Source of the DNA: Brachyspira pilosicoli | GTDB lineage: Bacteria; Spirochaetota; Brachyspiria; Brachyspirales; Brachyspiraceae | Assembly: GCF_008016535.1 (NCBI RefSeq) | Contig: NZ_SAXY01000058.1 | Location: 1 to 64,000 of the forward strand | Length of the DNA: 64,000 bases | Direction of reading: 5' to 3' | Shown here: positions 1-64,000 of the stretch, in pieces | Layout of the letters: every line of letters begins with the position of its first letter | How positions within the stretch are numbered: position 1 is the first letter of the stretch | The notes under the pieces: generated by a model | What the model was told of the DNA's origin: nothing | Database searches by the model: none | The model's input: only the letters and a program-made list of their open reading frames with translations | Program-made: the position numbers and the translations under genes

Positions 1-154
1 TATTGTTTAAAATATATAAAAGTGATAAAAAGCATAGTTTCCAAAGAAAGTTTTCTTGGTCTGCCATTATTAAAACCTTTATATACTTTTCTTAATTCTT
101 CTAAAAGAAATAAATATGTTTTTTTAAACCAATCACACTTTGACAATCAATCAT
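1..154 (-). mobile_element. IS transposase N-terminal fragment (IS5/DDE_Tnp_4-like), runs off the window
   Basis: The minus strand encodes a helical N-terminal stretch including CDWFKKTYLFLLEEL and NGRPRKLSLETMLF. The GRPRKLSLE-type motif is typical of the N-terminus of IS5-like DDE transposases. An ATG at 154-152 has an AAGGA site (169-165) 10 nt upstream, but its frame hits a stop after 17 codons. The transposase-like frame lies in another phase, with a TTG at 146 as its only nearby start and an A7 run close by. I infer either a frameshift or a weak TTG start. The rest lies outside the window. The element probably interrupted the adjacent hsdS. Confidence 0.6.
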
Positions 155-194
155 TTTTATAAAATCCTTTTTTACGAATATATTAACATAATTC

Positions 195-725
195 TTACTT
201 CTTTGAAACTATAAATTGATTTGTCAAGTACTTTTGAAACAAGTCTATTATATCAAGAACTTTTGACATATCAGGGTGCTTAATTCCTGCTCCTCTATAA
301 AATGAAGATATTAAATCTAATTTATTTATTAATACATAATATAAAAACTTATTATCTAATTTATTTACATCTATTGAAGTGGCTATTCTATTAAAACCTG
401 TAATAAATTTACCTTTATAATATTGAACTATAGCATTACCGCCTTCTGGGATGCATACTATTTCACCATTGTTTAAACTATTTGAAACTAATTTTTCTAA
501 AGTAAATAAATTACTAATATTTGTTGTAAGTATTTTTACATCACCATTCTCAACTGCTAATTGTTTTAATTCATCTGCTGTAAAATATCTATATTTAAAA
601 GTAGTTTTTTGTTTATCTTTATCAACTGAATTAAATTTTTTATCCCATATTGTTACAGACCATAAAGGTACATACTCCACGCCGTTGGGGCAGTGCTTTT
701 TTAAAAGTTCTTTTATGGTGTTCAT
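195..725 (-). pseudogene. hsdS: Truncated type I restriction specificity subunit (HsdS)
   Basis: HsdS recognises the DNA target of type I restriction-modification complexes and normally has two target-recognition domains in 380-450 residues. This frame has 176 residues: the usual opening (LKKHCPNGVEYVPL), one recognition domain with EIVCIPEGGNAIVQYYKGK, and the segment FYRGAGIKHPDMSKVLDI just before the first conserved spacer. The expected IPIPPLEVQ-type helix is missing; the last 20 residues look out of frame. No hsdM or hsdR is adjacent. An IS transposase fragment lies immediately beyond its 3' end, so insertion or deletion there probably removed the second half. Likely non-functional, although a half-subunit that dimerises cannot be excluded. 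Confidence 0.75.
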
Positions 726-820
726 AACTTAAATATTATAAACAATTATACTATTTTTCTCAATTACATTTTTTATCTCTAAAAAATATTTTTATTATAT
801 CATTATATCAATAATAACTA

Positions 821-849
821 TTGACTTTATAATCATTAATTAATAAAAT
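821..849 (+). promoter_or_regulatory. sigma70-like promoter for the peptide-binding lipoprotein gene
   Basis: TTGACT at 821-826, a 17-nt spacer, then TAAAAT at 844-849. It lies 32 nt before the ATG at 881, which has an AGAGAGAT ribosome-binding site. Based on sequence match only. Confidence 0.6.
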
Positions 850-880
850 TATGTATACAAAAAAATTAGAGAGATAAAAA

Positions 881-2485
881 ATGAAAAAAGCTATATATAT
901 CATTTTTTTAATACTATCAATAATTTCATGCAATAATAACAACAAAACATCATCAAATAATGAAATATCTATATCTCTTGGCGGAGAGCCTAAAACTCTA
1001 GACCCTACGCTAAACTCACTTAGTTTCGGCTCAATATATATGATACATTTCTTTGAAGGTCTTACAAAGAAAGATAAAAATGATGAAGTTGTAGCTGGTA
1101 TGGCTAAAAGCTGGGATATATCTGAAGACGCTCTTACATATACTTTTTATTTGAGAGATGATGCTAAATGGTCTGACGGTGAAAAAGTGAAAGCTCAAGA
1201 TTTTGAATATGCTATAAAGAGGGCAGCAGACCCTAAAACAGCAGCAGCTTATTCTCATATGCTTAATATTGTAAAAAATGGAAGTTTGGTTATAAGCGGT
1301 AAAACTAATGTTGATGCTTTAGGAGTGCGAACAATTGATGACAATACTTTAGAGATCGTATTAGAAAACCCTACTCCATATTTTCTAGAATATTTATCTG
1401 TGAGCAGTGCTTATTTTCCTGTGAGAAAAGACATTGTAGAAAAATACGGAGATGATTGGTCAAGAAACCCAGAAACATATATTGTAAACGGTGCTTATGT
1501 GATGACAGAGAGAAAAACAGATGAAAAAATTGTTATGGAAGTAAATACTAATTATTATGATAAAGACAGCATTATTGCCAAAAAAATTAATGTTATTATA
1601 ATGAGCGATTCAAACACTTCTCTTGCCGCTATAAAAAGAGGAGACATACAATTTTCTGTAATAGAAGCTCCGCTTGGAGAGATATCTTCTCTTATAAAAG
1701 AAAATTATATATTACAAGAGCCTGCTTATGGAATATATTTTTTAGAGATTAATTCTAAAAAAGGTGTGCTTACAAATAAAAACATAAGAAAAGCATTAGC
1801 ATTAGCATTTGACAGAAACTATATAATATCAAACATTACAAAGATGAATCAAACTCCGGCATATGCATTTGCAGCCTACGGAATGAAAGATAGTACAGGC
1901 AATGACTTTAGGGCAAATGGAAGCAATTACCTTAATCTTGGAAGCTACAGTGAAAACATAAAAGAAGCTAAAAGGCTTATGGAGTTATCAGGATATACAA
2001 ATGGAGAACATTTCCCTGTACTTGAAATTAGAACTACACCGGGATATTTTACTTTAATATGCGAAGCTATGCAGGAGATGTATAAAGAGAATTTGGGAAT
2101 AGATGTTACAATAAAGTCTGAAGAATACAACGAAACATTTCAAGCTATGGTTGAAAAGAATTATGATTTAGCACGCACTGGCTGGACTGCAGAGTACAGC
2201 GACCCTTTAGCTATGATTAGTTTCTTTTCTGAAGTAAGTGCTGTTAATCATAGCGGATTTAGCAGCAAGGAGTTTAACGATTTATTGAAATTTGCTTCAA
2301 GCACAACTAACACCGATGAAAGAACAAAAGCATTGCATAAAGCAGAAGATTTAATATTTGATTATATGCCAATAATACCAATAATATACAGAATGGACCC
2401 ATTTATGATTAACCCAAAATTAAAAGGTGCAATATTCAATCCGCTTGGAAGATACAGATTTCACTATGCATATTTAGAAAAATAG
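881..2485 (+). CDS. Oligopeptide ABC transporter substrate-binding lipoprotein (OppA/SBP_bac_5)
   Basis: Periplasmic receptor that would capture peptides for an Opp/Dpp-type ABC importer. The 534 residues begin with a lipoprotein signal ending at Cys17 (lipobox SIISC), then an asparagine-rich linker. The family signature follows: ISLGGEPKTLDPTLNS near the start, FFEGLTKKDKN, and SWDISEDALTYTFYLRDDAKWSDGE split over the next segment, with GWTAEYSDPLAMISFF in the C-terminal lobe. Full family length (500-550). No permease or ATPase genes are adjacent, so it is a solitary receptor that would share a transporter encoded elsewhere. Start supported by AGAGAGAT 7 nt upstream and a good promoter. Confidence 0.93.
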   Translation: MKKAIYIIFLILSIISCNNNNKTSSNNEISISLGGEPKTLDPTLNSLSFGSIYMIHFFEGLTKKDKNDEVVAGMAKSWDISEDALTYTFYLRDDAKWSDGEKVKAQDFEYAIKRAADPKTAAAYSHMLNIVKNGSLVISGKTNVDALGVRTIDDNTLEIVLENPTPYFLEYLSVSSAYFPVRKDIVEKYGDDWSRNPETYIVNGAYVMTERKTDEKIVMEVNTNYYDKDSIIAKKINVIIMSDSNTSLAAIKRGDIQFSVIEAPLGEISSLIKENYILQEPAYGIYFLEINSKKGVLTNKNIRKALALAFDRNYIISNITKMNQTPAYAFAAYGMKDSTGNDFRANGSNYLNLGSYSENIKEAKRLMELSGYTNGEHFPVLEIRTTPGYFTLICEAMQEMYKENLGIDVTIKSEEYNETFQAMVEKNYDLARTGWTAEYSDPLAMISFFSEVSAVNHSGFSSKEFNDLLKFASSTTNTDERTKALHKAEDLIFDYMPIIPIIYRMDPFMINPKLKGAIFNPLGRYRFHYAYLEK

Positions 2486-2573
2486 TTTATTTAAATAAAT
2501 ACCAATTATTTTAAATTATTATAATATCTTTTTATTTTTAAAAGATTAATATATAAAAAAACTTTATATGTAA

Positions 2574-2601
2574 TTGACATAATTATTATTTATGTTAAAA
2601 T
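2574..2601 (+). promoter_or_regulatory. Promoter of the heptamer-repeat leader
   Basis: TTGACA at 2574-2579, 16-nt spacer, TAAAAT at 2596-2601. The next ATG (2609) begins only 7 nt after the -10 box, so a transcript would be leaderless or nearly so. The first 15 nt (TTGACATAATTATTA) are identical to the promoter at 53961-53933 that drives the other heptamer array. Confidence 0.65.
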
Positions 2602-2608
2602 AATTTAT

Positions 2609-2932
2609 ATGAAATCTGTTTATTTAATTAGGTTTATAGACAGTCTACAGTCTACAGTCTACAGTCTACAGTCTACAGTCTACAGTCTACAGTCTACAGT
2701 CTACAGTAGTATAATTTTAAATATATTTAACCAAATTAAAAAATATTACTCATTAATATTATATAACATTATTTTTGTATTGCATAAAAAATCAAATAAT
2801 TGTTTTTCTGACAAAATTAAAACATACATCAAAAAATTAATACTATTATATTTATTAAAAAATAATCATTATAAAAATTCAATCAAAAAAATAAGGAGAA
2901 ATATATATGGCTGGCTTTATGGATTTTATTAA
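2609..2932 (+). CDS. Leaderless upstream ORF that reads through the heptamer array (candidate phase-variable leader)
   Basis: 107 codons. It opens MKSVYLIRFID, then three copies of the heptapeptide SLQSTVY encoded by the 7-bp repeat, then 78 codons of Lys/Ile/Tyr-rich sequence that stop at 2932, 26 nt inside the next gene (start 2907). There is no ribosome-binding site; the ATG sits 7 nt after the -10 box. The other two frames leaving the array stop within four codons, so the long open run is notable in such AT-rich DNA. The opening resembles MKTDILIQIIVD at 53925, in the same frame relative to its array. No function is known for the peptide; I infer a role in coupling translation to the following gene. 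It could also be chance. Confidence 0.4.
   Translation: MKSVYLIRFIDSLQSTVYSLQSTVYSLQSTVYSSIILNIFNQIKKYYSLILYNIIFVLHKKSNNCFSDKIKTYIKKLILLYLLKNNHYKNSIKKIRRNIYGWLYGFY
2641..2707 (+). repeat. Heptanucleotide tandem array (CAGTCTA), about 9.5 copies
   Basis: Nine perfect CAGTCTA units followed by CAGTA. The ends are small imperfect palindromes (TAGACAGTCTA on the left, CTACAGTAG on the right). The same array, same flanks, reversed, is at 53840-53893. It starts about 32 nt after the leaderless ATG. A change of one unit shifts the frame by one. Confidence 0.97.
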
Positions 2933-3266
2933 TGATGCTGTTAATTCAGCTATTAATAGTAATGATAAGGATAGTTTTTTTAAAGTGGCATGCCTTTTAG
3001 TATATGCTAATAATGATACTGCTTCAAAAACAGATATTGAGTTATCAACAGAGCTTTATAATACAATATTTTTTAATGAGCCTATGATATCTATTCAAAT
3101 GAATAAAAAACTAAAGAAGATATATCAGGATATTTGTGATAATGGATATGATCCTGATGATGTTATAGAAGATATTTTAAATGGAAGAATAGATAGAAAT
3201 AAACTTAAAATATTTTTTGTATGTGCTTGTATTTTAGGATGTATGCCTAATGATTATGGAGAATAG
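2907..3266 (+). CDS. Small acidic helical protein, family not recognised
   Basis: 119 residues with a strong ribosome-binding site (AAGGAG, 6-7 nt before the ATG). No signal peptide or clear membrane span. It opens MAGFMDFINDAVNSAINS and looks largely helical. It holds five cysteines, three of them clustered near the end (VCACILGC). Its size and alternating acidic and hydrophobic helices are faintly TerB-like, but I would not assign that. The next gene, a radical SAM/SPASM enzyme, begins 6 nt downstream, so the two are surely co-transcribed. The small protein may be the enzyme's partner or substrate. The start lies inside the end of a repeat-bearing upstream ORF. Confidence 0.75.
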   Translation: MAGFMDFINDAVNSAINSNDKDSFFKVACLLVYANNDTASKTDIELSTELYNTIFFNEPMISIQMNKKLKKIYQDICDNGYDPDDVIEDILNGRIDRNKLKIFFVCACILGCMPNDYGE

Positions 3267-3271
3267 TAAAA

Positions 3272-4129
3272 ATGAAAAAAATCAAAATATTTTTAGATGC
3301 ATTAATTAGTAATATAGAAAAATATAATCCAGATTTATACAGAAGATTAGTTTACGATGGGTATAAAAAATATTCATATATAGTAAATTATATTAAATAT
3401 AAAGATAAATATTTTTTTCATGGAGTTTGTGTAGAGATATCAACATTTTGTAATAGGAAATGTCATTATTGTCCGAATAAAGACTATGAAACTCCTAAAA
3501 AATTTATGGATTGGGATACGTTTAAATTAGTTGTAAGTCGTTTACAAGATATTAATTTTACAGGATTATTTCAATATAATTTTTTCAATGAACCTTTGTT
3601 TGATGATAGGTTAGCATTATTTGCTGAATATGTTTCTAAGAATTTACCAAAATGTATACAAGTTCTTGTTAGTAATGGGGATATATTAAATGTTGATAAA
3701 GCAATTGAATTGTCAAATGCGGGTATTGATAAATTTGTAATAACAGTGCATGATGATAATCCAACAAACAATTTAAAAAGATTACAACCTGTAAAAAATA
3801 TATTAAAGCATAAAATGAAATTACAGACTTCACAAGATTTATATCTCAATAATAGAGGTGGAGCAGTAGATGTTTCTAATGAAACTAGAAAAACAACTTA
3901 TAAGACTTGTCAAGATATTAAAAATTTAAATATTATGATAAATGGTGATGTAGTATTGTGTTGTCAAGATTATTTTAGAAAATATGTTATGGGAAATATT
4001 AAGGAAAAAGATATATTATATATTTGGAATTCATATAAAGAAATCAGAGAAGAGCTATTAAAAAACAATAAAGCAAGATTATATATTTGTAAAATATGTT
4101 TAGAACAAGATAAAGATGAGGAAAATTAA
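3272..4129 (+). CDS. Radical SAM/SPASM domain protein
   Basis: 285 residues. The radical SAM cluster motif CX3CX2C is Cys60, Cys64 and Cys67 (FCNRKCHYCPN) and would bind the [4Fe-4S] cluster that cleaves S-adenosylmethionine. A later cysteine set (TCQDIKN, VVLCCQDYF, YICKICLEQ) fits a SPASM domain carrying auxiliary clusters, as in enzymes that mature peptides or proteins. FNEPLFDDRL matches the family's N-E-P segment. Start ATG overlaps the preceding gene's GGAGA region; the genes are 5 nt apart. Substrate unknown. The upstream 119-residue protein is the only obvious candidate partner. No transporter or protease genes are adjacent, which argues against a classical RiPP cluster. Confidence 0.88.
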   Translation: MKKIKIFLDALISNIEKYNPDLYRRLVYDGYKKYSYIVNYIKYKDKYFFHGVCVEISTFCNRKCHYCPNKDYETPKKFMDWDTFKLVVSRLQDINFTGLFQYNFFNEPLFDDRLALFAEYVSKNLPKCIQVLVSNGDILNVDKAIELSNAGIDKFVITVHDDNPTNNLKRLQPVKNILKHKMKLQTSQDLYLNNRGGAVDVSNETRKTTYKTCQDIKNLNIMINGDVVLCCQDYFRKYVMGNIKEKDILYIWNSYKEIREELLKNNKARLYICKICLEQDKDEEN

Positions 4130-4510
4130 ATTTTAACTAATATGAAATTTATTATGTTATATAATTTTATAGTGTACTAATAAATTATATATTTATATAG
4201 TTACTAGATGATTTTAATGGAAATATTGTATATGAATTATAAAAAGTTATAAAATATTTTAGTATTTGTATAAATTTATTAGTGTAAATTTTAATACTAA
4301 TATTGACTATTCATTTCTTTTTATTTTATTAATATCATAATTAATATTTTTTCTGTAATTATTTTAGTATTTTTATTAAAAAGAAATAAAAAAAGAAGAA
4401 GTTATCAATGAATGTAAAAAATATGGTAATATAGAAAAAATAAAATTAAACCTTATTATAGGTTTGACACAACATATTATTTTAGTAAGAAAATAGATTG
4501 TTATAATACA
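4130..4510. other. Non-coding gap with a possible gene remnant
   Basis: Very AT-rich DNA between the radical SAM gene and the convergent pgm. A short frame around 4388-4495 on the plus strand reads KKYGNIEKIKLNLIIGLTQH before a stop, with membrane-like residues in another phase just before it. It may be the end of a decayed gene, but support is weak. Nothing else recognised. Confidence 0.3.
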
Positions 4511-4547
4511 AAAAGAAGAAACCCTATTATTAAGAGCTTCTTCTTTT
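4511..4547 (-). terminator. Intrinsic terminator between convergent genes
   Basis: Perfect 10-bp stem AAAAGAAGAA (4511-4520) with TTCTTCTTTT (4538-4547) and a 17-nt loop. T-rich on either strand, so it could end pgm (minus) and the plus-strand operon. Confidence 0.7.
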
Positions 4548-4566
4548 TTATTAAAACTTAATTATA

Positions 4567-6258
4567 TTATTCTTTTATAAACTTCTTGAAATTAGTTGCT
4601 TTTTCTTTGGCTATATTTAATCTCTTATCTTTGCTTTCCTTTACGCAAACTTCAAAATAGAACTTTATTTTTGGTTCAGTGCCAGAAGGTCTTATAGTAA
4701 TTTTAGTTTTATCAGAAAGTATATATTGAAGAACATTAGATTTTGGAAGGGTAATGTCGCTTATTTTTTTGCCGCTATTGTCATAAACTTCTTTTTTCTC
4801 ATAATCGCTTATGCTTACAACTTCAACACCAGAAATCTCTTTAGGTAAATTGTTTCTATAATAAGTCATTAAATCAGCTATAGCCTTAGCTCCGTCAGCA
4901 CCTTTTTTAGTGATTGAAATAGTTTCTTCATAGAAGTAACCATATTTTTCGTAAATGCTCTCTAAATAATCAGCTAATGTTATGTTATTATCTTTACAAT
5001 AAGCAAGCACTTCGGCAAGCATTAAACAAGAACTAACACCGTCTTTATCTCGTACATTTGAATTTATACAATATCCAAAACTCTCTTCAAAACCAAATAA
5101 ATAAGTGCCGTCTTTTGTTCTCTCTATAATGTCAGCAATCCATTTAAAACCAGTAAGTACATCATAAAGCTTAACATTGTTAGCATCAGCAATAGCTCTA
5201 GCAAGCTCAGTAGTTACTATAGTTTTTACTATATAAGGGTCTTTAACATTCTTTTTATTTGTAATGAGATAATAAGCCATAATAGAGCCTATTTGGTTTC
5301 CAGTAAGATACATATAGCTTCCGTCTTTAGTAAGCAAAGCACAGCCCATTCTATCGCAGTCTGGGTCAGTACCCATAACAAGCTCAGCACCAATCTCTTT
5401 AGCCTTATTAACAGCTATCTGTAATGCCTCTGGATTTTCTGGGTTAGGTGATTCAACTGTAGGGAAATTTCCATTAGGAGGCTGAGCACCTTCTAAAGTT
5501 GTTAAATTAGTAAATCCTGCCTTTCTCAAAGCCATAGGAACCATTTTATAACCAGAACCATGAATAGGAGTATAAACTATTTTTATATCATGATGTTTTT
5601 TTATGATATCAGGATTAACTAAATAACCCATTAAATCATTCATATATTTATCTTCAATATCTTTTCCTATAAGTGTAACCTTTGAAGCATCTCCCATTTT
5701 TACCTCTTCAGGTTTTACTTTCAATACTTCATCTATTATATTTTTATCATGAGGAGGAATAACTTGAGCACCGTCAGTCCAATAAACTTTATAACCATTA
5801 TATTCTTTAGGATTATGGCTAGCAGTAACAACAATTCCAGCAATACAGCCCAAACTTCTAACAGCATAAGAAAGAAGCGAAATAGGGTGAATATCATCAT
5901 ATAAATAAACGCTTATTCCATTTGAAGAAAGTATCTCAGCAGCAGCTTTAGAAAATACATCAGAATTATTTCTTGAGTCATAAGCTATAGCAACTTTATA
6001 ATTGCTTGCACCTTGCTTAAGTATATAATTAGCTAAGCCCTGAGTAGCAACACCAACAGTATATTTATTCATTCTGTTAGTACCAACCCCCATTATGCCT
6101 CTAAGTCCGCCTGTACCAAACTCTAAATCTCTATAAAAAGCATCTATTAATTCTTTTTCATTACCAGAATCTAATAATGCTTTAATCTCTTTTTTTGTTT
6201 CTTCATCATAAGAGCCATTAAGCCAAGAATTAATTCTATCTTGTACATTTTTTTTCAT
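4567..6258 (-). CDS. pgm: Phosphoglucomutase/phosphomannomutase (alpha-D-phosphohexomutase)
   Basis: Interconverts hexose 1- and 6-phosphates, linking glycolysis to sugar-nucleotide and polysaccharide synthesis. The 563 residues show the four family motifs in order: catalytic phosphoserine loop TASHNP (145-150), metal-binding GTDPDCDRMG near residue 300, sugar-binding GFEESFGY, and phosphate-binding RPSGTEPKIKFY near the end. Length and FGTGGLRGIMG near residue 50 fit the bacterial/archaeal long PGM/PMM group rather than AlgC or GlmM. Monocistronic, with its own terminator. Confidence 0.95.
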   Translation of the reverse strand: MKKNVQDRINSWLNGSYDEETKKEIKALLDSGNEKELIDAFYRDLEFGTGGLRGIMGVGTNRMNKYTVGVATQGLANYILKQGASNYKVAIAYDSRNNSDVFSKAAAEILSSNGISVYLYDDIHPISLLSYAVRSLGCIAGIVVTASHNPKEYNGYKVYWTDGAQVIPPHDKNIIDEVLKVKPEEVKMGDASKVTLIGKDIEDKYMNDLMGYLVNPDIIKKHHDIKIVYTPIHGSGYKMVPMALRKAGFTNLTTLEGAQPPNGNFPTVESPNPENPEALQIAVNKAKEIGAELVMGTDPDCDRMGCALLTKDGSYMYLTGNQIGSIMAYYLITNKKNVKDPYIVKTIVTTELARAIADANNVKLYDVLTGFKWIADIIERTKDGTYLFGFEESFGYCINSNVRDKDGVSSCLMLAEVLAYCKDNNITLADYLESIYEKYGYFYEETISITKKGADGAKAIADLMTYYRNNLPKEISGVEVVSISDYEKKEVYDNSGKKISDITLPKSNVLQYILSDKTKITIRPSGTEPKIKFYFEVCVKESKDKRLNIAKEKATNFKKFIKE

Positions 6259-6372
6259 AAGTTATTACACCTCTAATATTTTATATTTTTTCTAATTTTA
6301 ATATTATATTTAAAGTATATTATATAAAAACCATATAATCAAGTAAAATGTTTAATATTATTTATATAAAAA

Positions 6373-6401
6373 AGAGAACCTATAAATATTATAAGTTCTC
6401 T
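6373..6401 (-). terminator. Intrinsic terminator of the LRR pseudogene
   Basis: AGAGAAC-C-TATAA pairs with TTATA-A-GTTCTCT (one C/A mismatch), with A/T runs on both sides. It lies 24 nt past the stop of the LRR gene. Confidence 0.75.
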
Positions 6402-6424
6402 ATTATTTTTGATTAAAATATTTT

Positions 6425-7169
6425 TTAATTACTAGGCATAGACTGTTTATATTTTATTTTATCAGTCCAATCATATCCTAAGAAACTCTCCCAAGGATTA
6501 GTATCTTGAGGCGGATTAGATGCAGTTGGGTCATCTACATTAGGCAAATAAAGATTCTGAGGTGTAGATTCTAAAACTTCCCCATCATATTTAAATATAT
6601 TATCTCCATTTACTGATGCAGCATTGTCTCCATTATATTCTATATCATATAAAGCAACACATCCAGTAAAAGTATAAAATCCTATTTTTGTTAATGTAGA
6701 AGGTAAATTAACCTGTCTTAAAGATTTACAGTTATAAAAAGCCATGTTATCTATTGTTAATAAACCTTCTTTAAATATTAAAGCCTCAAAACCACATTTA
6801 TTAAAACTAAATGGTCCTATAATAGTTAATGATGCAGGAAAATCAATTTCTTTCAAAGAAGAACAATCGCCAAAAGCAGTACTTTTTATCTCTGACAAAT
6901 TATTAGGAAGCAAAACTTTTTCTAATTTGGAACAACCATTAAAAACTTGTATAGATAATATAGTTATTTGTGTACCTTTTAAATCAATTTCTTTCAAATT
7001 GGCACAATTTATGAATGCCCCCGATTCTATATTTTCCAATGTAGATATCTGGAACACCCTCTTCTGAAGGAGGATTACCTACATCAGATATACTAGGACG
7101 TGTTGTGGCTTTTCTGCAAGATATAATTAAGACAAATATTATAAATAAAAAGAGTAACTTCTTAAATAT
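6425..7169 (-). pseudogene. BspA-like leucine-rich-repeat lipoprotein, start lost and frameshifted
   Basis: The main frame (stop at 6425, open from about 7057) holds about six LRR_5 repeats of the pattern AF.NC.SL..I.LP, as in TFTGCVALYDIEY and AFGDCSSLKEIDFP. Such repeats occur in surface proteins that bind host or matrix ligands. Upstream, in a different phase, the sequence encodes a clean lipoprotein signal KKLLFLFIIFVLIISC and the linker SISDVGNPPSEEGVP. The two parts are out of frame near 7050-7070. Where the start codon should be, 6 nt after an AAAAAGGG site, there is ATA (7169-7167) instead of ATG. Two separate lesions point to a dead gene. A GTG at 7057 could still give a cytoplasmic fragment. 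Confidence 0.8.
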
Positions 7170-7361
7170 AACAAACCCTTTTTATAGTAAAAAACCTATG
7201 GAATGTGAATTTGTAATTTATTTTCATCAAATATTTATTTGAGTTTAACAAAAATTAAAGAAAAACATAGTATTTTTTTATTGATTTTTTTGTTCTATAG
7301 TGTATTATTAACAGAAAGAATATGTATATACTTCCATAATTTTAATATATTAATAAAGTGA

Positions 7362-7386
7362 TAGCCCTATAACTATTATAGGGCTA
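7362..7386 (-). terminator. Intrinsic terminator of the pseudouridine synthase gene
   Basis: Perfect 11-bp stem: TAGCCCTATAA (7362-7372), loop CTA, TTATAGGGCTA (7376-7386), immediately after the stop codon. Confidence 0.85.
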
Positions 7387-7387
7387 A

Positions 7388-8443
7388 TTATTTACTTCTC
7401 TTACTTAAAGATTTTGTATTCTTTTTTAATGACTTTTTAACAGATTTTTTTACTGGTTTTAATCTATTTTCTTTAGTAGATTTTTTAGCAGGAAGTTTTT
7501 TAGCAGCAGATTTTTTGGAAGCTAATCTCTTTTTCTTAGGCTTAGCCTTAGCCCATTTAGATTTATCATGCTGTTTTTTATCTTCTTTTTTTATTTCTTT
7601 CTCGCTATCTTTTAGAAACTCTTCTTCATTGAACTCTTCTTCAATAGAATTAATAGAATCATCAGAAAATAAAGACTCTATCTCTTTTAACTTTTTATCT
7701 TTTTGCTTAAAGAAAAACTCTATCTCTTTTTTTGTTAAATCTCTAATATGCCCAGCCTCTAAAGTACCAGATACATCATCATATTTGCTAACACAGCCAA
7801 CAGATATTCTCTCCAAATCAATAACCTTATAACCCAAATAATCAAATATCTTTCTTATCTCTCTATTTTTACCTTCGTTTATAGTAAGGCGAATTTTACT
7901 TTGCATTCTTCCCTTTGAAAGAATTTTAAACTTAAAAGGAGAATATGTAACATTTTTTATAGTAACACCACCACTTGCTTTTAAAAGAGCTTCGGAATCT
8001 ATTTTTCCATTAACAGTAACATCATAAACCTTTAATATTTCATAAGAAGGATGCGTGATGATATTAGCAAACTCACCATCATTTGTAATAATCATTATGC
8101 CTCGAGATTCAGAGTCCAGCCTTCCAGCATAAAAAAGCCTCTCTTTAATACCCTTAAAAAACTCTGTAATAATTCTCCTGCCGGGTAAATATTTAGTAGT
8201 GCTTACAACACCTAAAGGCTTATATAAAGCCATATACCTTTTAGTTTGCCTCTCTATAATATTTCTATCTATTGAAACACTGTCAGTCTCTTTAACTCTA
8301 TAAGCAGGATCTAATATCACCTGATTATTTACCCTCACTCTTCCAGACACTATAGCTTTTTCGCAATTTCTTCTGCTTGCAAAACCAGATTCTAATATAA
8401 CCTTAACAAGTCTAGTATTTTCTTTATTTGTCTTATTATCCAT
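7388..8443 (-). CDS. Pseudouridine synthase, RsuA/RluB family, with lysine-rich tail
   Basis: Isomerises a uridine in ribosomal RNA. An N-terminal S4 RNA-binding domain (ESGFASRRNCEKAIVSGRV) is followed by the catalytic domain with AGRLDSESRGIMIITNDG, whose Asp is the family's catalytic residue, and by INEGKNREIRKIFDYLGY. The fold ends near residue 235. The remaining 115 residues are charged, and the last 60 are nearly all Lys, Ala, Ser and Pro (for example KKRLASKKSAAKKLPAKK), resembling histone H1 tails. The tail may add RNA affinity. The position modified (RluB-type 23S or RsuA-type 16S) cannot be told from sequence. Confidence 0.92.
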   Translation of the reverse strand: MDNKTNKENTRLVKVILESGFASRRNCEKAIVSGRVRVNNQVILDPAYRVKETDSVSIDRNIIERQTKRYMALYKPLGVVSTTKYLPGRRIITEFFKGIKERLFYAGRLDSESRGIMIITNDGEFANIITHPSYEILKVYDVTVNGKIDSEALLKASGGVTIKNVTYSPFKFKILSKGRMQSKIRLTINEGKNREIRKIFDYLGYKVIDLERISVGCVSKYDDVSGTLEAGHIRDLTKKEIEFFFKQKDKKLKEIESLFSDDSINSIEEEFNEEEFLKDSEKEIKKEDKKQHDKSKWAKAKPKKKRLASKKSAAKKLPAKKSTKENRLKPVKKSVKKSLKKNTKSLSKRSK

Positions 8444-8520
8444 TTTTACTCTCTAATTATATGTATTGGGGTTTTTATTTGATTAATAATAAGCGAATAA
8501 TTTAAAACACATAATATATA

Positions 8521-8718
8521 AAAAAGCTCCGCTTCAGCCGTATGCGACATAAATGCACCTAACTTTATAGTCAGGTGGGTTCTTCAGAAACATGACCTTG
8601 ATTTCTCTATACCATATCGCGATAATGGCGAGCCTATCATTAATGCTTCAATCCAGATCCCTTTAGCATTAAATTATACTGGTGCAAGAATGTCATCGCT
8701 TCACGTACCAAGCAGAGT
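8521..8718 (-). ncRNA. Structured small RNA, about 197 nt, 6S-like architecture
   Basis: No coding frame, but GC content well above the surroundings. On the minus strand CTCTGCTT (8717-8710) pairs with AAGCGGAG (8534-8527) to close the molecule; GACAT/ATGTC and CGT/ACG extend that helix. A strong internal hairpin CACCTGACT-ATAA-AGTTAGGTG lies in the 3' half, and further hairpins form in the middle (TTAATGCT/AGCATTAA; CCAT/ATGG). The RNA ends GGAGC followed by T6, a Rho-independent-type end. A near-perfect promoter starts transcription at the closing stem. Closed ends plus a hairpin on the 3' strand of a central bubble resemble 6S RNA, but identity is not proven. tmRNA, SRP RNA and RNase P signatures are absent. 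Confidence 0.7.
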
Positions 8719-8724
8719 GATATT

Positions 8725-8753
8725 AATATAAAGTCTTTTTTATTATTTGTCAA
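8725..8753 (-). promoter_or_regulatory. Strong sigma70 promoter of the small RNA
   Basis: TTGACA (8753-8748), 17-nt spacer, TATATT (8730-8725). The predicted start near 8718 coincides with the first base of the RNA's closing stem. Confidence 0.85.
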
Positions 8754-8785
8754 TAGTATGTATTTTACTAAATTTATTATAATAA

Positions 8786-9214
8786 TTACTTCTTCATAAC
8801 AGATTCTTTTACATCTTTAATAACAGCATCTGTAATATCAAAATTTCTATCTGCATAAAGAATAGCATACTCAGTTCTTTCAAGTATTAAAGTATACCCC
8901 TCTTTTTTTACAATACCAAGAAGTGAAGAAGCAACCTGTCTTTTAACCTGTCCTCTCAAAGAATTATCTCTAGGATTAGTATTAATTTCTGTATTATTAG
9001 TTTCTGAAGACATATCTCTATTATTTTGCTCTTCCATTTTTAATTTTAAATTCTCAACAAAAACATCATCTTTAGTAACTTCTTTTACAACTCTATCTAA
9101 ATCAACATAACCAACTTTAGTAAGCCTATATGATTGAGTAAAAACTCTAGGGCTTATTATAGATATAACCAAAAAAGACAAAAACATTAAGCCAAAAATA
9201 TAATATTTTTTCAT
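8786..9214 (-). CDS. OmpH/Skp-like periplasmic protein
   Basis: 142 residues with an N-terminal signal sequence or anchor (KKYYIFGLMFLSFLVISII). The mature part carries the OmpH pattern: KVGYVDLDRVVKEV at the beginning and ILERTEYAILYADRNFDITD near the end. The central charged part is shorter than in E. coli Skp, where a helical hairpin holds unfolded outer-membrane proteins. It lies 92 nt downstream of bamA in the same direction, the usual place for skp-like genes, so a role in delivering barrels to BamA is likely. An AGGAG-type site precedes the ATG. Confidence 0.85.
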   Translation of the reverse strand: MKKYYIFGLMFLSFLVISIISPRVFTQSYRLTKVGYVDLDRVVKEVTKDDVFVENLKLKMEEQNNRDMSSETNNTEINTNPRDNSLRGQVKRQVASSLLGIVKKEGYTLILERTEYAILYADRNFDITDAVIKDVKESVMKK

Positions 9215-9306
9215 AATTTATTTTCTCCTTTTATATTTTACTGACAAATTATTTATAAATATAATAAAAATTATAATAAAAACTGCAAAATATCAATATA
9301 TAATTT

Positions 9307-11931
9307 TTAATAGAATGGGTGGTTCATTGTAAATGCAATTCCCCAACCTCTGCCAAGCCACTTACCAAGAGGAGAATAAGTATCCCCCTCAAAGTCCTGA
9401 AATCCTTTACCAAATCCAACATCCTCTTTATTGTAAACAAATCTTTTAGCAAAATAAAATCTAATATTAAATATAGGTATAGTAAGCCTCAAACCAAAAC
9501 CTACAGAATACATATATTGTGAAGGGTCAAATATATCTTTAATATTCATAAACTGTGAAGGATAATTATAAGCATCTCCATCAGTATTAAGTCCCGTAGA
9601 ATAAGGAAGCCATAATTGACCAGCATCAAGAAAACCAACAAATCCCAAAGTTTTTGGTATAATAGGTATACGAAGCTCAGCAAAGAATCTAACTTTAGCC
9701 CTACCATAACTCCAAGAATCTTTTTGTCCGCTGTCATTCGGCAAGTCATAAGTACTTAAGCCTCTATTATATTTAAATATTGTATATTTAGAAGTATCCC
9801 AACCTCTAACATCTTCAAATGGGTTAAGATAATAAAGTACATCAGCATCATTCTGTATAGGAAGTCCAGGAATAGCCACAATCTGACCAATTTCACCATA
9901 GAATGCAAATGATAACCATTTAGCAGCAGGCACAGCCAAGAAACCTGTAGCATTTAATCTCATTAATTGAGTATGGTTAAAGTAGAAATCCACTGTACCT
10001 CTTAAGAAACTTCCTCTTGTAGGGTTAAGATAATCGTTTCTGCTGTCTCTAAGAAGCGAATAAGATACTATGAATGTTGTAAACCAATCACTTTGCCATC
10101 TTTCGAAACTTCCGTCTTTTTTATTTACTCTATGAACTAAATATTTTTTGATATCATTCAATACATGATTAGGACCTGCATCGCTTGCTCCTTGGTCATA
10201 CCACTGCTGATACTGCTGTACAATAGTATCAAATGTTAAGAAAGTTGAGTAGTAGTCAAAGAAATAATAACCAACTCTAGCAATACCTTCAAAACCATGC
10301 CTTGTATAATAAGAATATTTAGGAAGCCCGAATTGATCCGTACCTATCTGGTCGCCTGTATTAACACTCTCATTAAAATAAGATAAATCAATACCTAAAT
10401 ATATAGGCAAATTAAGCAAATAAGGCTCTGCAAAATTAACAGCTATTCTCTTTTGAGTCTGACCGAACTCACCGCTTAAACCTAATTGCAAACCTCTTCC
10501 CAAAAAGTTATTTTCCCTAATAGAAGCAAATACCTTAAAACCAGAACCAGTAGAAAAACCGCCTCCTCCAGATACCATAGCAGACTTACCATCAGTAACA
10601 TTAAGTCCAAGCTCCATAAGCCCTTCGGCAGAACCAGGTTTTACATTTATGCCTATATTATCAAAGAATTGAGTATTATATAATCTCTCCTGTACACGCT
10701 GTATTTTGGCAGAGTTAAATACTTCTCCTGGTTTTATATCAATATATCTCTGTATAACAAAATCTTTAGTTTTAGTATTTCCTGATATTGTAATATTTTC
10801 TATATGAGCTTTATCGTTTTCAACTATATCATACATTATATTTACTATTTTGTTTTCTTCATTAACCGATATAACAGGTATAACTTGTCTAAATATATAA
10901 CCCTTCTCAGAATATTTATTTTGTATGCCCTGATAATCAGACATATGATAAGTATAATTATATAAAGCACCCTTTTTAGATTTTATATCTGCCTGTATAA
11001 CATCCGAAGGTATAACAAAATTGCCTTTAAATCCAATATCGCCAAAATAATATTTATCACCCTCTGTTATATAAATATCTATAATCAAATCCTGCTCATT
11101 TTTTATCTGAGGGTCTCTCCATTGATAAGTATAACGAACATTATTTACCTTAGCCTTATAATAACCCCTATCAGCATAATATTTCACTATTTTAGACTTA
11201 TCTTCTTCAAACTTAAACTCATTGAACTTACCTAAAGATAAGAACCCATTTTCTTTTGTGGACATTTGCCTCTTTAATTCATTAGGAGAAAAGTGAGTGT
11301 TGCCGTGAAAACGAATGCTTGATACTTTAACTTCATTTCCCTCTACAATATTCATCTCTATAACAACATCAGAAGCCTCTTTATCTTCTGTAACTTTAGG
11401 TTCAACATATGCCTTTAAATACCCTTTGTCTTGATAGTTGGTAATAATGGCATTAACAGCATCATTTAACTTTTGCGGTATATAAGGGTCTCCCACACGC
11501 ATTATAGGTTTTATGGCATCATTCAAAGCTGTTCTGCTTAAACGTTTATTACCGTTATATATTATATCTTTAATAATAAATCTCTCTGCTACTACTATAT
11601 TAAGTATAATTCCGTCATCTTCTCTCGTAACATCTATAGCAACCCTGTCAAAAGATTCTGTATTAAATAAACTTTTTATAGCATTATTAATTTCAGCCCT
11701 AGCAAATTTACTTCCTTTCTTAATGGGAAAATTATTTTTTATCTGTTCCTCAGTAAGTCTTGTTTCACCCGTAACTATTATATCTTTAATAATAAGACCT
11801 TCATAGACAGCAATATTTTGTGAAGTTTGTAAATTGTCAAAATCACTCTCGGCCGCCCTTAAAAATAAAAAAGCAGTAAAAAGTATAGAAATAGAAATAA
11901 AAATAATAAAACGATTCTTTATAAATTTCAC
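9307..11931 (-). CDS. bamA: Outer-membrane protein assembly factor BamA (Omp85)
   Basis: Central component of the barrel-assembly machine. After a signal segment come five POTRA-type repeats (IIKDIIVTGETRLTEEQI opens the first), then a 16-strand barrel with VRGW in the L6 loop (PFEDVRGWDTSKY), and a C-terminal strand ending in HPFY. About 875 residues, normal for the family. The likeliest start is GTG at 11931, because GGAG lies 6 nt upstream and the G of the tamB stop TAG is its first base. An ATG four codons further up (11943) keeps the same frame. Translational coupling to tamB is therefore tight. Confidence 0.95.
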   Translation of the reverse strand: MKFIKNRFIIFISISILFTAFLFLRAAESDFDNLQTSQNIAVYEGLIIKDIIVTGETRLTEEQIKNNFPIKKGSKFARAEINNAIKSLFNTESFDRVAIDVTREDDGIILNIVVAERFIIKDIIYNGNKRLSRTALNDAIKPIMRVGDPYIPQKLNDAVNAIITNYQDKGYLKAYVEPKVTEDKEASDVVIEMNIVEGNEVKVSSIRFHGNTHFSPNELKRQMSTKENGFLSLGKFNEFKFEEDKSKIVKYYADRGYYKAKVNNVRYTYQWRDPQIKNEQDLIIDIYITEGDKYYFGDIGFKGNFVIPSDVIQADIKSKKGALYNYTYHMSDYQGIQNKYSEKGYIFRQVIPVISVNEENKIVNIMYDIVENDKAHIENITISGNTKTKDFVIQRYIDIKPGEVFNSAKIQRVQERLYNTQFFDNIGINVKPGSAEGLMELGLNVTDGKSAMVSGGGGFSTGSGFKVFASIRENNFLGRGLQLGLSGEFGQTQKRIAVNFAEPYLLNLPIYLGIDLSYFNESVNTGDQIGTDQFGLPKYSYYTRHGFEGIARVGYYFFDYYSTFLTFDTIVQQYQQWYDQGASDAGPNHVLNDIKKYLVHRVNKKDGSFERWQSDWFTTFIVSYSLLRDSRNDYLNPTRGSFLRGTVDFYFNHTQLMRLNATGFLAVPAAKWLSFAFYGEIGQIVAIPGLPIQNDADVLYYLNPFEDVRGWDTSKYTIFKYNRGLSTYDLPNDSGQKDSWSYGRAKVRFFAELRIPIIPKTLGFVGFLDAGQLWLPYSTGLNTDGDAYNYPSQFMNIKDIFDPSQYMYSVGFGLRLTIPIFNIRFYFAKRFVYNKEDVGFGKGFQDFEGDTYSPLGKWLGRGWGIAFTMNHPFY

Positions 11932-14900
11932 TAAAATCTCCAACGCGTAACTATGTTAAAGTCTTGTCCTGTTCCTTTTATATTGAAAGGGTTAATTTTA
12001 TACTCAAATACAAAATTTGCAAGTCTGTAATTTTTTAGTAAAGACACCTCAAAACCAAATTGATGGTCAAAATAATAAGCATCCACTGGTCTTCCTAACT
12101 CGCTCGGTCTTGAAGCATCATTAACTTTATAAGTAACATCATATTTCAAATACAAATACTTAGAAACATATTTACCTATACCTACGCTAGTATTATCCCA
12201 AACAGAAGAAGCACTAAGATTATTATTTGTAACAAATAACAAATTGTTTACCACCGTAGGGCTTAAGTTAATATAATCTATGCCCAAAAACTGCCTTACC
12301 CAACGCTCTACTGGTCTTAAAACAGTACTTCTCAACATCAAATCACTATAATTCATAGTAAGCTGCTGCAATTGAGCATTATTCATATTGTTAGCAGAGT
12401 TTATAGTATTGAAATTCTCAGCATAAACTTGATTTTCTCTATTACCAAAAGTTCCCTGAGGTATTCCTGCTAATTGATTAACCTGATACTGTCCAAGCGA
12501 AGGAATAGTGTAAAATCTTACAGGAGAAATACCGCCCGTGCTGTCTGTTAATAATTGAGAAACTCTAGCATTCATCTCCATATAAAGTGTAACATTCTCC
12601 CCAGAATTTTGATATTCCAAAGAATCAGCAGAAACTGTAGTATTTGGAGAATAATATTTTTTGTATGTAAAAGCAGTTGCCTCTATTATAGGGTCATAGC
12701 TATTAACATCTGGGAATGTTAAAGTACCATTTTCTATTTGATAAACATTATGTAAATAATATATACTTCCTCTATCAAAATTAATACTACCTTCTAATTC
12801 TAATCCGTCTCTTAATGTATTATATACACTCATTTTAGAGCCGTCTTCAAGATAAACATCACCAACTAAATAATGAGTTACTCTTACCTGTTGCCATGCC
12901 TCTATAATAAAATCCCAGTAAATTTTACTAGCCATTCCATAAACATGCTCTTTATATGTATTTTGAGGGTTTATAGACAATTGAACATCGCTTTTCATGA
13001 GAGTTAATGTTCCGCCTATTCTCGGCTCTGCTATATTGCCTCCAACTTGTAAATCTACGTGCAAAGGTCCTCTTATTTTCACAACATTAAGGTCTAATGA
13101 GCCATTTAAAAGACCTAATTGCTCATCTGATGAAAGTAAATCAAATGCCATGTAATTTATATTATTTTTGAATATTTCAGCTTCTCCTGTAATAGATAAA
13201 TTCTTCTTACCCCTATAAGTAAATGTAAGATTGTTTACATTAAACATATTTCCATTAAAATTAAAATCTACAACAGTGCTATCAAATACATCAGAGAAAT
13301 ATGCTATCTTTACCTTTTTTCCATGACCCAAAAATCTTCCATCAATTGCAATATCGTCTTTAAGACCATGCATTCTAGCGTATAAAGTATAAGGCTTATT
13401 ATCAACCATAAAATTAGTCGGAGATGATTGTATCTCTGTAAACAACACATTAAATATCTCAAATATCTCTACATTAAGCCTGTCAGAAGTGAGAAGCAAA
13501 TCAACTTGATCTTTGCCAGTATCTTTTACAGTGCCGTCAATATTAAGAATATTATAATTATCATAAACATATTTTAACGCTGTTTCACTTACTCCGTCTT
13601 TATTAGAAATAGTTCCAGATATACCATGACTTTTATTGTTTTCAAAAGTAATATAATCTTTTTTATAATTTACTACTGTTCCAAATTCCGGCAGCTTTCT
13701 TTTATTGATTGTAATAGGCGTTGTTTGTATCCTAAACTCTTTGCTTCCGTCTGATAAATAACGCATATTATAATTAATAGTGCCTGAATAAGTACTCAAA
13801 TAAAATAACTTATCAACTTCTATAGTCATATTATGCAAATCTTTTGAAAAATAGGCATAAGGTATCTTTAATTGTTCTCCTGTCTTTTTAAATGTTCTTG
13901 ATTTAATAATACCTGTAGAACCCGTTTTAATCATAAGTACATTTTTTATTTCAAGCTCATCTGTTTTATAATAACCTGTTAAAGAAACATCATATCTGTC
14001 GCCTAGAATTTCAAAGTCTTTTATATTAAACTTATCTAAATATACAACAGGGTCATTAAGAAGACCTATTACAGTGGCATTGGCAGTAATTATTCCATAC
14101 ATTCCGCCTGCAGTAGTGAGGTTAAAAGGCAAATCTGATATTGTTAGCTTTCCAAATAAATTATTCTGATTGATAGAAGCATCTAAAGCAATCAGTCCGC
14201 TATTATCAGCATCTTTGAGTAAAGCTGTAAATTTATTAATTCCGTCAGAAGAAGAAAGTATACCCTCTCCAAATACCCTATTATCTCCATAATCCACTAT
14301 TATATTAGTAAATACTATACTTGTGTTTGAAAGTTCAAATTGAGTGTTTAGAGCAACTACAGGAGAGAGGCTTTTATTAAATTTTACATCTCCATACAAA
14401 TATAATGGCTTATTTCTATAATTATCTATAGATACATCTGCATCAAAAGATATATCATTAACTTTTATTTCATTTGGAGTTGATATATTTAATTCAAAAT
14501 CTCCATTAGTTGCTATAGAACCATTTGCAACTATTTCTGAGTTTTCAGTAGAAGCATATAATATTCTACTTCCATTAGTAGCCGTAAGAGTGAAGGCATT
14601 TACATTATAATCACCTATAGGAGTTTTTAAACTTCCATTAGCTTTTACATTAAAATTTTTATCATACTCTACAACAGCACTAGCATTAATTCCGCCGTCT
14701 TCTGAAAGCCTGTAAAATATATCATTAATCTCTATCTTATTACTATAAGCTAAAGCACCCACCCTAATTAAATACTCTTCTGTATAAATCTTTCTAGAGG
14801 ACAAATTTAATACATGAACATTCCCCTTTCCATCTGTATATGAAGCATTACTTAAACTATATTTAACATTAAGAGAAGATAAATTATCAATAGGATTTCC

Positions 14901-16373
14901 GCCCAAAAATACAACAAACAATTCCTGAGGTATAATGCCGTCAGCATCTACTAATACAGCTCTAGTATTGTCTAATGATATATTAACATCAAAAGGCTCT
15001 ATATATTTATTAGCACTTAAATTCATCGCTATGTATTTTTCTTTTTTCATATACCTTACAACCCATTTTAAAGGGTGCGTCAAAGCATTGGCATAAGATA
15101 ATTCTGATATTATAAAACTAGAAGATAACTCTTCATCATTAACTCTTATAGGATTTAATGATAATGAAGCTGATAATCTATTAACACCCGCAGATATATC
15201 ATTAATATTCAAACTCAATACACTGGAAACAGGGTCATTTAAAGGAACTATGCCGCTAAGTATTATATTTCCGTCTAAAGTATTAACATTAACATTAGAC
15301 AATATTAAATTATTATTTGTAATTTCAGCATCAGCATATAAATTAAACAATTTATCCTTTGCACTAACATCAAAATCTACATATATATCTTTATTTACTT
15401 CGTAATTACCATAAGCATTAATTCTTAAATAATCAAAACGATTGATAGCATTACTAATCATTTTTATATTGTCATCATCTGGCTTTATAGCGTTATATAT
15501 TAAAGGTGTATCTAATGCTATATTCATGAACTTATAAACTGTGTTTTTATCTATATTAGCATCCAAAAGTTCAAAATTAAGTTTATTCTTGTTATAATCA
15601 TAATTAAAATTAAGTAAATCTTTTTTTTCTGTATTTTTTAAATTTAATTCCAAAAAATCATTATTATTAGTAGCATTTATATCATACTTAAATAAATCTT
15701 TTTCACTGTCTTTAGCTGTAACTATACATGTTAAAAAAGATAAATTGGGATTAATTTCTGTAGAAAAATTAACAATAGTTGCATCTGGAAGATTTAAGTT
15801 GTAAGTGAGAAAATATTTATATGACCTAAAGTTTCCATTGAGAGAGGTGATAGAAAATTGGGTTATATTGCCTTCTTCATCTTCTATTTTTGTATTAAAA
15901 TTTCTAACAAGAATGCTCTTATCTAATAACATGTCTGTAACATTTTTAATAATTTCTCTATAATCTGTATTAGCATTCGTATTAGATTGAAAAATAGAAG
16001 TATCTAAAAACTCAGGATAAAAATCAGCCTTAGTAACATCAACATCACTAAGCATATAAAATATATCTTTTTTTATAAAAAGTCTTAATGGATTAAACTG
16101 CAAAAAAGCTCTCTCCATACTAGCAAACTCTTTATCATTACCCTTAGAATAAAGTTTTACATTATCTAGAATAATTTCTAATCTAAGCGATAAACTTATA
16201 TCATCTATATGAATATCAATGGGATACACTTTATTTATATAAGACACAATATTCTCTAAGTACTTTTGCTTATTTGAAAAAACAAAAGAAACACTAAACA
16301 AAGTAGGTATTAAAAAAGCTATCAAGGTAGTAGCTAAATAAAGTTTAAAACGTGAGTGCTTTTTACTACGCAC
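11931..16373 (-). CDS. tamB: TamB/AsmA-like translocation and assembly protein (DUF490)
   Basis: 1480 residues: one N-terminal transmembrane segment (FKLYLATTLIAFLIPTLF), then a very long beta-rich, Asn/Asp/Ser-rich region as in the hydrophobic-groove proteins that bridge inner and outer membranes and are thought to move phospholipids or assist barrel insertion. The C-terminal 350 residues carry the recognisable TamB domain (GGTLTLMKSDVQLSI; YYLHNVYQIENGTLTFPDV; FLGIDYINLSP) and end in a strand with terminal Phe. The stop overlaps the bamA start. No tamA is nearby; in spirochaetes BamA probably serves both roles. Confidence 0.92.
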   Translation of the reverse strand: MRSKKHSRFKLYLATTLIAFLIPTLFSVSFVFSNKQKYLENIVSYINKVYPIDIHIDDISLSLRLEIILDNVKLYSKGNDKEFASMERAFLQFNPLRLFIKKDIFYMLSDVDVTKADFYPEFLDTSIFQSNTNANTDYREIIKNVTDMLLDKSILVRNFNTKIEDEEGNITQFSITSLNGNFRSYKYFLTYNLNLPDATIVNFSTEINPNLSFLTCIVTAKDSEKDLFKYDINATNNNDFLELNLKNTEKKDLLNFNYDYNKNKLNFELLDANIDKNTVYKFMNIALDTPLIYNAIKPDDDNIKMISNAINRFDYLRINAYGNYEVNKDIYVDFDVSAKDKLFNLYADAEITNNNLILSNVNVNTLDGNIILSGIVPLNDPVSSVLSLNINDISAGVNRLSASLSLNPIRVNDEELSSSFIISELSYANALTHPLKWVVRYMKKEKYIAMNLSANKYIEPFDVNISLDNTRAVLVDADGIIPQELFVVFLGGNPIDNLSSLNVKYSLSNASYTDGKGNVHVLNLSSRKIYTEEYLIRVGALAYSNKIEINDIFYRLSEDGGINASAVVEYDKNFNVKANGSLKTPIGDYNVNAFTLTATNGSRILYASTENSEIVANGSIATNGDFELNISTPNEIKVNDISFDADVSIDNYRNKPLYLYGDVKFNKSLSPVVALNTQFELSNTSIVFTNIIVDYGDNRVFGEGILSSSDGINKFTALLKDADNSGLIALDASINQNNLFGKLTISDLPFNLTTAGGMYGIITANATVIGLLNDPVVYLDKFNIKDFEILGDRYDVSLTGYYKTDELEIKNVLMIKTGSTGIIKSRTFKKTGEQLKIPYAYFSKDLHNMTIEVDKLFYLSTYSGTINYNMRYLSDGSKEFRIQTTPITINKRKLPEFGTVVNYKKDYITFENNKSHGISGTISNKDGVSETALKYVYDNYNILNIDGTVKDTGKDQVDLLLTSDRLNVEIFEIFNVLFTEIQSSPTNFMVDNKPYTLYARMHGLKDDIAIDGRFLGHGKKVKIAYFSDVFDSTVVDFNFNGNMFNVNNLTFTYRGKKNLSITGEAEIFKNNINYMAFDLLSSDEQLGLLNGSLDLNVVKIRGPLHVDLQVGGNIAEPRIGGTLTLMKSDVQLSINPQNTYKEHVYGMASKIYWDFIIEAWQQVRVTHYLVGDVYLEDGSKMSVYNTLRDGLELEGSINFDRGSIYYLHNVYQIENGTLTFPDVNSYDPIIEATAFTYKKYYSPNTTVSADSLEYQNSGENVTLYMEMNARVSQLLTDSTGGISPVRFYTIPSLGQYQVNQLAGIPQGTFGNRENQVYAENFNTINSANNMNNAQLQQLTMNYSDLMLRSTVLRPVERWVRQFLGIDYINLSPTVVNNLLFVTNNNLSASSVWDNTSVGIGKYVSKYLYLKYDVTYKVNDASRPSELGRPVDAYYFDHQFGFEVSLLKNYRLANFVFEYKINPFNIKGTGQDFNIVTRWRF

Positions 16374-16543
16374 TCATATACCTCCGTAAGGCTATATAAA
16401 AGTAACTAATATAATAACCTATTTTAACAAAAATTGTTATATAAAATTTTCGGATATATACTTATTAAAATATATCTTATACATATATTAAATATACAAA
16501 AATACATAGCAAATTTACAAAATTATATATTTAATCTAGAAAA

Positions 16544-17257
16544 TTAAATATCTTTTAGTTTTTTAAAAATGGATAAATCTTCTCTATTAGTTATTTTTAT
16601 ATTATTTGAAGAGCATTCTATAATACCAACACTGCCTGAATATTTACTATATATTTCAGCATCATCTGTTGCTAGCTTTTTGTTTTTAGCATCCATATAT
16701 TTATTTATAGCTATTAAATATTTACTAAAATTGAATGCTTGAGGAGTAGCAGCTCTGTATAAACATGTTCTGTCTATTGTTTCTGTAATATTTTTATTAT
16801 CATCAACTTTTTTTATAGTATCTGTTACTTTAGAAGCGAGTATTGCCGCATCATTTTTTAATACATAATTGTAAAGCCTTAATATTTCTTTTTTGGTTAC
16901 TAATGGTCTTACGCCGTCATGAATAAATACATAATCAGTTTTTATATTATTATCATTTAAATATTTAATTGCATTATAAACAGAATAAACCCTCTCACTT
17001 CCGCCTTCTATATAATGCATTATTTTTTTATTACTATTATTTATAGCATTTTCTTTTTCTATATACTTTTTTATATTATTTATTTCATCTTTTGAACTAA
17101 CTAAAACAATATTATCAAATTTAAACTTTAACATATTAATTAGGGTATGTATAAATATAGGCTTATTATCAACTTTGATAAACTGCTTTTTAACTTTTCC
17201 GCCAAATCTTTTTGACTGTCCTGCTATAAGTAAAATTAATGTATTATAGTTCTTCAT
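16544..17257 (-). CDS. ispD: 2-C-methyl-D-erythritol 4-phosphate cytidylyltransferase (IspD)
   Basis: Third enzyme of the MEP isoprenoid pathway; makes CDP-methylerythritol from MEP and CTP. 237 residues. The N-terminal nucleotide loop reads LIAGQSKRFGGKVKKQF, matching the family's G-x-G-x-R-x(3)-x-x-K-Q pattern but beginning LIAG instead of LAAG. FIHDGVRPLV holds the metal/CTP-binding Asp, followed by KVTDTIKKV and RAATPQAF. The start ATG lies inside the last codons of the MATE gene (14-nt overlap), so expression depends on that gene. No ispF fusion. Confidence 0.93.
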   Translation of the reverse strand: MKNYNTLILLIAGQSKRFGGKVKKQFIKVDNKPIFIHTLINMLKFKFDNIVLVSSKDEINNIKKYIEKENAINNSNKKIMHYIEGGSERVYSVYNAIKYLNDNNIKTDYVFIHDGVRPLVTKKEILRLYNYVLKNDAAILASKVTDTIKKVDDNKNITETIDRTCLYRAATPQAFNFSKYLIAINKYMDAKNKKLATDDAEIYSKYSGSVGIIECSSNNIKITNREDLSIFKKLKDI

Positions 17258-19085
17258 TTTTATTATTTCTTAAATTTATTCTCTCTTCAATTTGTTTTTC
17301 TTTTTCAATTTTTCTCTCTTCTCTAAGTTTATGTCTTGCCTCTCTTCTTAATCTCACATTTTCTGATATTTGCTGTTTTTTAGCTTCTTTTTCTTTTTTT
17401 CTCTCTTCATTATATTTTCTTCTCTCTTCGTTCATTTTCTCTCTATTTTGCTTTATCTCCTCTATTTGTCTTTTCCACTCTGCAACATCTTTTGACCTCT
17501 TTTCTTCTCTATCTCTTATTCTCTCTTCACGCTCTTCCATTCTTTTTAATCTTTCTTCTTCTCTTTTTTCAAACTTTGACAATTTAGCAGGGTCTGTAAT
17601 ATTTTTAATTTTATTTTTTAATTTCAATGTATAATCTTTTCTCTTTCCAATATTTTTAGGGAAAAATCTAGCACTAAGACCATCAACAAATAACTTAGCC
17701 CTAAGCATAAATATATTTTGTGTTTTCATATTAATAACAGATACCCAAGGGACTCTACTAATTATAATAAGTGCTATAATACCTGCCATAGTGTTTGAGA
17801 ATAAATTGCCCCAAAATACTGACCAATATGATAAATATTTAGTAGTAACTATTATAAATATAAACCTCAAGAACCATATTCTAAGTATACTGATTATGAG
17901 AGGCACCCGCGTACGTCCAAGCCCAATCAAAGCCCCCTGTGCCACCATCGTAATCCCAAAACCTAAAACACCTAAAGCAAATATAGGTAATGCACCATTA
18001 GCAACATACAAATCTTCTGCATTTCTTGTAAAAAGTATAGTCATATGAGGCGTTAAAGGCACTACAATCGCTATGAGAATAATTGCTGTAATAGCACTTA
18101 ATAACATTCCTGTATAACATGATTTTTTTGCTTTATCTGCATATTTAGCTCCTATATTCATACTTACCATTGTAGTAACCGCAGAACCAAATGCAGCAGG
18201 CAAATTAAAACATACTGCTGTAATATTATTAGCTATACCCTGACCGTTCAATACTGTAGCACCATATTTTTCAACTTCACTATTTATTAAGAAGAATCCT
18301 AAATTACTTAAAAATGTGGTAAGCATTGAAGGAACCCCTATTATCATAAGTTCTTTCAAAATGCTTGAATCAAATTTAAACTCTTTTAAAGATAATCTAT
18401 CATCACCTTCTTTTATAAATAAATCATAATACATCCAAGCTGTAACTATTGCATAAGTAGAAAAAGATGCTAATACGCTTCCTACTACCTCTAAATGCAA
18501 AAAATAAACATATACAAAATTGAAAACTATTTTTAATAAAAGTAATATAACACTTCTTATAAAAGTAGCTTCAGGCTTACCATTAGCATTTTTTATACCA
18601 TTATATAAAGCAGCCAAAAAAGTCATAGGCATAACAAAGCTGTATAATGATAAATATTGATATACATTCTCCTTAACGCCTGAATGTAAATTTATAGAAA
18701 CAAGTATGCTTACCAAATATAGTGTAGGTCCCATAGCAATACCAAATAAAACACCTGTAACTACTATTTGTGTAGATATTCTTTTGGCATTTTTTAAGTC
18801 GCCTAATCCATTATATTGCCCCACTATAGCCATAGCAGCAACACCCAAACCTTGAGATAATGCTGTCATCATATTTATTATAGGCTCTGCAAAGTTTACA
18901 CTGCTTGCTATGATAGTATTAGTAACATTATTAAGAAAAAGCCCGTCCATTAGAGGAATCATTGACTGCACTAATGTCATCATCAATGTAGGAATAGAAA
19001 GCATTATTAATGTGTTTGTTATAGAGCCATGAAGTATTAAATCCCTTCTTGCCTCTGTGGATTGGCTTTTAAAAAAGTTGACCAT
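17244..19085 (-). CDS. MATE-family efflux transporter with a charged coiled-coil tail
   Basis: Na+- or H+-driven exporter of drugs or metabolites. Residues 1-450 hold about 12 membrane spans with MATE hallmarks (GSITNTLIMLSIPTLMM; LIGLGRTRVPLIISILR; SYWSVFWGNLFSN). Residues 480-613 are an unusual soluble extension made of RE/EK/KR repeats (EERLKRMEEREERIRDR), predicted as a long single helix or coiled coil on the cytoplasmic side. Typical MATE proteins stop near 450-470. Codon use and reading frame are continuous across the junction. Overlaps ispD by 14 nt. Confidence 0.9.
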   Translation of the reverse strand: MVNFFKSQSTEARRDLILHGSITNTLIMLSIPTLMMTLVQSMIPLMDGLFLNNVTNTIIASSVNFAEPIINMMTALSQGLGVAAMAIVGQYNGLGDLKNAKRISTQIVVTGVLFGIAMGPTLYLVSILVSINLHSGVKENVYQYLSLYSFVMPMTFLAALYNGIKNANGKPEATFIRSVILLLLKIVFNFVYVYFLHLEVVGSVLASFSTYAIVTAWMYYDLFIKEGDDRLSLKEFKFDSSILKELMIIGVPSMLTTFLSNLGFFLINSEVEKYGATVLNGQGIANNITAVCFNLPAAFGSAVTTMVSMNIGAKYADKAKKSCYTGMLLSAITAIILIAIVVPLTPHMTILFTRNAEDLYVANGALPIFALGVLGFGITMVAQGALIGLGRTRVPLIISILRIWFLRFIFIIVTTKYLSYWSVFWGNLFSNTMAGIIALIIISRVPWVSVINMKTQNIFMLRAKLFVDGLSARFFPKNIGKRKDYTLKLKNKIKNITDPAKLSKFEKREEERLKRMEEREERIRDREEKRSKDVAEWKRQIEEIKQNREKMNEERRKYNEERKKEKEAKKQQISENVRLRREARHKLREERKIEKEKQIEERINLRNNKNEEL

Positions 19086-19198
19086 ATTTTCCCTTCTAAA
19101 TTGCTGTATAATAACTAACTAAAAAATATTATAACAATAATAATAAACTTTTAAAGATATTTTTAATTATTTTATCTAGAATAAATAATATTTTTTTA

Positions 19199-20152
19199 TT
19201 ATTTAAAAGTATTTACTATTGTAAACTCTATAGTTTTTCCAACAGCTTCCAAAGTGTTAACATCTATTTTGTCTATTGTATCATTTTGAGTATGATGATA
19301 TTTATAGCCCATATCTATAACATCTATAAAAGGAATATTGTTAAAAATAAAAGGAGTATGGTCATCTATTATGCCGCCATAAAAATCATTTACAAAAAAC
19401 TTTTCATAGCCTAAATATTTAGCGTTAGACCATACATTTTTATAAATATCAGAATAATAAGTATAAGCAAAGTTCTCGTATTTAAATAAAGCCTCACTGC
19501 TTCCAACCATATCAAGAAGTATGCCGAATTTAATTTTATTTTTATCTAACACATTATCATTTACAAAAGCAATGCTTCCCTGTATCCAATCGGTTTCAAT
19601 AGGTGAAGTGCCTACAACATCAAATAAATTTCCGTCATCCTCAAGGTCAAACAATACAAAACATATACTGTAATTAAGCTCATAATTTCTCAAAGCATTC
19701 ATAAGTTCAAGCAAAAGCCCAGAGCTGCTTGCTCCGTCATTAGCACCGTCTATTGGTTTATTTCTATTTTCAGGTATAGGGTCTTTTTCTGCAACGCTTC
19801 TGCTGTCATAATGGCTAGCTATTATAATATATTTATCTGTTTTGCCATTTAGAAATGCATATATGTTCTCGCCCACTCTTGCTTTTATATATGGAGCTTC
19901 AAATTTATGACTAAACACTTCATAGCCCATATTTGAAATTTCTTTTTTAAAATATTCTCTCACCTTTTTATGTGCTTCACTTCCATAATTGCGTGGTCCT
20001 AAATCTGTTTGAGCTTTCACATAATCATAAGATTTTTTAGAATCAAAATATAATTTAGAATTACTAGAAGGTAAATTATTATTTGAAGCACTAACATCAT
20101 TGCAGGAAAATAAAAGCATACAAATTAAAACGGCAAAAATATTTTTAATCAT
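19199..20152 (-). CDS. M28-family zinc peptidase or glutaminyl-cyclase-like lipoprotein
   Basis: 317 residues with a lipoprotein signal (IFAVLICMLLFSC). Metal-site motifs of the M28 fold are present: ASHYDSRS (His, Asp), DGANDGASSSG (bridging Asp), FDLEDDGN (Glu of the catalytic region), LLDMVGSSEA, and YHHTQNDTIDKID (final His). The layout, with the bulky DLEDDG segment and the WIQGS stretch, is closest to the glutaminyl-peptide cyclotransferase-like branch. It probably processes peptides at the cell surface or in the periplasm. Stands alone on the minus strand. Confidence 0.88.
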   Translation of the reverse strand: MIKNIFAVLICMLLFSCNDVSASNNNLPSSNSKLYFDSKKSYDYVKAQTDLGPRNYGSEAHKKVREYFKKEISNMGYEVFSHKFEAPYIKARVGENIYAFLNGKTDKYIIIASHYDSRSVAEKDPIPENRNKPIDGANDGASSSGLLLELMNALRNYELNYSICFVLFDLEDDGNLFDVVGTSPIETDWIQGSIAFVNDNVLDKNKIKFGILLDMVGSSEALFKYENFAYTYYSDIYKNVWSNAKYLGYEKFFVNDFYGGIIDDHTPFIFNNIPFIDVIDMGYKYHHTQNDTIDKIDVNTLEAVGKTIEFTIVNTFK

Positions 20153-20299
20153 AAATTAATCACTTTTAAGTTTTTTGATATATTTTAGTCTAATATAAAT
20201 AAATTAAAAGTCAATGAAATAGCAATAAAAAGAAATAGGTTTTGTTAAAAGTATTTTTTATTTTTGTATTCTTGATTCACAATATAAGTCTTGTTTAAA

Positions 20300-20545
20300 A
20301 TTTTGTACTTTTTGCAACTTTTTGCTACGGGAAAAAGTTGAATAAAAAATCATATAACAAAATGTACTTATTTCAGAATATACTGAAAATTTTTAACTTT
20401 TTTTATTTTTATTATTTGCAGGGCTTTGCCCCGCACCCCACTTCTTTTATTGGTATAAAAGAAGCAAAAGAACTGCATTTTTACAGAATATAGTCACAAA
20501 CATATGGTATTATTTTATATATATTTATAAGCAGAAAAATTAAAA
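20300..20545 (+). repeat. Dispersed intergenic repeat, two-module copy
   Basis: Module 1: AACTTTTT-gctacggg-AAAAAGTT hairpin. Module 2: GCAGGGCTTTGCCCCGCACC, then hairpin CTTCTTTTAT-TGGT-ATAAAAGAAG, ending GAACTGCATTTTTA. A nearly identical copy is at 27600-27825. It fills most of the 458-nt gap between the M28 gene and asd; both neighbours are on the minus strand. Confidence 0.9.
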
Positions 20546-20559
20546 CAATATAAATAAAA

Positions 20560-20586
20560 AAGGCACTCAAAATAATTGAATGCCTT
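20560..20586 (-). terminator. Intrinsic terminator of asd
   Basis: AAGGCACTCAA / TTGAATGCCTT with one C/A mismatch and loop AATAA, followed on the minus strand by a T-rich run. Confidence 0.8.
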
Positions 20587-20610
20587 ATAGTTTTCTACTA
20601 AATAATATTA

Positions 20611-21711
20611 TTATTTATCAGTTTTTTTTACTTCTTTTTTTGTAGCTGCTTTTTTTGGCTTGCAAACTCTCTTTTTTGGAGCTTCTTCTTTTTTGCTATC
20701 TTTATCCAATAAAGGCAATACCAACTCAGCAATTTGTACAGCATTTGTAGCAGCACCTTTTCTTATTTGGTCTCCCGCACACCAGAAAGTCAAAGAGTTT
20801 TTAGCACTAATATCTTCTCTTATTCTTCCAACAAATATATTATCTTGGTCTGTTGTATCTAAAGGCATAGGATATTTAAATTGTGAAGGATTATCTACCA
20901 CTTTTACACCTTTAGCTTTTGATAATAATTCTTTAGCTTTTTTAGCTGTTAATTTCTTTTCTGTTTCTATTGTTATAGATTCACTGTGGCTTCTTAAAAC
21001 AGGTACTCTAACACAAGTGCAGCTTACTTGTAAATCTGGAGCATGTAATATTTTTCTGCCTTCATTAGTCATTTTTAATTCTTCTTTAGTGTACCCTGTT
21101 TTGCTATCGAATGCATCTATTTGCGGAATTAAGTTAAATAATATTTGATATTTGAAAGCTTTTATATTTAACTTTTTTTGTTCTGCATAATCATAAACCT
21201 GTTGCTGAAGCTCTTCCATACCCTCTTTGCCGGCACCAGATACTGCCTGATATGTAGAAGCTATTATTCTTTTAATTTTAGCAAACTTATGTAATGGGGC
21301 TAATGCCACCAAAGCAATAATAGTACTGCAATTAGGATTAGCTATAATACCTTTATGAAGCTTAACATCTTCAGGATTAACCTCTGGAACAACTAGAGGA
21401 ACATTCTTATCCATTCTAAAAGCACTGCTGTTATCAATAACAACGCTTCCAGCTTTTGCAGCCAAAGGGCTTAGCTTTTTACTTTCATCGCTTCCAACAG
21501 CAACTAAAGTAATATCCATATCTTTAAAAGAATCTTTACTTGGTTTTTCTATTGTGTATTCTTTATTATTAAAAATAACCTTCTGACCTGCTGTCTTATT
21601 ACCTAATAATCTTAATTCATTAACAGGAAATTTTCTCTCTTGCAATATCTTAAGCATCTCTTTACCAACGGCACCTGAAGCACCCAATAAACAAACATTT
21701 ACTTTTTTCAT
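20611..21711 (-). CDS. asd: Aspartate-semialdehyde dehydrogenase
   Basis: NADPH-dependent reduction of aspartyl phosphate; feeds lysine/diaminopimelate, threonine and methionine synthesis. Nucleotide-binding LLGASGAVGKEMLKIL at the N-terminus, catalytic Cys in NPNCSTIIAL, STYQAVSGAGKEGM, and RSHSESITIE with the acid/base region. The enzyme proper ends near residue 338 (AVQIAELVLPLLD). A 25-residue lysine-rich tail (KKAATKKEVKKTDK) follows, which is not usual in this family. No lysine riboswitch was found upstream. Confidence 0.95.
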   Translation of the reverse strand: MKKVNVCLLGASGAVGKEMLKILQERKFPVNELRLLGNKTAGQKVIFNNKEYTIEKPSKDSFKDMDITLVAVGSDESKKLSPLAAKAGSVVIDNSSAFRMDKNVPLVVPEVNPEDVKLHKGIIANPNCSTIIALVALAPLHKFAKIKRIIASTYQAVSGAGKEGMEELQQQVYDYAEQKKLNIKAFKYQILFNLIPQIDAFDSKTGYTKEELKMTNEGRKILHAPDLQVSCTCVRVPVLRSHSESITIETEKKLTAKKAKELLSKAKGVKVVDNPSQFKYPMPLDTTDQDNIFVGRIREDISAKNSLTFWCAGDQIRKGAATNAVQIAELVLPLLDKDSKKEEAPKKRVCKPKKAATKKEVKKTDK

Positions 21712-21850
21712 AAAATTAACCCATATATTAAATTATTTTTTATAGTAAGAATTATATAATATAATTTTTTAAAAGCAATATTATTATAATGAAACAATTA
21801 TTTTTTATTGTAATTTTTTAAAATTATTTATAAATACTAAAATAATAAAA

Positions 21851-22654
21851 TTATAAAATAAACTTCATAGCTCTAAGTATCTCATAATAATCATTACTCT
21901 CATAAACTATTGTGTTATCATTAACTTTTTTAGCATTAGGATAGAATGACATCTTATAAGCATAGCCATGTTCTTTATAAGTTACTTCAAGCTTAAAAGT
22001 TTTTGGAAGTTTTAAACATTTAAAATCTTGTTTTAAAGCTTCTTCAGTTTTCTCTTTAATAGTTTCAATCATAAGATTAGGAGAGTAATTAATAGTAGAA
22101 TAACCAACACCCTCTTTTACAGGAAGAGTAATTAAACTAGGGTGATTAGGGTCCATATTGTTAGCATCATCGCAAAGCCCTTTATCTCCAGACAAAAATA
22201 CTGAAGGCACATTTCTATAAGCAGCTGCATAACTAAAAAACATAAACTCGCTTGCCACAACATCATTTAATTTTATACTGAATACTTTAGAATTACTCAT
22301 AGTATGAGATAAAGGATTACTTCCGCTTGTAGCAGGACTATGATATCCTATAAACATTACAGCATCAAAACTCTCATCTATACCCTCAACCATAGAATAA
22401 GGGTCTCCGCTCCATTTTCTATGCACTTTCACAATATCAGGCAAAGCAGTTTGGTCTATATTCATAGCAGAGTCATGGGCATCTTTAACAAATATCTCTT
22501 TAGCACCAGCAAGTATTGCTCCCTCGCAAGCAGCATTAACCTCTTTAGTCATTTGTAATGCATGCTCTTTATAAGTTAATGAACCCATATCTGTATCCGG
22601 CCATTGTGTAGTAGTTGTTACTCCTTCTATATCTGCACTAATAAATACTTTCAT
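21851..22654 (-). CDS. D-aminopeptidase, M55 family (DppA-like)
   Basis: 267 residues. Zinc-binding motifs of DppA: ISADIEGVTTTTQW at the N-terminus, VKDAHDSAMN, IGYHSPATSGSNPLSHTMSN, and FLSGDKGLCDDAN. The family forms a decameric self-compartmentalising peptidase that removes D-amino acids, for example D-Ala from peptidoglycan fragments. Stands alone. The long gap upstream is filled with dispersed repeats. Confidence 0.92.
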   Translation of the reverse strand: MKVFISADIEGVTTTTQWPDTDMGSLTYKEHALQMTKEVNAACEGAILAGAKEIFVKDAHDSAMNIDQTALPDIVKVHRKWSGDPYSMVEGIDESFDAVMFIGYHSPATSGSNPLSHTMSNSKVFSIKLNDVVASEFMFFSYAAAYRNVPSVFLSGDKGLCDDANNMDPNHPSLITLPVKEGVGYSTINYSPNLMIETIKEKTEEALKQDFKCLKLPKTFKLEVTYKEHGYAYKMSFYPNAKKVNDNTIVYESNDYYEILRAMKFIL

Positions 22655-22734
22655 TTTTTTTTCCTTAATAAAAATAATTTTGCCTAATATACTATTACAT
22701 TTTTTATTTTATTCAACATGTTTTTATGTAATTA

Positions 22735-23095
22735 TTGTTATATAACTTTTTTATTTTATTCAACTTTTTCCCGCGTACGAGCTGTACCACTACTCGCCTA
22801 TCTGTGCACTCCCTACGGTCGGCGGCTTGCCGCACGACAATACTCTGTTTAAATCATAGCCCTTTAGACGTGCGGGGGTATTGCTTTTTTATTCACAATT
22901 ATTTTTTTCTTTGAAGTATTCGCCATATGAGTTTTCCGCACGGTAATGCTATGCTTTAATTATAACTTCTTAGTCGTGCGGGGGAGTGCATTTTAATGTA
23001 CAATTAAATTATAAAATTTATAATAAAAATGCAGTTCTTTTACTTCTTTTATACCAATAAAAGAAGTGGGGTGCGGGGGCTAGTCCCCGAAAATA
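22735..23095 (-). repeat. Dispersed intergenic repeat, composite copy (reverse orientation)
   Basis: In reverse: module 1 remnant (TTCAACTTTTTCCCGCGTACG), two versions of the GCACG...CGTGCGG element (22825-22875 and 22955-22985), and module 2 (GCAGTTCTTTTACTTC, hairpin around TACC, GGGGTGCGGGGGCTAGTCCCC). Fills the gap between dppA (minus) and the CHAT gene (plus), a divergent intergenic region. Confidence 0.88.
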
Positions 23096-23228
23096 ATTCA
23101 AAAATAAACAAAATGTAATTTTTCTACAAAATTAAAATTACATAGCTTTAATTTTATCTATCTTTAATGTATAATACAAATGCTTTATAGGAATTAATAT
23201 TAAATAATAATTTATATAAAAATAGTTT

Positions 23229-24533
23229 ATGAGTAATTATATTGTAACACAAAATAAAAACTTCTTTGACTCTTCAAATTTTGACTGCATAAAAATAAAA
23301 AAATCTCAATTGAAAAAAATTAATAAAAAAGAAAAAATAAATATCTTCTTATACGACAATGAAAAAAATAAATTATACGGCACATATGAAATAGATTTAA
23401 ATACCAAAACAGAAAAAGATAGTTTTTTATATTTAAATATAACAGACACCTACAAAAAAAGAAGAGGAATATATTATAACCTCGAAGAGAAATATAATGA
23501 GTTTTCAATTTATAATATAGATGAAAATATTTTTTCAAAGTTAAAAGAGAGATTAGTTTTATTAAATGAAAATCTATCGCAAACATTTCTAAGCTGCTCT
23601 ATAGAGAAACATAAAGAAAAACAAAATAAAAAAGAATATGTATTTCATTATAAAGCAATAGAAACTTATCCATCATTATATATTGCAGAATATAAAAAAC
23701 CTTTTGATTTTGATGCATACAACAGCATATATAAAGAATATTTAAGATTATTAAAAAGAGCAAATAGTGAAAATGATAATATAAGCAAGTATTTAGAAAT
23801 TGGAAACTATTTAATGAATATGCTTATACCGGAAAAAGATTTTAGAGAACATTTGTTTGAAGGATTTAGAATAGTTTATTTAAATCTTGATGAAACGACC
23901 TCTTCAATACCTTGGGATATATTATCATACAATAATAAATTTCTATCAGAAAAAATAATATTTTCTTATATTAGTGATGTTAATGTAATGCATAAAAAAA
24001 TTACAAATAATAAAAAAATTGCTGTAGTATCAATACCCTATGATGACATAAACGATGAAAAAGAAATAGATTTGTTAAAAACATTATCCTCCTATAACAA
24101 TTTAAATATTGATATATATAAAAAAGAGCATAACTATTTTGAGTTTATAAAAGTTTTAGAAAATTATGACATAGTGCATATTATCACGCATGGTCATTCA
24201 AATGGTTTATCTTTAAGTAAAGATTATATATTGAATAATATTTCTGCATTAGAAAATCCTCCTAAACTAATTTTTATTAATGCATGCAATATGAATGACA
24301 GCAATATAGTAAAATCATTTTTATCATGCGGTGTAAACACTGTAGTTTCTGGAATTGGCAGTTTATCCGATAATATATACAATGATTTTGTTATGAGTTT
24401 TTATTCAAACTTACTTCATAAGCATTCGAGAATAAACACAGCTCAAGCATTTCATTTTGCACATATAGAGATAAAAGACAATTATAATGGTTTTATGCGT
24501 TATAGATTTAATGGAGTAGCTTGTTATGTTTAA
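23229..24533 (+). CDS. CHAT-domain (caspase-like) cysteine peptidase
   Basis: 434 residues. The C-terminal half fits the CHAT fold: SIPWDILSYNNKFL, then the catalytic pair His321 in IVHIITHGHSNG and Cys353 in LIFINACNM, followed by CGVNTVVSGIGSLSDN and FYSNLL. The N-terminal 200 residues are Lys/Asn/Tyr-rich with no TPR repeats that I can see. CHAT peptidases occur in regulated cell-death and defence modules and in other regulatory cleavage systems. The gene overlaps a lipoprotein amidase by 8 nt (ATGTTTAA), so the two products are made together. Weak ribosome-binding region; start at the first ATG of the frame. Confidence 0.82.
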   Translation: MSNYIVTQNKNFFDSSNFDCIKIKKSQLKKINKKEKINIFLYDNEKNKLYGTYEIDLNTKTEKDSFLYLNITDTYKKRRGIYYNLEEKYNEFSIYNIDENIFSKLKERLVLLNENLSQTFLSCSIEKHKEKQNKKEYVFHYKAIETYPSLYIAEYKKPFDFDAYNSIYKEYLRLLKRANSENDNISKYLEIGNYLMNMLIPEKDFREHLFEGFRIVYLNLDETTSSIPWDILSYNNKFLSEKIIFSYISDVNVMHKKITNNKKIAVVSIPYDDINDEKEIDLLKTLSSYNNLNIDIYKKEHNYFEFIKVLENYDIVHIITHGHSNGLSLSKDYILNNISALENPPKLIFINACNMNDSNIVKSFLSCGVNTVVSGIGSLSDNIYNDFVMSFYSNLLHKHSRINTAQAFHFAHIEIKDNYNGFMRYRFNGVACYV

Positions 24534-25569
24534 AAATATTTTTATGTTGCTGATTGTAAGTATATTTGTTTCCTGCTCAAACAATACCGAAGAAATCACA
24601 GCACCTACTATAAACAAAAGAAAAAAGTCGCCTAGAATATCAACACTTTATAAATCTGATTCATACAATCTAAGAATTAATTATATAATACTTCACTACA
24701 CTGCATTAGATGATAATACATCTTTAAAAGTATTAACAGACCCCGGAGTATCCTCTCACTATTTAATAACAACAAGAGCAAATGAGTCTATATACAAATT
24801 AGTAGATGATACAAACAGAGCTTGGCATGCTGGAATTACAATGTACCAAAACAGATACAGCATTAATGATAGTTCTGTTGGAATAGAAATTGTAAATTTG
24901 GGATATATACAAAAAGTAACAAACACCCCGCAGCAGCTTGCAAGAATGAATAAAAGACAACTTGAAAATTTATACTTTACTCCATACGATGAATATTTGG
25001 AGTATGAAGAATCACAAATAGAAAAAGTGGTATATCTTCTTAGGGACTTGGTAGATAAATATGGAATAAGACCATATAATATATTAGGGCATTCAGATAT
25101 AGCACCATACAGAAAAAAAGACCCAGGACCAAAATTCCCTTGGAAAAGATTATATGATGAATATGATTTGGGTATATGGTATGATGAAGAAGATTATAGT
25201 AACTTTATGATGAGTAATGATTATAGAAGGGCTACTGTAATGGATATAAAAAATGAGTTTATAAAATATGGTTATACAAGTATGCCGACTAATAATGTGT
25301 GGGATTATGAATCAAGAAAGGTGCTGTATGCTTTTCAATGCAGGTTTAGAACTAATGATATAGACGGCAACATAGACAAAGAAACATACAGTATAGCAAG
25401 AGCTTTGAACCTAAAAGTTAAAAAACTTAATGAAGCTTATGAACGCTCTAAGGCTAATAACTTCCTTACAAATACATTCTTTACAAATATATTTATAAGT
25501 AATAATATAATAAATAATAATTGGGATTATATGCATACTAATAAAAATATTATAATGAGGAGAAAATAA
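24526..25569 (+). CDS. N-acetylmuramoyl-L-alanine amidase lipoprotein (Amidase_2 plus peptidoglycan-binding domain)
   Basis: Would cleave the bond between muramic acid and the stem peptide. A lipoprotein signal ends at Cys17 (FVSC). The AmpD-type catalytic domain supplies zinc ligands in ILHYTALDDN (His), LGHSDIAPYRKKDPGP (His and Asp), and SSVGIEIVNLG. A helical peptidoglycan-binding domain (VLYAFQCRFRTNDIDGNIDKE) follows. 347 residues. The start overlaps the CHAT gene stop by 8 nt. Presumably anchored to a membrane facing the periplasm, whereas the CHAT protein lacks a signal peptide, so direct cleavage of one by the other is not obvious. Confidence 0.9.
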   Translation: MFKNIFMLLIVSIFVSCSNNTEEITAPTINKRKKSPRISTLYKSDSYNLRINYIILHYTALDDNTSLKVLTDPGVSSHYLITTRANESIYKLVDDTNRAWHAGITMYQNRYSINDSSVGIEIVNLGYIQKVTNTPQQLARMNKRQLENLYFTPYDEYLEYEESQIEKVVYLLRDLVDKYGIRPYNILGHSDIAPYRKKDPGPKFPWKRLYDEYDLGIWYDEEDYSNFMMSNDYRRATVMDIKNEFIKYGYTSMPTNNVWDYESRKVLYAFQCRFRTNDIDGNIDKETYSIARALNLKVKKLNEAYERSKANNFLTNTFFTNIFISNNIINNNWDYMHTNKNIIMRRK

Positions 25570-25573
25570 TTTG

Positions 25574-26248
25574 ATGCCTGTAGTTTATATAGCTTCCAGA
25601 GATATTGGTAATTATAAAGATAATACAGAGAGGCTTAAAGAAATATTAACAGAAAGTGATATTATATTAGTTGAAAGTTTTAGAGAGGCTACTACGCTTT
25701 TTAAAAATCTTAACCTTAATATAGATAAATCAAAATTAATAGAGTTTAGCGAGCATACAAAAAAAGGTAAAGACATTGATGATATAATGATAAAAATATT
25801 AAATTGTAAGACTGTTTCTCTCATTAGTGATTGCGGAACACCGGCTTTAGAAGACCCGGGAAGAGAGCTTCTTGAATATTGCTATTCTTATAATATAAAA
25901 GTAAAACCCATGCCAGGTGTAAGCAGCGTTACGGCGGCTATTATGTGTTTGCCTTTTAATTTTAGAGAGTTTTATTATGCTGGTCTTTTACCAAGAGATG
26001 ACAGAGAAAGAGAGAGAAAATTGATAGAATTAAAAAAATTAAATGTTCCTGTTATAGTTTTGGATACTCCTTATAGGCTTTCAAAAGTGCTTAATGCTGT
26101 TAAAAAAATATATTCAAAAAATAAAATTGTTGCTTTATGTATGGATTTAACTATGCCTACTGAAGAGATTATAATAGATGAAATTAGTGTTCTTTGTTCT
26201 AAATATGGTGAAAACAAAAAAAGAGAGTTTGTATTAGTAATAAAATAA
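25574..26248 (+). CDS. RsmI-like SAM-dependent methyltransferase (tetrapyrrole methylase fold), short
   Basis: RsmI 2'-O-methylates C1402 of 16S rRNA. The fold is clear from VYIASRDIGNY, ILVESFREATTLF, SLISDCGTPALEDPGRELL (the SAM-site signature, usually SDAGTP) and PMPGVSSVTAAI. At 224 residues it is about 50 shorter than RsmI and lacks the C-terminal helical extension, so it may be a paralogue with another target. ATG at 25574 or TTG at 25571 can serve; AGGAG (25558-25562) is 8 nt before the TTG. It follows the amidase after 4 nt and is co-transcribed. Confidence 0.82.
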   Translation: MPVVYIASRDIGNYKDNTERLKEILTESDIILVESFREATTLFKNLNLNIDKSKLIEFSEHTKKGKDIDDIMIKILNCKTVSLISDCGTPALEDPGRELLEYCYSYNIKVKPMPGVSSVTAAIMCLPFNFREFYYAGLLPRDDRERERKLIELKKLNVPVIVLDTPYRLSKVLNAVKKIYSKNKIVALCMDLTMPTEEIIIDEISVLCSKYGENKKREFVLVIK

Positions 26249-26312
26249 TATAATGATAATTGTATTAAATAATAATTTATTCCGAAATATATATAGCTAA
26301 AACGGAGAGAAT

Positions 26313-27452
26313 ATGTTTACTATACCAATAATAGAGCTTAAAGAGGGAATGAAAATAGCTGCAAATGTATATGACAGCAATGATAATATTATAATAGATA
26401 TGGGCTCTATTGTAACAAAAAGCACTATAGAGTTATTAAAAAAAAACTATATCACTACAGTATCTGTTGTAGAGTTAATAGAAAATAAATATGAAAATAA
26501 GTTTGAAAATAGTATAAAAAATCAATTAAACAAAAAAGTGATAATAGAAGAAAATGGAAGAGATATACTAAAAATTGACAGTGAAAAAGCATCAGATATA
26601 AATAATCTCACAATAGAAAAAACAAAAAATGCTTATAATATAGCAAAAAATAACGGCAGTGTTGATTTTATAGAATTAAAAAAAGATGTTGATATTATGC
26701 TTAATTCTATATTAGAAAACAGAGAAGCTCATTCATATTTAGCTATATTAAAAAGAAAAGATGAATCTATATATAAGCATGCCGTGGATGTCGCTGCATT
26801 ATCTGCAATTACTGCAATAGAAATGAATTTAACAAAAGCTGATATAGCTAATATTATGCTTGGTGCTTTGCTTCATGATATAGGAAAGATGCTAGTTCCA
26901 GAATATTTACTAAACAAAAAAAACTTAACTGCAGATGAAATTAATATGTTAAAAAGACATACAACACATGGATATAAACTTGCTAAGAGAGATAATTTGG
27001 AAGATAATATTGCAGATATAATATTAGAACATCATGAAAAATATGACGGAAGCGGTTATCCTTTTGGTAAAGGAAATAGAGATATAGGGCTTTATAGTAA
27101 AATAATTTCTATATCAAATAAGTTTAATAATCTTATTGTTAATGGAAATGATGGTTTAATATGCACTGCAGACAAGGCAATGAAAATTATTATATCGCTT
27201 TCAAAAAAAGATTTTGATATGGATATAGTAAAGCATTTCCAAAAGGCTATAGGTTTTTATCCTAACAATACAAAAGTAAAATTATCTAATGGTCAAACCG
27301 CAAGAGTAATACAGCAAAATACTAATTTACCTTTAAGACCTATACTCTCTATTGAAAAAAACGAAGACGGAACTGATGCTAATTATCTTGATATTTTAGA
27401 CCTTTCAAAATCAAATAATGTGTTTATAAGAGAAGTGCTATATTATGTGTAA
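26313..27452 (+). CDS. HD-GYP domain protein, probable cyclic-di-GMP phosphodiesterase
   Basis: 379 residues. The N-terminal 120 residues resemble the DUF3391-type domain (IPIIELKEGMKIAANVYDSN). The HD-GYP domain follows: LLHDIGKMLVPEYLL (HD), RHTTHGYKLA, and HHEKYDGSGYPFGKG (GYP signature). Such enzymes degrade c-di-GMP to pGpG or GMP and affect motility and biofilm. Cytoplasmic, with no receiver domain. An intergenic repeat separates it from ffh. Confidence 0.9.
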   Translation: MFTIPIIELKEGMKIAANVYDSNDNIIIDMGSIVTKSTIELLKKNYITTVSVVELIENKYENKFENSIKNQLNKKVIIEENGRDILKIDSEKASDINNLTIEKTKNAYNIAKNNGSVDFIELKKDVDIMLNSILENREAHSYLAILKRKDESIYKHAVDVAALSAITAIEMNLTKADIANIMLGALLHDIGKMLVPEYLLNKKNLTADEINMLKRHTTHGYKLAKRDNLEDNIADIILEHHEKYDGSGYPFGKGNRDIGLYSKIISISNKFNNLIVNGNDGLICTADKAMKIIISLSKKDFDMDIVKHFQKAIGFYPNNTKVKLSNGQTARVIQQNTNLPLRPILSIEKNEDGTDANYLDILDLSKSNNVFIREVLYYV

Positions 27453-27599
27453 GCGTAAGGGATACATACTAAAATAAAATTGATGATATTATATTTTATA
27501 TAAATATAAAGTGCCAGCAGTTTTTATAGTTATAAAATTGAATAAAATAAATATTTATATTGTTTTAATGTTTAGTATGTAAAATATAGTTAGTATTAC

Positions 27600-27825
27600 T
27601 TTCTTAACTTGCACTTTTTGCAACTTTTTGCTGCGGGAAAAAGTTGAATAAAACATACATCAATATAAAAATTATTTGTTTAAATTAAGATATTTGCAGG
27701 GCTTTGCCCCGCACCCCACTTCTTTTATTGGTATAAAAGAAGCAAAAGAACTGCATTTTTTATGTAATATAGCTACAAACATATATCATTATTTAATATA
27801 TATTTATAATCAGTATCGACTTTTT
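27600..27825 (+). repeat. Dispersed intergenic repeat, two-module copy
   Basis: Same two hairpin modules and order as 20300-20545: AACTTTTT-gctgcggg-AAAAAGTT and GCAGGGCTTTGCCCCGCACC with the CTTCTTTTAT/ATAAAAGAAG hairpin. The spacer between modules is different, so the hairpins are better conserved than the linker. Confidence 0.9.
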
Positions 27826-27974
27826 TTGTTGAATTTTTTATAGCTATATAATTTTAATTAATTTTCATTAATTTTAATATATAAAAAAATTGTTTAATAT
27901 GTTAGATAATTTTCATAAAAAATAAAAAAAATATTCCAACCTGTAACAGCTTATATAAATTTATCCAAAAGTTA

Positions 27975-28003
27975 TTGACTTTTTGATGTTTTTATTTTAG
28001 AAT
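27975..28003 (+). promoter_or_regulatory. Promoter of ffh-rpsP-khpA-rimM
   Basis: TTGACT (27975-27980), 17-nt spacer, TAGAAT (27998-28003), 37 nt before the ffh ATG. Confidence 0.6.
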
Positions 28004-28040
28004 AGCTATGTATAATTTATTGATTTATTGGTGTTTTTAA

Positions 28041-29396
28041 ATGTTTGATAATTTAACCAAATCTATATCTAACGTGTTCTCCAAATTACGCGATAAAAGA
28101 GTACTATCTGAAAAAGATATAGAAGACACCCTCATAGGAATTAAAGAAGCCTTATTATCAGCAGACGTATCTTTAGAAGCAGCCGATAAATTCTTAGAAG
28201 AAGCAAAAAAAAGAGCTATAGGTAAAGAAAAGTTAGAAAATGTAGATCCCGCTAATCAATTCGTAGCCGATGTACATGATACATTAGTTTCTATGATAGG
28301 CGAAGGTGAAAGCGGTCTTAAATTAGAACCAGTAGAAAAAACAACAGTTACACTTCTATTCGGTTTGCAAGGTTCTGGTAAAACAACAACTTCTGCTAAA
28401 TTAGCAAAATACTATAAAGATAAAAGAAGAGTCTTTCTCGTTGGTCTTGACGTACACAGACCTGCAGCTATGGAGCAATTAGCAGTATTAGCTAAAGAGG
28501 TTGGTGTTCCTTGTCATATAGATACAAAAGAGAAAAAGCCTTATAAAATATTAAAAAGAGCTATGTCTATCGCTAAAAAAGAGCAGTATAATATGATTAT
28601 TGTAGATACTGCTGGACGTTTAGAGATAGATGAAGAGATGATGCTTGAACTTAGAAGAGTTGTTAATTCTGTTGATGTTACAGAAAAATTACTCGTTGTA
28701 GATTCTACAGCAGGTCAAAGTGTGTTTGATGTTGCTAAGAGTTTTCAAAGCAATATTGGCATAAATGGTGTAATACTTACAAAATTTGACTCTGGTGTTA
28801 GAGGAGGAGCTGCTTTATCGCTTCGTTATGCAACAGGCTCTTCAGTTAAGTTTATAGGTACTGGTGAACATTTAGAAGATATAGATGTGTTTGATGCCAA
28901 AAGAGTTGCAGGTCAAATACTTGGAATGGGTGATATAGTAAAACTTGTAGAAAAGGTTCGTGCTGCCATCAGTGAAAAAGAAGCTCAGGAAATGCTTCAA
29001 AAGGTTATAGAAAATAATTTTGATTATAATGACTTTTTGAAACAGATAGATGCTACAGCCAAAATGGGCGGTATATCTAAAATGACTTCTATGATACCGG
29101 GAATGGCTAATGTGGATAATGAATTAATAAGTAGAGAAGAACAGAAGTTTGTAAAATATAAAGCTATTATACAATCAATGACTAAAAAAGAACGTCTTGC
29201 TTTGTTTCCTTTGAACAATTCAAGAAAGATGCGTATAGCTAATGGAAGCGGTCAAAGTATTTATGATGTAAATCAGTTAATAAAACAATTTACAATGATG
29301 AAGAATATGATGGGCAGCACTAAAAAAATGAATAAATTGGCAAAATCCCTAGAGGGCATAGGCATGTCTATAGAAGATTTAAATAAATTAATGTAA
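28041..29396 (+). CDS. ffh: Signal recognition particle protein Ffh (SRP54)
   Basis: GTPase that binds signal peptides on nascent chains and targets them to FtsY/SecYEG. 451 residues: N domain, G domain with LFGLQGSGKTTTSAKLAKYY (P-loop), DTAGRLEIDEEMM (G3), TKFDSGVRGGAALSL (G4 region) and FIGTGEHLEDI, then a methionine-rich M domain (KMTSMIPGM; FTMMKNMMGSTKKMNKL). First gene of a translation/export operon with rpsP 19 nt downstream. Confidence 0.97.
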   Translation: MFDNLTKSISNVFSKLRDKRVLSEKDIEDTLIGIKEALLSADVSLEAADKFLEEAKKRAIGKEKLENVDPANQFVADVHDTLVSMIGEGESGLKLEPVEKTTVTLLFGLQGSGKTTTSAKLAKYYKDKRRVFLVGLDVHRPAAMEQLAVLAKEVGVPCHIDTKEKKPYKILKRAMSIAKKEQYNMIIVDTAGRLEIDEEMMLELRRVVNSVDVTEKLLVVDSTAGQSVFDVAKSFQSNIGINGVILTKFDSGVRGGAALSLRYATGSSVKFIGTGEHLEDIDVFDAKRVAGQILGMGDIVKLVEKVRAAISEKEAQEMLQKVIENNFDYNDFLKQIDATAKMGGISKMTSMIPGMANVDNELISREEQKFVKYKAIIQSMTKKERLALFPLNNSRKMRIANGSGQSIYDVNQLIKQFTMMKNMMGSTKKMNKLAKSLEGIGMSIEDLNKLM

Positions 29397-29415
29397 TAAT
29401 TTGGAGGAAAGAAAG

Positions 29416-29781
29416 GTGGTAAAATTAAGATTAAAACGTATAGGCCGCAAACATGAACCTCATTATCGTGTAGTGGCAACAGATTCTCGTTTTCCACGCG
29501 ATGGCCGTTTTATAGAGGAGTTGGGCTGGTTTAATCCTAAGGCTAAAGATGTTTTATACAAATTAGATTTAGAGAACATCAAAAAATGGCTCTCTAATGG
29601 TGCACAGCCTACTTATGCAGTTAAAAGCATTCTCATAAAAGAAGGATTAATGGAGAAAGATAAAGGAGCTCCGCTTGCTAGAAAACAAAAAAGAGCATTG
29701 AAAAATCCTGAGAAGAGACGTAAGAATCGTACACAAGCTAAGCCAGAGGTAACAACAGAAGAAAGTAACAATGAGGCTTAA
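29416..29781 (+). CDS. rpsP: 30S ribosomal protein S16
   Basis: VKLRLKRIGRKHEPHYRVV and RFIEELGWFNP are diagnostic of S16. The GTG at 29416 is the correct start: GGAGG (29403-29407) sits 8 nt upstream and the N-terminus then matches the family. An upstream in-frame TTG (29401) overlaps the ribosome-binding site and is unlikely. A basic then acidic C-terminal extension of about 35 residues (KRRKNRTQAKPEVTTEE) lies beyond the usual 80-90. Confidence 0.96.
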   Translation: MVKLRLKRIGRKHEPHYRVVATDSRFPRDGRFIEELGWFNPKAKDVLYKLDLENIKKWLSNGAQPTYAVKSILIKEGLMEKDKGAPLARKQKRALKNPEKRRKNRTQAKPEVTTEESNNEA

Positions 29782-29808
29782 TATATATTATAATAAAAGG
29801 AGTGTGCT

Positions 29809-30051
29809 ATGACGGAAGAAAAAGAGCTTATTGAGTACCTAGCTAAAAAGCTAGTTGATGAGCCTGAGGGGGTTAGTGTAAAAGTAATCGAGGGTGAGAA
29901 AAGTACTATTCTCGAACTAAAGGTTAATCAAAGCGACATAGGTAAGATAATAGGTAAAAGAGGCCGTATTGCTCATGCTTTACGAACTATTCTTTTTGCT
30001 GCTTCTATGAAAAGCGGTAAACGTGTTATGCTTGAGATTATTGACAATTGA
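29809..30051 (+). CDS. khpA: KH-domain RNA-binding protein KhpA
   Basis: 80 residues, one KH domain with the GKIIGKRGRIAHALRTIL loop. KhpA pairs with KhpB in other bacteria to bind small RNAs and mRNAs. Position between rpsP and rimM is the standard one. AAGGAG-type site before the ATG. Overlaps rimM by 4 nt. Confidence 0.94.
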   Translation: MTEEKELIEYLAKKLVDEPEGVSVKVIEGEKSTILELKVNQSDIGKIIGKRGRIAHALRTILFAASMKSGKRVMLEIIDN

Positions 30052-30557
30052 AAATTTTTTATTCAACTATCACTAGTGTGCATGGCTTAAATGGAGAGGT
30101 GGAATGTACTTTTATAGATAAAAGTTATTTTGCCTCTCTTCCTTTTTTAAATAATAATACCAATATATATATTGACAATCAAGAATATAAAATAATAAAT
30201 ATCAAGAAAAAAAACAAATCTTTTGTTTTCAAATTAGAAAAAATAGACAGTATCAATGATGCTAAAGCCTTAATAGGAAAAGACATTTATATTGACTATG
30301 AGAATCTTCCTTCTTTAGACGATAATAGTTTTTATGAGGCTGAAATTATAGGCTATAATGTAATAGATTCTGATGGGAAACTCTATGGAAAGGTAGCAGA
30401 TTTATATTCTTTGCCTTCCAATTATGTTTTTGTTATTTCTTTGGAGAATAGTAAACAAGAGATTTCTATACCATTCGTTGGTGCATATTTCGGAAAAGTT
30501 GATAAAGTTAATAGGGTTTTAGAGATTATAGAGAAACCTATAGTTGATGAAGAGTGA
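30048..30557 (+). CDS. rimM: 16S rRNA processing protein RimM
   Basis: 169 residues. N-terminal RimM barrel (STITSVHGLNGEVECTF; IKKKNKSFVFKLEKIDSI) and C-terminal PRC-barrel (YEAEIIGYNVIDSDGKLYG; EISIPFVGAYFGKVD). Helps mature the 30S head and binds S19. TTG start overlapping the khpA stop (TTGA). trmD and rplS, which usually follow, are absent; a large block of repeats begins 33 nt after the stop. Confidence 0.92.
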   Translation: MKIFYSTITSVHGLNGEVECTFIDKSYFASLPFLNNNTNIYIDNQEYKIINIKKKNKSFVFKLEKIDSINDAKALIGKDIYIDYENLPSLDDNSFYEAEIIGYNVIDSDGKLYGKVADLYSLPSNYVFVISLENSKQEISIPFVGAYFGKVDKVNRVLEIIEKPIVDEE

Positions 30558-30589
30558 ATTTTTTATTTTAATTTTTATACAAAGATATT

Positions 30590-31370
30590 TTTTAATTTTT
30601 TTGTTTGTGGTGGCTTTGCCCCCTGCGAAGCGTGTCCGTAGGGTAGCACCACAGTTCTTTTGCCGATAGGCACCTACTCGGTATTGGTATAAAAGAACCT
30701 TATATCCTTCGGATACGCTTCGCAAAGAACTGCATTTTTATACAAAGTTACATCTATTATTTTATATTTAATATATATTCCAACATATAGAGTAAAAATA
30801 TTTGCACTTTTGGTTCTTTGACGAAGTCCGCACAGCGACCGTAGGAAGTGCCTTCGATATTGGTATAAAAGAACCTTATATCCTTCGGATACGCTTTGCG
30901 AAGAACTGCATTTTTATTATAAATTTTATAATTTAATTGTATATTAAAAGGTATTCCCCCGCACGTATAATAAGTTATAATTAAAGCATAGCATTACCGT
31001 GCGGCAAGGTGGTACAGCTCGTACGCAGGAAAAAGTTGAATAAAAAATAATTATTTTAATATATTTTGAAATTTTTAAGTTTGTCAAAATTTATTTTTTA
31101 TGTTTTTATTTTTTTCGGTGGCTAGCCCCCATACCCCCAGTTCTTTTGCCAATAGGCACCTACTCGGTATTGGTATAAAAGAACCTTATATCCTTCGGAT
31201 ACGCTTCGCGAAGAACTGCATTTTATTATAAATTTTATAATTTAATTGTACATTAAAATACACTCCCCCGCACGACTAAGAAGTTATAATTAAAGCATAG
31301 CATTACCGTGCGGCAAGGTGGTACAGCTCGTACGCAGGAAAAAGTTGAATAAAAATTTATATAAAAAATA
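30590..31370 (+). repeat. Block of three dispersed-repeat copies
   Basis: Three tandem, partly different copies fill the gap between rimM and hslV. Each has TATTGGTATAAAAGAACCTT followed by ATATCCTTCGGATACGCTT and GAAGAACTGCATTTT. Two also carry the CCCGCACG...ACCGTGCGG element (30957-31012 and 31263-31318) and the shared end GTACAGCTCGTACGCAGG plus AAAAAGTTGAATAAAA. The last two copies are nearly identical over about 200 nt, which suggests recent duplication. Confidence 0.9.
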
Positions 31371-31422
31371 TAATTATTTATTGTATACTAAAAAAATTAC
31401 ACACATTTATAAAATACATAAA

Positions 31423-31450
31423 TTGACAAAACTATTACTTTCAGTATATT
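31423..31450 (+). promoter_or_regulatory. Promoter of hslVU
   Basis: TTGACA (31423-31428), 16-nt spacer, TATATT (31445-31450), about 100 nt before the hslV ATG. Confidence 0.5.
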
Positions 31451-31551
31451 TATAATATAAAATTAATCATTGTTAGGTTATTAAAAAAATTTGCATTAGA
31501 AAAGAATATATATTAAAATAACATATATAGAATTTAAAAAAAGGATGCTAT

Positions 31552-32082
31552 ATGTTTAAAGGCACTACAATATGTGCAGTATGCAGAGACGGTGTTACTG
31601 CTATAGCTGGAGACGGACAGGTTACTTTGGGTGAGACTGTGATGAAGCCTAATGCAGTTAAATTAAGAAAACTATACGGGGGTAAGGTAATATCAGGTTT
31701 TGCTGGCTCTACCGCTGATGCTTTTACATTATTTGAAAAATTTGAAAAGAAGCTGCAGGAGTTTTCTGGGGATTTAACACGTGCTGCTGTGGAGCTTGCT
31801 CGTGAGTGGAGAACTGATAAAATGCTTAGGAATTTACAGGCGCTTATTATAGTGGCCAGCAAAGAAAAAATGCTTCTTCTATCTGGTAATGGCGATGTGA
31901 TAGAGAGTGAAAATAATATACTTGCTATTGGAAGCGGCGGACAATATGCTAAAGCTGCTGCTATGGCTTTGAGTGAAAATACTAATCTTTCTGCTAAAGA
32001 GATAGCTAGAAAGTCTTTGGAGATTGCTTCACAGATATGTATATATACCAATAGTAATATTTCTTTGGAGGTAATAGAATAA
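31552..32082 (+). CDS. hslV: ATP-dependent protease peptidase subunit HslV (ClpQ)
   Basis: Threonine protease that forms a double hexamer with HslU caps. 176 residues; the N-terminal [19 protein letters not shown] is the family signature. A four-residue propeptide (MFKG) precedes the catalytic Thr. [14 protein letters not shown] and ISLEVIE close the fold. AAGGATG-type site before the start. hslU follows after 3 nt. Confidence 0.96.
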
Positions 32083-32085
32083 ATT

Positions 32086-33447
32086 ATGTCATTTGATGCG
32101 AAATTAGAAAGTGAGCTTACACCTAGAAGAATTGTTGAAGCTTTGGATCAATATATAATAGGTCAGACAGAGGCTAAACGTTCTGTAGCTATAGCTTTGA
32201 GAAATAGATATAGAAGACGTCATTTACCTGAGGAGTTAAAAGATGAAGTTGCTCCTAAAAATATTATATTAATAGGACCTACTGGAGTTGGTAAGACTGA
32301 GATTGCGAGGAGGCTTGCTAAATTAGTTAATGCTCCTTTCATAAAAGTAGAAGCTACTAAATATACTGAAGTTGGATATGTGGGCAGAGATGTTGAGAGT
32401 ATGGTGAGGGATTTGGTGAATGCGGCTATATTTGAGCTTAAAACTTCTATGATGAAAGAGGTTGAAAAAGAGGCCACTGATATTGCTTTGGATAAACTTG
32501 CTAAACTTTTACTTCCATCTGTAAAAAAAGAAGATAATGAAATAATATCTGCTGAAGAGGCTGAGAAAAAGAATAATGCCAAAGAGCAAATAAAAAAACG
32601 CATAGCAAACGGAGATTTTGATGAGAGTTATGTGGAGATAAAGATATCATCTAATCAGGGCAGAATGTTTGGTATAATACCGGGAATGGGATTTGAAGAG
32701 AATGATATGATTCAATCTATGGTTGGAAGCATTATGCCTCAAAGCAAGAAAAATAAAAAATTAAGAGTAAAAGAGGCTAAGAAATATCTTATAAATGAGG
32801 CTTCTGAAACTTTAATAGATATGGAAAAAGTTACTTCTGATGCTTTATCTTTAGCTGAGAATATGGGTATAATATTTTTAGATGAGATAGACAAAATTGC
32901 TAGCGGAAATAAAACAGACAGTGCTGATGTGGCTCGTCATGGTGTACAGAGGGATTTACTTCCTATAGTTGAAGGCACAACTGTTAATACTAAATACGGG
33001 CCTATAAAAACTGATCACATACTTTTTATAGCGGCTGGTGCTTTTCATGTTAATAAGCCTTCTGATTTAATACCGGAATTACAGGGAAGGTTTCCTATTA
33101 GAGTTGAATTAAAGGCTTTATCTAAAGAAGATTTTAAAGATATACTTGTTAATCCTAAGAATGCTATTACTAAACAGTATCAGGAATTACTTAAAACGGA
33201 GGGTGTTACTATAGAGTTTGAAGATGAGGCTTTAGAAAAGATAGCTGATTTGGCTTATAATATTAATACTAATGTTGAAAATATTGGGGCTAGAAGACTT
33301 TATACTATTATGGAGAAGGTATTTGAAGAAATTTCTTTCAGTGCTGATGAACATAGCGGAGAATTTATAAAAATAACTTCCGATAATGTTAAGGAGGCTG
33401 TAAAAGATATAGAAGAAAATAGAGATATTAGCAGATATATATTATAA
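32086..33447 (+). CDS. hslU: ATP-dependent protease ATPase subunit HslU (ClpY)
   Basis: AAA+ unfoldase partner of HslV. Walker A in LIGPTGVGKTEIARRLAK, pore motif in TKYTEVGYVGRDVESMV, Walker B IIFLDEIDKIA, sensor segment ELQGRFPIRVELKAL, and a C-terminal end (ISRYIL) of the type that inserts into HslV. The I domain (residues 110-240) is variable and charged, as expected. 453 residues. Confidence 0.97.
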   Translation: MSFDAKLESELTPRRIVEALDQYIIGQTEAKRSVAIALRNRYRRRHLPEELKDEVAPKNIILIGPTGVGKTEIARRLAKLVNAPFIKVEATKYTEVGYVGRDVESMVRDLVNAAIFELKTSMMKEVEKEATDIALDKLAKLLLPSVKKEDNEIISAEEAEKKNNAKEQIKKRIANGDFDESYVEIKISSNQGRMFGIIPGMGFEENDMIQSMVGSIMPQSKKNKKLRVKEAKKYLINEASETLIDMEKVTSDALSLAENMGIIFLDEIDKIASGNKTDSADVARHGVQRDLLPIVEGTTVNTKYGPIKTDHILFIAAGAFHVNKPSDLIPELQGRFPIRVELKALSKEDFKDILVNPKNAITKQYQELLKTEGVTIEFEDEALEKIADLAYNINTNVENIGARRLYTIMEKVFEEISFSADEHSGEFIKITSDNVKEAVKDIEENRDISRYIL

Positions 33448-33472
33448 TTATTTTAACAAATAGGAGGATTTT

Positions 33473-33967
33473 ATGAATGATATAGAAAAAGCTGATTTAA
33501 GCCAACTTAACATTGAAGATACAGGGGTTGCTTTAAATGAAAGTAATTTATTTATTAAATGGCGACCTATATACGAGACGAAGCATAAAATTATAGATAG
33601 CCAGCATAAAGAACTTGTTAATATTATTAATGAGCTTTATTTAAGTGCTATTAACAATGCTAATGATTCTAATGGCGGGTTCATTAAAGCTGTTAAGAAA
33701 TGTATTGATTATACACAATATCACTTCAAAACTGAAGAGAAGATTATGGATTTAATCAATTATTCTGATGCTGAAAATCATAAGGCTATGCATAAAAACT
33801 TTTGTATGGAATTAGTTAATCAAATTAGAAAATACGAAGAGGGTCAGCCTTTTGTTGCTAATAAGTTTTTGAAATATTTAAAAGATTGGCTGTTAGAACA
33901 TATTGCTTTTAGAGATAAAATTTTTGTGGAAGAAGTAATAGCTTACTTGAAAAAAAACAATATATAG
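33473..33967 (+). CDS. Bacteriohemerythrin
   Basis: Diiron O2-binding four-helix bundle. The ligands follow the standard spacing: HKIIDSQHKELVNIINELY, YHFKTEEKIMDLINY (HxxxE), HKAMHKNF, and HIAFRDKIFVEEV at the end. A 24-residue N-terminal extension precedes FIKWRPIYETKH. 164 residues; GGAGG site before the ATG. In an anaerobic spirochaete it may sense or buffer oxygen. Confidence 0.92.
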   Translation: MNDIEKADLSQLNIEDTGVALNESNLFIKWRPIYETKHKIIDSQHKELVNIINELYLSAINNANDSNGGFIKAVKKCIDYTQYHFKTEEKIMDLINYSDAENHKAMHKNFCMELVNQIRKYEEGQPFVANKFLKYLKDWLLEHIAFRDKIFVEEVIAYLKKNNI

Positions 33968-33995
33968 AATTATTAATTTAAATCAAATCTATAAT

Positions 33996-34032
33996 GACAA
34001 GGGTTCATAGCAGCAATCAAAGTAAAGTTAGC
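33996..34032 (-). pseudogene. 37-nt fragment of a comM/yifB gene
   Basis: 34 of 37 bases match 35513-35549 of the intact comM gene. The minus strand reads ANFTLIAAMNPC, which is ANFTLVAAMNPC in the intact gene. Flanking bases do not match. A relic of a second comM copy or of a gene-conversion event. The rest of the 33968-34234 gap is AT-rich with no recognisable gene. Confidence 0.7.
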
Positions 34033-34234
34033 TATAAAATATAAATTTATATTAAGACTTCAGACTAATTTTCTTCAATTCACATATTTTATGACTTCAT
34101 TATAAACATATAATAAAAATGAAATTAAATAAATTTATTTAATAATTATAAATATTATATTTGAGTATTCCTTAATTTTTTAATATAATGTTAATTTACA
34201 CAAAAATAGCAAAAAATATATTTTTTATAATTAC

Positions 34235-34262
34235 TTGACAAAAATTATTTATTTGCTATCAT
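34235..34262 (+). promoter_or_regulatory. Promoter of the pentamer-repeat leader
   Basis: TTGACA (34235-34240), 16-nt spacer, TATCAT (34257-34262). The first ATG (34269) is 6 nt past the -10 box, again implying a leaderless mRNA. Confidence 0.55.
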
Positions 34263-34268
34263 ATACTA

Positions 34269-34391
34269 ATGATGAACTATATGAACTATATATTTAACAT
34301 CACGCATCGCATCGCATCGCATCGCATCGCATCGCATCGCATCGCATCGCATCGCATCGCATCGCATCGCATCGCATCGCATCGCATATAA
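34269..34391 (+). CDS. Leaderless upstream ORF through the pentamer array (currently stops after the array)
   Basis: Opens MMNYMNYIFNIT, then repeats of HRIAS coded by the 5-bp units, and stops at TAA 34389-34391. With one unit more (or two fewer) the frame would leave the array as AYKLNSVSINTLSYLNK and run 58 codons without a stop to TAA 34561-34563, overlapping the start of the lipoprotein gene at 34557. The third frame stops at once. No ribosome-binding site. Translation is inferred from the pattern shared with the cassettes at 2574 and 53961. Confidence 0.4.
   Translation: MMNYMNYIFNITHRIASHRIASHRIASHRIASHRIASHRI
34303..34387 (+). repeat. Pentanucleotide tandem array (CGCAT), 17 copies
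   Basis: Seventeen perfect CGCAT units, 85 bp. GC-rich compared with its flanks. Perfect identity of all units suggests active slippage. The unit is not a multiple of three. Confidence 0.98.
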
Positions 34392-34556
34392 ACTAAATTC
34401 TGTTTCTATTAATACATTATCATATTTAAATAAAATATCGGCAATATTCTCATTGCATTTGTTTTTATCAATTTTTGGCGGCAATAAACATTGTCAGTTA
34501 ATCATTCATAATAGCATCATAAAAACATTATTAATATCATCATTAAGGAGATTTCT

Positions 34557-34949
34557 ATGTTAAATAATTTGAATAAAAAAATTATTAAAATTGTTGTCAG
34601 CATTTTTTTGTTAGCTTTAATTTCAATAAGCTGTGAATCGAAACAAGATCCTACAAAACAAGATCCTATTACTTTCAGACCTATGGATTTAGTTGGCACA
34701 TGGTATAGTACAGATGGAAAAGCTGATAGTTTTACTATAACATACGAAGGCTATATGACTTTAAATGATGGGTCTCAATCTAAAACCATTCCAATAGAAA
34801 ACTGGAGATATACTATGAGTAATGAAGTTACTTCCTATGAGCTGTTTTCGGGTATAGTACGTTTTTATTTCAAAAGTTCTAGTGAATGTGAGGTGATTAT
34901 TAGTACTGCAAGCGGAGAATCACGAGGGTATTTCAGAAAAGCAGTATAA
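34557..34949 (+). CDS. Small lipoprotein, lipocalin-like pattern
   Basis: 130 residues with a signal ending at the lipobox LISISC, a short linker, then a beta-rich domain beginning MDLVGTWYSTDGKADSFTI and repeating short strand-turn units to RGYFRKAV. The GTW opening and strand pattern are like small calycin-type lipoproteins, common in Brachyspira, but no function is known. Strong AAGGAG site. Preceded by the pentamer-repeat leader, so its expression may be switched. Confidence 0.8.
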   Translation: MLNNLNKKIIKIVVSIFLLALISISCESKQDPTKQDPITFRPMDLVGTWYSTDGKADSFTITYEGYMTLNDGSQSKTIPIENWRYTMSNEVTSYELFSGIVRFYFKSSSECEVIISTASGESRGYFRKAV

Positions 34950-35042
34950 TATATATTTTTACTGTATCTTATATGCGGTTATTTTATTATTAACTGCATA
35001 TAAAAAATTTGAAATTCTTCGTTAAAAAGAAAAATAATAACA

Positions 35043-36566
35043 TTAATTAAGATTAAATCTATACTGCAAAGCTTCTGTTATATGCGATATTTCTATTATC
35101 TCTTTATTTTCTATGTCAGCTATAGTTCTTGAAACTTTAAGTATTTTGTTATAGCTTCTTGCACTCATTGAAAACTTTTGCATTGCCATATTCAGCATAT
35201 TTTTAGCTTTGCTGTCTAATATGCAAAACTTTTCAATATCTCTTATACCCATAGATGAGTTTGAAAATATTTTAACTCCATTTTCTCTAAATCGTTTTTC
35301 CTGTATTTTTCTTGCATCAGTAACTATTTTACGCATAGAAGAAGAACTCTCTCCATCTACTTTTGAAATCATTTTATCATAATCTACTCCTCGTACCTCT
35401 ATTGATATATCTATTCTGTCAAGTATAGGTCCTGAAAGTTTAGCAATATATTTTTTTCTTGCATTTTCAGAGCATCTGCAAATATGTTTTTCATCTCCGT
35501 AATAACCGCAAGGACAAGGATTCATAGCAGCAACCAAAGTAAAATTAGCAGGAAAAGAAATGCTTCCATTTGCTCTGCTTATAGTGATAGTTTTCTCTTC
35601 CATTGGCTCTCTTAAAGTTTGAAGTGCTGAGCTTTGAAACTCCACAAACTCATCAAGAAATAAAACTCCATTATGAGCCAAAGTAATTTCACCTGCTTTT
35701 ATATTTCTTCCTCCTCCTACTAAACTCACATAAGAAGAAGTATGATGAGGTATTCTAAAAGGGCGTTTTTTTACTATCGGCATATTTTTTGACAGCAGTC
35801 CGTATGATGAATATATTTTTGTTACTTCAATAGCCTCTTCAAAAGTGAGTGGAGGAAGTATTGTAGGTATTCTTTTTGCTATTAAAGTTTTACCGCAGCC
35901 GGGTGAGCCTATCATTATAAAGTTATGCCCGCCAGCAGCAGCTATCATCGCAGCACGTTTTGCATATTCCTGACCCTTTACTTCAGAAAAATCTACTGTC
36001 TCATTATTATCTGCAGCAAAATTAAAATTGCCTTTAGATATTATAGCTTCTTTTTTGCCTTCAGAAACATCCATTGCTTCTTTTAGTGTTTTTACAGGGT
36101 ATAAATTAAGTCCTTCAATAATATTTGCTTCTTCCATATTGTTAAAAGGTATAATGGCGTTTTTTATTCCCAATTCTTTAGCATTCAAAAGCATAGAGAA
36201 TATTCCCTTCACCTCTCTTACGCTTCCGTCTAATGCCAATTCGCCTAGTATTATAGTGTTATTCATAAAGTCAGAAAAAAATAACTGTGCACTAGATGAA
36301 AGTATACCCAAGGCAAAAGGCAAATCATACATGCTTCCTGATTTTTTTATATCTGCTGGAGCTAAATTTATAGTTATTCTCTTTGGTGGGAAAAATCTGT
36401 CGCTATTATTTATTGCAGCAATTACTCTCTCTTTTGCCTCATTAACTGCTTGGTCTGGCAATCCAACAACATCAAACTTTGGTAAGCCTTCGGATATATT
36501 TACTTCTATAGTTATTGGTATGCCTTCTATACCATAAAGAGCTTCTGAATATATTTTGGTATGCAT
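35043..36566 (-). CDS. comM: ComM/YifB-family Mg-chelatase-like AAA+ ATPase
   Basis: Helicase-like motor that helps branch migration during natural transformation in other bacteria. 507 residues: N-terminal Lon-like domain (GLPKFDVVGLPDQAVNEAKE), Walker A in MIGSPGCGKTLIAKRIP, Walker B VLFLDEFVEF, and a zinc-type cysteine group in NPCPCGYYGDEKHICRCSE. Ends SHITEALQYRFNLN. A 37-nt relic of the same gene lies at 33996-34032. Confidence 0.94.
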   Translation of the reverse strand: MHTKIYSEALYGIEGIPITIEVNISEGLPKFDVVGLPDQAVNEAKERVIAAINNSDRFFPPKRITINLAPADIKKSGSMYDLPFALGILSSSAQLFFSDFMNNTIILGELALDGSVREVKGIFSMLLNAKELGIKNAIIPFNNMEEANIIEGLNLYPVKTLKEAMDVSEGKKEAIISKGNFNFAADNNETVDFSEVKGQEYAKRAAMIAAAGGHNFIMIGSPGCGKTLIAKRIPTILPPLTFEEAIEVTKIYSSYGLLSKNMPIVKKRPFRIPHHTSSYVSLVGGGRNIKAGEITLAHNGVLFLDEFVEFQSSALQTLREPMEEKTITISRANGSISFPANFTLVAAMNPCPCGYYGDEKHICRCSENARKKYIAKLSGPILDRIDISIEVRGVDYDKMISKVDGESSSSMRKIVTDARKIQEKRFRENGVKIFSNSSMGIRDIEKFCILDSKAKNMLNMAMQKFSMSARSYNKILKVSRTIADIENKEIIEISHITEALQYRFNLN

Positions 36567-36652
36567 AAAGTATTACTCCTATTAATTTTTTTATGCATAT
36601 AGTTAAACAAACTTTTTATAATTTTAAGCCTTGATTTTATATTATTTTTTTA

Positions 36653-37147
36653 TTAATTTATTTTTGTCATAGTGCCTCTATAATATACAGGAGTTGGATT
36701 TTCTTCATCTGTAAAACTAACTTCAACAATAACATCTGCAGTAGAATTATCAGCATTGAAAGTAGATATTGTTTTATAAGAAGTATAATCATCAATTATA
36801 GTGAACTCTAAAGTGTTTTCTTTCGGATTATTAATTTTATCAAAAGATAAGCTAGGTTCTGGGTAGCTATAGCCTGATATATATACATCTATAGAGGCAT
36901 CATTTTTTATTACAAATTTCCAAGTTAAATATTCAAGAGTGTTATCAGATTTTAGTTTTCCATTCCAAGTGCCTTCATGTTTTATAATATCTTCTTTATT
37001 GTTATTTACTTCTGTGTTAGTTTCGTTAGTATTTGTTTCATTAGATGATGATGCAGAGCTGTATTCTACTCCTGTTGTTTTTTTATTGCGGCAGCTTAAT
37101 AATAATACTATTGCCATCATTATAATTAATAATAGTTTTTTTATCAT
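36653..37147 (-). CDS. Lipoprotein of unknown function
   Basis: 164 residues. Signal IIMMAIVLLLSC, then a low-complexity Ser/Asn/Thr/Glu linker with repeats of NETNTE, then a beta-rich domain (HEGTWNGKL; TWKFVIKNDASIDVYISG). General shape like the lipoprotein at 34557: lipobox, linker, GTW opening, short beta domain. No family assigned. Confidence 0.75.
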   Translation of the reverse strand: MIKKLLLIIMMAIVLLLSCRNKKTTGVEYSSASSSNETNTNETNTEVNNNKEDIIKHEGTWNGKLKSDNTLEYLTWKFVIKNDASIDVYISGYSYPEPSLSFDKINNPKENTLEFTIIDDYTSYKTISTFNADNSTADVIVEVSFTDEENPTPVYYRGTMTKIN

Positions 37148-37339
37148 TTTTTATATTATCCTTTTATATATTCTCTTTTACTAAAATAATATTCTATATG
37201 TAAATATCTCATATAATATAAAAAAAATATATAAATAGTGTTGCAAATTTATTAGCTATAATAATATAAATAATATGTTAAACTATTTTTAATTTATTTC
37301 GTATATTATAGTATACTTTAATTTTTGGGATAAAAAATT

Positions 37340-37879
37340 ATGACAAAAAATATTACATTAATTATATTATTTTTATTTGCTCTAAACCTATACCCTATCG
37401 CTACATCAAAGCAATATAATAATTGGAAGGTAAAAACTATTGTATATGACGGCACAGATAAAAAAACTGTTACAATGTCTTTAAATCTTGATAAAAAGCT
37501 AGAAGTATATATAGCTTCAAGACAAGAACAATTAAACATCACAATTACTTGGTATAATGATAAAATTAATAATGATGATGCTGTAATATCATATTATTTT
37601 GACAATAAACAAAAAACAGAAATAGAACCAATAGTACGCTCAGAAAAAAATAATTTTGATATACTTTATACTATTTCTCCGTCATTTGGAATAGTACAGG
37701 AAGATGAAATAATTAACTTTTTTAAAGATTTAATTAATCATACTACTATGACAATAAAGCCATATAGAGAATCAAAAAATGCATATAATATAGATTTAAA
37801 AGGCATAAAAGAAGCAATAGAATATACAGATTTTTCTAATACTTTATTTGATAAATATAAAACTAGTATTTTAAAATAA
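37340..37879 (+). CDS. Secreted protein of unknown function
   Basis: 179 residues with a cleavable signal peptide (NITLIILFLFALNLYPIA). The mature part is beta-rich at first (WKVKTIVYDGTDKKTVTM; DAVISYYFDNKQKTEIE) and helical at the end. GGGATA site before the ATG. I do not recognise the family. A strong promoter for the next operon begins 2 nt after its stop. Confidence 0.7.
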   Translation: MTKNITLIILFLFALNLYPIATSKQYNNWKVKTIVYDGTDKKTVTMSLNLDKKLEVYIASRQEQLNITITWYNDKINNDDAVISYYFDNKQKTEIEPIVRSEKNNFDILYTISPSFGIVQEDEIINFFKDLINHTTMTIKPYRESKNAYNIDLKGIKEAIEYTDFSNTLFDKYKTSILK

Positions 37880-37880
37880 C

Positions 37881-37909
37881 TTGACTTTTTTTTCTTGTAG
37901 TATTATACT
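37881..37909 (+). promoter_or_regulatory. Strong promoter upstream of the amino-acid transporter operon
   Basis: TTGACT (37881-37886), 17-nt spacer, TATACT (37904-37909). Gives a leader of about 190 nt before the first binding-protein gene. Confidence 0.75.
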
Positions 37910-37932
37910 ATACAGTAATATTGGAGCTATTT

Positions 37933-37995
37933 ATGAGTTATAGTTTTATTACTCTTAAAACATATACATTCTTTCAAGTATTAATCAGGCGTTAA
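37933..37995 (+). CDS. Candidate 20-residue leader peptide
   Basis: MSYSFITLKTYTFFQVLIRR, with GGAG 6 nt before its ATG. The stop codon lies in a small hairpin (AGGC-gttaa-GCCT, 37987-37999). Position between a strong promoter and an amino-acid uptake operon suggests attenuation, but no run of a single amino acid points to the regulator and no clear terminator follows. Confidence 0.4.
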   Translation: MSYSFITLKTYTFFQVLIRR

Positions 37996-38102
37996 GCCTA
38001 GTCATCTATTATATATCAATAAAAAAACGCATTTTATTAATAAAAAAAATATGTTAATATTATACATCTTTATACATATAAAAAAAATTTAGGAGATAAA
38101 AA

Positions 38103-38843
38103 ATGTTTAAAAAAATAATAATTATTACATCATTACTTTTAATATCTTTAATGGCTTTTATGAGCTGCTCTAAAAAGGAAAATAAACTTTATGTTGGAAC
38201 TAATGCTGAATTTGTACCTTTTGAATATAGAGAAGGCGACCAAATTGTTGGATTTGATGTAGACTTAATTAATGAAGTAGCAAAAATTATAAAACAAGAT
38301 ATTGAGTTTGTAGACATGGCTTTTGACGGACTTCTTCCAGCTTTACAATCTAAAAAAATAGACATAATCATTGCTGGTATGACTGCAACTGAAGAGAGAA
38401 AGAAGTTTGTTAATTTTTCAGAACCTTATTATAACAGTCAGCAATCTATATTAGTTCATAAAGACAATAATGATATTATTGGCTTTGATAATTTAGAAGG
38501 TAAAAATGTTGGTGTTGTATTAGGTTATACAGGGGATTTAATTGTAAGTGAAATGTCTAATGTAAATGCTCAAAAATATGGTGCTACATCAGAGGCAGTA
38601 ATAGCTTTAAAAAGTAAAAAAGTAGATGCTGTAGTTTTAGATTATGAACCTGCTAAACAATATTTTAATCAAAATGATGATTTAAAATTAATTATTACAG
38701 ATTCAGTAAATGAAGAGTATGCTATTGCTATGAGAAAAGAAGATACAGAATTGCTTAAAAAAGTTAATGATGCTTTAAATACTATAAAAGAAAATGGCAC
38801 TTATGACATGCTTATAGAAAAATATTTTAACGCTGGATTATAA
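38103..38843 (+). CDS. Polar amino-acid ABC transporter substrate-binding lipoprotein 1
   Basis: 246 residues, SBP_bac_3 family. Lipobox in LMAFMSC, then LYVGTNAEFVPFEYREGDQ, IVGFDVDLINEVAKII, MAFDGLLPALQSKKID and IIAGMTATEERKKFVNFS, the standard strands around the ligand site with the conserved Arg. Only 35 nt before a second, similar receptor. The pair shares an operon with one permease and one ATPase. Substrate uncertain (His/Arg/Gln/Cys class). Confidence 0.92.
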   Translation: MFKKIIIITSLLLISLMAFMSCSKKENKLYVGTNAEFVPFEYREGDQIVGFDVDLINEVAKIIKQDIEFVDMAFDGLLPALQSKKIDIIIAGMTATEERKKFVNFSEPYYNSQQSILVHKDNNDIIGFDNLEGKNVGVVLGYTGDLIVSEMSNVNAQKYGATSEAVIALKSKKVDAVVLDYEPAKQYFNQNDDLKLIITDSVNEEYAIAMRKEDTELLKKVNDALNTIKENGTYDMLIEKYFNAGL

Positions 38844-38878
38844 TATTATAATATAGTTATTAGTGGGAGATTATTTTA

Positions 38879-39610
38879 ATGAAAAATATATTAAGAGTTG
38901 TTTTATTAGTTTCTTTACTTGCTGTGCTGTCTTGCGGTAAAGAAGAGAGCGATGTTTTGTATGTAGGCACTAATGCTGAATATCCTCCTTTTGAGTATTT
39001 AGATGAGAATGGAAATGTTGTTGGATTTGATGTTGAGCTTATAAATGAGATATCAAAAATAATAGGAAAGAAAATAGAAATAAAAGATATGACTTTTGAC
39101 GGACTTATACCTGCTTTAGAGGCTAAAACTATAGACATACTTATAGCTGGTATTACTGCTACAGAGTCAAGAAAGAAAGTTATTAATTTTTCTAATCCTT
39201 ATTTTGAATCTCAGCAGGCTATTATAGTAAAAGAAGATAATAACACTATTACTAACTTTGACAGCTTAAACAATACTTATACAGTTGGTGTTGTTTTAGG
39301 ATATGTGGGAGATGTTGCTTTAACAGAGAGTAAAAAAGTTGATAAAATAGAGAGATTTAATAGAACAGCAGATACTATAGTGGCATTACAGAATGGCAAA
39401 ATAGATGCTGCTATAATGGATTATCCTATAGCCGTTGGTTATATAAAGAACAATGAAGGTCTTAAAGCTATTAAAACAGATTTATCTATACAAGAGCTTT
39501 GTATTGGTTTTAGAAAAGAAGATACTAAGCTTTTGGAAGATGTAAACAAAGCTTTAGATACTTTGAAAGAAAACGGCAAATATGATGAGCTTGTAAAAAA
39601 ATATTTTTAA
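38879..39610 (+). CDS. Polar amino-acid ABC transporter substrate-binding lipoprotein 2
   Basis: 243 residues; close paralogue of the preceding gene (LYVGTNAEYPPFEYLDENG; MTFDGLIPALEAKTID). Lipobox LLAVLSC. The two have diverged at several sites (VNFSEPYYNSQ against INFSNPYFESQ), consistent with tandem duplication followed by change of ligand preference. GGGAG site before the ATG. Confidence 0.92.
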   Translation: MKNILRVVLLVSLLAVLSCGKEESDVLYVGTNAEYPPFEYLDENGNVVGFDVELINEISKIIGKKIEIKDMTFDGLIPALEAKTIDILIAGITATESRKKVINFSNPYFESQQAIIVKEDNNTITNFDSLNNTYTVGVVLGYVGDVALTESKKVDKIERFNRTADTIVALQNGKIDAAIMDYPIAVGYIKNNEGLKAIKTDLSIQELCIGFRKEDTKLLEDVNKALDTLKENGKYDELVKKYF

Positions 39611-39662
39611 TATTTAAGTTTAAAATACAGAGATAATTTGTAATTAATTTGAAGGAAAGCAG

Positions 39663-40376
39663 ATGACAGAATATTTAGAGTTGCTTAAAGAAGTATTTAT
39701 AGCCAACCATAGATATATGTATATGGTTAAGGGGCTTTTATTTTCTATAGGAACTACTTTATTTGCTACACTTATAGGTATAGTTCTTGGTATATTAATT
39801 GCCCTTATGCAATTATCTCATATTTATCCTTTAAAAAATATTAAGGGTTTTGAGACATTTAATCCTATATCAAAGTTAGCATTTGGATATGTAAATTTAA
39901 TAAGGGGTACACCTGCGGTTGTTCAGCTTATGATTTGGGCGAATGTAGTATTTGTGGGAGCTTTAAGAAATACGCCTATACTTATTATCTCTGCTATAGC
40001 TTTTGGGATTAACTCTGCTGCTTATGTTGCTGAGATTATAAGGGCTGGTATCGAGGGGCTTGATAAGGGGCAGATGGAGGCTTCTAGGGCTTTAGGGCTT
40101 AATTATGTTCTTTCTATGAAAGAGATTATTATACCGCAGGCTGTTAAAAATATACTTCCTGCTTTGGTGAGCGAGTTTATTACTCTTATTAAAGAAACTT
40201 CTATTGTTGGTTTTATAGGGGGAGTTGATTTGCTTCGTTCTGCTAACATTATTACTAGTCAAACTTATAGGGGGGTTGAGCCTCTTATTGCTGTGGGTAT
40301 AATATATTTGATATTAACTTCTATCTTTGCTATGTTTATGAGAAAGGTAGAGAAGGGGCTTAGAGAAAGTGATTAA
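39663..40376 (+). CDS. Amino-acid ABC transporter permease (HisM/GlnP family)
   Basis: 237 residues, five to six membrane spans. The EAA loop that contacts the ATPase is [22 protein letters not shown]-terminal [20 protein letters not shown] and [15 protein letters not shown] are typical of the HEQRO subfamily. It forms a homodimer in such systems. Overlaps the ATPase gene by 8 nt (GTGATTAA). Confidence 0.94.
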
Positions 40377-41097
40377 AATAGAAAATTTACATAAAAAATT
40401 TAATCAATTAGAAGTATTAAAGGGCATAGATGTTAATGTTGAGAAGGGTGAGATTATTGCGATTATTGGTCCTTCTGGAAGCGGTAAATCTACTTTCTTA
40501 AGATGTATCAACAGACTTGAAGAGCCTACCTACGGAAAGATATTTATAGACGGTGAAAATATATTAGACAAAAAAACTGATATAAATAAAATAAGAGAAA
40601 AGGTTGGAATGGTATTTCAGCATTTTAATTTGTTTCCTCATAAAACAGTAATGGAAAATATTATCTTAGCACCTATGAAATTAAAGGGCTTAAGCAAAGA
40701 AGAGGCTGAAACTAAGGCACTTGAGCTATTGCAAAAAGTTGGGCTTGTTGAGAAAAAAGACACCTATCCTAATAAACTTTCAGGAGGGCAGAAACAGAGA
40801 ATTGCCATTGCTAGGGCTTTAGCTATGGAGCCTGATGTTATGCTATTTGATGAGCCTACTTCTGCATTAGACCCTGAGATGATTAAAGAAGTTTTGGACG
40901 TTATGATAGATTTAGCTAAAGATGGTATGACTATGCTTATAGTTACTCATGAAATGGGGTTTGCTAAAAATGTTGCAAGCAGAATACTATTTATGAATGA
41001 TGGTATTATACTTGAAGATGAGACACCTGAAGAGTTCTTTAATAATCCTAAACATAATAGAACTAAAGAGTTTTTATATAAAGTTTTAAATAAATAG
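40369..41097 (+). CDS. Amino-acid ABC transporter ATP-binding protein (GlnQ/HisP family)
   Basis: 242 residues with GTG start. Walker [20 protein letters not shown]-loop [17 protein letters not shown], signature [17 protein letters not shown], Walker [17 protein letters not shown]-loop IVTHEMGFA. Completes a two-receptor amino-acid importer. Confidence 0.96.
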
Positions 41098-41243
41098 TTT
41101 TTTGTAAATATAAAATTTAATTACTATAATTTATAAACTTTTCGAGAGCAGTATAATCATAAAATATTTTAGTTTATCTTTTTTGCAAAAAAAAATATAT
41201 ATGATATAATATAATCTAAAATTTATTTAAGAGGTTCCCTACA

Positions 41244-42692
41244 ATGGATTTAAATGAATTGAGCATAATTGAAATTAGAGAGAAATTAAAAAATAAAGAA
41301 ATAGATGCTGTTAGTTTAACAGAATCTATTATAAAGAAAATAGAAGAAGATGATAAAAGAGAAGATAAAATATATGCTTATTTAGAAATTTTTAAAGATG
41401 AAGCAATAGAGCAAGCTAAAAAAGCACAAGAGAGAATTAACAAAGGTGAAGATTTGCCTCTTCTTGGAGTTCCTTTAGCTATTAAAGATAATTTATGTTA
41501 TAAAGACCATTTAATGACAGCTTCTTCAAAGATGCTTGAAGGCTATAAAGCTCCATACACTGCCCCTACAGTTCAAAGATTAATAGACAATGGTGCTATT
41601 ATAATTGGAAGAACTAATATGGACGAGTTTGCAATGGGCGGCACTACAGAAACTTCTAATTATGGAATAACTAGAAACCCTGTTAATAGAAAACATGTTC
41701 CTGGAGGTTCTTCAGGCGGTTCTGCTGCGGCTGTTGCTGCTAATTTTGCTTTTGGTGCTTTGGGAAGTGATACTGGCGGTTCTATTAGACAGCCTGCTTC
41801 TTTCTGCGGTATAGTTGGTGTTAAGCCTACTTATGGAAGAGTTCCTAGATTAGGTTGTATTGCTATGGCGAGTAGTTTAGACCAAGTAGGACCTCTTGCT
41901 AAAGATGTTAAAGATGCTGCTTTAATGACTAAAATTATTGCTGGTTTTGACCCTAAAGAATCTACTACTTTAAACATACCTGTGCCTGATTATAATTCTT
42001 TATTAGACGGAAATGTTAAGGGTATGAGAATTGGGCTTGCTAAAGAATATTATGAAACTGATTTATTAAATAATGAAGTAAGAGAGAATGTAATGAAGGC
42101 TATAGATAATCTTAAATCTCAGGGTGCTGAGATAGTGGATATATCTTTGCCTAATGCTAAATATGGTTCTAGGGTTTATACTGCTGTTATGGCGGTTGAG
42201 GTTGCTTCTAATATGGGCAGGTATGACGGTATAAGATATGGATATCACCCTAAAGGCGATTTTAATTTAGATGAATATTATTATGCTTCAAGAAGTGCTG
42301 GACTTGCTTTTGAAACTAGGGCTAGAATATTATTTGGTACTTTAATGACTGGTAAAAAATTCTTCTACAGTCATTATCAGCATGCTCTAAAGGTGAGAAA
42401 ATTAATGCAAATGGACTTTGACAATGCATTCAAAAATGTTGATATTATTATATCTCCTACTTCACCTATAACTGCTGGTCTTTTGGGTACAAGAGATCAA
42501 ACAGACAGTGCTTTAGGTTTCTTGGCAGACAGTTATGCTTCAAACATTAACTTAGTAGGTCTTCCTGCTATGAGCGTGCCTTGCGGTTATGACAAAAACA
42601 ATATGCCTATAGGTATACAGTTTATAGCTAAGCAGTTTGATGAAGCTTCTATGTTCAAAATGGCTTATGCTCATGAAGTAAATTATAAATAA
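41244..42692 (+). CDS. gatA: Glutamyl-tRNA(Gln)/aspartyl-tRNA(Asn) amidotransferase subunit A
   Basis: 482 residues. The Ser-cisSer-Lys catalytic triad segments are visible: VPLAIKDNLCYKDHLM (Lys), PGGSSGGSAAAVAANFA and GSDTGGSIRQPASFCG (Ser pair). It releases ammonia from glutamine for the GatB subunit. gatC and gatB are not adjacent, so the trio is split in this genome. AT-rich upstream region contains TATAAT-like sequences; ribosome-binding site weak. Confidence 0.95.
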   Translation: MDLNELSIIEIREKLKNKEIDAVSLTESIIKKIEEDDKREDKIYAYLEIFKDEAIEQAKKAQERINKGEDLPLLGVPLAIKDNLCYKDHLMTASSKMLEGYKAPYTAPTVQRLIDNGAIIIGRTNMDEFAMGGTTETSNYGITRNPVNRKHVPGGSSGGSAAAVAANFAFGALGSDTGGSIRQPASFCGIVGVKPTYGRVPRLGCIAMASSLDQVGPLAKDVKDAALMTKIIAGFDPKESTTLNIPVPDYNSLLDGNVKGMRIGLAKEYYETDLLNNEVRENVMKAIDNLKSQGAEIVDISLPNAKYGSRVYTAVMAVEVASNMGRYDGIRYGYHPKGDFNLDEYYYASRSAGLAFETRARILFGTLMTGKKFFYSHYQHALKVRKLMQMDFDNAFKNVDIIISPTSPITAGLLGTRDQTDSALGFLADSYASNINLVGLPAMSVPCGYDKNNMPIGIQFIAKQFDEASMFKMAYAHEVNYK

Positions 42693-42884
42693 TAATTTTT
42701 TATATAGACTAAATTAATATTATTTTAATAGTATAGAATATATATTATTAAAATAATATTTAATTTTGATTAATATTTTTGAAATTGTAATTTAAATTAT
42801 TTATTATTGTATATTAAGAAATTTTAAAACCATATAAAGTTTTTATTAAATTTTTAAGCCTATCAAAGTTTTTATATTTTATTA

Positions 42885-43482
42885 CTCTCGGGGACTAGAT
42901 ATCCTGAGAAGCGTACCTGTAAAGTAGCTTCGTGTTTTTTATTGGTATAAAAGAACCAAAAGAACTGCAATTTTAATCTAAAATATATATTGTTTTTTAT
43001 TTTATATATATTCCAAACATACAAAGCTAAAACACTTGCACTTTTTGCAACTTTTTGCTATGGGAAAAAGTTGAATAAAATAAAAGCTTATATAATAAAA
43101 TATGGTTGTTTAACTATATACTAAAAATTTTTAAGTTTGTAATTTGTTCTATTTCTTCGGGGGCTAGTTCCAGTACCCTTACTTTTTTTGCGACTGAAAG
43201 GAGTGCCGGAGGCGTGACCAAAAAAAGCAAAAGGACTACATTTTTTAGATTAAAATAAGCTATTATTTTATATTAATATATATTCCAAACATATAAAGAA
43301 AAATCACTTGCACTTTTTTAGTTCTTTGACGAAGTCCGCAGAGTGTATGCCATGGGAAAAGTTGATAAAAAATTAAAATATTAAGTTTAAATATTTATTA
43401 ACGCACGTTTAGTTGATATTAGTTTTTTGATTTATTGCAATTATTAATAAAATTTATATTTTAAGTTTTGTTTACCGTGCGG
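42885..43482 (+). repeat. Composite block of dispersed repeats
   Basis: Two diverged module-2 copies (42893-42972 and near 43150-43245), module 1 with the AAAAAGTTGAATAAAA end at 43033-43080, a shortened module 1 near 43305-43370 that includes GACGAAGTCCGCAGAGTG, and an ACGCACG...CCGTGCGG element at 43401-43482. Occupies most of the 811-nt gap between convergent gatA and pyrFE; 42693-42884 is featureless AT-rich DNA. Confidence 0.85.
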
Positions 43483-43503
43483 TGTTTTTTAATAAAATTA
43501 TTA

Positions 43504-44859
43504 TCAAACATTCCAGTTATCTGGGTCTTTATTCCACTCTAAAGCTTTCTTCAATTCCTCTTCACTTATATACTTCTCATCTTTTGCTATTTCCATTAAT
43601 GAAGAGAAATTAGATAGAGAAGAGAATTTGATATTTGCATCTTCAAAGTTTTTCTTAGCCTTTTCAAACTCATAAGAAAATATTGAAATAATCTCAAGCC
43701 CAATAGCTCCTTCCGCCTTAGCTGCCTCAAATGCTTTTATAGAACTTCCGCCTGTTGAAATTAAATCCTCTATAAGTATTAATCTCTTGCCGTTACAATC
43801 AGCTCCTTCAATCTGTCTTCCTCTGCCATGCTCTTTTTTCTCTGCTCTAATATAACACATAGGCTTATCAAGTTCATATGCTATAAAAGATGCCCAAGGT
43901 ATGCCGGCAGTTGCAGTACCAGCTACTATATCAAAGTCTTTTAATTTTAATATATTTACAAAAGATTCAACTATCACTTTTCTATATTCAGGAAAACCTA
44001 TTACATATCTATTATCGCAATATATAGGGCTTTTTATTCCAGATACAAAAGTAAAAGGCTCTTTAACATTAATTTTTACAGCTTGAGATGAAAGCAAAGC
44101 CATAGCTATTTTTTGAGCCTTGCTTTTTTTATTGTTTTCCATACCATCAGCAATCTCTTCTACAACCATTCTGCAAGCTTTAACTCTGTCTTCGCTTCTT
44201 GTGATAGGACGTCCAACTACAAGATAATCGCATCCGTTTTCTATAGCCTCTTTTGGTGTCATAATTCTCTCTTGGTCATCAACGCTAGCCCACTTCGGAC
44301 GAACCCCCGGACATACTGTTCTAAATCTCTCTCCGCATTCTTTTTTGATAATAGCAGCCTCTCTAGGTGAGCATACAACTCCGTCAAGCCCTGCCTCTTT
44401 TCCAAGTTTTGCCCAATTAACAGCTAAATCTTTTAATGCTATATTTGAAGTGAACATGTTTTTTACGTCATTTTCTGAAAGACTAGTTAAAACTGTTACA
44501 CCTATTATTAAGTTCTCTTTGTTTAGTTTTTTTATCTCTTCAACAGTTTTTTCCATCATCTTCTTTCCGCCGCTTGTATGCACATTAAACATAAATACAT
44601 TCTGTTTAGCAGCAAAAAGCGAAGCCATAGCTGTTGTATTTGGTATGTCATGAAATTTCAAATCTAAAAATACTTTTTTATTTTTATTAGCCAAATATTC
44701 TATTATCTCGCCTTTAGTATATAAAAATAATTCAAGTCCCACTTTATAAAACACAGCCTCATCGCCAAGTTCATCTATTAACGCTACCGCCTCAGACATA
44801 GAATTAAAATCTAATGCTATTATAAGTCTGTCTTTTGGATTGTTATCTGCTATCATCAT
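43504..44859 (-). CDS. pyrF-pyrE: Bifunctional OMP decarboxylase-orotate phosphoribosyltransferase (PyrF-PyrE fusion)
   Basis: Catalyses the last two steps to UMP. Residues 1-235 are OMP decarboxylase: DRLIIALDFNSM, FLDLKFHDIPNTTAM (the D-x-K-x-x-D site), GVRPKWASVDDQ and YLVVGRPITRS. Residues 245-451 are orotate phosphoribosyltransferase with PRPP motif LILIEDLISTGGSSIKAF and KKEHGRGRQIEGA. The order is the reverse of animal UMP synthase (PyrE-PyrF). Stop overlaps nothing; the start overlaps the pyrD stop by 4 nt. Confidence 0.95.
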   Translation of the reverse strand: MMIADNNPKDRLIIALDFNSMSEAVALIDELGDEAVFYKVGLELFLYTKGEIIEYLANKNKKVFLDLKFHDIPNTTAMASLFAAKQNVFMFNVHTSGGKKMMEKTVEEIKKLNKENLIIGVTVLTSLSENDVKNMFTSNIALKDLAVNWAKLGKEAGLDGVVCSPREAAIIKKECGERFRTVCPGVRPKWASVDDQERIMTPKEAIENGCDYLVVGRPITRSEDRVKACRMVVEEIADGMENNKKSKAQKIAMALLSSQAVKINVKEPFTFVSGIKSPIYCDNRYVIGFPEYRKVIVESFVNILKLKDFDIVAGTATAGIPWASFIAYELDKPMCYIRAEKKEHGRGRQIEGADCNGKRLILIEDLISTGGSSIKAFEAAKAEGAIGLEIISIFSYEFEKAKKNFEDANIKFSSLSNFSSLMEIAKDEKYISEEELKKALEWNKDPDNWNV

Positions 44860-45773
44860 AAATGTGCTACTCCTATTAAATCTTTTATATTATTAATATT
44901 ATTCTCTTCAAGATAATTGTTTATTTGTTTTATTATTTCTATAGGGAGTGTTGGGTTAGAAAATATTGCAGAGCCTATGGAAATAACTGAAGCACCTGCC
45001 ATTACAAATTCTAAAGCATCTTCATATTTTTGAATCCCTCCCATTCCTATTATAGGTATATTAACGGCCTTGTAAACTTGATAAACCATTCTTAAAGCAA
45101 TAGGCATTATAGCTGCCCCCGAAAGCCCTCCAAAAATATTGCCTAATAATGGTTTTTTTGTTTTTATATCTATCTTCATAGCTAAAAAAGTATTAACCAA
45201 AGAAACACTATCCGCACCCGCATACTCTACAGATTTAGCAATGCTCGCAATATCAGTAACATTCGGAGATAATTTTACTATTAAAGGCTTTTTTGTTAAT
45301 ACTTTTTTTACTTCTTTTGTAGTTTTCTCAGCACTTTCACAGCTTGCCCCAAAAGCCATACCGCCATTTTTTACATTAGGGCAAGATATATTAAGTTCAA
45401 AAAAATCAACTCTCTCTATCTCATTAGCAATCTCTGCCACTTTAACATACTCTTCTAATGTGCTTCCATTTATATTTAAAATAATAGGTGTTGAGTATTT
45501 TATATTTTTTATAATCTCATCTCTAAAATATTCTATACCCGGATTTTCTAAACCTATACAATTAATCATTCCGCTTGGTGTTTCTGCAATGCGAACACCA
45601 CTGTTGCCATCTTTTTTATTTAATGTTATGCCTTTTAAGTTTACAGCACCAAGTTCATTAACATCAAAATAATCATTATACTCTTCACCAAAGCCAAAAC
45701 AGCCAGATGAAGTTATCACTGGGTTTTTTAATTCTTTACCTAAAAAATTAATATTAAGTCTGTCATTATTCAT
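44856..45773 (-). CDS. pyrD: Dihydroorotate dehydrogenase, class 1B catalytic subunit
   Basis: FMN enzyme that oxidises dihydroorotate. LNINFLGKELKNPVITSSG, NISCPNVKNGGMAFG (active-site region with the catalytic Cys) and IGMGGIQKYEDALEFVMAG are typical. Start placed at 45773 (MNNDRLNINF), which overlaps pyrK by 8 nt (ATGAATAA); the frame is open to 45800, but the extra nine residues are unlike the family. About 305 residues. Confidence 0.95.
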   Translation of the reverse strand: MNNDRLNINFLGKELKNPVITSSGCFGFGEEYNDYFDVNELGAVNLKGITLNKKDGNSGVRIAETPSGMINCIGLENPGIEYFRDEIIKNIKYSTPIILNINGSTLEEYVKVAEIANEIERVDFFELNISCPNVKNGGMAFGASCESAEKTTKEVKKVLTKKPLIVKLSPNVTDIASIAKSVEYAGADSVSLVNTFLAMKIDIKTKKPLLGNIFGGLSGAAIMPIALRMVYQVYKAVNIPIIGMGGIQKYEDALEFVMAGASVISIGSAIFSNPTLPIEIIKQINNYLEENNINNIKDLIGVAHL

Positions 45774-46548
45774 TTTTAATCCATAAATATTTAGCATCAA
45801 ATACAGGTCCGTCAGAGCAAGCCTTTTTTAATACTACCGTTTTATTGTCATAACTAACTTCAACATTGCATCCCAAACAAGCATTAACTCCGCAAGCCAT
45901 TCTCCTCTCAAGAGAAGCATAGCATAATATGTTGTTTGCTAATGCTATTTTTATTATTCCATTCATCATAATGGTAGGGCCGCAAGTGTATATTATATCA
46001 AACTTCTCTTTTTTTATTATTTCGTTTGTTTTCTCTACAGCATTACATTTATCACCAACAGAGCCGTCATCTGTAACTATGTGTAAGTTAATATTATTAG
46101 TATTAAATCTTTCCATTATGTTGAGGGCGTACTTATTTGCTCCCCCCATTACAAGAGTGATGTTATTATTATTATTTGTTAATTTTTCTATTAATAGCTT
46201 TATAGGTGCAATACCCATTCCGCCTGCAGCTATAAGCACTTTTTTATTATTAATATTAGTGTCAAAACCGTTACCTAAAGGGCCTTGTATATTAACTCTT
46301 TCTTTTAGAGTAGATAAATATTTTGTGCCTTCGCCTTTTACCTGATAATAAAACTCTATTTCCTCATTAGAAACATAATGAACACTAATGGGTCTTCTTA
46401 AATATGTGCTGCTTTTGAGCATAAAAAATTGTCCTGCCTTAATATGCTTAAAAGCCTCTTTAGATTTTATTTTGAGAATATACTTATCCTCTGATATTTT
46501 TTTGTTTTCTACAATCTCACAATCTTCTAAAAACATAATTTCGCACAA
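45766..46548 (-). CDS. pyrK: Dihydroorotate dehydrogenase electron-transfer subunit PyrK
   Basis: FAD and [2Fe-2S] protein that passes electrons from dihydroorotate to NAD+. FAD site YLRRPISVHYV, NAD site AAGGMGIAPIKLLIEKL, and iron-sulfur cysteines in CGVNACLGCNVEV with a later KKACSDGPVF. Start either TTG at 46548 or ATG at 46536; neither has a good ribosome-binding site, so translation may be coupled to the upstream gene, whose stop is 12 nt before. Confidence 0.93.
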   Translation of the reverse strand: MCEIMFLEDCEIVENKKISEDKYILKIKSKEAFKHIKAGQFFMLKSSTYLRRPISVHYVSNEEIEFYYQVKGEGTKYLSTLKERVNIQGPLGNGFDTNINNKKVLIAAGGMGIAPIKLLIEKLTNNNNNITLVMGGANKYALNIMERFNTNNINLHIVTDDGSVGDKCNAVEKTNEIIKKEKFDIIYTCGPTIMMNGIIKIALANNILCYASLERRMACGVNACLGCNVEVSYDNKTVVLKKACSDGPVFDAKYLWIKNE

Positions 46549-46560
46549 CCGCTAACAAAA

Positions 46561-47382
46561 TTAAATTATAGTAATTAAATTGGAATAATCATTTATATAC
46601 CCCATCATATCAAGCATAGCAGATATCTCGCCTCTATGATGAGTATTATGATTTAATTCATGCATTATTATATGATAGATTGGCTTTTTTAACATATCAT
46701 CAGCGAAATCTATTTTTATTATTACATTATAATCATCTATACTATTTATTATATCTATTATTATATCATCTAATTTTTTTCTTGTATCAAATAAGGTATC
46801 TAAATTAGCATCTATTGGTTTATTGAATAAAAAATTATCATTAAGATATGTTAATATATCTTCATTTGCTATTATTTTTTTGCTTGAATACTTTCTTAAA
46901 ATAGAAAAGAAATATATATCTGTTTTTATAATATGAGTAAAACTATTTATTAATGATTTAAAATAGCTTCTTGTTTCTTTGTATAAATCTGATTCATTAA
47001 TTTTTTGTATATCTCTAAAAATATTTATAAGCATTCTATTTGCTTTTCTATTATATTCTGCCATAAGAGTAAGAACTCTTTGTGATGTGATTGTTTTATA
47101 AGTTATGATATTTTCTTTTTTATCTGATGTTTTTTTATTAGCTTTTTTGTACTCTTTTTTTATTTCTGAAAAGTCTTTTTTTAATTCTAATAAATTATCA
47201 TATATTAATTTTTTCTCTTCTCTTAATTTTTTTAATTTTTTATTTTTTAATTCTTTTAGATTTTTATTTAAATTGTTTATAATACTTGATTTTAATATCT
47301 CTATCTCTTCTGACTTTTTATTTAACCTATTTAATTCTGAGTTTATTTTTTTTTCTAATAAATTAATTTTATGGTTTATCAT
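46561..47382 (-). CDS. DinB-like four-helix protein with N-terminal coiled coil
   Basis: 273 residues. The first 110 are Lys/Glu-rich helix (KELKNKKLKKLREEKKL), predicted coiled coil. The second part resembles the DinB/YfiT metal-binding bundle: RVLTLMAEYNRKANRMLI and HELNHNTHHRGEISAMLDMMG, where the His residues would hold the metal. First gene of the pyrK-pyrD-pyrFE transcription unit, but no link to pyrimidines is known. The first coiled-coil part is not usual for DinB proteins. Confidence 0.78.
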   Translation of the reverse strand: MINHKINLLEKKINSELNRLNKKSEEIEILKSSIINNLNKNLKELKNKKLKKLREEKKLIYDNLLELKKDFSEIKKEYKKANKKTSDKKENIITYKTITSQRVLTLMAEYNRKANRMLINIFRDIQKINESDLYKETRSYFKSLINSFTHIIKTDIYFFSILRKYSSKKIIANEDILTYLNDNFLFNKPIDANLDTLFDTRKKLDDIIIDIINSIDDYNVIIKIDFADDMLKKPIYHIIMHELNHNTHHRGEISAMLDMMGYINDYSNLITII

Positions 47383-47539
47383 AAACGATTCCTTTTTGCT
47401 ATAGTAAAAACAGCAATTAACTAATAGTAATAGAGAAATTTATTTTTGTCAAATAATTATTAATTATTTTTTATTATTCTTAAAAATAATAATTTATAAT
47501 CTCTTTTTTAATTATCAATAGATGTGTAAACACCATTAT

Positions 47540-48595
47540 TTAATAACTGTATGATAATTTACACTCTACAACATTATCTATACCTTCTATGCCTTCAATA
47601 GGTATATAGTATAATAATTCAAAATCAAAATTATTATAGCTAATTAAAGCTTTGATTGTGAAGTCCATTAAATAATTTGGAGAATGTGAGAAATATGAAA
47701 TAATACTAAAAATACTGTCAACAAATGAAGTATATAATCCTATAGAATAAAATGAATGGCTTTGTTCATAAAAATATTCTATATATGGAATAAATACCCA
47801 ATTTTGTGATATGTAATTATAATTTATTCCAATTAGAGATTTTATGCCGTCAGTATTTTTATATATTTGGTCATTATATAAAAGGTCATAATTTATATTT
47901 CCATAGAGTTTTAAATTAAAATCAAATATATATGAGGCTTCTAGTCCGAGTGCAACATTATTTTTTAAGTTTAAATCATATTTATATTTAACAATGCCCA
48001 TTAAACCCAACTCGGTTGTAGAATATTTTGCATAATACCAAGCAGTATAAAATTGAGGCTCTTCCAAAAGGTCTATAGATTTTGTATCGGTTATAAATCC
48101 TATGGAATGAGTTATATTATCTTGATAAATATTAAGCTCTGTATTATATAGAGAATTATAATCATCATAAAATACACTATCTTCAACAAATATATATTGT
48201 CTGTTAAAACCTTCACCAAAATGGAATTTTCTTTTTCCAATATAAAATGCCATTACATCATTTAAATATGAGAACTCTATTTCATCAAATGTAAATGTTA
48301 TAAATCCATCATTTTTTTCTTTTAAGCTAGAAGTAGACATATCAAATTCAAGATCATATTTTGTATACACTCTAATAGCTGGCTTAAATATAAAATAAAA
48401 GTTAGGATTTAATAATTCAAAACCTATATAAAAATAACTATCATTACTAAGTACATCATTTTTTATAAACTCACTAGGCTCTAAATCTATATAACTAAGT
48501 CTATTTTCAATACCAAATTTAGGACTTATAATTGCAAATGATGTATTAAAAAATATACCTAGTAATAATAAAGTTAATATAATAAATTTTTTCAT
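47540..48595 (-). CDS. Putative outer-membrane beta-barrel protein
   Basis: 351 residues. Signal peptide KKFIILTLLLLGIFFNTSFA, then alternating aromatic/hydrophobic strands and Asn/Asp-rich turns, ending in VVECKLSYSY with an aromatic final residue. No family recognised. Last gene of the envelope cluster 47540-53833; it follows the LolA-like gene after 9 nt. Confidence 0.75.
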   Translation of the reverse strand: MKKFIILTLLLLGIFFNTSFAIISPKFGIENRLSYIDLEPSEFIKNDVLSNDSYFYIGFELLNPNFYFIFKPAIRVYTKYDLEFDMSTSSLKEKNDGFITFTFDEIEFSYLNDVMAFYIGKRKFHFGEGFNRQYIFVEDSVFYDDYNSLYNTELNIYQDNITHSIGFITDTKSIDLLEEPQFYTAWYYAKYSTTELGLMGIVKYKYDLNLKNNVALGLEASYIFDFNLKLYGNINYDLLYNDQIYKNTDGIKSLIGINYNYISQNWVFIPYIEYFYEQSHSFYSIGLYTSFVDSIFSIISYFSHSPNYLMDFTIKALISYNNFDFELLYYIPIEGIEGIDNVVECKLSYSY

Positions 48596-48604
48596 AAATA
48601 ATTA

Positions 48605-49282
48605 TTAATTAAATAAACCAAATAATGCCTTCATATTCTCGCTTCTAAAATACGAGCTAGTAACATCAGAGGATTCCATTCTCTCCACATTACAAACAGT
48701 ACTTAAATTAGTGTTAATTATAAGATTATAAAATTCCATCTTACTAAAACCGCCGCTGCTGCTTATTTTATAAATGCCTTTTTTTATAGCCTTTCCTGTA
48801 TTATCAAAAAAATCTATTATATAATCTTTGCCTTCTTTTTTTAGAAGAGCCTTAGCATATGGAACATTTTTGCTGTTTTTTATTAAACTAACACTATTAT
48901 CAGCATTAACACTCTCAATCTTATAATCATTAATAAAATTAACAGACATTATATCGCTCATATTAGCAGCACCTGTTATAACATAATTGCCTGATATTTT
49001 TAAAGCCGAAACTTGATTTCTTCCCATAACAAAAGAGCCTTGAGTGTTTGCAAGAAAAAGACTCTTACTATTTTTTAAATATACTAGTTTATAATTTCTT
49101 CCTGTGATAAGCTCAAAATCACTAACAACACTCGTACCTTTTTTACTGTCTGTATCTACAAAGTTGCCTATCAATCTGGCGTTTTTTCCATCTATATGAT
49201 ATAAACTAACAAACTCATTAAAAATATTTTTTGAGTATAAAACATTAGCAAATATAAATATTATTAATAAAAACTTATACAT
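48605..49282 (-). CDS. LolA-like periplasmic carrier protein (outer-membrane lipoprotein-sorting type)
   Basis: 225 residues with signal YKFLLIIFIFANVLYS. The mature part is built of short strands around IGNFVDTDSKKGTSVVSDFE, GSFVMGRNQV and LLKKEGKDYIIDFFD, which fits the LolA/LolB half-barrel seen in outer-membrane lipoprotein-sorting proteins. The 8-nt overlap with the FtsX-like gene (ATGTATAA) and the LolD-like ATPase next to it support a lipid or lipoprotein shuttle. Family call is by pattern and context, not by a strict motif. Confidence 0.68.
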   Translation of the reverse strand: MYKFLLIIFIFANVLYSKNIFNEFVSLYHIDGKNARLIGNFVDTDSKKGTSVVSDFELITGRNYKLVYLKNSKSLFLANTQGSFVMGRNQVSALKISGNYVITGAANMSDIMSVNFINDYKIESVNADNSVSLIKNSKNVPYAKALLKKEGKDYIIDFFDNTGKAIKKGIYKISSSGGFSKMEFYNLIINTNLSTVCNVERMESSDVTSSYFRSENMKALFGLFN

Positions 49283-50492
49283 ATTTGATTACCTCTATTA
49301 TAGGCATTCTTATTACTTTTATTATAGGATATATTCCAGAAAGTATAGAAACACCTAATACCCATATAAATATTAAAATAATGTCTTTTAATCTAAATAA
49401 TAAATTTAAATCATATCCGTCAGTAGAGCCCGGAAACTGGAGTCTTATATTAAAAATATCTATTATACCAGATATACCATAAGAAACAAATATAGATATA
49501 ATTGAGCTAATTACAGCTACTATTATAATTTCTAAAAATAAAAGAAGAGTTACATTTTTTATATTTATTCCTAATGCTCTCATTGTACCAAACTCATTTA
49601 AACGCTCTAAAAAGTTTGTAGTTAATATTTGCATAACTGATACAAATACTAATACACTTAAAATACCTAAAGCCATAAGATAATTATCATTATACATCTT
49701 AATAACAGCAATGAAATATGTATTTAAATCTTTCCAATCTTTAGCTTCGTAATTTAAATTATTAGAATTAAAATAATCGTTTAAAGAGTTTTTTACTTCT
49801 GTAGCCTTGCTATAATCATTTAAATAAATAAGCAAATTATGAGCATTTCCTTCTTCTAAACCAAAAGTAGTGTAAGCAGCATTTAGAGGACAATAAAGAA
49901 TCATAGGGTCTAAATAACTATTATTTAATGTTATAGAACCAACAGCCATTAAAGATCCTAATGTGATGCCATCTCCAAAATCTGTCATAAAATTTAAATA
50001 TGGGGTATCATCATAATTAAGATTAAAATATTTACCCAAATCGTACCCCAAAACAACAGTATCCACATCATCATTAAATATAGGTGTACCCTCTTTTAAC
50101 ATAACAGTAGACATTACTTTTGAAGAATCCTCATAAGCATAGCCTACAAATATTTTACTTTTATTTTCATTACCTACTATTCCGTTTAAATCTAATTTTT
50201 TCTGATAATCATCAATGCCTTCAATAGTTTCTAATTTTTTATAAAGTATGTCAAAATCAGAATTATTTAACATATTGATTTTTTCGCTTGTAGTATCCCA
50301 ATAAGATTTATCAGCAATGACAACAGAACCTCCGCTTGTATTTATTATTGATATAATTCCTTCTTCAGAGTAATTGTTGTATCCGCTTATAATCATAAGT
50401 GAAACAAAAGAAACTATTATAAGTATCATATTTAAAATAGTTCTTATTTTATTATACCATAAATTATCCCAAGCCAATTTTATAATATTCAT
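49275..50492 (-). CDS. FtsX/LolC-like ABC transporter permease
   Basis: 405 residues with four membrane segments: one at the N-terminus (MILIIVSFVSLMIISGYN), a 220-residue periplasmic domain, then three spans, with FLERLNEFGTMRALGINIKN as the coupling helix and the C-terminal PIIKVIRMPIIEVIKYV. This is the MacB/LolCE topology. It overlaps the ATPase by 4 nt and the LolA-like gene by 8 nt. Confidence 0.9.
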   Translation of the reverse strand: MNIIKLAWDNLWYNKIRTILNMILIIVSFVSLMIISGYNNYSEEGIISIINTSGGSVVIADKSYWDTTSEKINMLNNSDFDILYKKLETIEGIDDYQKKLDLNGIVGNENKSKIFVGYAYEDSSKVMSTVMLKEGTPIFNDDVDTVVLGYDLGKYFNLNYDDTPYLNFMTDFGDGITLGSLMAVGSITLNNSYLDPMILYCPLNAAYTTFGLEEGNAHNLLIYLNDYSKATEVKNSLNDYFNSNNLNYEAKDWKDLNTYFIAVIKMYNDNYLMALGILSVLVFVSVMQILTTNFLERLNEFGTMRALGINIKNVTLLLFLEIIIVAVISSIISIFVSYGISGIIDIFNIRLQFPGSTDGYDLNLLFRLKDIILIFIWVLGVSILSGIYPIIKVIRMPIIEVIKYV

Positions 50493-51166
50493 AAACTTCT
50501 CTCCAATATACCATCTTTCATAGTATAAATAGTATCAACATATTTTTTTATAGATTCATCATGCGAAATAAAAAATCCTATTCCATTTCTGTTTTTTATT
50601 TCTTTTGTTATATATTCATAAATAAATTTACTAGTGTCTGTGTCAAGATTTGCACTTATCTCATCGCCGAATATATAAGGTGCATCAGTAACTAACGCTC
50701 TTGCTATTGCCACTCTTTGCTTTTGTCCGCCTGAAAGCTGTTCGGGCTTTTTGTTTTTTAAATCATCAATTTTTAGATTTTCTAATATTTTCATGACTTT
50801 ATTTTTAGTGTCTTTATTATCTACATTTAAAAATCTTAATGGTAAAGCCGCATTATCAAATACTGTTTGAGTTTTAAGTAATTCTAAAGATTGAAGTATT
50901 AAGCCAATATTAATAAGTCTGAACTTACTTCTTTTATAATCATTTAAATTAGAAATCTCTTCAGAGTCCCAATATACAGAACCTGTTGTTGGAGTATCTA
51001 TACTTGAGAGAATATGAAGCAATGTACTTTTTCCAGCACCGCTAACTCCATTAATCCAAACTATCTCTCCTTTCTCAATTTCTAAGTTAATATCTTTGTT
51101 TGCCAATATATTATAATATTTTGTTTTATATAATTTTGATATATTGCGGCAACTAATTGCCTTCAT
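50489..51166 (-). CDS. LolD/MacB-like ABC transporter ATP-binding protein
   Basis: 225 residues. Walker A GVSGAGKSTLLHILSSID, signature [16 protein letters not shown], Walker B YIFGDEISANLD (an unusual EI in place of EP), H-loop FFISHDESIK. Pairs with the FtsX-like permease directly downstream. Such ATPases drive mechanotransmission rather than channel transport. Confidence 0.92.
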   Translation of the reverse strand: MKAISCRNISKLYKTKYYNILANKDINLEIEKGEIVWINGVSGAGKSTLLHILSSIDTPTTGSVYWDSEEISNLNDYKRSKFRLINIGLILQSLELLKTQTVFDNAALPLRFLNVDNKDTKNKVMKILENLKIDDLKNKKPEQLSGGQKQRVAIARALVTDAPYIFGDEISANLDTDTSKFIYEYITKEIKNRNGIGFFISHDESIKKYVDTIYTMKDGILERSL

Positions 51167-51186
51167 TTTATGCTCCTTATATATTT

Positions 51187-51954
51187 TTATTTAGTATAAT
51201 AAAAGAATTCTCTGCCATTTCTATAACCGTTTTCAAGTAAAAATGTATATAAACCATCTGGATAAATCTGCTTAGCAAGTTCAAGTTCTGCAAATGCATC
51301 TTTTACTTTGTTTGATTTAATATAAGCTACTGATTTATAAATATGCATTCTATACATCATATATTCAGGAAGTGAGTCATAATCTTCAAAAAAATCAATT
51401 ACAGCAGAAAAATTATAATTATTATAATAACCCATTGTGTATATTTGCCATATTGCTATTAACTGTTTTGCTCTGGCATCATTTGGATTTTTAAGCAGAG
51501 CAAGACGGGCATAATTATTCATATCTATTACTATAGTGTATGGAAGTTCGTTGTTTACTGAAGCTAAATTAATTAGTGAGGCAGAAAAATCAGAAAAAGC
51601 TGAATAAATATCAGAATCAGCATTTTTAAATAATTTATCTTTTTTTGTATTATTATGAACATCTAAAAGCATTTTATAACTTTCACTAGCATTTCCAGAT
51701 AAAACAGAAATACTAGACCAAAGTGAGTATGCTTCTATAGATAAATATAATTTCTCTTCAGTTGTTAAATTACTGTTTTTTATTTCATTAACTAACGCTT
51801 CAATTTCAGCATCTTTTAAAATTCTTGCTGCAGAATAAAATTCGCTGTTTTTATTGTTTATATTATTTAATATAGATTCTGCCTGAGGAGATAATGTTAT
51901 TTTTGCTTCCAACAAACTAAATGAAAGTAATATTATAATAAAAATTTTACTCAT
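51187..51954 (-). CDS. Periplasmic helical-repeat protein (TPR-like), 255 residues
   Basis: Signal KIFIIILLSFSLLEA, then helical pairs with TPR-like spacing (ARLALLKNPNDARAKQLIAI; AFAELELAKQIYPDGLYTFLL). The ARLALLKNPNDARA stretch is similar in style to TatT-like T components, but I cannot prove that. Paired with a second such protein just upstream; both sit before the ABC genes. Confidence 0.7.
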   Translation of the reverse strand: MSKIFIIILLSFSLLEAKITLSPQAESILNNINNKNSEFYSAARILKDAEIEALVNEIKNSNLTTEEKLYLSIEAYSLWSSISVLSGNASESYKMLLDVHNNTKKDKLFKNADSDIYSAFSDFSASLINLASVNNELPYTIVIDMNNYARLALLKNPNDARAKQLIAIWQIYTMGYYNNYNFSAVIDFFEDYDSLPEYMMYRMHIYKSVAYIKSNKVKDAFAELELAKQIYPDGLYTFLLENGYRNGREFFYYTK

Positions 51955-51987
51955 CTATTTTCCTTAAATTAAATAATTTAATTAATT

Positions 51988-52704
51988 TTAATAATGTTCA
52001 AATAAACTAACACCTTTTGCATTTTCCTCTTTTACAAAATTTACAAAAGCCGCATCAGGAAATATATTATAAGCCATATCAAAATATTTTTTGTAATTAG
52101 CTTCATCTTTTTCTACAAAGTATATTTGAGACATCCATAAATAAGTAGTATGCTTTTCCCAATCTTCTTTAGCATTTGCTTCTGCTTTTTTGAATATAGG
52201 CATTGATTTATCATATCCGCCTCCATAGAATTTCGGCATAAATGATACATATATAGCTTTACCTAATAATGAAGGGAAATGATTTGGATTTATTGCTAAA
52301 GCCTTATCATATAAATCAATAATTTTATTTGAATACTCCATAAGCTCATTTAATGTAGCATAGTTTACAAATGCTGTCATTAAATCTGCTAATGATGCTA
52401 AATAGTCAGGATCTTTTTCTGAAAGAAGCGGGTCGTTGTTTGCAACATTGTCTTTTAAATATTTGTATATTTTTCTTTTAGACTCTTTACTAGCACGTAC
52501 TTCCATTACAACTGTTACATTAGTTATGATTTGCTTTTGAAGTTTGTCTAATTTCTTCTCTCTTAATCCTTGCACCTGTGCTTCTACAGACTCATCTCCA
52601 GAGTTCATATAAAATGAATTATAAAGCTCATCTATTTCTTTAATGTAGGCAAATGATTTTACACTGAATATTAACAAAAATAATAAAATTAAGTTTTTTT
52701 TCAT
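51988..52704 (-). CDS. Periplasmic helical-repeat protein (TPR-like), 238 residues
   Basis: Signal KKNLILLFLLIFSVKSFA, then TPR-like helices (IIDLYDKALAINPNHFPSLL; YFDMAYNIFPDAAFVNFV). Shares end pattern (Y.IFPDAAFVNFVKEENAKG) with the neighbour's IYPDGLYTFLLENGYRNG, so the two are probably ancient duplicates. Lies 22 nt downstream of the barrel gene. Confidence 0.72.
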   Translation of the reverse strand: MKKNLILLFLLIFSVKSFAYIKEIDELYNSFYMNSGDESVEAQVQGLREKKLDKLQKQIITNVTVVMEVRASKESKRKIYKYLKDNVANNDPLLSEKDPDYLASLADLMTAFVNYATLNELMEYSNKIIDLYDKALAINPNHFPSLLGKAIYVSFMPKFYGGGYDKSMPIFKKAEANAKEDWEKHTTYLWMSQIYFVEKDEANYKKYFDMAYNIFPDAAFVNFVKEENAKGVSLFEHY

Positions 52705-52726
52705 AATTTAATCCTTATATTGATAA

Positions 52727-53833
52727 TTAAAAACTAATAGCACTAATTACTACATTTATTATTAAACTTTTATTATTATCAGTAGCTAAAGTTATTTGTA
52801 GAGGTGCAGTAGAGAATAAATTAAATCCTATGCCGCCTCCTACCATGTATAACATCTCACCATCATTAATACTTTGATATTCATATTTTCCATATCCAAT
52901 ATTTCCAAAACCCACTAAATATAAATCATTCCAACCAGATGGCAAGAATCTCATATATAATTTATATTCTAAATGTAGAAATGTTAAAAAGCTATAAGGC
53001 TCTACATATTTTTCAGCATTGTTTAATGGAAGCATCTGCAATATGCATAAATATTTCTCTCCAATAGAATAATTCTTTTTAGAGTCATTAAAATAAGCAC
53101 TATAACTAATATACGGCATAATGCCCAATTCTCCCCAATAGTGGAAAAATGAATAAGGCATAGATGCATATATTCCATAAGAATATTCTTTTCCATTTGG
53201 TATAATATTAAAATCTATTCCTGTATTAAATTTTAATTTATTAATAGAATTATCATAAATTAAAGCAGATACATCTACACTCTGCTGAAGCTTGAAAATA
53301 TTATTTATTTCTTTAGTGTTGCTGTTTAAATCAAGTATTTTACCAACGTTAAGGTTATATGTGAGAGAAACATTTTCAAACATATATCCTGTTGAAAAAT
53401 TACCATAAGATTCTAAGGTATCAAAAGTATATTTATCAGTATATGGAATTAATCCTTGTTTATATTTTAGATTTATAAAAAACCTATCGTATCTATATTC
53501 CATGCCAGCATATGCAAAAAGTCCAAAAGAGTATGAGCCATATTCATAGCTTATACCTATACGTGGAATATAGAGATATGAAGCATTTTTTCTATATAGA
53601 TATCCAATATCAATAAAGAATGGAAAGCCTGTAACATGGTAAGTCATATAAAAACTTGATCTTTTGAATGTGTCTTGTGCTTTTAAATTTAAAGAACTAA
53701 TAGATATAAATAAACAGAAAATTATTAGGAATAATTTAGAAGTTTTTATATTAAGCCTTAATGAAATTTGACTAAAAAAAAATTGATGCAACACCAAAAG
53801 AAAAATGGTTAATTGTAAAGTGTAATTTTCCAA
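52727..53833 (-). CDS. Putative outer-membrane beta-barrel protein lacking a normal start codon
   Basis: The mature part is a barrel-like protein of about 315 residues with frequent aromatic strands (YGSYSFGLFAYAGMEYRYD) and Gly-rich end (YMVGGGIGFNLFS). Where a signal peptide begins (KTSKLFLIIFCLFISISS) and 6 nt after an AAGG site, the codon is ATA (53749-53747), not ATG. The frame is open upstream through 28 codons to the heptamer array, with only TTG (53833) or GTG as starts. One more array unit would put it in frame with the leaderless ATG at 53925. First gene of a seven-gene envelope cluster. Confidence 0.75.
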   Translation of the reverse strand: MENYTLQLTIFLLVLHQFFFSQISLRLNIKTSKLFLIIFCLFISISSLNLKAQDTFKRSSFYMTYHVTGFPFFIDIGYLYRKNASYLYIPRIGISYEYGSYSFGLFAYAGMEYRYDRFFINLKYKQGLIPYTDKYTFDTLESYGNFSTGYMFENVSLTYNLNVGKILDLNSNTKEINNIFKLQQSVDVSALIYDNSINKLKFNTGIDFNIIPNGKEYSYGIYASMPYSFFHYWGELGIMPYISYSAYFNDSKKNYSIGEKYLCILQMLPLNNAEKYVEPYSFLTFLHLEYKLYMRFLPSGWNDLYLVGFGNIGYGKYEYQSINDGEMLYMVGGGIGFNLFSTAPLQITLATDNNKSLIINVVISAISF

Positions 53834-53925
53834 GACTACTGTAGACTGTAGACTGTAGACTGTAGACTGTAGACTGTAGACTGTAGACTGTCTACAATGA
53901 TTTGTATCAAAATATCAGTTTTCAT
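53809..53925 (-). CDS. Leaderless upstream ORF through the heptamer array (currently out of frame with the barrel gene)
   Basis: Opens MKTDILIQIIVD, then SLQSTVY repeats, then SWKITLYN and stop (53811-53809). The ATG is 7 nt after the -10 box, no ribosome-binding site. The distance to the barrel frame is 92 nt, which is two more than a multiple of three; adding one 7-nt unit, or removing two, joins the frames. Opening residues and frame match the ORF at 2609. Confidence 0.4.
53840..53893 (-). repeat. Heptanucleotide tandem array (TGTAGAC on the plus strand), 7 copies plus partial
   Basis: Seven perfect units from 53840 to 53888 plus a partial unit. Reverse complement of the array at 2641-2707, including both end palindromes (CTACTGTAG and TAGACTGTCTA on the plus strand). 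Confidence 0.97.
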
Positions 53926-53932
53926 AGGCACT

Positions 53933-53961
53933 AATATAACATAATTTAATAATTATGTCAA
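53933..53961 (-). promoter_or_regulatory. Promoter of the second heptamer leader and envelope cluster
   Basis: TTGACA (53961-53956), 17-nt spacer, TATATT (53938-53933), then AGTGCCT and ATG. First 15 bases identical to the promoter at 2574. Confidence 0.7.
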
Positions 53962-54024
53962 TAAAAAATATGAAAAATTTGTCATGGAGCCATAGATATT
54001 GCACGTTTTTTAGTTAAAATAAAG

Positions 54025-54070
54025 TAGGTATTCCTTATAATATAAATAACCCAATTTAAAGGAATACCTA
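54025..54070 (+). promoter_or_regulatory. Inverted repeat over the transposase ribosome-binding site and start
   Basis: TAGGTATTCCTT (54025-54036) and AAGGAATACCTA (54059-54070) are perfect 12-bp complements; the second arm contains the AAAGGA ribosome-binding site and the A of the ATG. RNA started outside the element would fold and hide the start, as described for several IS elements that avoid read-through expression. Confidence 0.7.
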
Positions 54071-54905
54071 TGAAAGAATATACTTCAAATCAAAGAAAAA
54101 AGATAGTTCTAAAAATTAATAAAGTTAAGAATAAAGAAATATTAGCTTCTAAATATGATATTAGTATTAGAACATATTACTATTGGAAAAAACAATTAGA
54201 AACTTGTTCTATTATAAAACCTAAATCTACTACACTTAAAACTAATAAAAATAAATTGAAAAATAAGAAAATTATTAAAAGAATAATCGAGATAAGAAAA
54301 TTATATGGTTATGGTAAATTTAAAATAAAAAAACAATTAGAGTTAGAAGACATTAAAGTAGGAACAACAGCAATAGAAACTGTTCTAAAAGAACATAATT
54401 TGTATAGAAGTAAAAAGAAAAAAATTAAGAGAAAACATAAAGGAAAGCATGCGATTTATATCAAGGAGGCAGGGGAAAAAGTACAAATAGATGTTACGCT
54501 CTGCGGACTTCGTAATATGCTTTTTTTGGTGAAATACGTTATTATCAATTTACTGCTGTAGATTTAGCAACGAGAATGAGCTTTAGATATTTATACAATA
54601 AAAAAATATATATAATATTTTCTTTCTTTGTATTCATTGTATTAAATAGATAATGGTATTAAATTTATTTATCATAGGCATTTGTTTAAAATATAAGATA
54701 CATTATATTTATTTTGTAATAAAAATTGCATTAAAAAGTTTACAGTCCTGCGGCTTCCATTGGAATTTACGTAGACACATACAGCTATATAATTTTATAA
54801 AGACATAACCGAGACAAAAAATAATTTTATAATTTTTACCCTAAAGAATTATTCTTAGAGAAAGCTAATCAAAAATTAAGAAAATATAATAACTTTTTTA
54901 ATTAA
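54070..54905 (+). pseudogene. IS481-like transposase relic
   Basis: An intact N-terminal helix-turn-helix part (KEYTSNQRKKIVLKINKVK; YDISIRTYYYWKKQLE) leads to the DDE core start GEKVQIDV. The frame then breaks. The core continues in another phase as GEIRYYQFTAVDLATRMSF (near 54530-54600), and a C-terminal piece HNRDKK...FYPKELFLEKANQKL is recognisable at 54804-54905. The stretch between (about 54610-54800) is not transposase-like. At the break lies CGCTCTGCGGACTTCGTA, also found in the dispersed repeats. Dead element; its end touches the phosphoribosyltransferase gene. Confidence 0.8.
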
Positions 54906-55440
54906 AGATATGATTCCTATAACAAAAAATTAGTATCTCTAAATTATAATTAAACTTAAATCTTTTAAATATTTTTATTATCTCTTTTATAGTTTCACCT
55001 GAGGCATAAACATCATCTATTAAAAGAATATTTTTATTTTCAAGTTTTTTATAGTTTATTATTTCAAAAGCATCTTTAATATTTTCACTTCTCTCTTTTA
55101 GAGTTTCTAAAAATTTCTGTTCTTTTATATCTTTTTTTATTTTTAATAATTCACATTTTTCTATATTAAACTCTTTAGATATATAATCAGCAAAAAAATC
55201 CATTACACCGTTATTTTTATTTGAAGGAACATAAATTATAATATCAAATTTTTTATTATTTTTTTTTACATAATCATAATAATAATTTTTTATATTTTCT
55301 GTTATCTTTATAGGAAAATTAATATTATTTTTTTTAAAAGCTCTTAATTCATCACCAAGCTCTCTATCTAAATCACCTAATGCCGTTATCGGTATATTAT
55401 CTATATCGAATTTTTTGTAAGCTAAAAAAATATTATTCAT
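54898..55440 (-). CDS. Phosphoribosyltransferase-domain protein (ComF-like)
   Basis: 180 residues. PRPP-binding motif NILLIDDVYASGETIKEI near the C-terminus, with DIIIYVPSNKNNGVMDF before it. No zinc-finger N-terminus as in full ComF. The start overlaps the end of a membrane protein gene by 8 nt (ATGAATAA). Context suggests base salvage: uptake, then transfer to PRPP. ComF-type DNA uptake is the alternative. Confidence 0.82.
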   Translation of the reverse strand: MNNIFLAYKKFDIDNIPITALGDLDRELGDELRAFKKNNINFPIKITENIKNYYYDYVKKNNKKFDIIIYVPSNKNNGVMDFFADYISKEFNIEKCELLKIKKDIKEQKFLETLKERSENIKDAFEIINYKKLENKNILLIDDVYASGETIKEIIKIFKRFKFNYNLEILIFCYRNHIFN

Positions 55441-55933
55441 TATATTTATTTTTTAATATAAGATACATTATGCTTGCAAAAATCCAATTTACTATTACAC
55501 CTTTATATCCTAAAATGACACTATTTAACCAAGCATTAATATTTACATCAAAAATAAAAGTTAAAATTACAGATGATAATCTTCCTAATATTAATGCAAA
55601 TAATGAAACTAATATAAAAGATATATTTCTATTTTTCATTAAAGTTATAACAACAGCAAATACTATTCCCTCAAGCATCAAAAAATATAATGTTGGAGGC
55701 ATAGGCATGTTTGTGAGAAAATAATTCAAAAGAGGAGATATAAAGCTAAGCATTATTAAAAATATAGGATTTAATACATATGCTCCCAGAGATAAAGCAA
55801 AAAATATAGGCAAAAATTCTGTGCCTTTAAACCCAAAATAATGTGTTACGATAGGAGAAGCTAAACTTATAATACTTAGCAAAAACAATATAAAAATATT
55901 AACATTAATTTTTTTTAAAGATAAAGTTCTCAT
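55433..55933 (-). CDS. Small integral membrane protein, ECF-transporter S-component-like
   Basis: 166 residues, five or six membrane helices, almost no soluble loops. FLPIFFALSLGAYVLNPIF and LTNMPMPPTLYFLMLEGIVF look like the vitamin-binding subunits of ECF importers, which have this size. No ECF ATPases adjacent, as in group II systems. Coupled to the phosphoribosyltransferase gene. The ligand could be a nucleobase, but that is inference. Confidence 0.65.
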   Translation of the reverse strand: MRTLSLKKINVNIFILFLLSIISLASPIVTHYFGFKGTEFLPIFFALSLGAYVLNPIFLIMLSFISPLLNYFLTNMPMPPTLYFLMLEGIVFAVVITLMKNRNISFILVSLFALILGRLSSVILTFIFDVNINAWLNSVILGYKGVIVNWIFASIMYLILKNKYNE

Positions 55934-56002
55934 AAAAATATCCTAATTAAATTATTTTTTATAATTATATCATACTTAATATATGCATATTTGTCAAAAT
56001 TT

Positions 56003-56083
56003 ACGCACGCAAAATAAAATTTAAAATATATACGCATTAATAATGATAATTTAAATTTTATATAAAGTCTGCTTACCGTGCGT
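56003..56083. repeat. Short element with terminal inverted repeats ACGCACG/CGTGCGT
   Basis: Perfect 7-bp terminal inverted repeat around about 67 nt of AT-rich sequence. Related to elements at 43401-43482, 30957-31012, 31263-31318 and 22955-22985. The rest of the 55934-56317 gap is AT-rich and shows only the promoter at its end. Confidence 0.7.
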
Positions 56084-56317
56084 TGAATAATATTAAAAAA
56101 TTTATTAAAAGCTTGGGCGGGTATTAATATTTTTAAATAGACAATAAAAATAATTTAAACTAAAATTTTAAAACATTTTGTAAAGAATAAAGGGCGGGGT
56201 GTGTAAATGGATTTTTCATTAAAAACAAATCAATTACATATAAATACCGTTTAAGCTAAACTATTTATAAATACATATTTCTTTTTTAATTAAAAGCATA
56301 TTTGTATCATATATTTT

Positions 56318-56346
56318 TTGACAATTTATTATATATTAAATATAAT
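56318..56346 (+). promoter_or_regulatory. Consensus sigma70 promoter giving a leaderless mRNA
   Basis: TTGACA (56318-56323), exactly 17 nt, TATAAT (56341-56346): both hexamers perfect. The ATG of the CYTH gene is 7 nt later, at the expected transcription start. Confidence 0.85.
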
Positions 56347-56353
56347 ATCAATT

Positions 56354-56905
56354 ATGGTAAATAATGAAATAGAAATAAAAGCTCATGTTAGAGATTTTGA
56401 AAACACTTTAAGTTTTCTATATAAGAATGCAAAGTTTAAAAAGAAGTATTTTAAAAAAGACATTTATTATGCTAAAACTGATGATATTTTAAATAATGAT
56501 ATAAAGTTAAAAAATTGCATTAGGCTTAGAGTAGAACATGGCGGTTATACATTTTGCTCTAAAGATAGGAAAATAATAGAAGGTGTAGAAGTTAATGATG
56601 AAATAGAAATAAAAGTGAGTAAAAAAAAGTCAAGATTTATAATTAATTTTTTATCATCACTTCAAGGCTATAGAGAGTATGTGAGAAAAGAAAAGAAGGG
56701 CTATGCTTTTACATATAAGAACTCTTTAGTGGAAGTGTCAAAAATAAAAGGTTTAGGAGATTTTATAGAGATAGAGTTTTTAAATAGTGAAGAGAGTGTA
56801 GAAAATCAGGTTTCTCAGTTAAAAACTTTCTTAAAAGAAATAGGAATAGATGAAAAAGACATAGAAACAAAAGCTTATATTGACATGCTAAAAAAAGCTA
56901 AATAA
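56354..56905 (+). CDS. CYTH-domain protein (class IV adenylate cyclase-like)
   Basis: 183 residues from ATG 56354 (VNNEIEIKAHVRDFENTL). CYTH proteins bind triphosphates in a tunnel: E-x-E-x-K at the N-terminus (EIEIK), LRVEHGGYTFCSKDRK and a later GDFIEIEFLN are the expected charged strands. May be an adenylate cyclase of the CyaB type or a triphosphatase. A frame start 12 codons earlier lies in the -35 box and is not used. No ribosome-binding site. Confidence 0.85.
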   Translation: MVNNEIEIKAHVRDFENTLSFLYKNAKFKKKYFKKDIYYAKTDDILNNDIKLKNCIRLRVEHGGYTFCSKDRKIIEGVEVNDEIEIKVSKKKSRFIINFLSSLQGYREYVRKEKKGYAFTYKNSLVEVSKIKGLGDFIEIEFLNSEESVENQVSQLKTFLKEIGIDEKDIETKAYIDMLKKAK

Positions 56906-56990
56906 TTAGATTTTATTTACGATAACGAAACATAATTTTTAAGTTTATAAGTTAGGCTTTGTTTTGTGTTTAAAAAGATTTAATATATGC

Positions 56991-57019
56991 TTGACTTTTT
57001 TTAGTGTATATGTTAGTAT
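56991..57019 (+). promoter_or_regulatory. Promoter of tRNA-Val
   Basis: TTGACT (56991-56996), 17-nt spacer, TAGTAT (57014-57019), 20 nt before the tRNA. Confidence 0.65.
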
Positions 57020-57039
57020 ACTTAAGTCTTAAAACATAA

Positions 57040-57112
57040 GGGCGATTAGCTCAGCTGGGAGAGCGGGTGCCTTACAAGCACTAGGTCGGCGGTTCGAACC
57101 CGTCATCGCCCA
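57040..57112 (+). tRNA. tRNA-Val (anticodon UAC)
   Basis: Cloverleaf is complete: acceptor GGGCGAT/ATCGCCC, D arm GCTC-AGCTGGGA-GAGC, anticodon arm GGTGC-CTTACAA-GCACT with TAC at the anticodon, variable AGGTC, T arm GGCGG-TTCGAAC-CCGTC. The 3' CCA is not encoded. Confidence 0.97.
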
Positions 57113-57147
57113 AAGTCTTCTAAAATGTTTACATTATTTTTTAGTAT

Positions 57148-58242
57148 ATGGCAGGTTTTGAACATCTTTTAATTATAGTAGCTATTCTTTTTCTATTAAT
57201 ATTACTTACTTTTCTTATTAAAAAAATTACTAAACATATTTCTATATTATTTGCTGTTATTATTATAATGGTGCTTTCTGTAGCTTCACTTGTAGGAATA
57301 TATTTTAATTATACGACTAATATATCTGCTAATATGGAAGCTTTTTCTATGGAAAAGCAAATGGCAGAAGAGAAAAAAAGGCTTATTAGCAGTGTAAGCA
57401 TGAAAGATGGAGTATTAGAGATTTTATCTTTACATTTGGCTTATTCAAATAGAATATCTAAACCTATAATAAGGAATGGCGAAATAGGTTTTTATTTAGA
57501 TGAAATTTGGTTTAATTGGGCAGACGGTAAACTTTTAACAGATGCAGATATATCTAATGCTGATAATTATATAAGTTTTGGTTTTTATCCATATCCTGTT
57601 AATGGACTTCCTGTTATACAAAAGGCTACCCCTGAAAGGACTTTAGAGCTTCAGGAATACTATAAAAGAAGAATTAACAATAAAAAAATCATTAATAATA
57701 CTTTTTTAAATACTCTTTATGATGGTTCTTCTCTTAAGACTATGATGACGCATATAAAAACTGTTAGTATATTAGGCTATAGAACTAGCATACATGATTA
57801 TATAGTAGAGCCTCTTTCTAATGCTAGTGTAGAAATAAAATCTATGGCTCAAACTAATGTTCAAGTAAAAAATTATTTAGCATCATTAAAAACAGTCAGC
57901 GGCTATGTATGGAAAATAATATCAAAAAGTGCCAGCAGAAGCTATCATAGTTATGGAGTTGCAATTGACACACTTCCTAAAAGAAATAATGGTAAACAAA
58001 TATATTGGGCTTGGACTAGGGTTAATAATAAAGAGTGGTATGCTGTTCCTTTTAATGATAGATGGAATCCACCTAGAGAGGTTATCAAAATTCTTGAGAA
58101 GTATGGGTTTATTTGGGGCGGTAAATGGCATAATTATGACACTGTGCATTTTGAATACAGACCAGAACTTATAATATACAACAGAATAAAAGAAGATGAA
58201 GAAGAGCTTTACAGACTCATAAAAGAATACGGTTTATATTAA
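57148..58242 (+). CDS. M15-family D-alanyl-D-alanine carboxypeptidase (VanY-like)
   Basis: 364 residues. Two close N-terminal hydrophobic spans (LLIIVAILFLLILLTFLI; LFAVIIIMVLSVASLVGI) anchor the protein, then a 200-residue region and the zinc peptidase domain: SYHSYGVAIDTLPK (HxxGxAxD) and GGKWHNYDTVHFEYRPE (second His). Trims stem peptides of peptidoglycan. Start 36 nt after tRNA-Val. Confidence 0.88.
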   Translation: MAGFEHLLIIVAILFLLILLTFLIKKITKHISILFAVIIIMVLSVASLVGIYFNYTTNISANMEAFSMEKQMAEEKKRLISSVSMKDGVLEILSLHLAYSNRISKPIIRNGEIGFYLDEIWFNWADGKLLTDADISNADNYISFGFYPYPVNGLPVIQKATPERTLELQEYYKRRINNKKIINNTFLNTLYDGSSLKTMMTHIKTVSILGYRTSIHDYIVEPLSNASVEIKSMAQTNVQVKNYLASLKTVSGYVWKIISKSASRSYHSYGVAIDTLPKRNNGKQIYWAWTRVNNKEWYAVPFNDRWNPPREVIKILEKYGFIWGGKWHNYDTVHFEYRPELIIYNRIKEDEEELYRLIKEYGLY

Positions 58243-58299
58243 TTAATAGCATTAAAAAGTATATTTCTTAAATTGTTTTATTATGATATTTCAATTTTT

Positions 58300-58500
58300 T
58301 ATTGTTCTTTTTCCCGCAGCAAAAAGAACCAAAAAGTGCAAGTGTTTTGCTTTATATTTATGAATATGCATTAAATGTGTGAATACTATAAATTTGTCTT
58401 AAAACTGCAGTCTTTTTGCTTCTTTGGGCCACCAAAAGAAGTGTGGGTGTGTACCCTACGGGCACGCTTCGCAGGGGGCAAAGCCACCACAAATAAAAAA
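58300..58500 (-). repeat. Dispersed intergenic repeat (reverse orientation)
   Basis: Reverse module 1 (TTTTTCCCGCAGCAAAAAG and AAAAAGTGCAAGTG) and a diverged module 2 with CACGCTTCGCAGGGGGCAAA and GCCACCAC. Lies between the M15 and VWA genes, which are in the same direction. Confidence 0.82.
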
Positions 58501-58576
58501 TTGAAAAATATTTTTTGACAAACTCAGTAATTTTTAGTATTATATAAAATAACTTCAATATAAAAAATAAATAAAT

Positions 58577-59728
58577 ATGACAAAATTAGATAATAATAAC
58601 GAAAATAACACTCTAAATAGATGGCGTCTTATACTCGGAGATTTCGCCGATAATAATATTGAATTGCAAGAAGGTTTATCGGACATTAATGAATCTTTAA
58701 ATTTTTTGTATGACAGAGAATATTCAAAAGAAGACGGTTATTATAATGATGATAATAGCACAACAACAAAGGGAGGTAAAAATGAAAGCAATCTAACTGT
58801 GCCAATGTGGGTTTCTAAAATAAAAAGACTCTTTCCAAAAGAAACGGTTCAGATAATGCAGACACATGCTCTAAACAAATATAATCTAACTGAGATGATT
58901 ACAGATGAGAATATTTTAAAGGAAATGGAGCCTAATATGGAGCTTCTTAAAAATATTCTAACATTTAGAGATATGATGGATTCTAATGTAAAAAAACTTG
59001 CTTATAGTATAGTGAGAGATATTGTAGAAAAACTAAAAAGAAAAATGGAGCAGGATATTAAAAAAGTCTTTTATGGAAAGAAGCTTCCTAATTCTTATAC
59101 AATGCATAGAAAAATATTTAGAAATCTTGATATAAAAAAAACAATTAGGCATAATTTAAAAAACTATAATACTCAAAATAATACAATATTCGTAGATAAA
59201 CTTTATTTTAATAACAATATAAGAAACTACAATCCTTGGCATATTATAATACTTATAGATGAAAGTGCTTCTATGCTTGACAGCGTTATATATTCTTCCA
59301 TAATGGCGTCAATATTTGCTAATTTGCCTTATTTATCTGTGAAGCTTATTATATTTGACACTTCAATAGTTGATCTTAGTGATTATGTTAAAGACCCAGT
59401 AGACACTCTTTTAAAGGTTCAATTAGGAGGGGGAACTGATATTGTTAATGCTTTGGAGTATGCTAAAAAAATTACAACTATTCCAGATAAGACTATATAT
59501 TTGCTTATAAGCGATTTGGAAGACAGCAATGATTATAAATGTATGCATAACAGTGTAAAAGGCATTATTGAGGCAAGGAGTAAGATTTTTATATTAACAG
59601 CATTAGATTATGAATGTAATGAATCATATGATAAAAATGCTGCTCAAAAACTCTCTAAACTTGGTGCTAAGGTAGCTGCCATTACTCCAAATAAATTAGC
59701 AGAATATATAAACGATATTATATCATAA
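58577..59728 (+). CDS. VWA-domain protein (CoxE-like)
   Basis: 383 residues. The C-terminal von Willebrand A domain has the metal site DESAS at 228-232, GGGTDIVNALEYA (Thr) and LISDLEDSND (Asp). The N-terminal half is helical and charged, like the CoxE/YehP class that usually pairs with a MoxR-type AAA+ ATPase; none is adjacent. A promoter TTGACA-17-TATTAT lies about 32 nt upstream, and the ATG has no ribosome-binding site. Confidence 0.85.
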   Translation: MTKLDNNNENNTLNRWRLILGDFADNNIELQEGLSDINESLNFLYDREYSKEDGYYNDDNSTTTKGGKNESNLTVPMWVSKIKRLFPKETVQIMQTHALNKYNLTEMITDENILKEMEPNMELLKNILTFRDMMDSNVKKLAYSIVRDIVEKLKRKMEQDIKKVFYGKKLPNSYTMHRKIFRNLDIKKTIRHNLKNYNTQNNTIFVDKLYFNNNIRNYNPWHIIILIDESASMLDSVIYSSIMASIFANLPYLSVKLIIFDTSIVDLSDYVKDPVDTLLKVQLGGGTDIVNALEYAKKITTIPDKTIYLLISDLEDSNDYKCMHNSVKGIIEARSKIFILTALDYECNESYDKNAAQKLSKLGAKVAAITPNKLAEYINDIIS

Positions 59729-59764
59729 TTAATTTATTATAATTAATTGGAAGGAGAATAAAAA

Positions 59765-60151
59765 ATGAAAATATCTCATATTGCAATTTGGGCTAAAGAT
59801 ATTGAAAAGATGAAAGAGTTTTATATAAAATATTTTAATTGCAAATGCGGCGATAAATATGTTAATACAAAAAAAGGTTTTGAATCTTATTTTCTTGAGT
59901 TTGAAGATAATAGATGCAGATTAGAGATTATGAAAAGAAATGATATTAATGATTTGGATAAAAATAAAGAATATTATGTATTTGCTCATATTGCCATATC
60001 GGTTGGAAGCAAAGATAAAGTTGATAGTTTAACTAATTTGTTTGAAAAAGACGGTATTAAAATATTATCATATCCTAGAGTAACAGGCGATGGATATTAT
60101 GAGAGTGTTGTATTTGATATAGAAAATAATAGAGTAGAGATAACTATTTAA
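59765..60151 (+). CDS. VOC-family (glyoxalase/dioxygenase fold) protein
   Basis: 128 residues with two beta-alpha-beta-beta-beta modules: KISHIAIWAKDIEKMKEFY with metal-type His, and HIAISVGSKDKVDSLTNLF with the second, ending SVVFDIENNRVEITI. Metal ligands His/Glu are at the usual places, so it is probably an active lyase or dioxygenase, substrate unknown. GGAAGGAG site before the ATG. Confidence 0.88.
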   Translation: MKISHIAIWAKDIEKMKEFYIKYFNCKCGDKYVNTKKGFESYFLEFEDNRCRLEIMKRNDINDLDKNKEYYVFAHIAISVGSKDKVDSLTNLFEKDGIKILSYPRVTGDGYYESVVFDIENNRVEITI

Positions 60152-60169
60152 AATTAATCTTATAAATAA

Positions 60170-60207
60170 AAAAGAGAATCTATATTATTAAATATAAATT
60201 CTCTTTT
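60170..60207. terminator. Bidirectional terminator between convergent genes
   Basis: AAAAGAGAAT (60170-60179) and ATTCTCTTTT (60198-60207), perfect 10-bp stem with A and T runs on each side, between the VOC gene (plus) and rseP (minus). Confidence 0.8.
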
Positions 60208-60234
60208 ATTTATTTTTTATTTTAAAACCTTCAT

Positions 60235-61611
60235 TTATTTAAATATTTGAGTGATGTCGTTTATTGTTATAAATATGGCAAGAGTTATTAAAAATGCTGC
60301 TCCAAAAGCTTGTATTTTTGTAAGCACACTTCTATTAATTGGTCTTCTCATTACAAGCTCTATAAAAGAAAATACTATCATACCCCCATCTACAACAGGA
60401 AGCGGCAAAAGATTCATTAAAAATAGTATTAAACTTATAGTAGCAGTAAAAGATAATATAGTTCTAATTCTATCAACACTAACAGATATTACCTGAGAAG
60501 AAAGCTGTACTATTCTTACAGGTCCTCCTAAATTTTCTCTTACTGATAGCTTGCCTGTAAATAAAAGTTTTAATCCATTTACATAAGAAACAATATATTT
60601 ACCAGTTTCTTTAAAAGCCTCTGCTATAGATTTTGGAAAAGGTGTGCCTTCTATTTTTTCAACTTTTACAGGCGTACCCATAAACTCTATACCTAAACTT
60701 CCATAAGTACCATTTTTTGATTCCACAGGTCTTGGCATAGCTTCTCTTGTTATCTCTTGACCATCTCTTAAAACAGTAATAGTAATTTTATTTAAAGCAT
60801 TATCCATTACAAGAGGTCTGAAATCTGCTATATTATCAGCTTTTATATTATTTACAGCTAATATTTTATCTCCAGCTTGAAGACCGGCTTCTTCAGCAGC
60901 AGAATTCCTAACTACATTTTTTATAATCAAATCTCCGCCAAAATAAAATCCCAATGCTCTCTCTCCGCTTAATGCTTTTAATATTTCTACAGATGGTATA
61001 GATATATTTACTGTTTCAATATTTCCGCTTTCTGCAGATTTTCTATTTAATGTAAAGTTAATATTATCTGCATTTTTTTGTATAGCTTCTTCATTTATAA
61101 GTTTTAATACATCATTATCATAATTAACTTTAACTCCATTTACTGCTGTAATAGTATCTCCGCTTCTCATACCGTATTCATAAGCTAATGTGCTTCCAGA
61201 TTTTGAATGCATGTATCTAGCATCTTTGAATACACTTATAGTTGGAGAATATAAATCTACTGTAGAAGGTATTGATACTAATATAACAAGAAGTAAAAAA
61301 GCAAATAAATAATTAAAAAATGGTCCTGCAAAATATACTATGATTCTTTTTAAAGGCGACATACTTATAAAATCATCATCTTCCACTTTTCCATCTTCTG
61401 ACATCTCTCCCTTAAACTTACAGTATCCTCCAAACGGTATGATTGAGAATCTAAAATCTATTCCTTTTATAGTCTTTCTAAATATTATAGGTCCAAAGCC
61501 TATTGAAAAAGCCTCAGCCTTTATGCCTACAGCTAAACCAGCAAGTAAGTGTCCCATTTCATGTACGAACACAAGAACACTTAATAATATAATAGCACCT
61601 ATCCAACTCAA
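60235..61611 (-). CDS. rseP: RIP metalloprotease RseP (site-2 protease)
   Basis: Intramembrane zinc protease that cleaves anti-sigma factors and signal-peptide remnants. HEMGH at residues 17-21 in the first membrane helix, GFGPIIFRKTIKGIDFR and FGGYCKFKGEM after it, two PDZ-like domains (VRNSAAEEAGLQAGDKIL in the second), and MNLLPLPVVDGGMIVF with the third zinc ligand. 458 residues; family length. Confidence 0.95.
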   Translation of the reverse strand: MSWIGAIILLSVLVFVHEMGHLLAGLAVGIKAEAFSIGFGPIIFRKTIKGIDFRFSIIPFGGYCKFKGEMSEDGKVEDDDFISMSPLKRIIVYFAGPFFNYLFAFLLLVILVSIPSTVDLYSPTISVFKDARYMHSKSGSTLAYEYGMRSGDTITAVNGVKVNYDNDVLKLINEEAIQKNADNINFTLNRKSAESGNIETVNISIPSVEILKALSGERALGFYFGGDLIIKNVVRNSAAEEAGLQAGDKILAVNNIKADNIADFRPLVMDNALNKITITVLRDGQEITREAMPRPVESKNGTYGSLGIEFMGTPVKVEKIEGTPFPKSIAEAFKETGKYIVSYVNGLKLLFTGKLSVRENLGGPVRIVQLSSQVISVSVDRIRTILSFTATISLILFLMNLLPLPVVDGGMIVFSFIELVMRRPINRSVLTKIQAFGAAFLITLAIFITINDITQIFK

Positions 61612-62001
61612 TTTTGAGCCTCCTTTTTAAATACTATCTTTATTGATAATTATTACTAATTAATATATATTGTATAATAAAATATTTCAATACTAATTTT
61701 TTAAATTAGAAAAATAATATAATATTTTTAATATATTTCAATAGAATTTATGTAAATTATTTTTAATGCAAATACTAAAAACAATATAAAATATTTTCAA
61801 AAAAATTTTTAAAACTCTTTTATATAATAATTTGTATATTCAATAATATATTTTATACTAAAATTAATGTGATAAATAACACAATAATTTAATATTTATA
61901 TGAGTATAATATTTAAAAAATTTCTACAATAAGTATTGATATTTATAAGAAAATTATATATTATAATAAATTTTATATTAAAAAGTTTAAAGGAGTCGAT
62001 T
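61612..62001. other. Divergent AT-rich intergenic region
   Basis: Separates rseP and the NSS transporter. Almost pure A/T with no repeat module, hairpin or riboswitch that I recognise. The AAAGGAG site of the transporter is at 61988-61994. Confidence 0.6.
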
Positions 62002-63495
62002 ATGAGTCATCAACACAGAGGGCAGTGGGGTACTCGTGCAGGATTTATATTAGCTGCTATAGGTTCTGCTGTTGGTTTGGGTAATATATGGCGTTTCCCA
62101 TATATGGTAGCATCTAATGGCGGCGGAGCTTTTATGATAGTATTCCTCATCGCTATGCTTACTGCTGGTATACCTATTATGATATTAGAGTTTTCTATTG
62201 GGCATAAAACGCATAGAAGTGCACCAGGAGCTTTAAAATTCCTCAACTCAAAATGGGAATGGTTAGGCTGGCTTCAAGTATTTACTTGTTTTGCTATAGT
62301 TATCTATTATTCTGTTATTATTGCTTGGTCATTATCTTATGGATTATTTTCGCTTCAAGGATTAAAATGGGGAACTGATACTGTTGGTTTCTTTACTGGT
62401 GAATATTTGAAATTAGAAAGCGGTTTTTCTCTTGGAAATTTTAATTTGGGAGTAGCTATTCCTTTAATTATAGTTTGGATAATAATATTAGTTTCTGTTA
62501 TAGGCGGCGTTAAAGATGGTATAGAAAAAGCTAATAAAATTTTTATGCCTTTGCTTGCTATACTTGTAGTAATCATACTTATTAGAGGTATTACTTTACC
62601 TGGTGCTTTGGCAGGACTTGATTATATGTTTAAGCCCGATTTTTCTAAATTACTTAATCCGCAAGTATGGATTGCTGCTTATGGTCAAGTATTTTATAGT
62701 ATGTCTGTAGCTTTTGGTATAATGATTACATATTCTAGTTATTTGCCTGATGATTCTGATATTGCTAATAATGCTTTTATGACTGGTTTTGCTGACACTA
62801 GCTTTAGTTTATTTGCTGGTTTAACTGTATTTAGCATAATGGGTTATATGGCTTATTCTCAGGGTAAAGAAGTTGCTGAGGTTGCTGGAAGCGGCGGTAT
62901 AGGTTTAGCTTTCATGGTATTCCCTGAGGCTATTAATGCTTTACCTGGTTTAAACGGAATATTTGGTTTAGTATTCTTCTTGGTGCTTGCTTTTGCAGGA
63001 CTTACTTCTGCTATATCACTTGCTGAGGTTGTTATATCTTCTTTTATAGACAAGTTCCATTTCAACAGAAAAAAAGTTGCTGTTATAGTAATATTAATAC
63101 AGGGTTTAATTTCTATGGTTTATGCTACAGGAAGCGGACTAAACATACTTGATATAGTGGATGCCTTCCTTAATAATTATAACATAGTTGTAAGCGGTCT
63201 TATAGAGATAGTATTAATAGCTTGGGTATACAAATTAGGAGATTTCAAAGAGCTTATTAATAAAGTGAGTGAGTTTAGAGTTGGATTATGGTGGGATTTC
63301 TGTTTGAAGTTTTTAACTCCAATATTTTTAGCTGTAATGTTGGCTTTAAAACTTATAAACGATTTCCAAAAACCTTATGGAAACGGAAACTATCCTCAAG
63401 CTGCTTTAATAATATTAGGCTGGTCTATGCCGATTTTAGGTTTTGTAGTTGGTATAGTACTTGCTAAACTTAAAGACAGAACTTTAAATAGTTAA
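62002..63495 (+). CDS. Sodium-dependent amino-acid transporter (NSS/SNF family)
   Basis: 497 residues, about 12 membrane helices, LeuT fold. The N-terminus after the correct start (ATG 62002, AAAGGAG 7 nt before) gives SHQHRGQWGTRAGFILAA and AAIGSAVGLGNIWRFPY, the family's Na+ site signature. The frame is open 22 codons further up but that part is unlike the family. A 31-residue MetS-like gene follows 14 nt after the stop, as in the methionine/alanine importer MetPS. Confidence 0.94.
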   Translation: MSHQHRGQWGTRAGFILAAIGSAVGLGNIWRFPYMVASNGGGAFMIVFLIAMLTAGIPIMILEFSIGHKTHRSAPGALKFLNSKWEWLGWLQVFTCFAIVIYYSVIIAWSLSYGLFSLQGLKWGTDTVGFFTGEYLKLESGFSLGNFNLGVAIPLIIVWIIILVSVIGGVKDGIEKANKIFMPLLAILVVIILIRGITLPGALAGLDYMFKPDFSKLLNPQVWIAAYGQVFYSMSVAFGIMITYSSYLPDDSDIANNAFMTGFADTSFSLFAGLTVFSIMGYMAYSQGKEVAEVAGSGGIGLAFMVFPEAINALPGLNGIFGLVFFLVLAFAGLTSAISLAEVVISSFIDKFHFNRKKVAVIVILIQGLISMVYATGSGLNILDIVDAFLNNYNIVVSGLIEIVLIAWVYKLGDFKELINKVSEFRVGLWWDFCLKFLTPIFLAVMLALKLINDFQKPYGNGNYPQAALIILGWSMPILGFVVGIVLAKLKDRTLNS

Positions 63496-63509
63496 TAGGA
63501 GGGATGAAT

Positions 63510-63605
63510 ATGAGTCCAGATTCTGCAATATTTATGGCACTTAGCCTTATAGTAATATGGGGCGGCTTTATCTTTTTTGTAAGCATAGGTGCTAGAAAGA
63601 AATAA
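63510..63605 (+). CDS. MetS-like small subunit of the NSS transporter
   Basis: 31 residues: MSPDSAIFMALSLIVIWGG then FIFFVSIGARKK. One membrane helix with the WGG motif and a basic end, as in MetS, the small subunit needed by MetP for methionine/alanine uptake in Corynebacterium. AGGAGGG at 63497-63503 gives 6-nt spacing to the ATG at 63510; an ATG at 63504 is too close. Points to alanine or methionine as the substrate. Confidence 0.85.
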   Translation: MSPDSAIFMALSLIVIWGGFIFFVSIGARKK

Positions 63606-63631
63606 AAATAAATAATTAAAAAGATTTATAT

Positions 63632-63654
63632 AAGGGGGAGACAAAATCCCCCTT
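63632..63654 (+). terminator. Intrinsic terminator of the NSS-MetS operon
   Basis: AAGGGGGA (63632-63639), loop GACAAAA, TCCCCCTT (63647-63654), followed by a T run. Confidence 0.95.
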
Positions 63655-63716
63655 TTTTATTAAAAATTTATATATAAAATTTGATACAAATAAAAATCTA
63701 ACAATCTATTGTTAAA

Positions 63717-63977
63717 TTATTCATCAGAATTTCTGCCTCTTTTATATCCTATTCCATATCCTCCTGCTCCACCACTGACAGTGCCTAATACCAAAGTTAT
63801 AATTGGAGGAATAACAATTTTTAAAAATTCAGTATTGTCTTTAAATATAATAAGTATAAATAATATTAATGATACAAAAATTAGTGTTAAAGATATTACT
63901 AGTATCAAAATAAATTTTCTTTCATCTTTTCTATCATTATTTTTTCCTTGTATAGTTTCTTTTTCAACATCTATCAT
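63717..63977 (-). CDS. Small membrane protein, possibly partial
   Basis: 86 residues from ATG 63977: a charged start (DVEKETIQGKNNDRKDERK), two membrane segments (FILILVISLTLIFVSLILFI; FLKIVIPPIITLVLGTV), then a Gly-rich end (SGGAGGYGIGYKRGRN). The frame stays open upstream to the window edge (SEENINK), so the true start may lie outside. No family recognised. Confidence 0.6.
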   Translation of the reverse strand: MIDVEKETIQGKNNDRKDERKFILILVISLTLIFVSLILFILIIFKDNTEFLKIVIPPIITLVLGTVSGGAGGYGIGYKRGRNSDE

Positions 63978-64000
63978 TTTATTTATATTTTCTTCAGATA

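What the first reader, a model, noticed from the sequence alone, without database searches (positions are those of the whole stretch)
2574..2932. Promoter, leaderless ORF and tandem array: a recurring cassette that looks like a phase-variation switch
Three loci (here, 34235-34563, 53961-53749) share one plan: sigma70 promoter, ATG 6-7 nt after the -10 box, 10-12 codons, a perfect tandem array of 7 or 5 bp, then a gene. Unit sizes are not multiples of three, so each gain or loss shifts the frame. Here two exit frames stop within four codons; the third, used now, stays open 78 codons and ends 26 nt inside the gene at 2907. A run this long is unlikely in DNA this AT-rich. I infer that array length decides whether ribosomes reach the start of the small protein and its radical SAM partner. 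Known phase-variable genes mostly carry repeats inside the gene or in the promoter; a leaderless switch ORF placed before the gene is, to my knowledge, not described.
Basis: partly seen in the sequence, partly recalled or inferred. Interest (0 to 1): 0.85.

Follow-up and report, generated by a model that had tools for sequence, protein, structure and literature searches.

The report
Repeat-counting frame switch before surface genes
A gut spirochaete (Brachyspira) carries many copies of a small DNA module in which the number of short repeats sets the reading frame of a tiny leader ORF, so that ribosomes either run up to the next gene or stop short, which probably turns surface-related genes on and off at random.

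Summary
The window lies in a Brachyspira genome. All three loci have the described plan, and it recurs across the genus: ACAGTCT arrays occur in 16 of 26 genomes, CGCAT arrays in 17 of 26. ACAGTCT loci with a readable promoter start the leader at an ATG 6-11 nt after the -10 box; CGCAT leaders are leaderless or start 26-44 nt downstream, often behind a Shine-Dalgarno (SD) site. In 25 of 33 downstream-gene families one exit frame stays open from array to gene (4.5 expected, p~3e-25; 15 of 22 against 2.9, p~2e-13, after merging homologous cassettes). The other two frames usually close at once. Near-identical flanks carry 5.7, 10.7 or 11.4 units. The target's relative has one unit fewer (OFF), with compensating indels that keep its ON frame. 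Similar cassettes precede unrelated genes, many surface- or glycan-related. Best reading: slipped-strand phase variation through a leader ORF; in OFF frames the untranslated leader probably lets transcription end early. The principle is known from Streptococcus gallolyticus pil1/pil3, so 'not described' is too strong. New here: leaderless initiation, translation open up to the gene start, no terminator at the target, and a genus-wide portable family. Within-strain variation and expression are untested.

The parts
2574..2601 (+). Locus A promoter, TTGACA-16-TAAAAT
   Evidence: Consensus match 11 of 12; same position in the orthologue L070. Transcription start not mapped.
2609..2932 (+). Locus A leaderless leader ORF in its current, open (ON) frame, 107 aa, overlapping the gene at 2907 by 26 nt
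   Evidence: Exit frames end 225, 2 and 7 nt after the array; ON frame kept in L070 despite +2/+1 indels
2640..2707 (+). Locus A perfect tandem array, (ACAGTCT)9.7
   Evidence: 8.7 units in the orthologue L070
2773..2785 (+). Array-linked motif TTTTGTATTGCAT in the spacer
   Evidence: TTGCA motif in 19 of 33 family spacers; 4 of 5 matches of the longer motif in 733 kb are at array loci. Function unknown.
2893..2898 (+). Shine-Dalgarno AAGGAG of the controlled gene
   Evidence: Read from sequence, scored
2907..3266 (+). Controlled gene, 119-aa protein of unknown family (177 aa in the relative)
3272..4129 (+). Radical SAM/SPASM protein, next gene of the presumed operon
   Evidence: PF04055 and PF13186
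34235..34262 (+). Locus B promoter, TTGACA-16-TATCAT
34269..34391 (+). Locus B leader ORF in its current, closed (OFF) frame, 40 aa; one more unit would open it to 176 nt after the array
34303..34387 (+). Locus B array, (CGCAT)17
34557..34949 (+). Locus B controlled gene, 130-aa probable lipoprotein
   Evidence: ORF read from sequence; no Pfam match; lipoprotein-like signal by eye
53933..53961 (-). Locus C promoter, TTGACA-17-TATATT
53836..53925 (-). Locus C leader ORF in its current, closed (OFF) frame, 29 aa; one more unit fuses it in frame to the gene
53838..53891 (-). Locus C array, (ACAGTCT)7.7
52727..53749 (-). Locus C controlled reading frame, probably exported protein without a clear start codon of its own
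   Evidence: The ON frame runs to a stop 1111 nt after the array; no Pfam or NCBIfam match

Best explanation
These are simple-sequence contingency switches built on a leader ORF. A strong promoter makes a transcript that starts at or within a few nt of an ATG. Ribosomes start there (leaderless; SD-led in many CGCAT cassettes), translate a few codons and the repeat array, and leave it in a frame set by the copy number. Two of the three copy-number classes stop within a few codons of the array and leave about 70-250 nt of untranslated leader, where transcription most likely ends early (Rho-dependent at most loci, local hairpins at some). In the third class ribosomes run on to, or just over, the gene's start codon, shield the leader and keep the message; where the gene's SD is weak and the stop overlaps the start (ATGA) they probably also reinitiate. 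At a few loci the ON frame is the gene's own frame. Gain or loss of one unit by strand slippage switches the state. Shown by sequence: the plan, its recurrence, the rule of one open and two closed frames, copy-number differences between near-identical loci, the kept ON frame in one close pair, and the presence of similar cassettes before unrelated genes. Inferred: translation of the leaderless ORF, the termination step, and on/off expression.
For: Frame statistics; ON stop reaching the gene or lying within 20 nt of it in 45 of 55 loci, often as ATGA; constant array orientation, with stop codons only on the antisense strand of ACAGTCT; ATG 6-11 nt after the -10 at ACAGTCT loci; ordinary-length leaderless ORFs elsewhere in the genus; 5.7/10.7/11.4 units in flanks with 226 of 228 identity and 22.6 against 11.2 units; target 9.7 (ON) against 8.7 (OFF) units in L070; many cargo genes of surface or glycan type. 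For termination rather than coupling alone: SD sites strong and no more paired than in controls (p 0.40), spacers with C over G in 30 of 32 families against 0.83 in controls, rho present, and precedents PMC3894217 and PMC7446863.
Against: No expression, 5'-end or footprint data. Copy-number change was seen only between genomes, not within a strain. Eight of 33 family representatives have no frame open to the gene. Only 8 of 55 loci are ON (p 0.002 against one third). The C-over-G bias may partly follow from avoidance of TAG and TGA. One array locus (L285) has no leader ATG. The single-pair test of ON-frame conservation is weak (0.08).
Confidence: 0.82

Rival explanations
1. The same switch, but the ON state works purely by translational coupling: ribosomes that end the leader at the gene start reinitiate there, and transcription is not affected by the frame.
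For: ON stops cluster at the start codon, with ATGA or short overlaps in many loci; fam02, fam20, L040 and L072 have weak SD sites.
Against: The target and most others have a strong SD of their own, no more paired than in control genes; several ON frames end 24-80 nt before the gene.
Confidence: 0.3
2. A pil1-type intrinsic attenuator: the ON leader ribosome disrupts a premature terminator hairpin between array and gene.
For: Proven in S. gallolyticus. Good hairpin-plus-U candidates in fam00, fam06, fam07 and fam16; hairpins enriched overall, p 0.0008.
Against: Hairpin plus U-run is not enriched overall (p 0.14) and none is found at the target.
Confidence: 0.25
3. Classical in-gene repeats: the ON frame is the true N-terminus of the controlled gene, as in Haemophilus lic genes.
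For: At about seven loci (for example locus C, L061, L042) the ON frame is the gene's own frame.
Against: At most loci, including the target, the ON frame differs from the gene frame, ends at or just inside it, and the gene has its own SD.
Confidence: 0.1
4. The arrays are DNA or RNA binding sites, or spacing elements, whose length tunes transcription, and the reading frames are incidental.
For: Repeat arrays near promoters act this way elsewhere (general knowledge), and TAACTGA heptamers have been proposed as binding sites (PMC4679880).
Against: It does not explain the frame rule, the ATG position or the kept ON frame; different units (ACAGTCT, CGCAT, CTCACAG, AGTTC) share the same plan.
Confidence: 0.05

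Closest known systems
Streptococcus gallolyticus pil1 and pil3 leader-peptide switch (Danne et al. 2014, PMC3894217)
   Same: Promoter, small leader ORF, pentamer array whose copy number sets the frame, short leader OFF and long leader ON, surface genes downstream.
   Different: There the leader has an SD, and ON needs only to reach a stem-loop terminator. Here ACAGTCT leaders are leaderless, the ON frame usually stays open up to or across the gene start, the target has no terminator hairpin, and the module is a genus-wide family with several repeat units.
In-gene repeat phase variation (Haemophilus, Neisseria, Campylobacter contingency loci)
   Same: Slipped-strand repeats that shift a reading frame, with glycan and surface genes as targets.
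   Different: The array lies in a separate upstream ORF at most loci; only a minority are in frame with the gene.
Rho-dependent termination in the C. difficile flagellar switch leader (PMC7446863)
   Same: The OFF state acts after transcription initiation, through Rho in a 5' leader.
   Different: There the switch is DNA inversion, not repeat number; no leader ORF frame is involved as far as the abstract tells.
TAACTGA heptamer arrays of Beggiatoaceae and others (PMC4679880)
   Same: Heptamer direct repeats upstream of start codons.

Membership tests
Slipped-strand simple-sequence contingency locus | Perfect array with a unit not divisible by three | tested here: met
   Units of 7 and 5 bp
Slipped-strand simple-sequence contingency locus | Copy number differs between close relatives with otherwise near-identical flanks | tested here: met
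   L043/L044/L074, L206/L234 and target/L070
Slipped-strand simple-sequence contingency locus | Copy number changes within one strain or culture | not testable with these tools
   One genome per species is held; no reads
Slipped-strand simple-sequence contingency locus | Expression follows copy number | not testable with these tools
   No expression data
pil1-type leader-peptide attenuation switch | Leader ORF containing the array, with frame-dependent length | tested here: met
pil1-type leader-peptide attenuation switch | Premature intrinsic terminator between the leader stop and the gene | tested here: not met
   None at the target; candidates at some other families only
pil1-type leader-peptide attenuation switch | Leader translated from an SD-led ATG | tested here: not met
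   ATG 7 nt after the -10 box at the target; pil1 has a GGAG RBS. Many CGCAT cassettes are SD-led.
Leaderless translation | Transcript begins at or within a few nt of the start codon | tested here: inconclusive
   -10 to ATG distance of 6-11 nt at ACAGTCT loci; 5' end not mapped
Rho-dependent polarity | Rho present and untranslated C-over-G RNA in the OFF state | tested here: inconclusive
   rho found in the genome; C over G in 30 of 32 spacers; termination itself not tested

The most novel reading that the evidence does not exclude
Brachyspira carries a portable regulatory cassette (promoter, leaderless or SD-led switch ORF, repeat array, spacer with an array-linked TTTYGGYATTGCA motif) that has been copied in front of unrelated genes and forms a genus-wide set of frame-counting transcription switches, with the conserved motif as a further, undescribed control element.
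Probability: 0.45. Interest if true: 0.82.

Novelty: new variant of a known kind. Interest (0 to 1): 0.74.

Why it matters
It predicts, from sequence alone (copy number modulo 3), which Brachyspira surface and glycan genes switch at random. Brachyspira are gut spirochaetes of pigs, birds and people, and the searches made here found no earlier account of repeat-mediated phase variation in them (open-access papers only). It also suggests that a leader-ORF frame switch known from two streptococcal pilus loci is used on a large scale elsewhere, with leaderless starts.

Tried and rejected
Rfam: no match in 10 loci. A universal intrinsic terminator: not supported at the target or overall. SD sequestration as the OFF mechanism: no support. 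The same heptamer outside Brachyspira: the loci read there lack the cassette. Plasmid and viral collections gave no second strain of the target. A tie to the radical SAM gene: most relatives whose start could be read have no array upstream. One family of homologous spacers as the cause of the frame statistic: rejected by merging.

Full report
What is there. The three loci are as described. Locus A (2574-2932), B (34235-34563) and C (53961-53749, minus strand) each have a near-consensus sigma-70 promoter, an ATG 6-7 nt after the -10 box, about 11 codons and a perfect array of 9.7, 17 and 7.7 units. The long frame of A ends at 2932, 26 nt inside the gene at 2907; the other two frames end 2 and 7 nt after the array. 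A is in the open (ON) phase; B and C are OFF and would each open with one added unit.

Recurrence. The window is contig C68 of a 2.76 Mb genome whose same-genus handles match named Brachyspira contigs in length (B. hampsonii, B. innocens, B. pilosicoli, Brachyspira sp. G79). ACAGTCT arrays occur in 16 of 26 genomes of the genus and CGCAT arrays in 17 of 26. At ACAGTCT loci with a readable promoter the ATG lies 6-11 nt after the -10 box (L038, where the automatic call failed, gives 8 when read by eye with a TAGTAT -10). CGCAT loci split into leaderless ones and ones with the ATG about 26-44 nt downstream, several behind a visible SD. A unit-blind scan of 733 kb found eight array loci; seven have a leader ORF entering the array, including loci with CTCACAG, ACAGC and AGTTC units; L285 (AAACTCT) does not.

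More than chance. For 64 loci in 33 downstream-gene families, gene starts were called from SD, length and start codon, without using the leader frame. One exit frame is open from array to gene in 25 family representatives; dinucleotide shuffles give 4.5 (p 3e-25). The strict rule, one open and two closed within 25 nt, is met in 19 against 1.7 (p 7e-22). Some cassettes are homologous across gene families, so families were merged: 15 of 22 against 2.9 (p 2.4e-13), while the antisense control gives 4 against 2.6. The ON stop reaches the gene or lies within 20 nt of it in 45 of 55 loci, several times exactly as ATGA.

Copy-number change. L043, L044 and L074 share 226 of 228 downstream positions but have 5.7, 10.7 and 11.4 units. 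L206 and L234 share 120 of 120 upstream positions and have 22.6 against 11.2 units. The target's relative L070 has the same promoter and leader with 8.7 units, which places it OFF; its spacer differs by 23 substitutions and two indels (2 and 1 nt), and the ON frame is kept. In a simple simulation that outcome has probability 0.08, so this pair alone is supportive, not proof. All these comparisons are between genomes; change inside one culture could not be tested.

How it may work. Outside the arrays, several ordinary-length ORFs also begin 6-9 nt after a -10 box (L263:12951, L253:13662, L255:13455, window 56354), so leaderless starts appear to be in use and a leaderless leader ORF is plausible. 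Most controlled genes have a strong SD that is no more paired than in control genes (p 0.40), which argues that the gene can be translated without the leader and that control lies in the message. A typical intrinsic terminator is absent at the target but present in some families. Spacers have C over G in 30 of 32 families, against a C/G ratio of 0.83 in control upstream regions, and rho is present. I therefore favour early termination of the untranslated leader in OFF phases, by Rho at most loci, with coupling in addition where the SD is weak. This step is inferred, and the C-over-G bias may partly reflect avoidance of TAG and TGA in the open frame.

Cassette and cargo. Cassettes before unrelated genes share up to 97% identity over about 120 nt of spacer (fam10, fam13, fam26), so the switch has been copied, or its cargo exchanged. 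Locus A shows cargo exchange: in the relative the gene is 177 aa, while here it stops at 119 aa and a radical SAM/SPASM gene starts 5 nt later. Many cargo genes are of surface type: glycosyltransferases, FkbM and other methyltransferases, an MBOAT acyltransferase, OmpA, OMP and BspA-like proteins, probable lipoproteins, a chemoreceptor. Some are not (a glycine reductase subunit, a creatininase).

Compared with what is known. The logic is that of S. gallolyticus pil1 and pil3, where the leader has an SD and ON needs only to cover a terminator. Because the terminator criterion is not met at the target, the target is not filed as a pil1-type attenuator, although its first steps work like one. Literature searches for Brachyspira with phase variation, tandem repeats or leaderless found no earlier description; only open-access papers were searchable.

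Open points. Only 8 of 55 loci are ON (p 0.002 against one third; loci are not all independent). The motif TTTYGGYATTGCA lies in many spacers, and four of its five matches in 733 kb are at array loci; its role is unknown. At locus C the fused ON protein would carry a long stretch before a signal-like sequence, and the gene shows no clear start codon of its own.

Noticed in passing
window 2773-2785; 53799-53787; L263:6320; L276:5387: A motif close to TTTYGGYATTGCA recurs 40-110 nt after the arrays and is nearly confined to array loci (4 of 5 matches in 733 kb). It is sometimes part of a hairpin; its role is unknown.
   Followed up: partly
window 2907-4129; L070: The 119-aa gene is shorter than its relative (177 aa) and is followed 5 nt later by a radical SAM/SPASM gene that the relative lacks: the cargo behind the switch has been rearranged. 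A second, 74% identical radical SAM gene lies on contig C60 of the same genome.
   Followed up: partly
L253:13662, L255:13455, L263:12951, L285:15846, window 56354: Ordinary-length ORFs start 6-9 nt after a consensus -10 box, so leaderless starts may be common in Brachyspira.
   Followed up: partly
55 loci: Only 8 of 55 switches are in the open phase, fewer than the one third expected (p 0.002), which suggests a bias towards OFF in sequenced populations.
   Followed up: no
L279:1096-1179: Two different pentamer arrays (AGTTC and ATTCT) follow each other within one leader ORF before a probable lipoprotein gene.
   Followed up: no
L285:17855-17986: A long AAACTCT array (18.9 units) sits after a consensus promoter but without a leader ATG: an exception to the plan.
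   Followed up: partly
L083-L158 (records outside Brachyspira): The same ACAGTCT heptamer forms arrays in Bacteroidetes, Histophilus somni and others, in other contexts.
   Followed up: partly
window 195-725 (-): Possible type I restriction specificity (HsdS-like) fragment at the left end of the window, judged by eye only.
   Followed up: no

Follow-up and report, generated by a model that had tools for sequence, protein, structure and literature searches.

A 64,000-nt stretch of the Brachyspira pilosicoli genome (hereafter the window) contains a perfect array of the pentamer CGCAT between a predicted promoter and the gene of a small lipoprotein. The features of this locus are the following; stops, motifs and reading frames were taken from the sequence.

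34235–34262, + strand: predicted promoter TTGACA-16-TATCAT with an extended -10 TG (11/12 match to the consensus, the best in the region)
34269–34271, + strand: ATG of the leader open reading frame (ORF), of the leaderless type, at the predicted +1 (sequence and consensus placement)
34303–34387, + strand: (CGCAT)17 array, stop-free in all three sense frames (17.0 perfect units, 100% match in TRF)
34388–34563, + strand: leader stretch read only in the ON frame, to TAA 34561–34563 (sequence and genus-wide statistics)
34389–34391, + strand: TAA, OFF stop of the present frame (17 copies)
34394–34396, + strand: TAA, OFF stop of the frame of 16 or 19 copies
34452–34457, + strand: ATTGCA, matching the core of a leader element, CTTTTGGTATTGCAWAA
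34545–34550, + strand: AAGGAG, Shine-Dalgarno (SD) sequence of the lipoprotein gene
34557–34949, + strand: gene of a small lipoprotein of 130 aa, whose signal peptide has a lipobox-like ISC

The consensus match of the promoter predicts a transcription start at about 34268–34269, and this spacing makes the ATG at 34269 a plausible leaderless start codon. Further in-frame ATGs are found in the leader at 34272 and 34281. The initial annotation had counted 17 copies of the pentamer, and TRF analysis returned the same number. It had also described two closed frames and one open frame, which we confirmed: the present and the second frame end right after the array, and the third is open from the array to the TAA at 34561–34563, which overlaps the lipoprotein ATG at 34557. 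Since each unit shifts the frame by 5 nt, ATG 34269 connects to the open frame when the number of copies is a multiple of three (15, 18 or 21) and misses it with 16 or 17. Frame arithmetic thus bore out the proposal that 17 copies are OFF and 15 or 18 are ON.

The lipoprotein gene has its own SD and ATG and is out of frame with the ON leader, which sets this locus apart from classical in-frame phase variation. No Pfam or NCBIfam match was obtained for the protein. Relatives are encoded in 20 other genomes of the genus, and no array was found within 1.5 kb at the 15 of these loci that were checked. The (CGCAT)17 array itself cannot be due to chance. Dinucleotide shuffles of the window leader yielded an open frame in 17.5% of cases and the full pattern in 3.3%, so that the frame geometry is weak evidence at this single locus; it is the comparison across the genus that makes it very strong.

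Two other switches are located in the window:

2574–2932, + strand: second switch, with a promoter at 2574–2601, a leaderless-type ATG at 2609 and an (ACAGTCT)9.7 array at 2640–2707
53838–53925, - strand: third switch, with a leaderless-type ATG at 53925–53923 and an (ACAGTCT)7.7 array at 53891–53838

Their arrays, (ACAGTCT)9.7 at 2640 and (ACTGTAG)7.7 at 53838, are one unit on opposite strands. The gene of the second switch starts at 2907, and the ON frame stays open beyond this point, to 2932. At the third switch, the ON frame continues uninterrupted into the coding sequence of a secreted or outer-membrane-like protein for which no separate start is obvious, and this locus appears to be a case of classical in-frame phase variation built on the same promoter and array plan. 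By their present copy numbers, the array at 2640 is in the ON phase and those at 34303 and 53838 are OFF. An ORF resembling the beginning of a transposase lies from about 54072 onward (+ strand), directly upstream of the third switch and divergent from it.

The genome containing the window is 2.76 Mb long. In a 368-kb sample of it, made up of the window and stretches of four other contigs, only nine arrays were present, formed by four units (CGCAT, ACAGTCT, CTCACAG and ACAGC), and eight of the nine follow the leader plan. The CTCACAG unit was found at two paralogous lipoprotein loci (L180, 1302–1372, 10.1 copies; L184, 6245–6273, 4.1 copies), with near-identical flanks and the leader plan at both. 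The ACAGC array (L177, 14747–14796, minus strand, 10 copies) lies behind an SD and an ATG. Its leader is longer, with all frames closing early, and fits the plan less clearly; it is possibly a decayed or different arrangement.

Across the genus, CGCAT arrays of at least five units were detected in 17 of 26 genomes, with no hit of the control pattern in any genome, and the ACAGTCT unit in 11 of 26. We examined thirty CGCAT and twenty ACAGTCT arrays. The leader layout, built on at least three different repeat units, is thus repeated at about fifty loci across Brachyspira, which suggests a general random ON/OFF switch for surface and other genes. A TTGAC(A/T)-16/17-TATAAT-like promoter precedes the array at nearly all loci, with the predicted start about 30–45 nt before the array, and the leader is 75–259 nt long at every locus. 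At the ACAGTCT loci and a subset of the CGCAT loci, an ATG lies 4–11 nt after the -10 box, i.e., at the predicted +1; the remaining CGCAT loci have an SD-preceded ATG 2–21 nt before the array. No array unit contains a stop in any sense frame. Reading of the arrays on the reverse strand was rejected because antisense ACAGTCT carries a stop (TAG) and the plan of promoter and gene lies on the sense strand. CGCAT is not a genus-specific repeat, as arrays of it are also found in unrelated bacteria, and a phage origin was discarded after a search of IMG/VR gave one match to the heptamer, in an unrelated setting, and none to the pentamer. Several arrays are located at contig ends (L104, L107, L149, L164, L088, L091 and L135), so that assemblies from short reads are broken by the switches and give too low a count of them.

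Frame statistics were computed on the 42 array loci with a defined, SD-preceded gene start. One frame was open to within 40 nt of the gene at 40 loci, compared with 7.8±2.1 in shuffled sequences (maximum 13 in 200 rounds), and both other frames met a stop no more than 20 nt after the array at 35 loci (16.8±3.1 in shuffles). The two features were combined at 33 loci, for 1.8±1.2 in shuffles and a maximum of 5. Many of the loci are interrelated, yet the pattern holds on independent leader families: with one representative for each of 24 families, an open frame was found in 22 (null 5.7±1.8) and both features in 17 (null 1.5±1.1). These families come from strict clustering; single-linkage clustering was discarded, as it chained AT-rich sequences. 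The upstream regions of 50 ordinary genes from the window's own genome had both features at a rate of 0.08. An open frame alone was found in them at a rate of 0.42, to which the automatic choice of internal starts probably contributed; as this control set is often open by itself, only the combined rate was used from it. The ON frame stops between -33 and +56 relative to the gene start at 35 of the 42 loci, with a cluster at -33 to +26 and six exact ATGA overlaps; of the other ON frames, one stops at +101, four are fused in frame to the gene and two end short of it. In the two exceptions, the CGCAT loci L114 and L115, the open frame ends 76 and 141 nt early. Fusion of the ON frame to the gene frame was seen at L102, L118, L127, L136, L132 and the window locus at 53838, which are nearer to classical phase variation. 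Its recurrence throughout the genus supports selection on the geometry of the leader.

The leaders are poor in G. Forty of the 42 contain more C than G, whereas among the 50 controls this holds for 19 (p=3e-9); the bias could reflect avoidance of start codons and structure rather than Rho. Predicted overall pairing is slightly lower than in controls. No intrinsic terminator was found between array and gene near the window locus, and among 48 leaders only L134 has a short hairpin followed by T. The genes have strong SDs (AAGGAG, AGGAG), whose predicted accessibility does not differ from that at control genes (unpaired 0.42 vs 0.39, p=0.33), on which ground occlusion of the ribosome binding site (RBS) in the OFF state was rejected. 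A rho gene scoring above the TIGR00767 cut-off was identified in all 26 genomes. Bare RNA of 75–259 nt is about the span that Rho needs, or more. The OFF-state RNA is predicted to be long, untranslated, weakly structured and richer in C than in G.

The explanation that best accounts for these sequences, and probably the correct one, is a phase-variable, translation-gated leader whose OFF state would be imposed mostly by Rho. Transcription would begin at about 34269 and translation at the ATG that opens the RNA. Ribosomes would then read the array, where the number of CGCAT copies, altered by slippage, would set the frame. In two of the three frames they would stop directly behind the array, at the stops seen in the sequence, so that about 160 nt of weakly structured RNA with more C than G would stay free of ribosomes before the gene. 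On this untranslated leader, Rho would most likely terminate the transcript before the gene is reached. In the third frame, ribosomes could continue along the open frame to the start codon of the gene, and their traffic would both exclude Rho and deliver ribosomes at that codon. The leader peptide itself probably has no job, and the CGCAT, ACAGTCT and CTCACAG units would run the same device on many genes of the genus. A strong, open RBS should be used whenever mRNA reaches it, so the OFF state is most easily imposed on the transcript. The G-depleted leaders with C above G point to Rho-dependent loss of untranslated OFF transcripts. Gating of the gene by the frame of translation is very probable. 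Given such gating, we lean slightly towards Rho-dependent loss as the main OFF step; coupling or re-initiation would be a possible but lesser candidate for that step, and something else, e.g., decay, has a small chance of filling it.

Translational coupling, the mechanism favored by the initial annotation, is the main rival and may act alongside Rho. In its proper form, transcription would be equal in both phases and the gene would be translated only by ribosomes that finish the leader and then re-initiate or unfold the start. The ends of the ON frames, so often close to the gene start or overlapping it, agree with this reading. In the window leader, when free of ribosomes, the lipoprotein start codon has a predicted unpaired probability of 0.10, versus a mean of 0.43 at the array loci, so there is scope for coupling at this locus. 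The stop and start codons overlap or adjoin as in coupled gene pairs; unlike in such pairs, the upstream ORF is switched by a repeat and lacks a protein signature, and the downstream RBS is strong. Across loci, the gene start is neither weak nor hidden, and coupling does not need a G-poor leader of 75–259 nt with paired early stops. Of the original proposal, the placement of the array in a leader ORF whose third frame ends on the gene start and the assignment of ON and OFF copy numbers are supported. Rho-dependent polarity in the untranslated leader is at least as likely as coupling in the strict sense, given the strong accessible SDs, the leaders poor in G with more C than G, and the presence of rho in every genome. 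We consider coupling on its own rather unlikely and retain the translation-gated leader with Rho.

A second alternative is that the ON frame encodes a functional small protein, i.e., that the locus is an ordinary operon with a phase-variable first gene. Some leader families do keep recognizable peptides, such as NLFQSLEILKYINAISFGIAKN in L106, L119 and L121, and pN/pS among these three is 0.23–0.8. Against this, pN/pS pooled over related leaders is 0.75, G occupies codon position 1 at 6.6% in the leaders versus 27.8% in the genes behind them, with no codon-position bias, and the leader peptides showed no relation between loci. The ON register relative to the array also differs between the related loci L100 and L101, where openness is kept. 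A conserved leader peptide was excluded by the missing codon-position bias and the pooled pN/pS, and a small-protein function is very unlikely. As the leaders have no coding signature, the act of translation, rather than the peptide, seems to matter: the leader must probably be open, and what it encodes appears to matter little.

In other bacteria, transcription is known to be tuned by slippery repeats that lie before or within 5' UTRs, and the arrays could in principle act likewise as DNA or untranslated RNA (a spacer, a protein-binding site or an mRNA stability element), with the open frame being incidental. This is less credible still, since the frame pattern is far above chance in the 24 leader families, a start codon precedes the array at nearly every locus, and the array lies downstream of the predicted +1. 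Non-functional microsatellite drift upstream of genes can practically be set aside: slipped-strand expansion needs no function and CGCAT arrays also occur in unrelated bacteria, but only a few units recur in this AT-rich genome (four units in the nine arrays of the 368-kb sample, eight of them with the leader plan), with constant orientation, promoter spacing and open frame.

A short element with the core TTGCA was found in 32 of 48 leaders, behind all three repeat units. Its consensus is CTTTTGGTATTGCA(A/T)AA; its distance from the array is about 40–105 nt, and its register relative to the ON frame is not the same in all leaders. Carriers include L105, L119, L121, L128, L093, L131 and the window leader at 34452–34457, and in a subset of leaders the element forms the end of an AATGCC-N9-GGCATT hairpin. 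Taking the translation-gated reading to the whole genus, we tentatively propose an architecture in which a few fixed units would sit in mini-ORFs with leaderless or SD-led starts and determine at random whether the leader is shielded from Rho by ribosomes, so that dozens of unrelated genes would be switched independently at the level of transcription-translation coupling, with the shared element CTTTTGGTATTGCAWAA as an added part.

The genes behind the arrays encode lipoproteins from several families, among them a Bor-like one, as well as glycosyltransferase 61, an MBOAT acyltransferase, a methyl-accepting chemotaxis protein, LRR_5, TM2, radical SAM and methyltransferase proteins, and a protein with a weak OMP_b-brl match. 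The related leaders L105, L106, L119 and L121 precede at least three different genes, which indicates that leaders and genes can be recombined. About 12 of the 45 loci with an assignable start read ON, near the one third expected of random phase. Copy numbers were compared between species, with one genome per species. Related loci differed in number and phase: L084 has 5.7 units (ON) and L085 10.7 (OFF), the window array at 2640 has 9.7 (ON) and L133 8.7 (OFF), and L094 has 11.1 (ON) and L086 15.1 (OFF). These differences between species lend indirect support to the suggestion that the perfect CGCAT units reflect active slippage.

The finding is real and larger than first noted, extending to a genus-wide, probably phase-variable leader architecture. 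In the literature searched, which was limited to open-access sources, we found no description of phase variation in Brachyspira. This genus includes gut pathogens of pigs, poultry and people. From sequence alone, the plan predicts the set of lipoproteins, glycosyltransferases, outer-membrane proteins and chemoreceptors that switch, and the phase in which each genome was caught. The dozens of replicate leaders also form a natural set for testing what length of ribosome travel suffices to shield a nascent transcript; outside model bacteria, this aspect of transcription-translation coupling is still an open question.

In classical contingency genes, e.g., of Haemophilus and Neisseria, out-of-frame changes in repeats give ON and OFF states. 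The Brachyspira switches would work through the same kind of change, but at most loci the repeat is outside the frame of the regulated protein; a few loci, such as the window array at 53838–53891, fit the classical type. In the flagellar switch of Clostridioides difficile, the OFF state is imposed by Rho in the 5' leader (PMC7446863). Phase variation through Rho in a leader, demonstrated in C. difficile and inferred here, would be common to both, whereas C. difficile uses DNA inversion in place of repeat slippage and reading frame.

The closest known system is that of the pil1 and pil3 operons of Streptococcus gallolyticus, in which the extent of leader translation depends on GCAGA repeats and decides whether an intrinsic terminator is disrupted (Danne et al. 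2014, PMC3894217). In both systems, a pentamer array lies between promoter and gene within a short ORF that has a start codon of its own, and the point at which leader translation stops depends on the copy number modulo 3, the longer version being ON (in Brachyspira by the logic of the sequence at 42 loci). In S. gallolyticus, the terminator is an intrinsic stem-loop and only pilus operons have been reported. In Brachyspira, leaderless starts are frequent, and the plan is shared by dozens of loci with several repeat units in one genus. Unlike in pil1, the Brachyspira ON frame reaches the start codon of the gene and the other two frames close at once. As no intrinsic terminator was found in the Brachyspira leaders, we did not class them as members of the pil1 type. 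On several Lachnospiraceae contigs (L137, L139, L140, L158 and L168), a CGCAT array lies just after a conserved TTGACA..ATGC(G/A)GAAA start and is followed by an apparent intrinsic terminator and then, in most cases, by a protein bearing a signal peptide; judging from this layout, these loci are apparently attenuation switches of the S. gallolyticus type.

Follow-up and report, generated by a model that had tools for sequence, protein, structure and literature searches.

Contingency genes such as lic of H. influenzae, opa of Neisseria and the heptamer-bearing neuO of E. coli carry a repeat inside the ORF, between the start codon and the body of the protein. In the pilus loci pil1 and pil3 of S. 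gallolyticus, non-triplet tandem repeats lie in a short leader ORF with a Shine–Dalgarno (SD) start. There, GCAGA repeats change the length of the leader peptide, the frame sets how far the ribosome reaches, and the longer peptide opens a terminator in front of the surface genes, as experimentally proven at pil1 (Danne et al. 2014, PMC3894217). Dispersed, intergenic TAACTGA heptamers that mostly point at genes are known from Beggiatoaceae; their unit introduces a stop into each forward frame, and the arrays end most frequently immediately ahead of a start codon (MacGregor 2015, PMC4679880). Within the open-licence literature, our searches for a mechanism of the pil1 type led only to pilus loci, those of one streptococcus and of a close relative, and no report was found that brings phase variation and tandem repeats together in Brachyspira. 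The phase-variation papers on this genus, judged mainly by their titles, contained nothing resembling the leaders described below; the tandem-repeat papers include several on MLVA strain typing among the matches listed, and the main text of a survey of frame transitions does not name Brachyspira (PMC3711429).

Here we describe repeat leaders in Brachyspira that share with pil1 and pil3 the non-triplet repeat in a short leader ORF, a frame that would set the reach of the ribosome, and surface genes behind. They differ from pil1 in occurring across a spirochaete genus, in their units (ACAGTCT or CGCAT), in a mostly leaderless-looking ATG, in a leader that is usually open to the next start, and in the scarcity of terminator-like hairpins. 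The ACAGTCT arrays resemble the TAACTGA heptamers in being dispersed and intergenic; unlike these, ACAGTCT is stop-free and stands behind its own ATG, which places it outside that type. Most of the Brachyspira repeats sit in a separate ORF before a gene with its own start, in contrast to the contingency genes; at one outer-membrane barrel gene, however, the repeat may lie between start codon and protein body just as it does there.

The barrel locus

The window, i.e. the whole 64,000-nucleotide stretch of Brachyspira pilosicoli DNA analysed, contains three repeat leaders, two with heptamers and one with pentamers. The heptamer leader of the barrel gene is read on the minus strand, as are all features of this section. 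It opens with an exact-consensus −35 box (TTGACA, 53956–53961), a 17-nt spacer and a −10 box (TATATT, 53933–53938), followed 7 nt downstream by an ATG at 53925 that has no SD sequence. As this promoter directly precedes the ATG, a leaderless start at 53925 is plausible on sequence grounds. The ATG and the codons preceding the array (53892–53925) lead into ACAGTCT repeats in gene sense (53838–53891; period 7, 7.7 copies, 100% matches) that are stop-free in every sense frame. The ATG frame passes through them without a stop and is closed by a TAG at the array end (53836–53838); the locus thus reads OFF in the assembly. A different frame, that of the barrel, can be read without interruption from 53914 across the entire array and on to its stop codon (52729–52727), and it is the only one open throughout the post-array spacer (53750–53837), in which a TTGCA motif common to many leader spacers is found (53787–53791). 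At the end of the spacer, an SD-like AAGG (53756–53759) stands six bases before an ATA (53747–53749), a single-base difference in one assembly from the orthologue in another Brachyspira genome (G016), where an identical AAGG precedes ATG. A signal-peptide-like sequence, judged by eye, follows directly.

These observations agree with an earlier note on this DNA, which had pointed to ATA at the expected start (after AAGG with 6-nt spacing and before a signal peptide), to a barrel frame open upstream into the array, and to a leaderless-looking, out-of-frame ATG at 53925. Its proposal that the present unit number means OFF fits the closed ATG frame, and frame arithmetic bears out that one unit more, or two fewer, would bring this ATG into the barrel frame. 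At such other unit numbers the frames permit a repeat between the start codon and the barrel body. We conclude that the locus is a candidate fused variant of a leader switch, predicted to be OFF in the assembly.

With pil1 it has in common a leader ORF that begins at a start codon of its own and contains a non-triplet repeat and, judging by the sequence, a unit number that would set an early or a late leader stop. The downstream gene lacks its own start with SD (ATA stands in its place), and a test for hairpins with a T-tract against shuffled sequences gave no intrinsic terminator between repeats and barrel: the best hairpin, at −3.4, was equalled by 49 of 100 shuffles (4 of 12 in a smaller run). 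Because terminator and own start are both missing, the barrel is better described as a variant that would work like pil1 than as a member of that class.

The barrel gene itself (52727–53749) is intact, with 340 codons and without its own ATG. No Pfam or NCBIfam family matched the protein. An AlphaFold2 model built with twelve aligned homologues consists mainly of beta strands, plus two short helices, and is of moderate confidence (mean pLDDT 63.5, pTM 0.63). Each of the 50 listed PDB matches is an outer-membrane barrel; 11 of them have E 0.001 or better, and TM-scores to the query are 0.25–0.45. On the basis of this model, and of the signal peptide recognized by eye, the product is assigned as a predicted outer-membrane β-barrel. 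The closest homologue, in G016, is identical at 322 of 340 residues; there, ATG follows the same AAGG and the array is absent. The pair shows dN 0.021 and dS 0.252, no indels, and 13, 3 and 44 differences at the three codon positions; the gene was therefore under selection until recently at least. Among twenty other homologous places in 19 genus genomes, inspected by eye, 16 have ATG, three have TTG, one is startless at the site and none has ATA. The earlier note had named homologues with ATG at this position and no array as an outcome that would refute its proposal. This outcome is seen in part, in that the closest homologue has ATG without an array and most places have ATG; the switch is not refuted thereby. 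Since the closest homologue has ATG and lacks the array, the own start was probably lost, and the repeat leader gained, on this lineage; the comparison suggests that both are derived.

The leader sequences that flank the barrel array match the leader of an unrelated locus, L070 in G013, which stands before a different gene; identity is 85% over 54 columns (53913–53966) and 82% over 56 columns (53774–53829). This similarity ends at about 53774, near the onset of similarity to the native 5′ region of the G016 gene. In G016 the end of a comF-like ORF, a relative of the window's comF-like phosphoribosyltransferase gene, directly precedes the barrel with no IS between (synteny by eye); in the window, a truncated IS481-like transposase (54070–54561) lies between array and comF-like gene. 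In the simplest history, a leader cassette would have replaced the native promoter in frame, after which the ATG could decay to ATA. Beside the transposase, a 21-base stretch at about 53980–54000, possibly an IS end, recurs exactly upstream of one other leader (L058) and near-exactly upstream of a second (L059). A paralogue with 53% identity and an ATG is encoded elsewhere in the same genome.

As the earlier note had stated, the barrel heads a cluster of seven genes, all on the same strand and extending from 53749 to 47540. The six behind it (47540–52704) would encode two proteins, one with a weak TPR hit, an ABC ATPase, an ABC permease, a signal-peptide protein and a second barrel-like protein; a family search covered the first two, and names other than the TPR hit were given by eye. 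An Rfam search of the window gave one tRNA only.

Repeat leaders across Brachyspira

Both other leaders of the window lie on the plus strand. The second heptamer leader (2609–2707; ATG at 2609, array 2640–2707) is predicted to be ON, as its ATG frame runs beyond the start of the 119-codon gene behind it (2907–3266). Its orthologue in G013 (L068) is off and has a longer open frame (181 versus 123 codons). The pentamer leader (34269–34387; ATG at 34269, 17 copies of CGCAT at 34303–34387) precedes a lipoprotein-like gene (34557–34949) and is OFF in the assembly.

The arrays were surveyed with exact patterns, of three units for ACAGTCT in 29 genomes of the family and of five units for CGCAT. ACAGTCT arrays are present in 16 of 26 genus genomes and in none of the three family genomes outside the genus; CGCAT arrays occur in 17 of 26, and one or the other in 22 of 26. 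The 41 heptamer stretches may correspond to about 37 loci when duplicates and broken arrays are allowed for (L063 repeats L064; L078/L079, L087/L088 and L093/L094 may each be two ends of one array). Eight of them lie at contig ends, as expected if arrays vary or collapse. The 27 pentamer arrays examined come from 14 of the 17 genomes, all save G020, G022 and G025. The barrel array is no one-off and no product of chance: up to 40 further sites in Brachyspira show the same array in the same arrangement. In the window's own genome, a lipoprotein relative shows the same layout with CGCAT in place of ACAGTCT. Viral contigs were searched as well; the one array found there is on a contig without the layout. 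A lipoprotein leader in G005 (L107, contig C1 near 41587) carries degenerate heptamers resembling CTACATT, which may represent a third unit or an array in decay.

Wherever enough sequence is present, the loci follow one design: promoter, ATG, a stop-free array (both ACAGTCT and CGCAT leave all sense frames open), and usually one frame open to the next start. The 68 array stretches, less two duplicates, give 66 loci, and in the 59 that could be scored a promoter is followed by an ATG reading into the array; of the remainder, five are cut upstream, one is N-masked and one (L134) has no ATG. Two spacings stand out. Of the 44 leaders that lack an SD, 42 place their ATG 6–11 nt downstream of the −10 box, the misfits being L135, with a nearer SD-preceded ATG, and L076, the promoter of which seems miscalled; the 15 leaders with SD have it 26–43 nt after the box. 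Every heptamer array with at least 300 nt downstream (35 of 35) has a nearby same-strand ORF of at least 90 codons in the stop-free orientation. With arrays cut short and the barrel row left out, a gene with SD and ATG could be called for 30 of the 35 arrays of heptamers and for 23 of the 27 of pentamers; at one more pentamer locus, L123, the downstream ORF was seen by eye.

The frame from array to next start (within 30 nt) is open in 28 of 35 family representatives, against 7.1 expected from dinucleotide shuffles (P ~2e-23), and in 48 of 56 single loci against 9.7 expected by shuffling. Among the 28, the barrel and L059 count almost automatically because both are fused (chance 0.89 and 1.0). 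A strict control with real, array-free intergenic regions and well-defined starts gave 26 of 31 against 5.9 expected (P ~3e-18), with masking of long ORFs and SD-led small ORFs that somewhat favours closed frames. In a looser intergenic control, the starts of which are badly defined, the count was 27 of 31 against 15.0 (P 5e-6), with spacer lengths and outcomes entered by hand. The grouping into families and part of the gene starts rest on inspection by eye, and the starts at the barrel, L059, L085 and L123 were set by hand; the barrel start entered this test at offset 83, without effect on its outcome, whereas the correct offset of 88 was used for the hairpin test. Excluded were five contig-end arrays, the duplicates L063 and L126, and five loci without a usable start (L087, L092, L129, L141, L143). 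By the rule applied, the open frame is absent in seven of the 35 families (L061, L074, L085, L091, L125, L128, L137); three relatives of L125 do have it, and the frames of L061, L128 and L137 end far short of the gene. L059 (3491–4792), an OmpA-domain lipoprotein in frame from the array with no evident SD and ATG, is possibly a second fused case. As a second case of a lost start it is doubtful, since the relative in G001 has SD and ATG in another frame.

An automatic call placed 11 of the 54 loci with both sides present in the ON state, i.e. below one third. One of these (L073) is a false ON, its frame closing at the array end, and two more (L080, L082) are arguably ON, with frames ending near the gene start. 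The window's genome has nine loci by the two exact patterns, of which 2640 and L057 are ON and 34303, 53838, L058, L059, L060, L061 and L117 are OFF. Comparison between species, with one genome per species, shows that orthologous loci differ in state: 2640 is ON and L068 off, L087 ON and L092 off, L069 ON and L060, L065 and L071 off, and L089 ON with L064, L066, L072, L075, L077, L083, L086 and L090 off. Slippage of the unit number would account for these differences. The switch idea put forward for the barrel is supported by the 59 loci with promoter and ATG into the array, the open frame in 28 of 35 families, and the orthologues in different states.

Downstream genes and conserved leader features

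Twenty downstream proteins were searched against Pfam. The matches comprise OmpA (L059), glycosyltransferase-type domains (L067, L088, L123 and L127, with L119 below cut-off), radical SAM (L073, L074), methyltransferase (L078, L082), MBOAT (L121), zinc ribbon (L062) and DUF1232 (L124) domains, and an outer-membrane barrel below cut-off (L057); the proteins of L060, L070, L118 and L140 had no Pfam match. Many other downstream proteins begin with a lipoprotein-like signal, and CGCAT leaders also precede a creatininase-family gene (L120) and the gene of a glycine reductase component (L137), both identified in the Pfam search. From the Pfam hits and the lipoprotein-like signals, the genes behind the putative switches appear to be mostly, but not only, envelope genes.

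What is conserved in the leaders was addressed with one lipoprotein family that provides nine of them. Differences are spread about equally over the codon positions (330/325/262) and non-synonymous changes make up 554 of the 624 codon differences, by which a function of the leader peptide is ruled out for this family. Despite indels, the open frame of all nine leaders reads the common 3′ part in the same frame, with net indels in multiples of three partly by construction as the leaders were cut to whole codons. The peptide drifts and the frame is kept; hence, it is the open frame that is conserved rather than the peptide, and translation itself seems to be what matters. A terminator cannot serve as universal gate: a terminator-like hairpin better than all 12 shuffles was seen in only 12 of 33 spacers, the barrel spacer being among the 33. 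TTGCA occurs in 20 of 34 spacers against 7.7 expected, often after a T-rich stretch and between array and gene; it was picked by eye, and several rarer 5-mers scored a higher z. An apparently conserved LLxLH peptide motif was discarded, as the identical TTGCA bases occur in three reading frames, which marks TTGCA as a nucleotide motif.

Mechanism and alternative explanations

Taken together, the arrays are probably phase switches within translated leader ORFs, found genus-wide, mostly leaderless-looking and built from two units, with the barrel as a fused variant. In one frame the leader would continue to the downstream gene and in the others it would meet an earlier stop, so that the downstream gene is probably switched whenever a repeat unit is gained or lost. 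Most loci keep their own gene start, and here the ON frame may act by coupling or by keeping Rho away, either of which would fit the spacers without a terminator-like hairpin; at loci with hairpin and T-tract, the ON frame would open a terminator. At the barrel, where ATG has become ATA and the open frame of the leader equals the barrel frame, ON would yield one fused protein and OFF almost none. A counterpoint is that the fused product carries about 60 residues ahead of the signal peptide, which could hinder export. Also on the opposing side are the missing terminator at the barrel, the seven families in which the open frame is absent, the looser intergenic control, the share of ON loci below one third, and the closest homologue with its ATG and no array. 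We infer transcription start, translation, slippage, the change in expression and the effect on the operon from the sequence. A broader version of this mechanism, for which we see the case as evenly balanced, holds that promoter, leaderless leader ORF, non-triplet repeat and TTGCA form portable switches that moved through the genus as a cassette, that lipoproteins, barrels, glycosyltransferases and even metabolic genes are gated by the act of translating the leader and not by the resulting peptide, and that at the barrel such a cassette replaced the gene's own start.

The layout at the barrel invites other readings. AAGG has been kept at its six-base spacing, three homologues use TTG and the spacer contains in-frame TTG and GTG codons, so the ATA or one of these codons might initiate at a low level and the barrel be made regardless of the array. 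None of the twenty homologous places uses ATA, however, and inspection by eye revealed no clear SD for the TTG and GTG codons. In bacteria ATA is not known to serve as more than a weak start codon, which also counts against initiation at this site, and we regard such constitutive low-level synthesis as rather unlikely. The barrel gene might also be on its way out, with IS debris and a foreign leader having displaced its promoter, its ATG decayed and the array in frame by chance. The lost ATG, the truncated transposase next to the array, the paralogue with an intact start and the closed ATG frame would all fit. Against this stand 340 codons without stop or indel and a dN/dS of ~0.08 over the G016 pair, albeit this ratio cannot date the loss of the start; moreover, the leader shows the complete design known from the other loci, and the frame it leaves open coincides exactly with that of the barrel. 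Decay is thus distinctly unlikely in our judgement.

At the level of the genus, the arrays could be DNA or RNA spacers that alter promoter geometry or leader structure through their length, independent of reading frame. It is in line with this that they lie in 5′ regions, downstream of a promoter and ahead of the gene, and that the TTGCA nucleotide motif recurs in different frames. Length control, though, needs no ATG, no stop-free orientation and no open frame, and all three are present nearly always or far above expectation. It is very improbable as an explanation, and the preferred reading remains a switch that acts through the frame of a translated leader.

Conclusions

If this reading is true, many genes across a whole spirochaete genus, most of them surface-related, would flip by repeat slippage via translation of a leader. 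Which genes switch, and in which state they are, would then be predictable from sequence alone, and the leaders would provide a natural set of leaderless starts.
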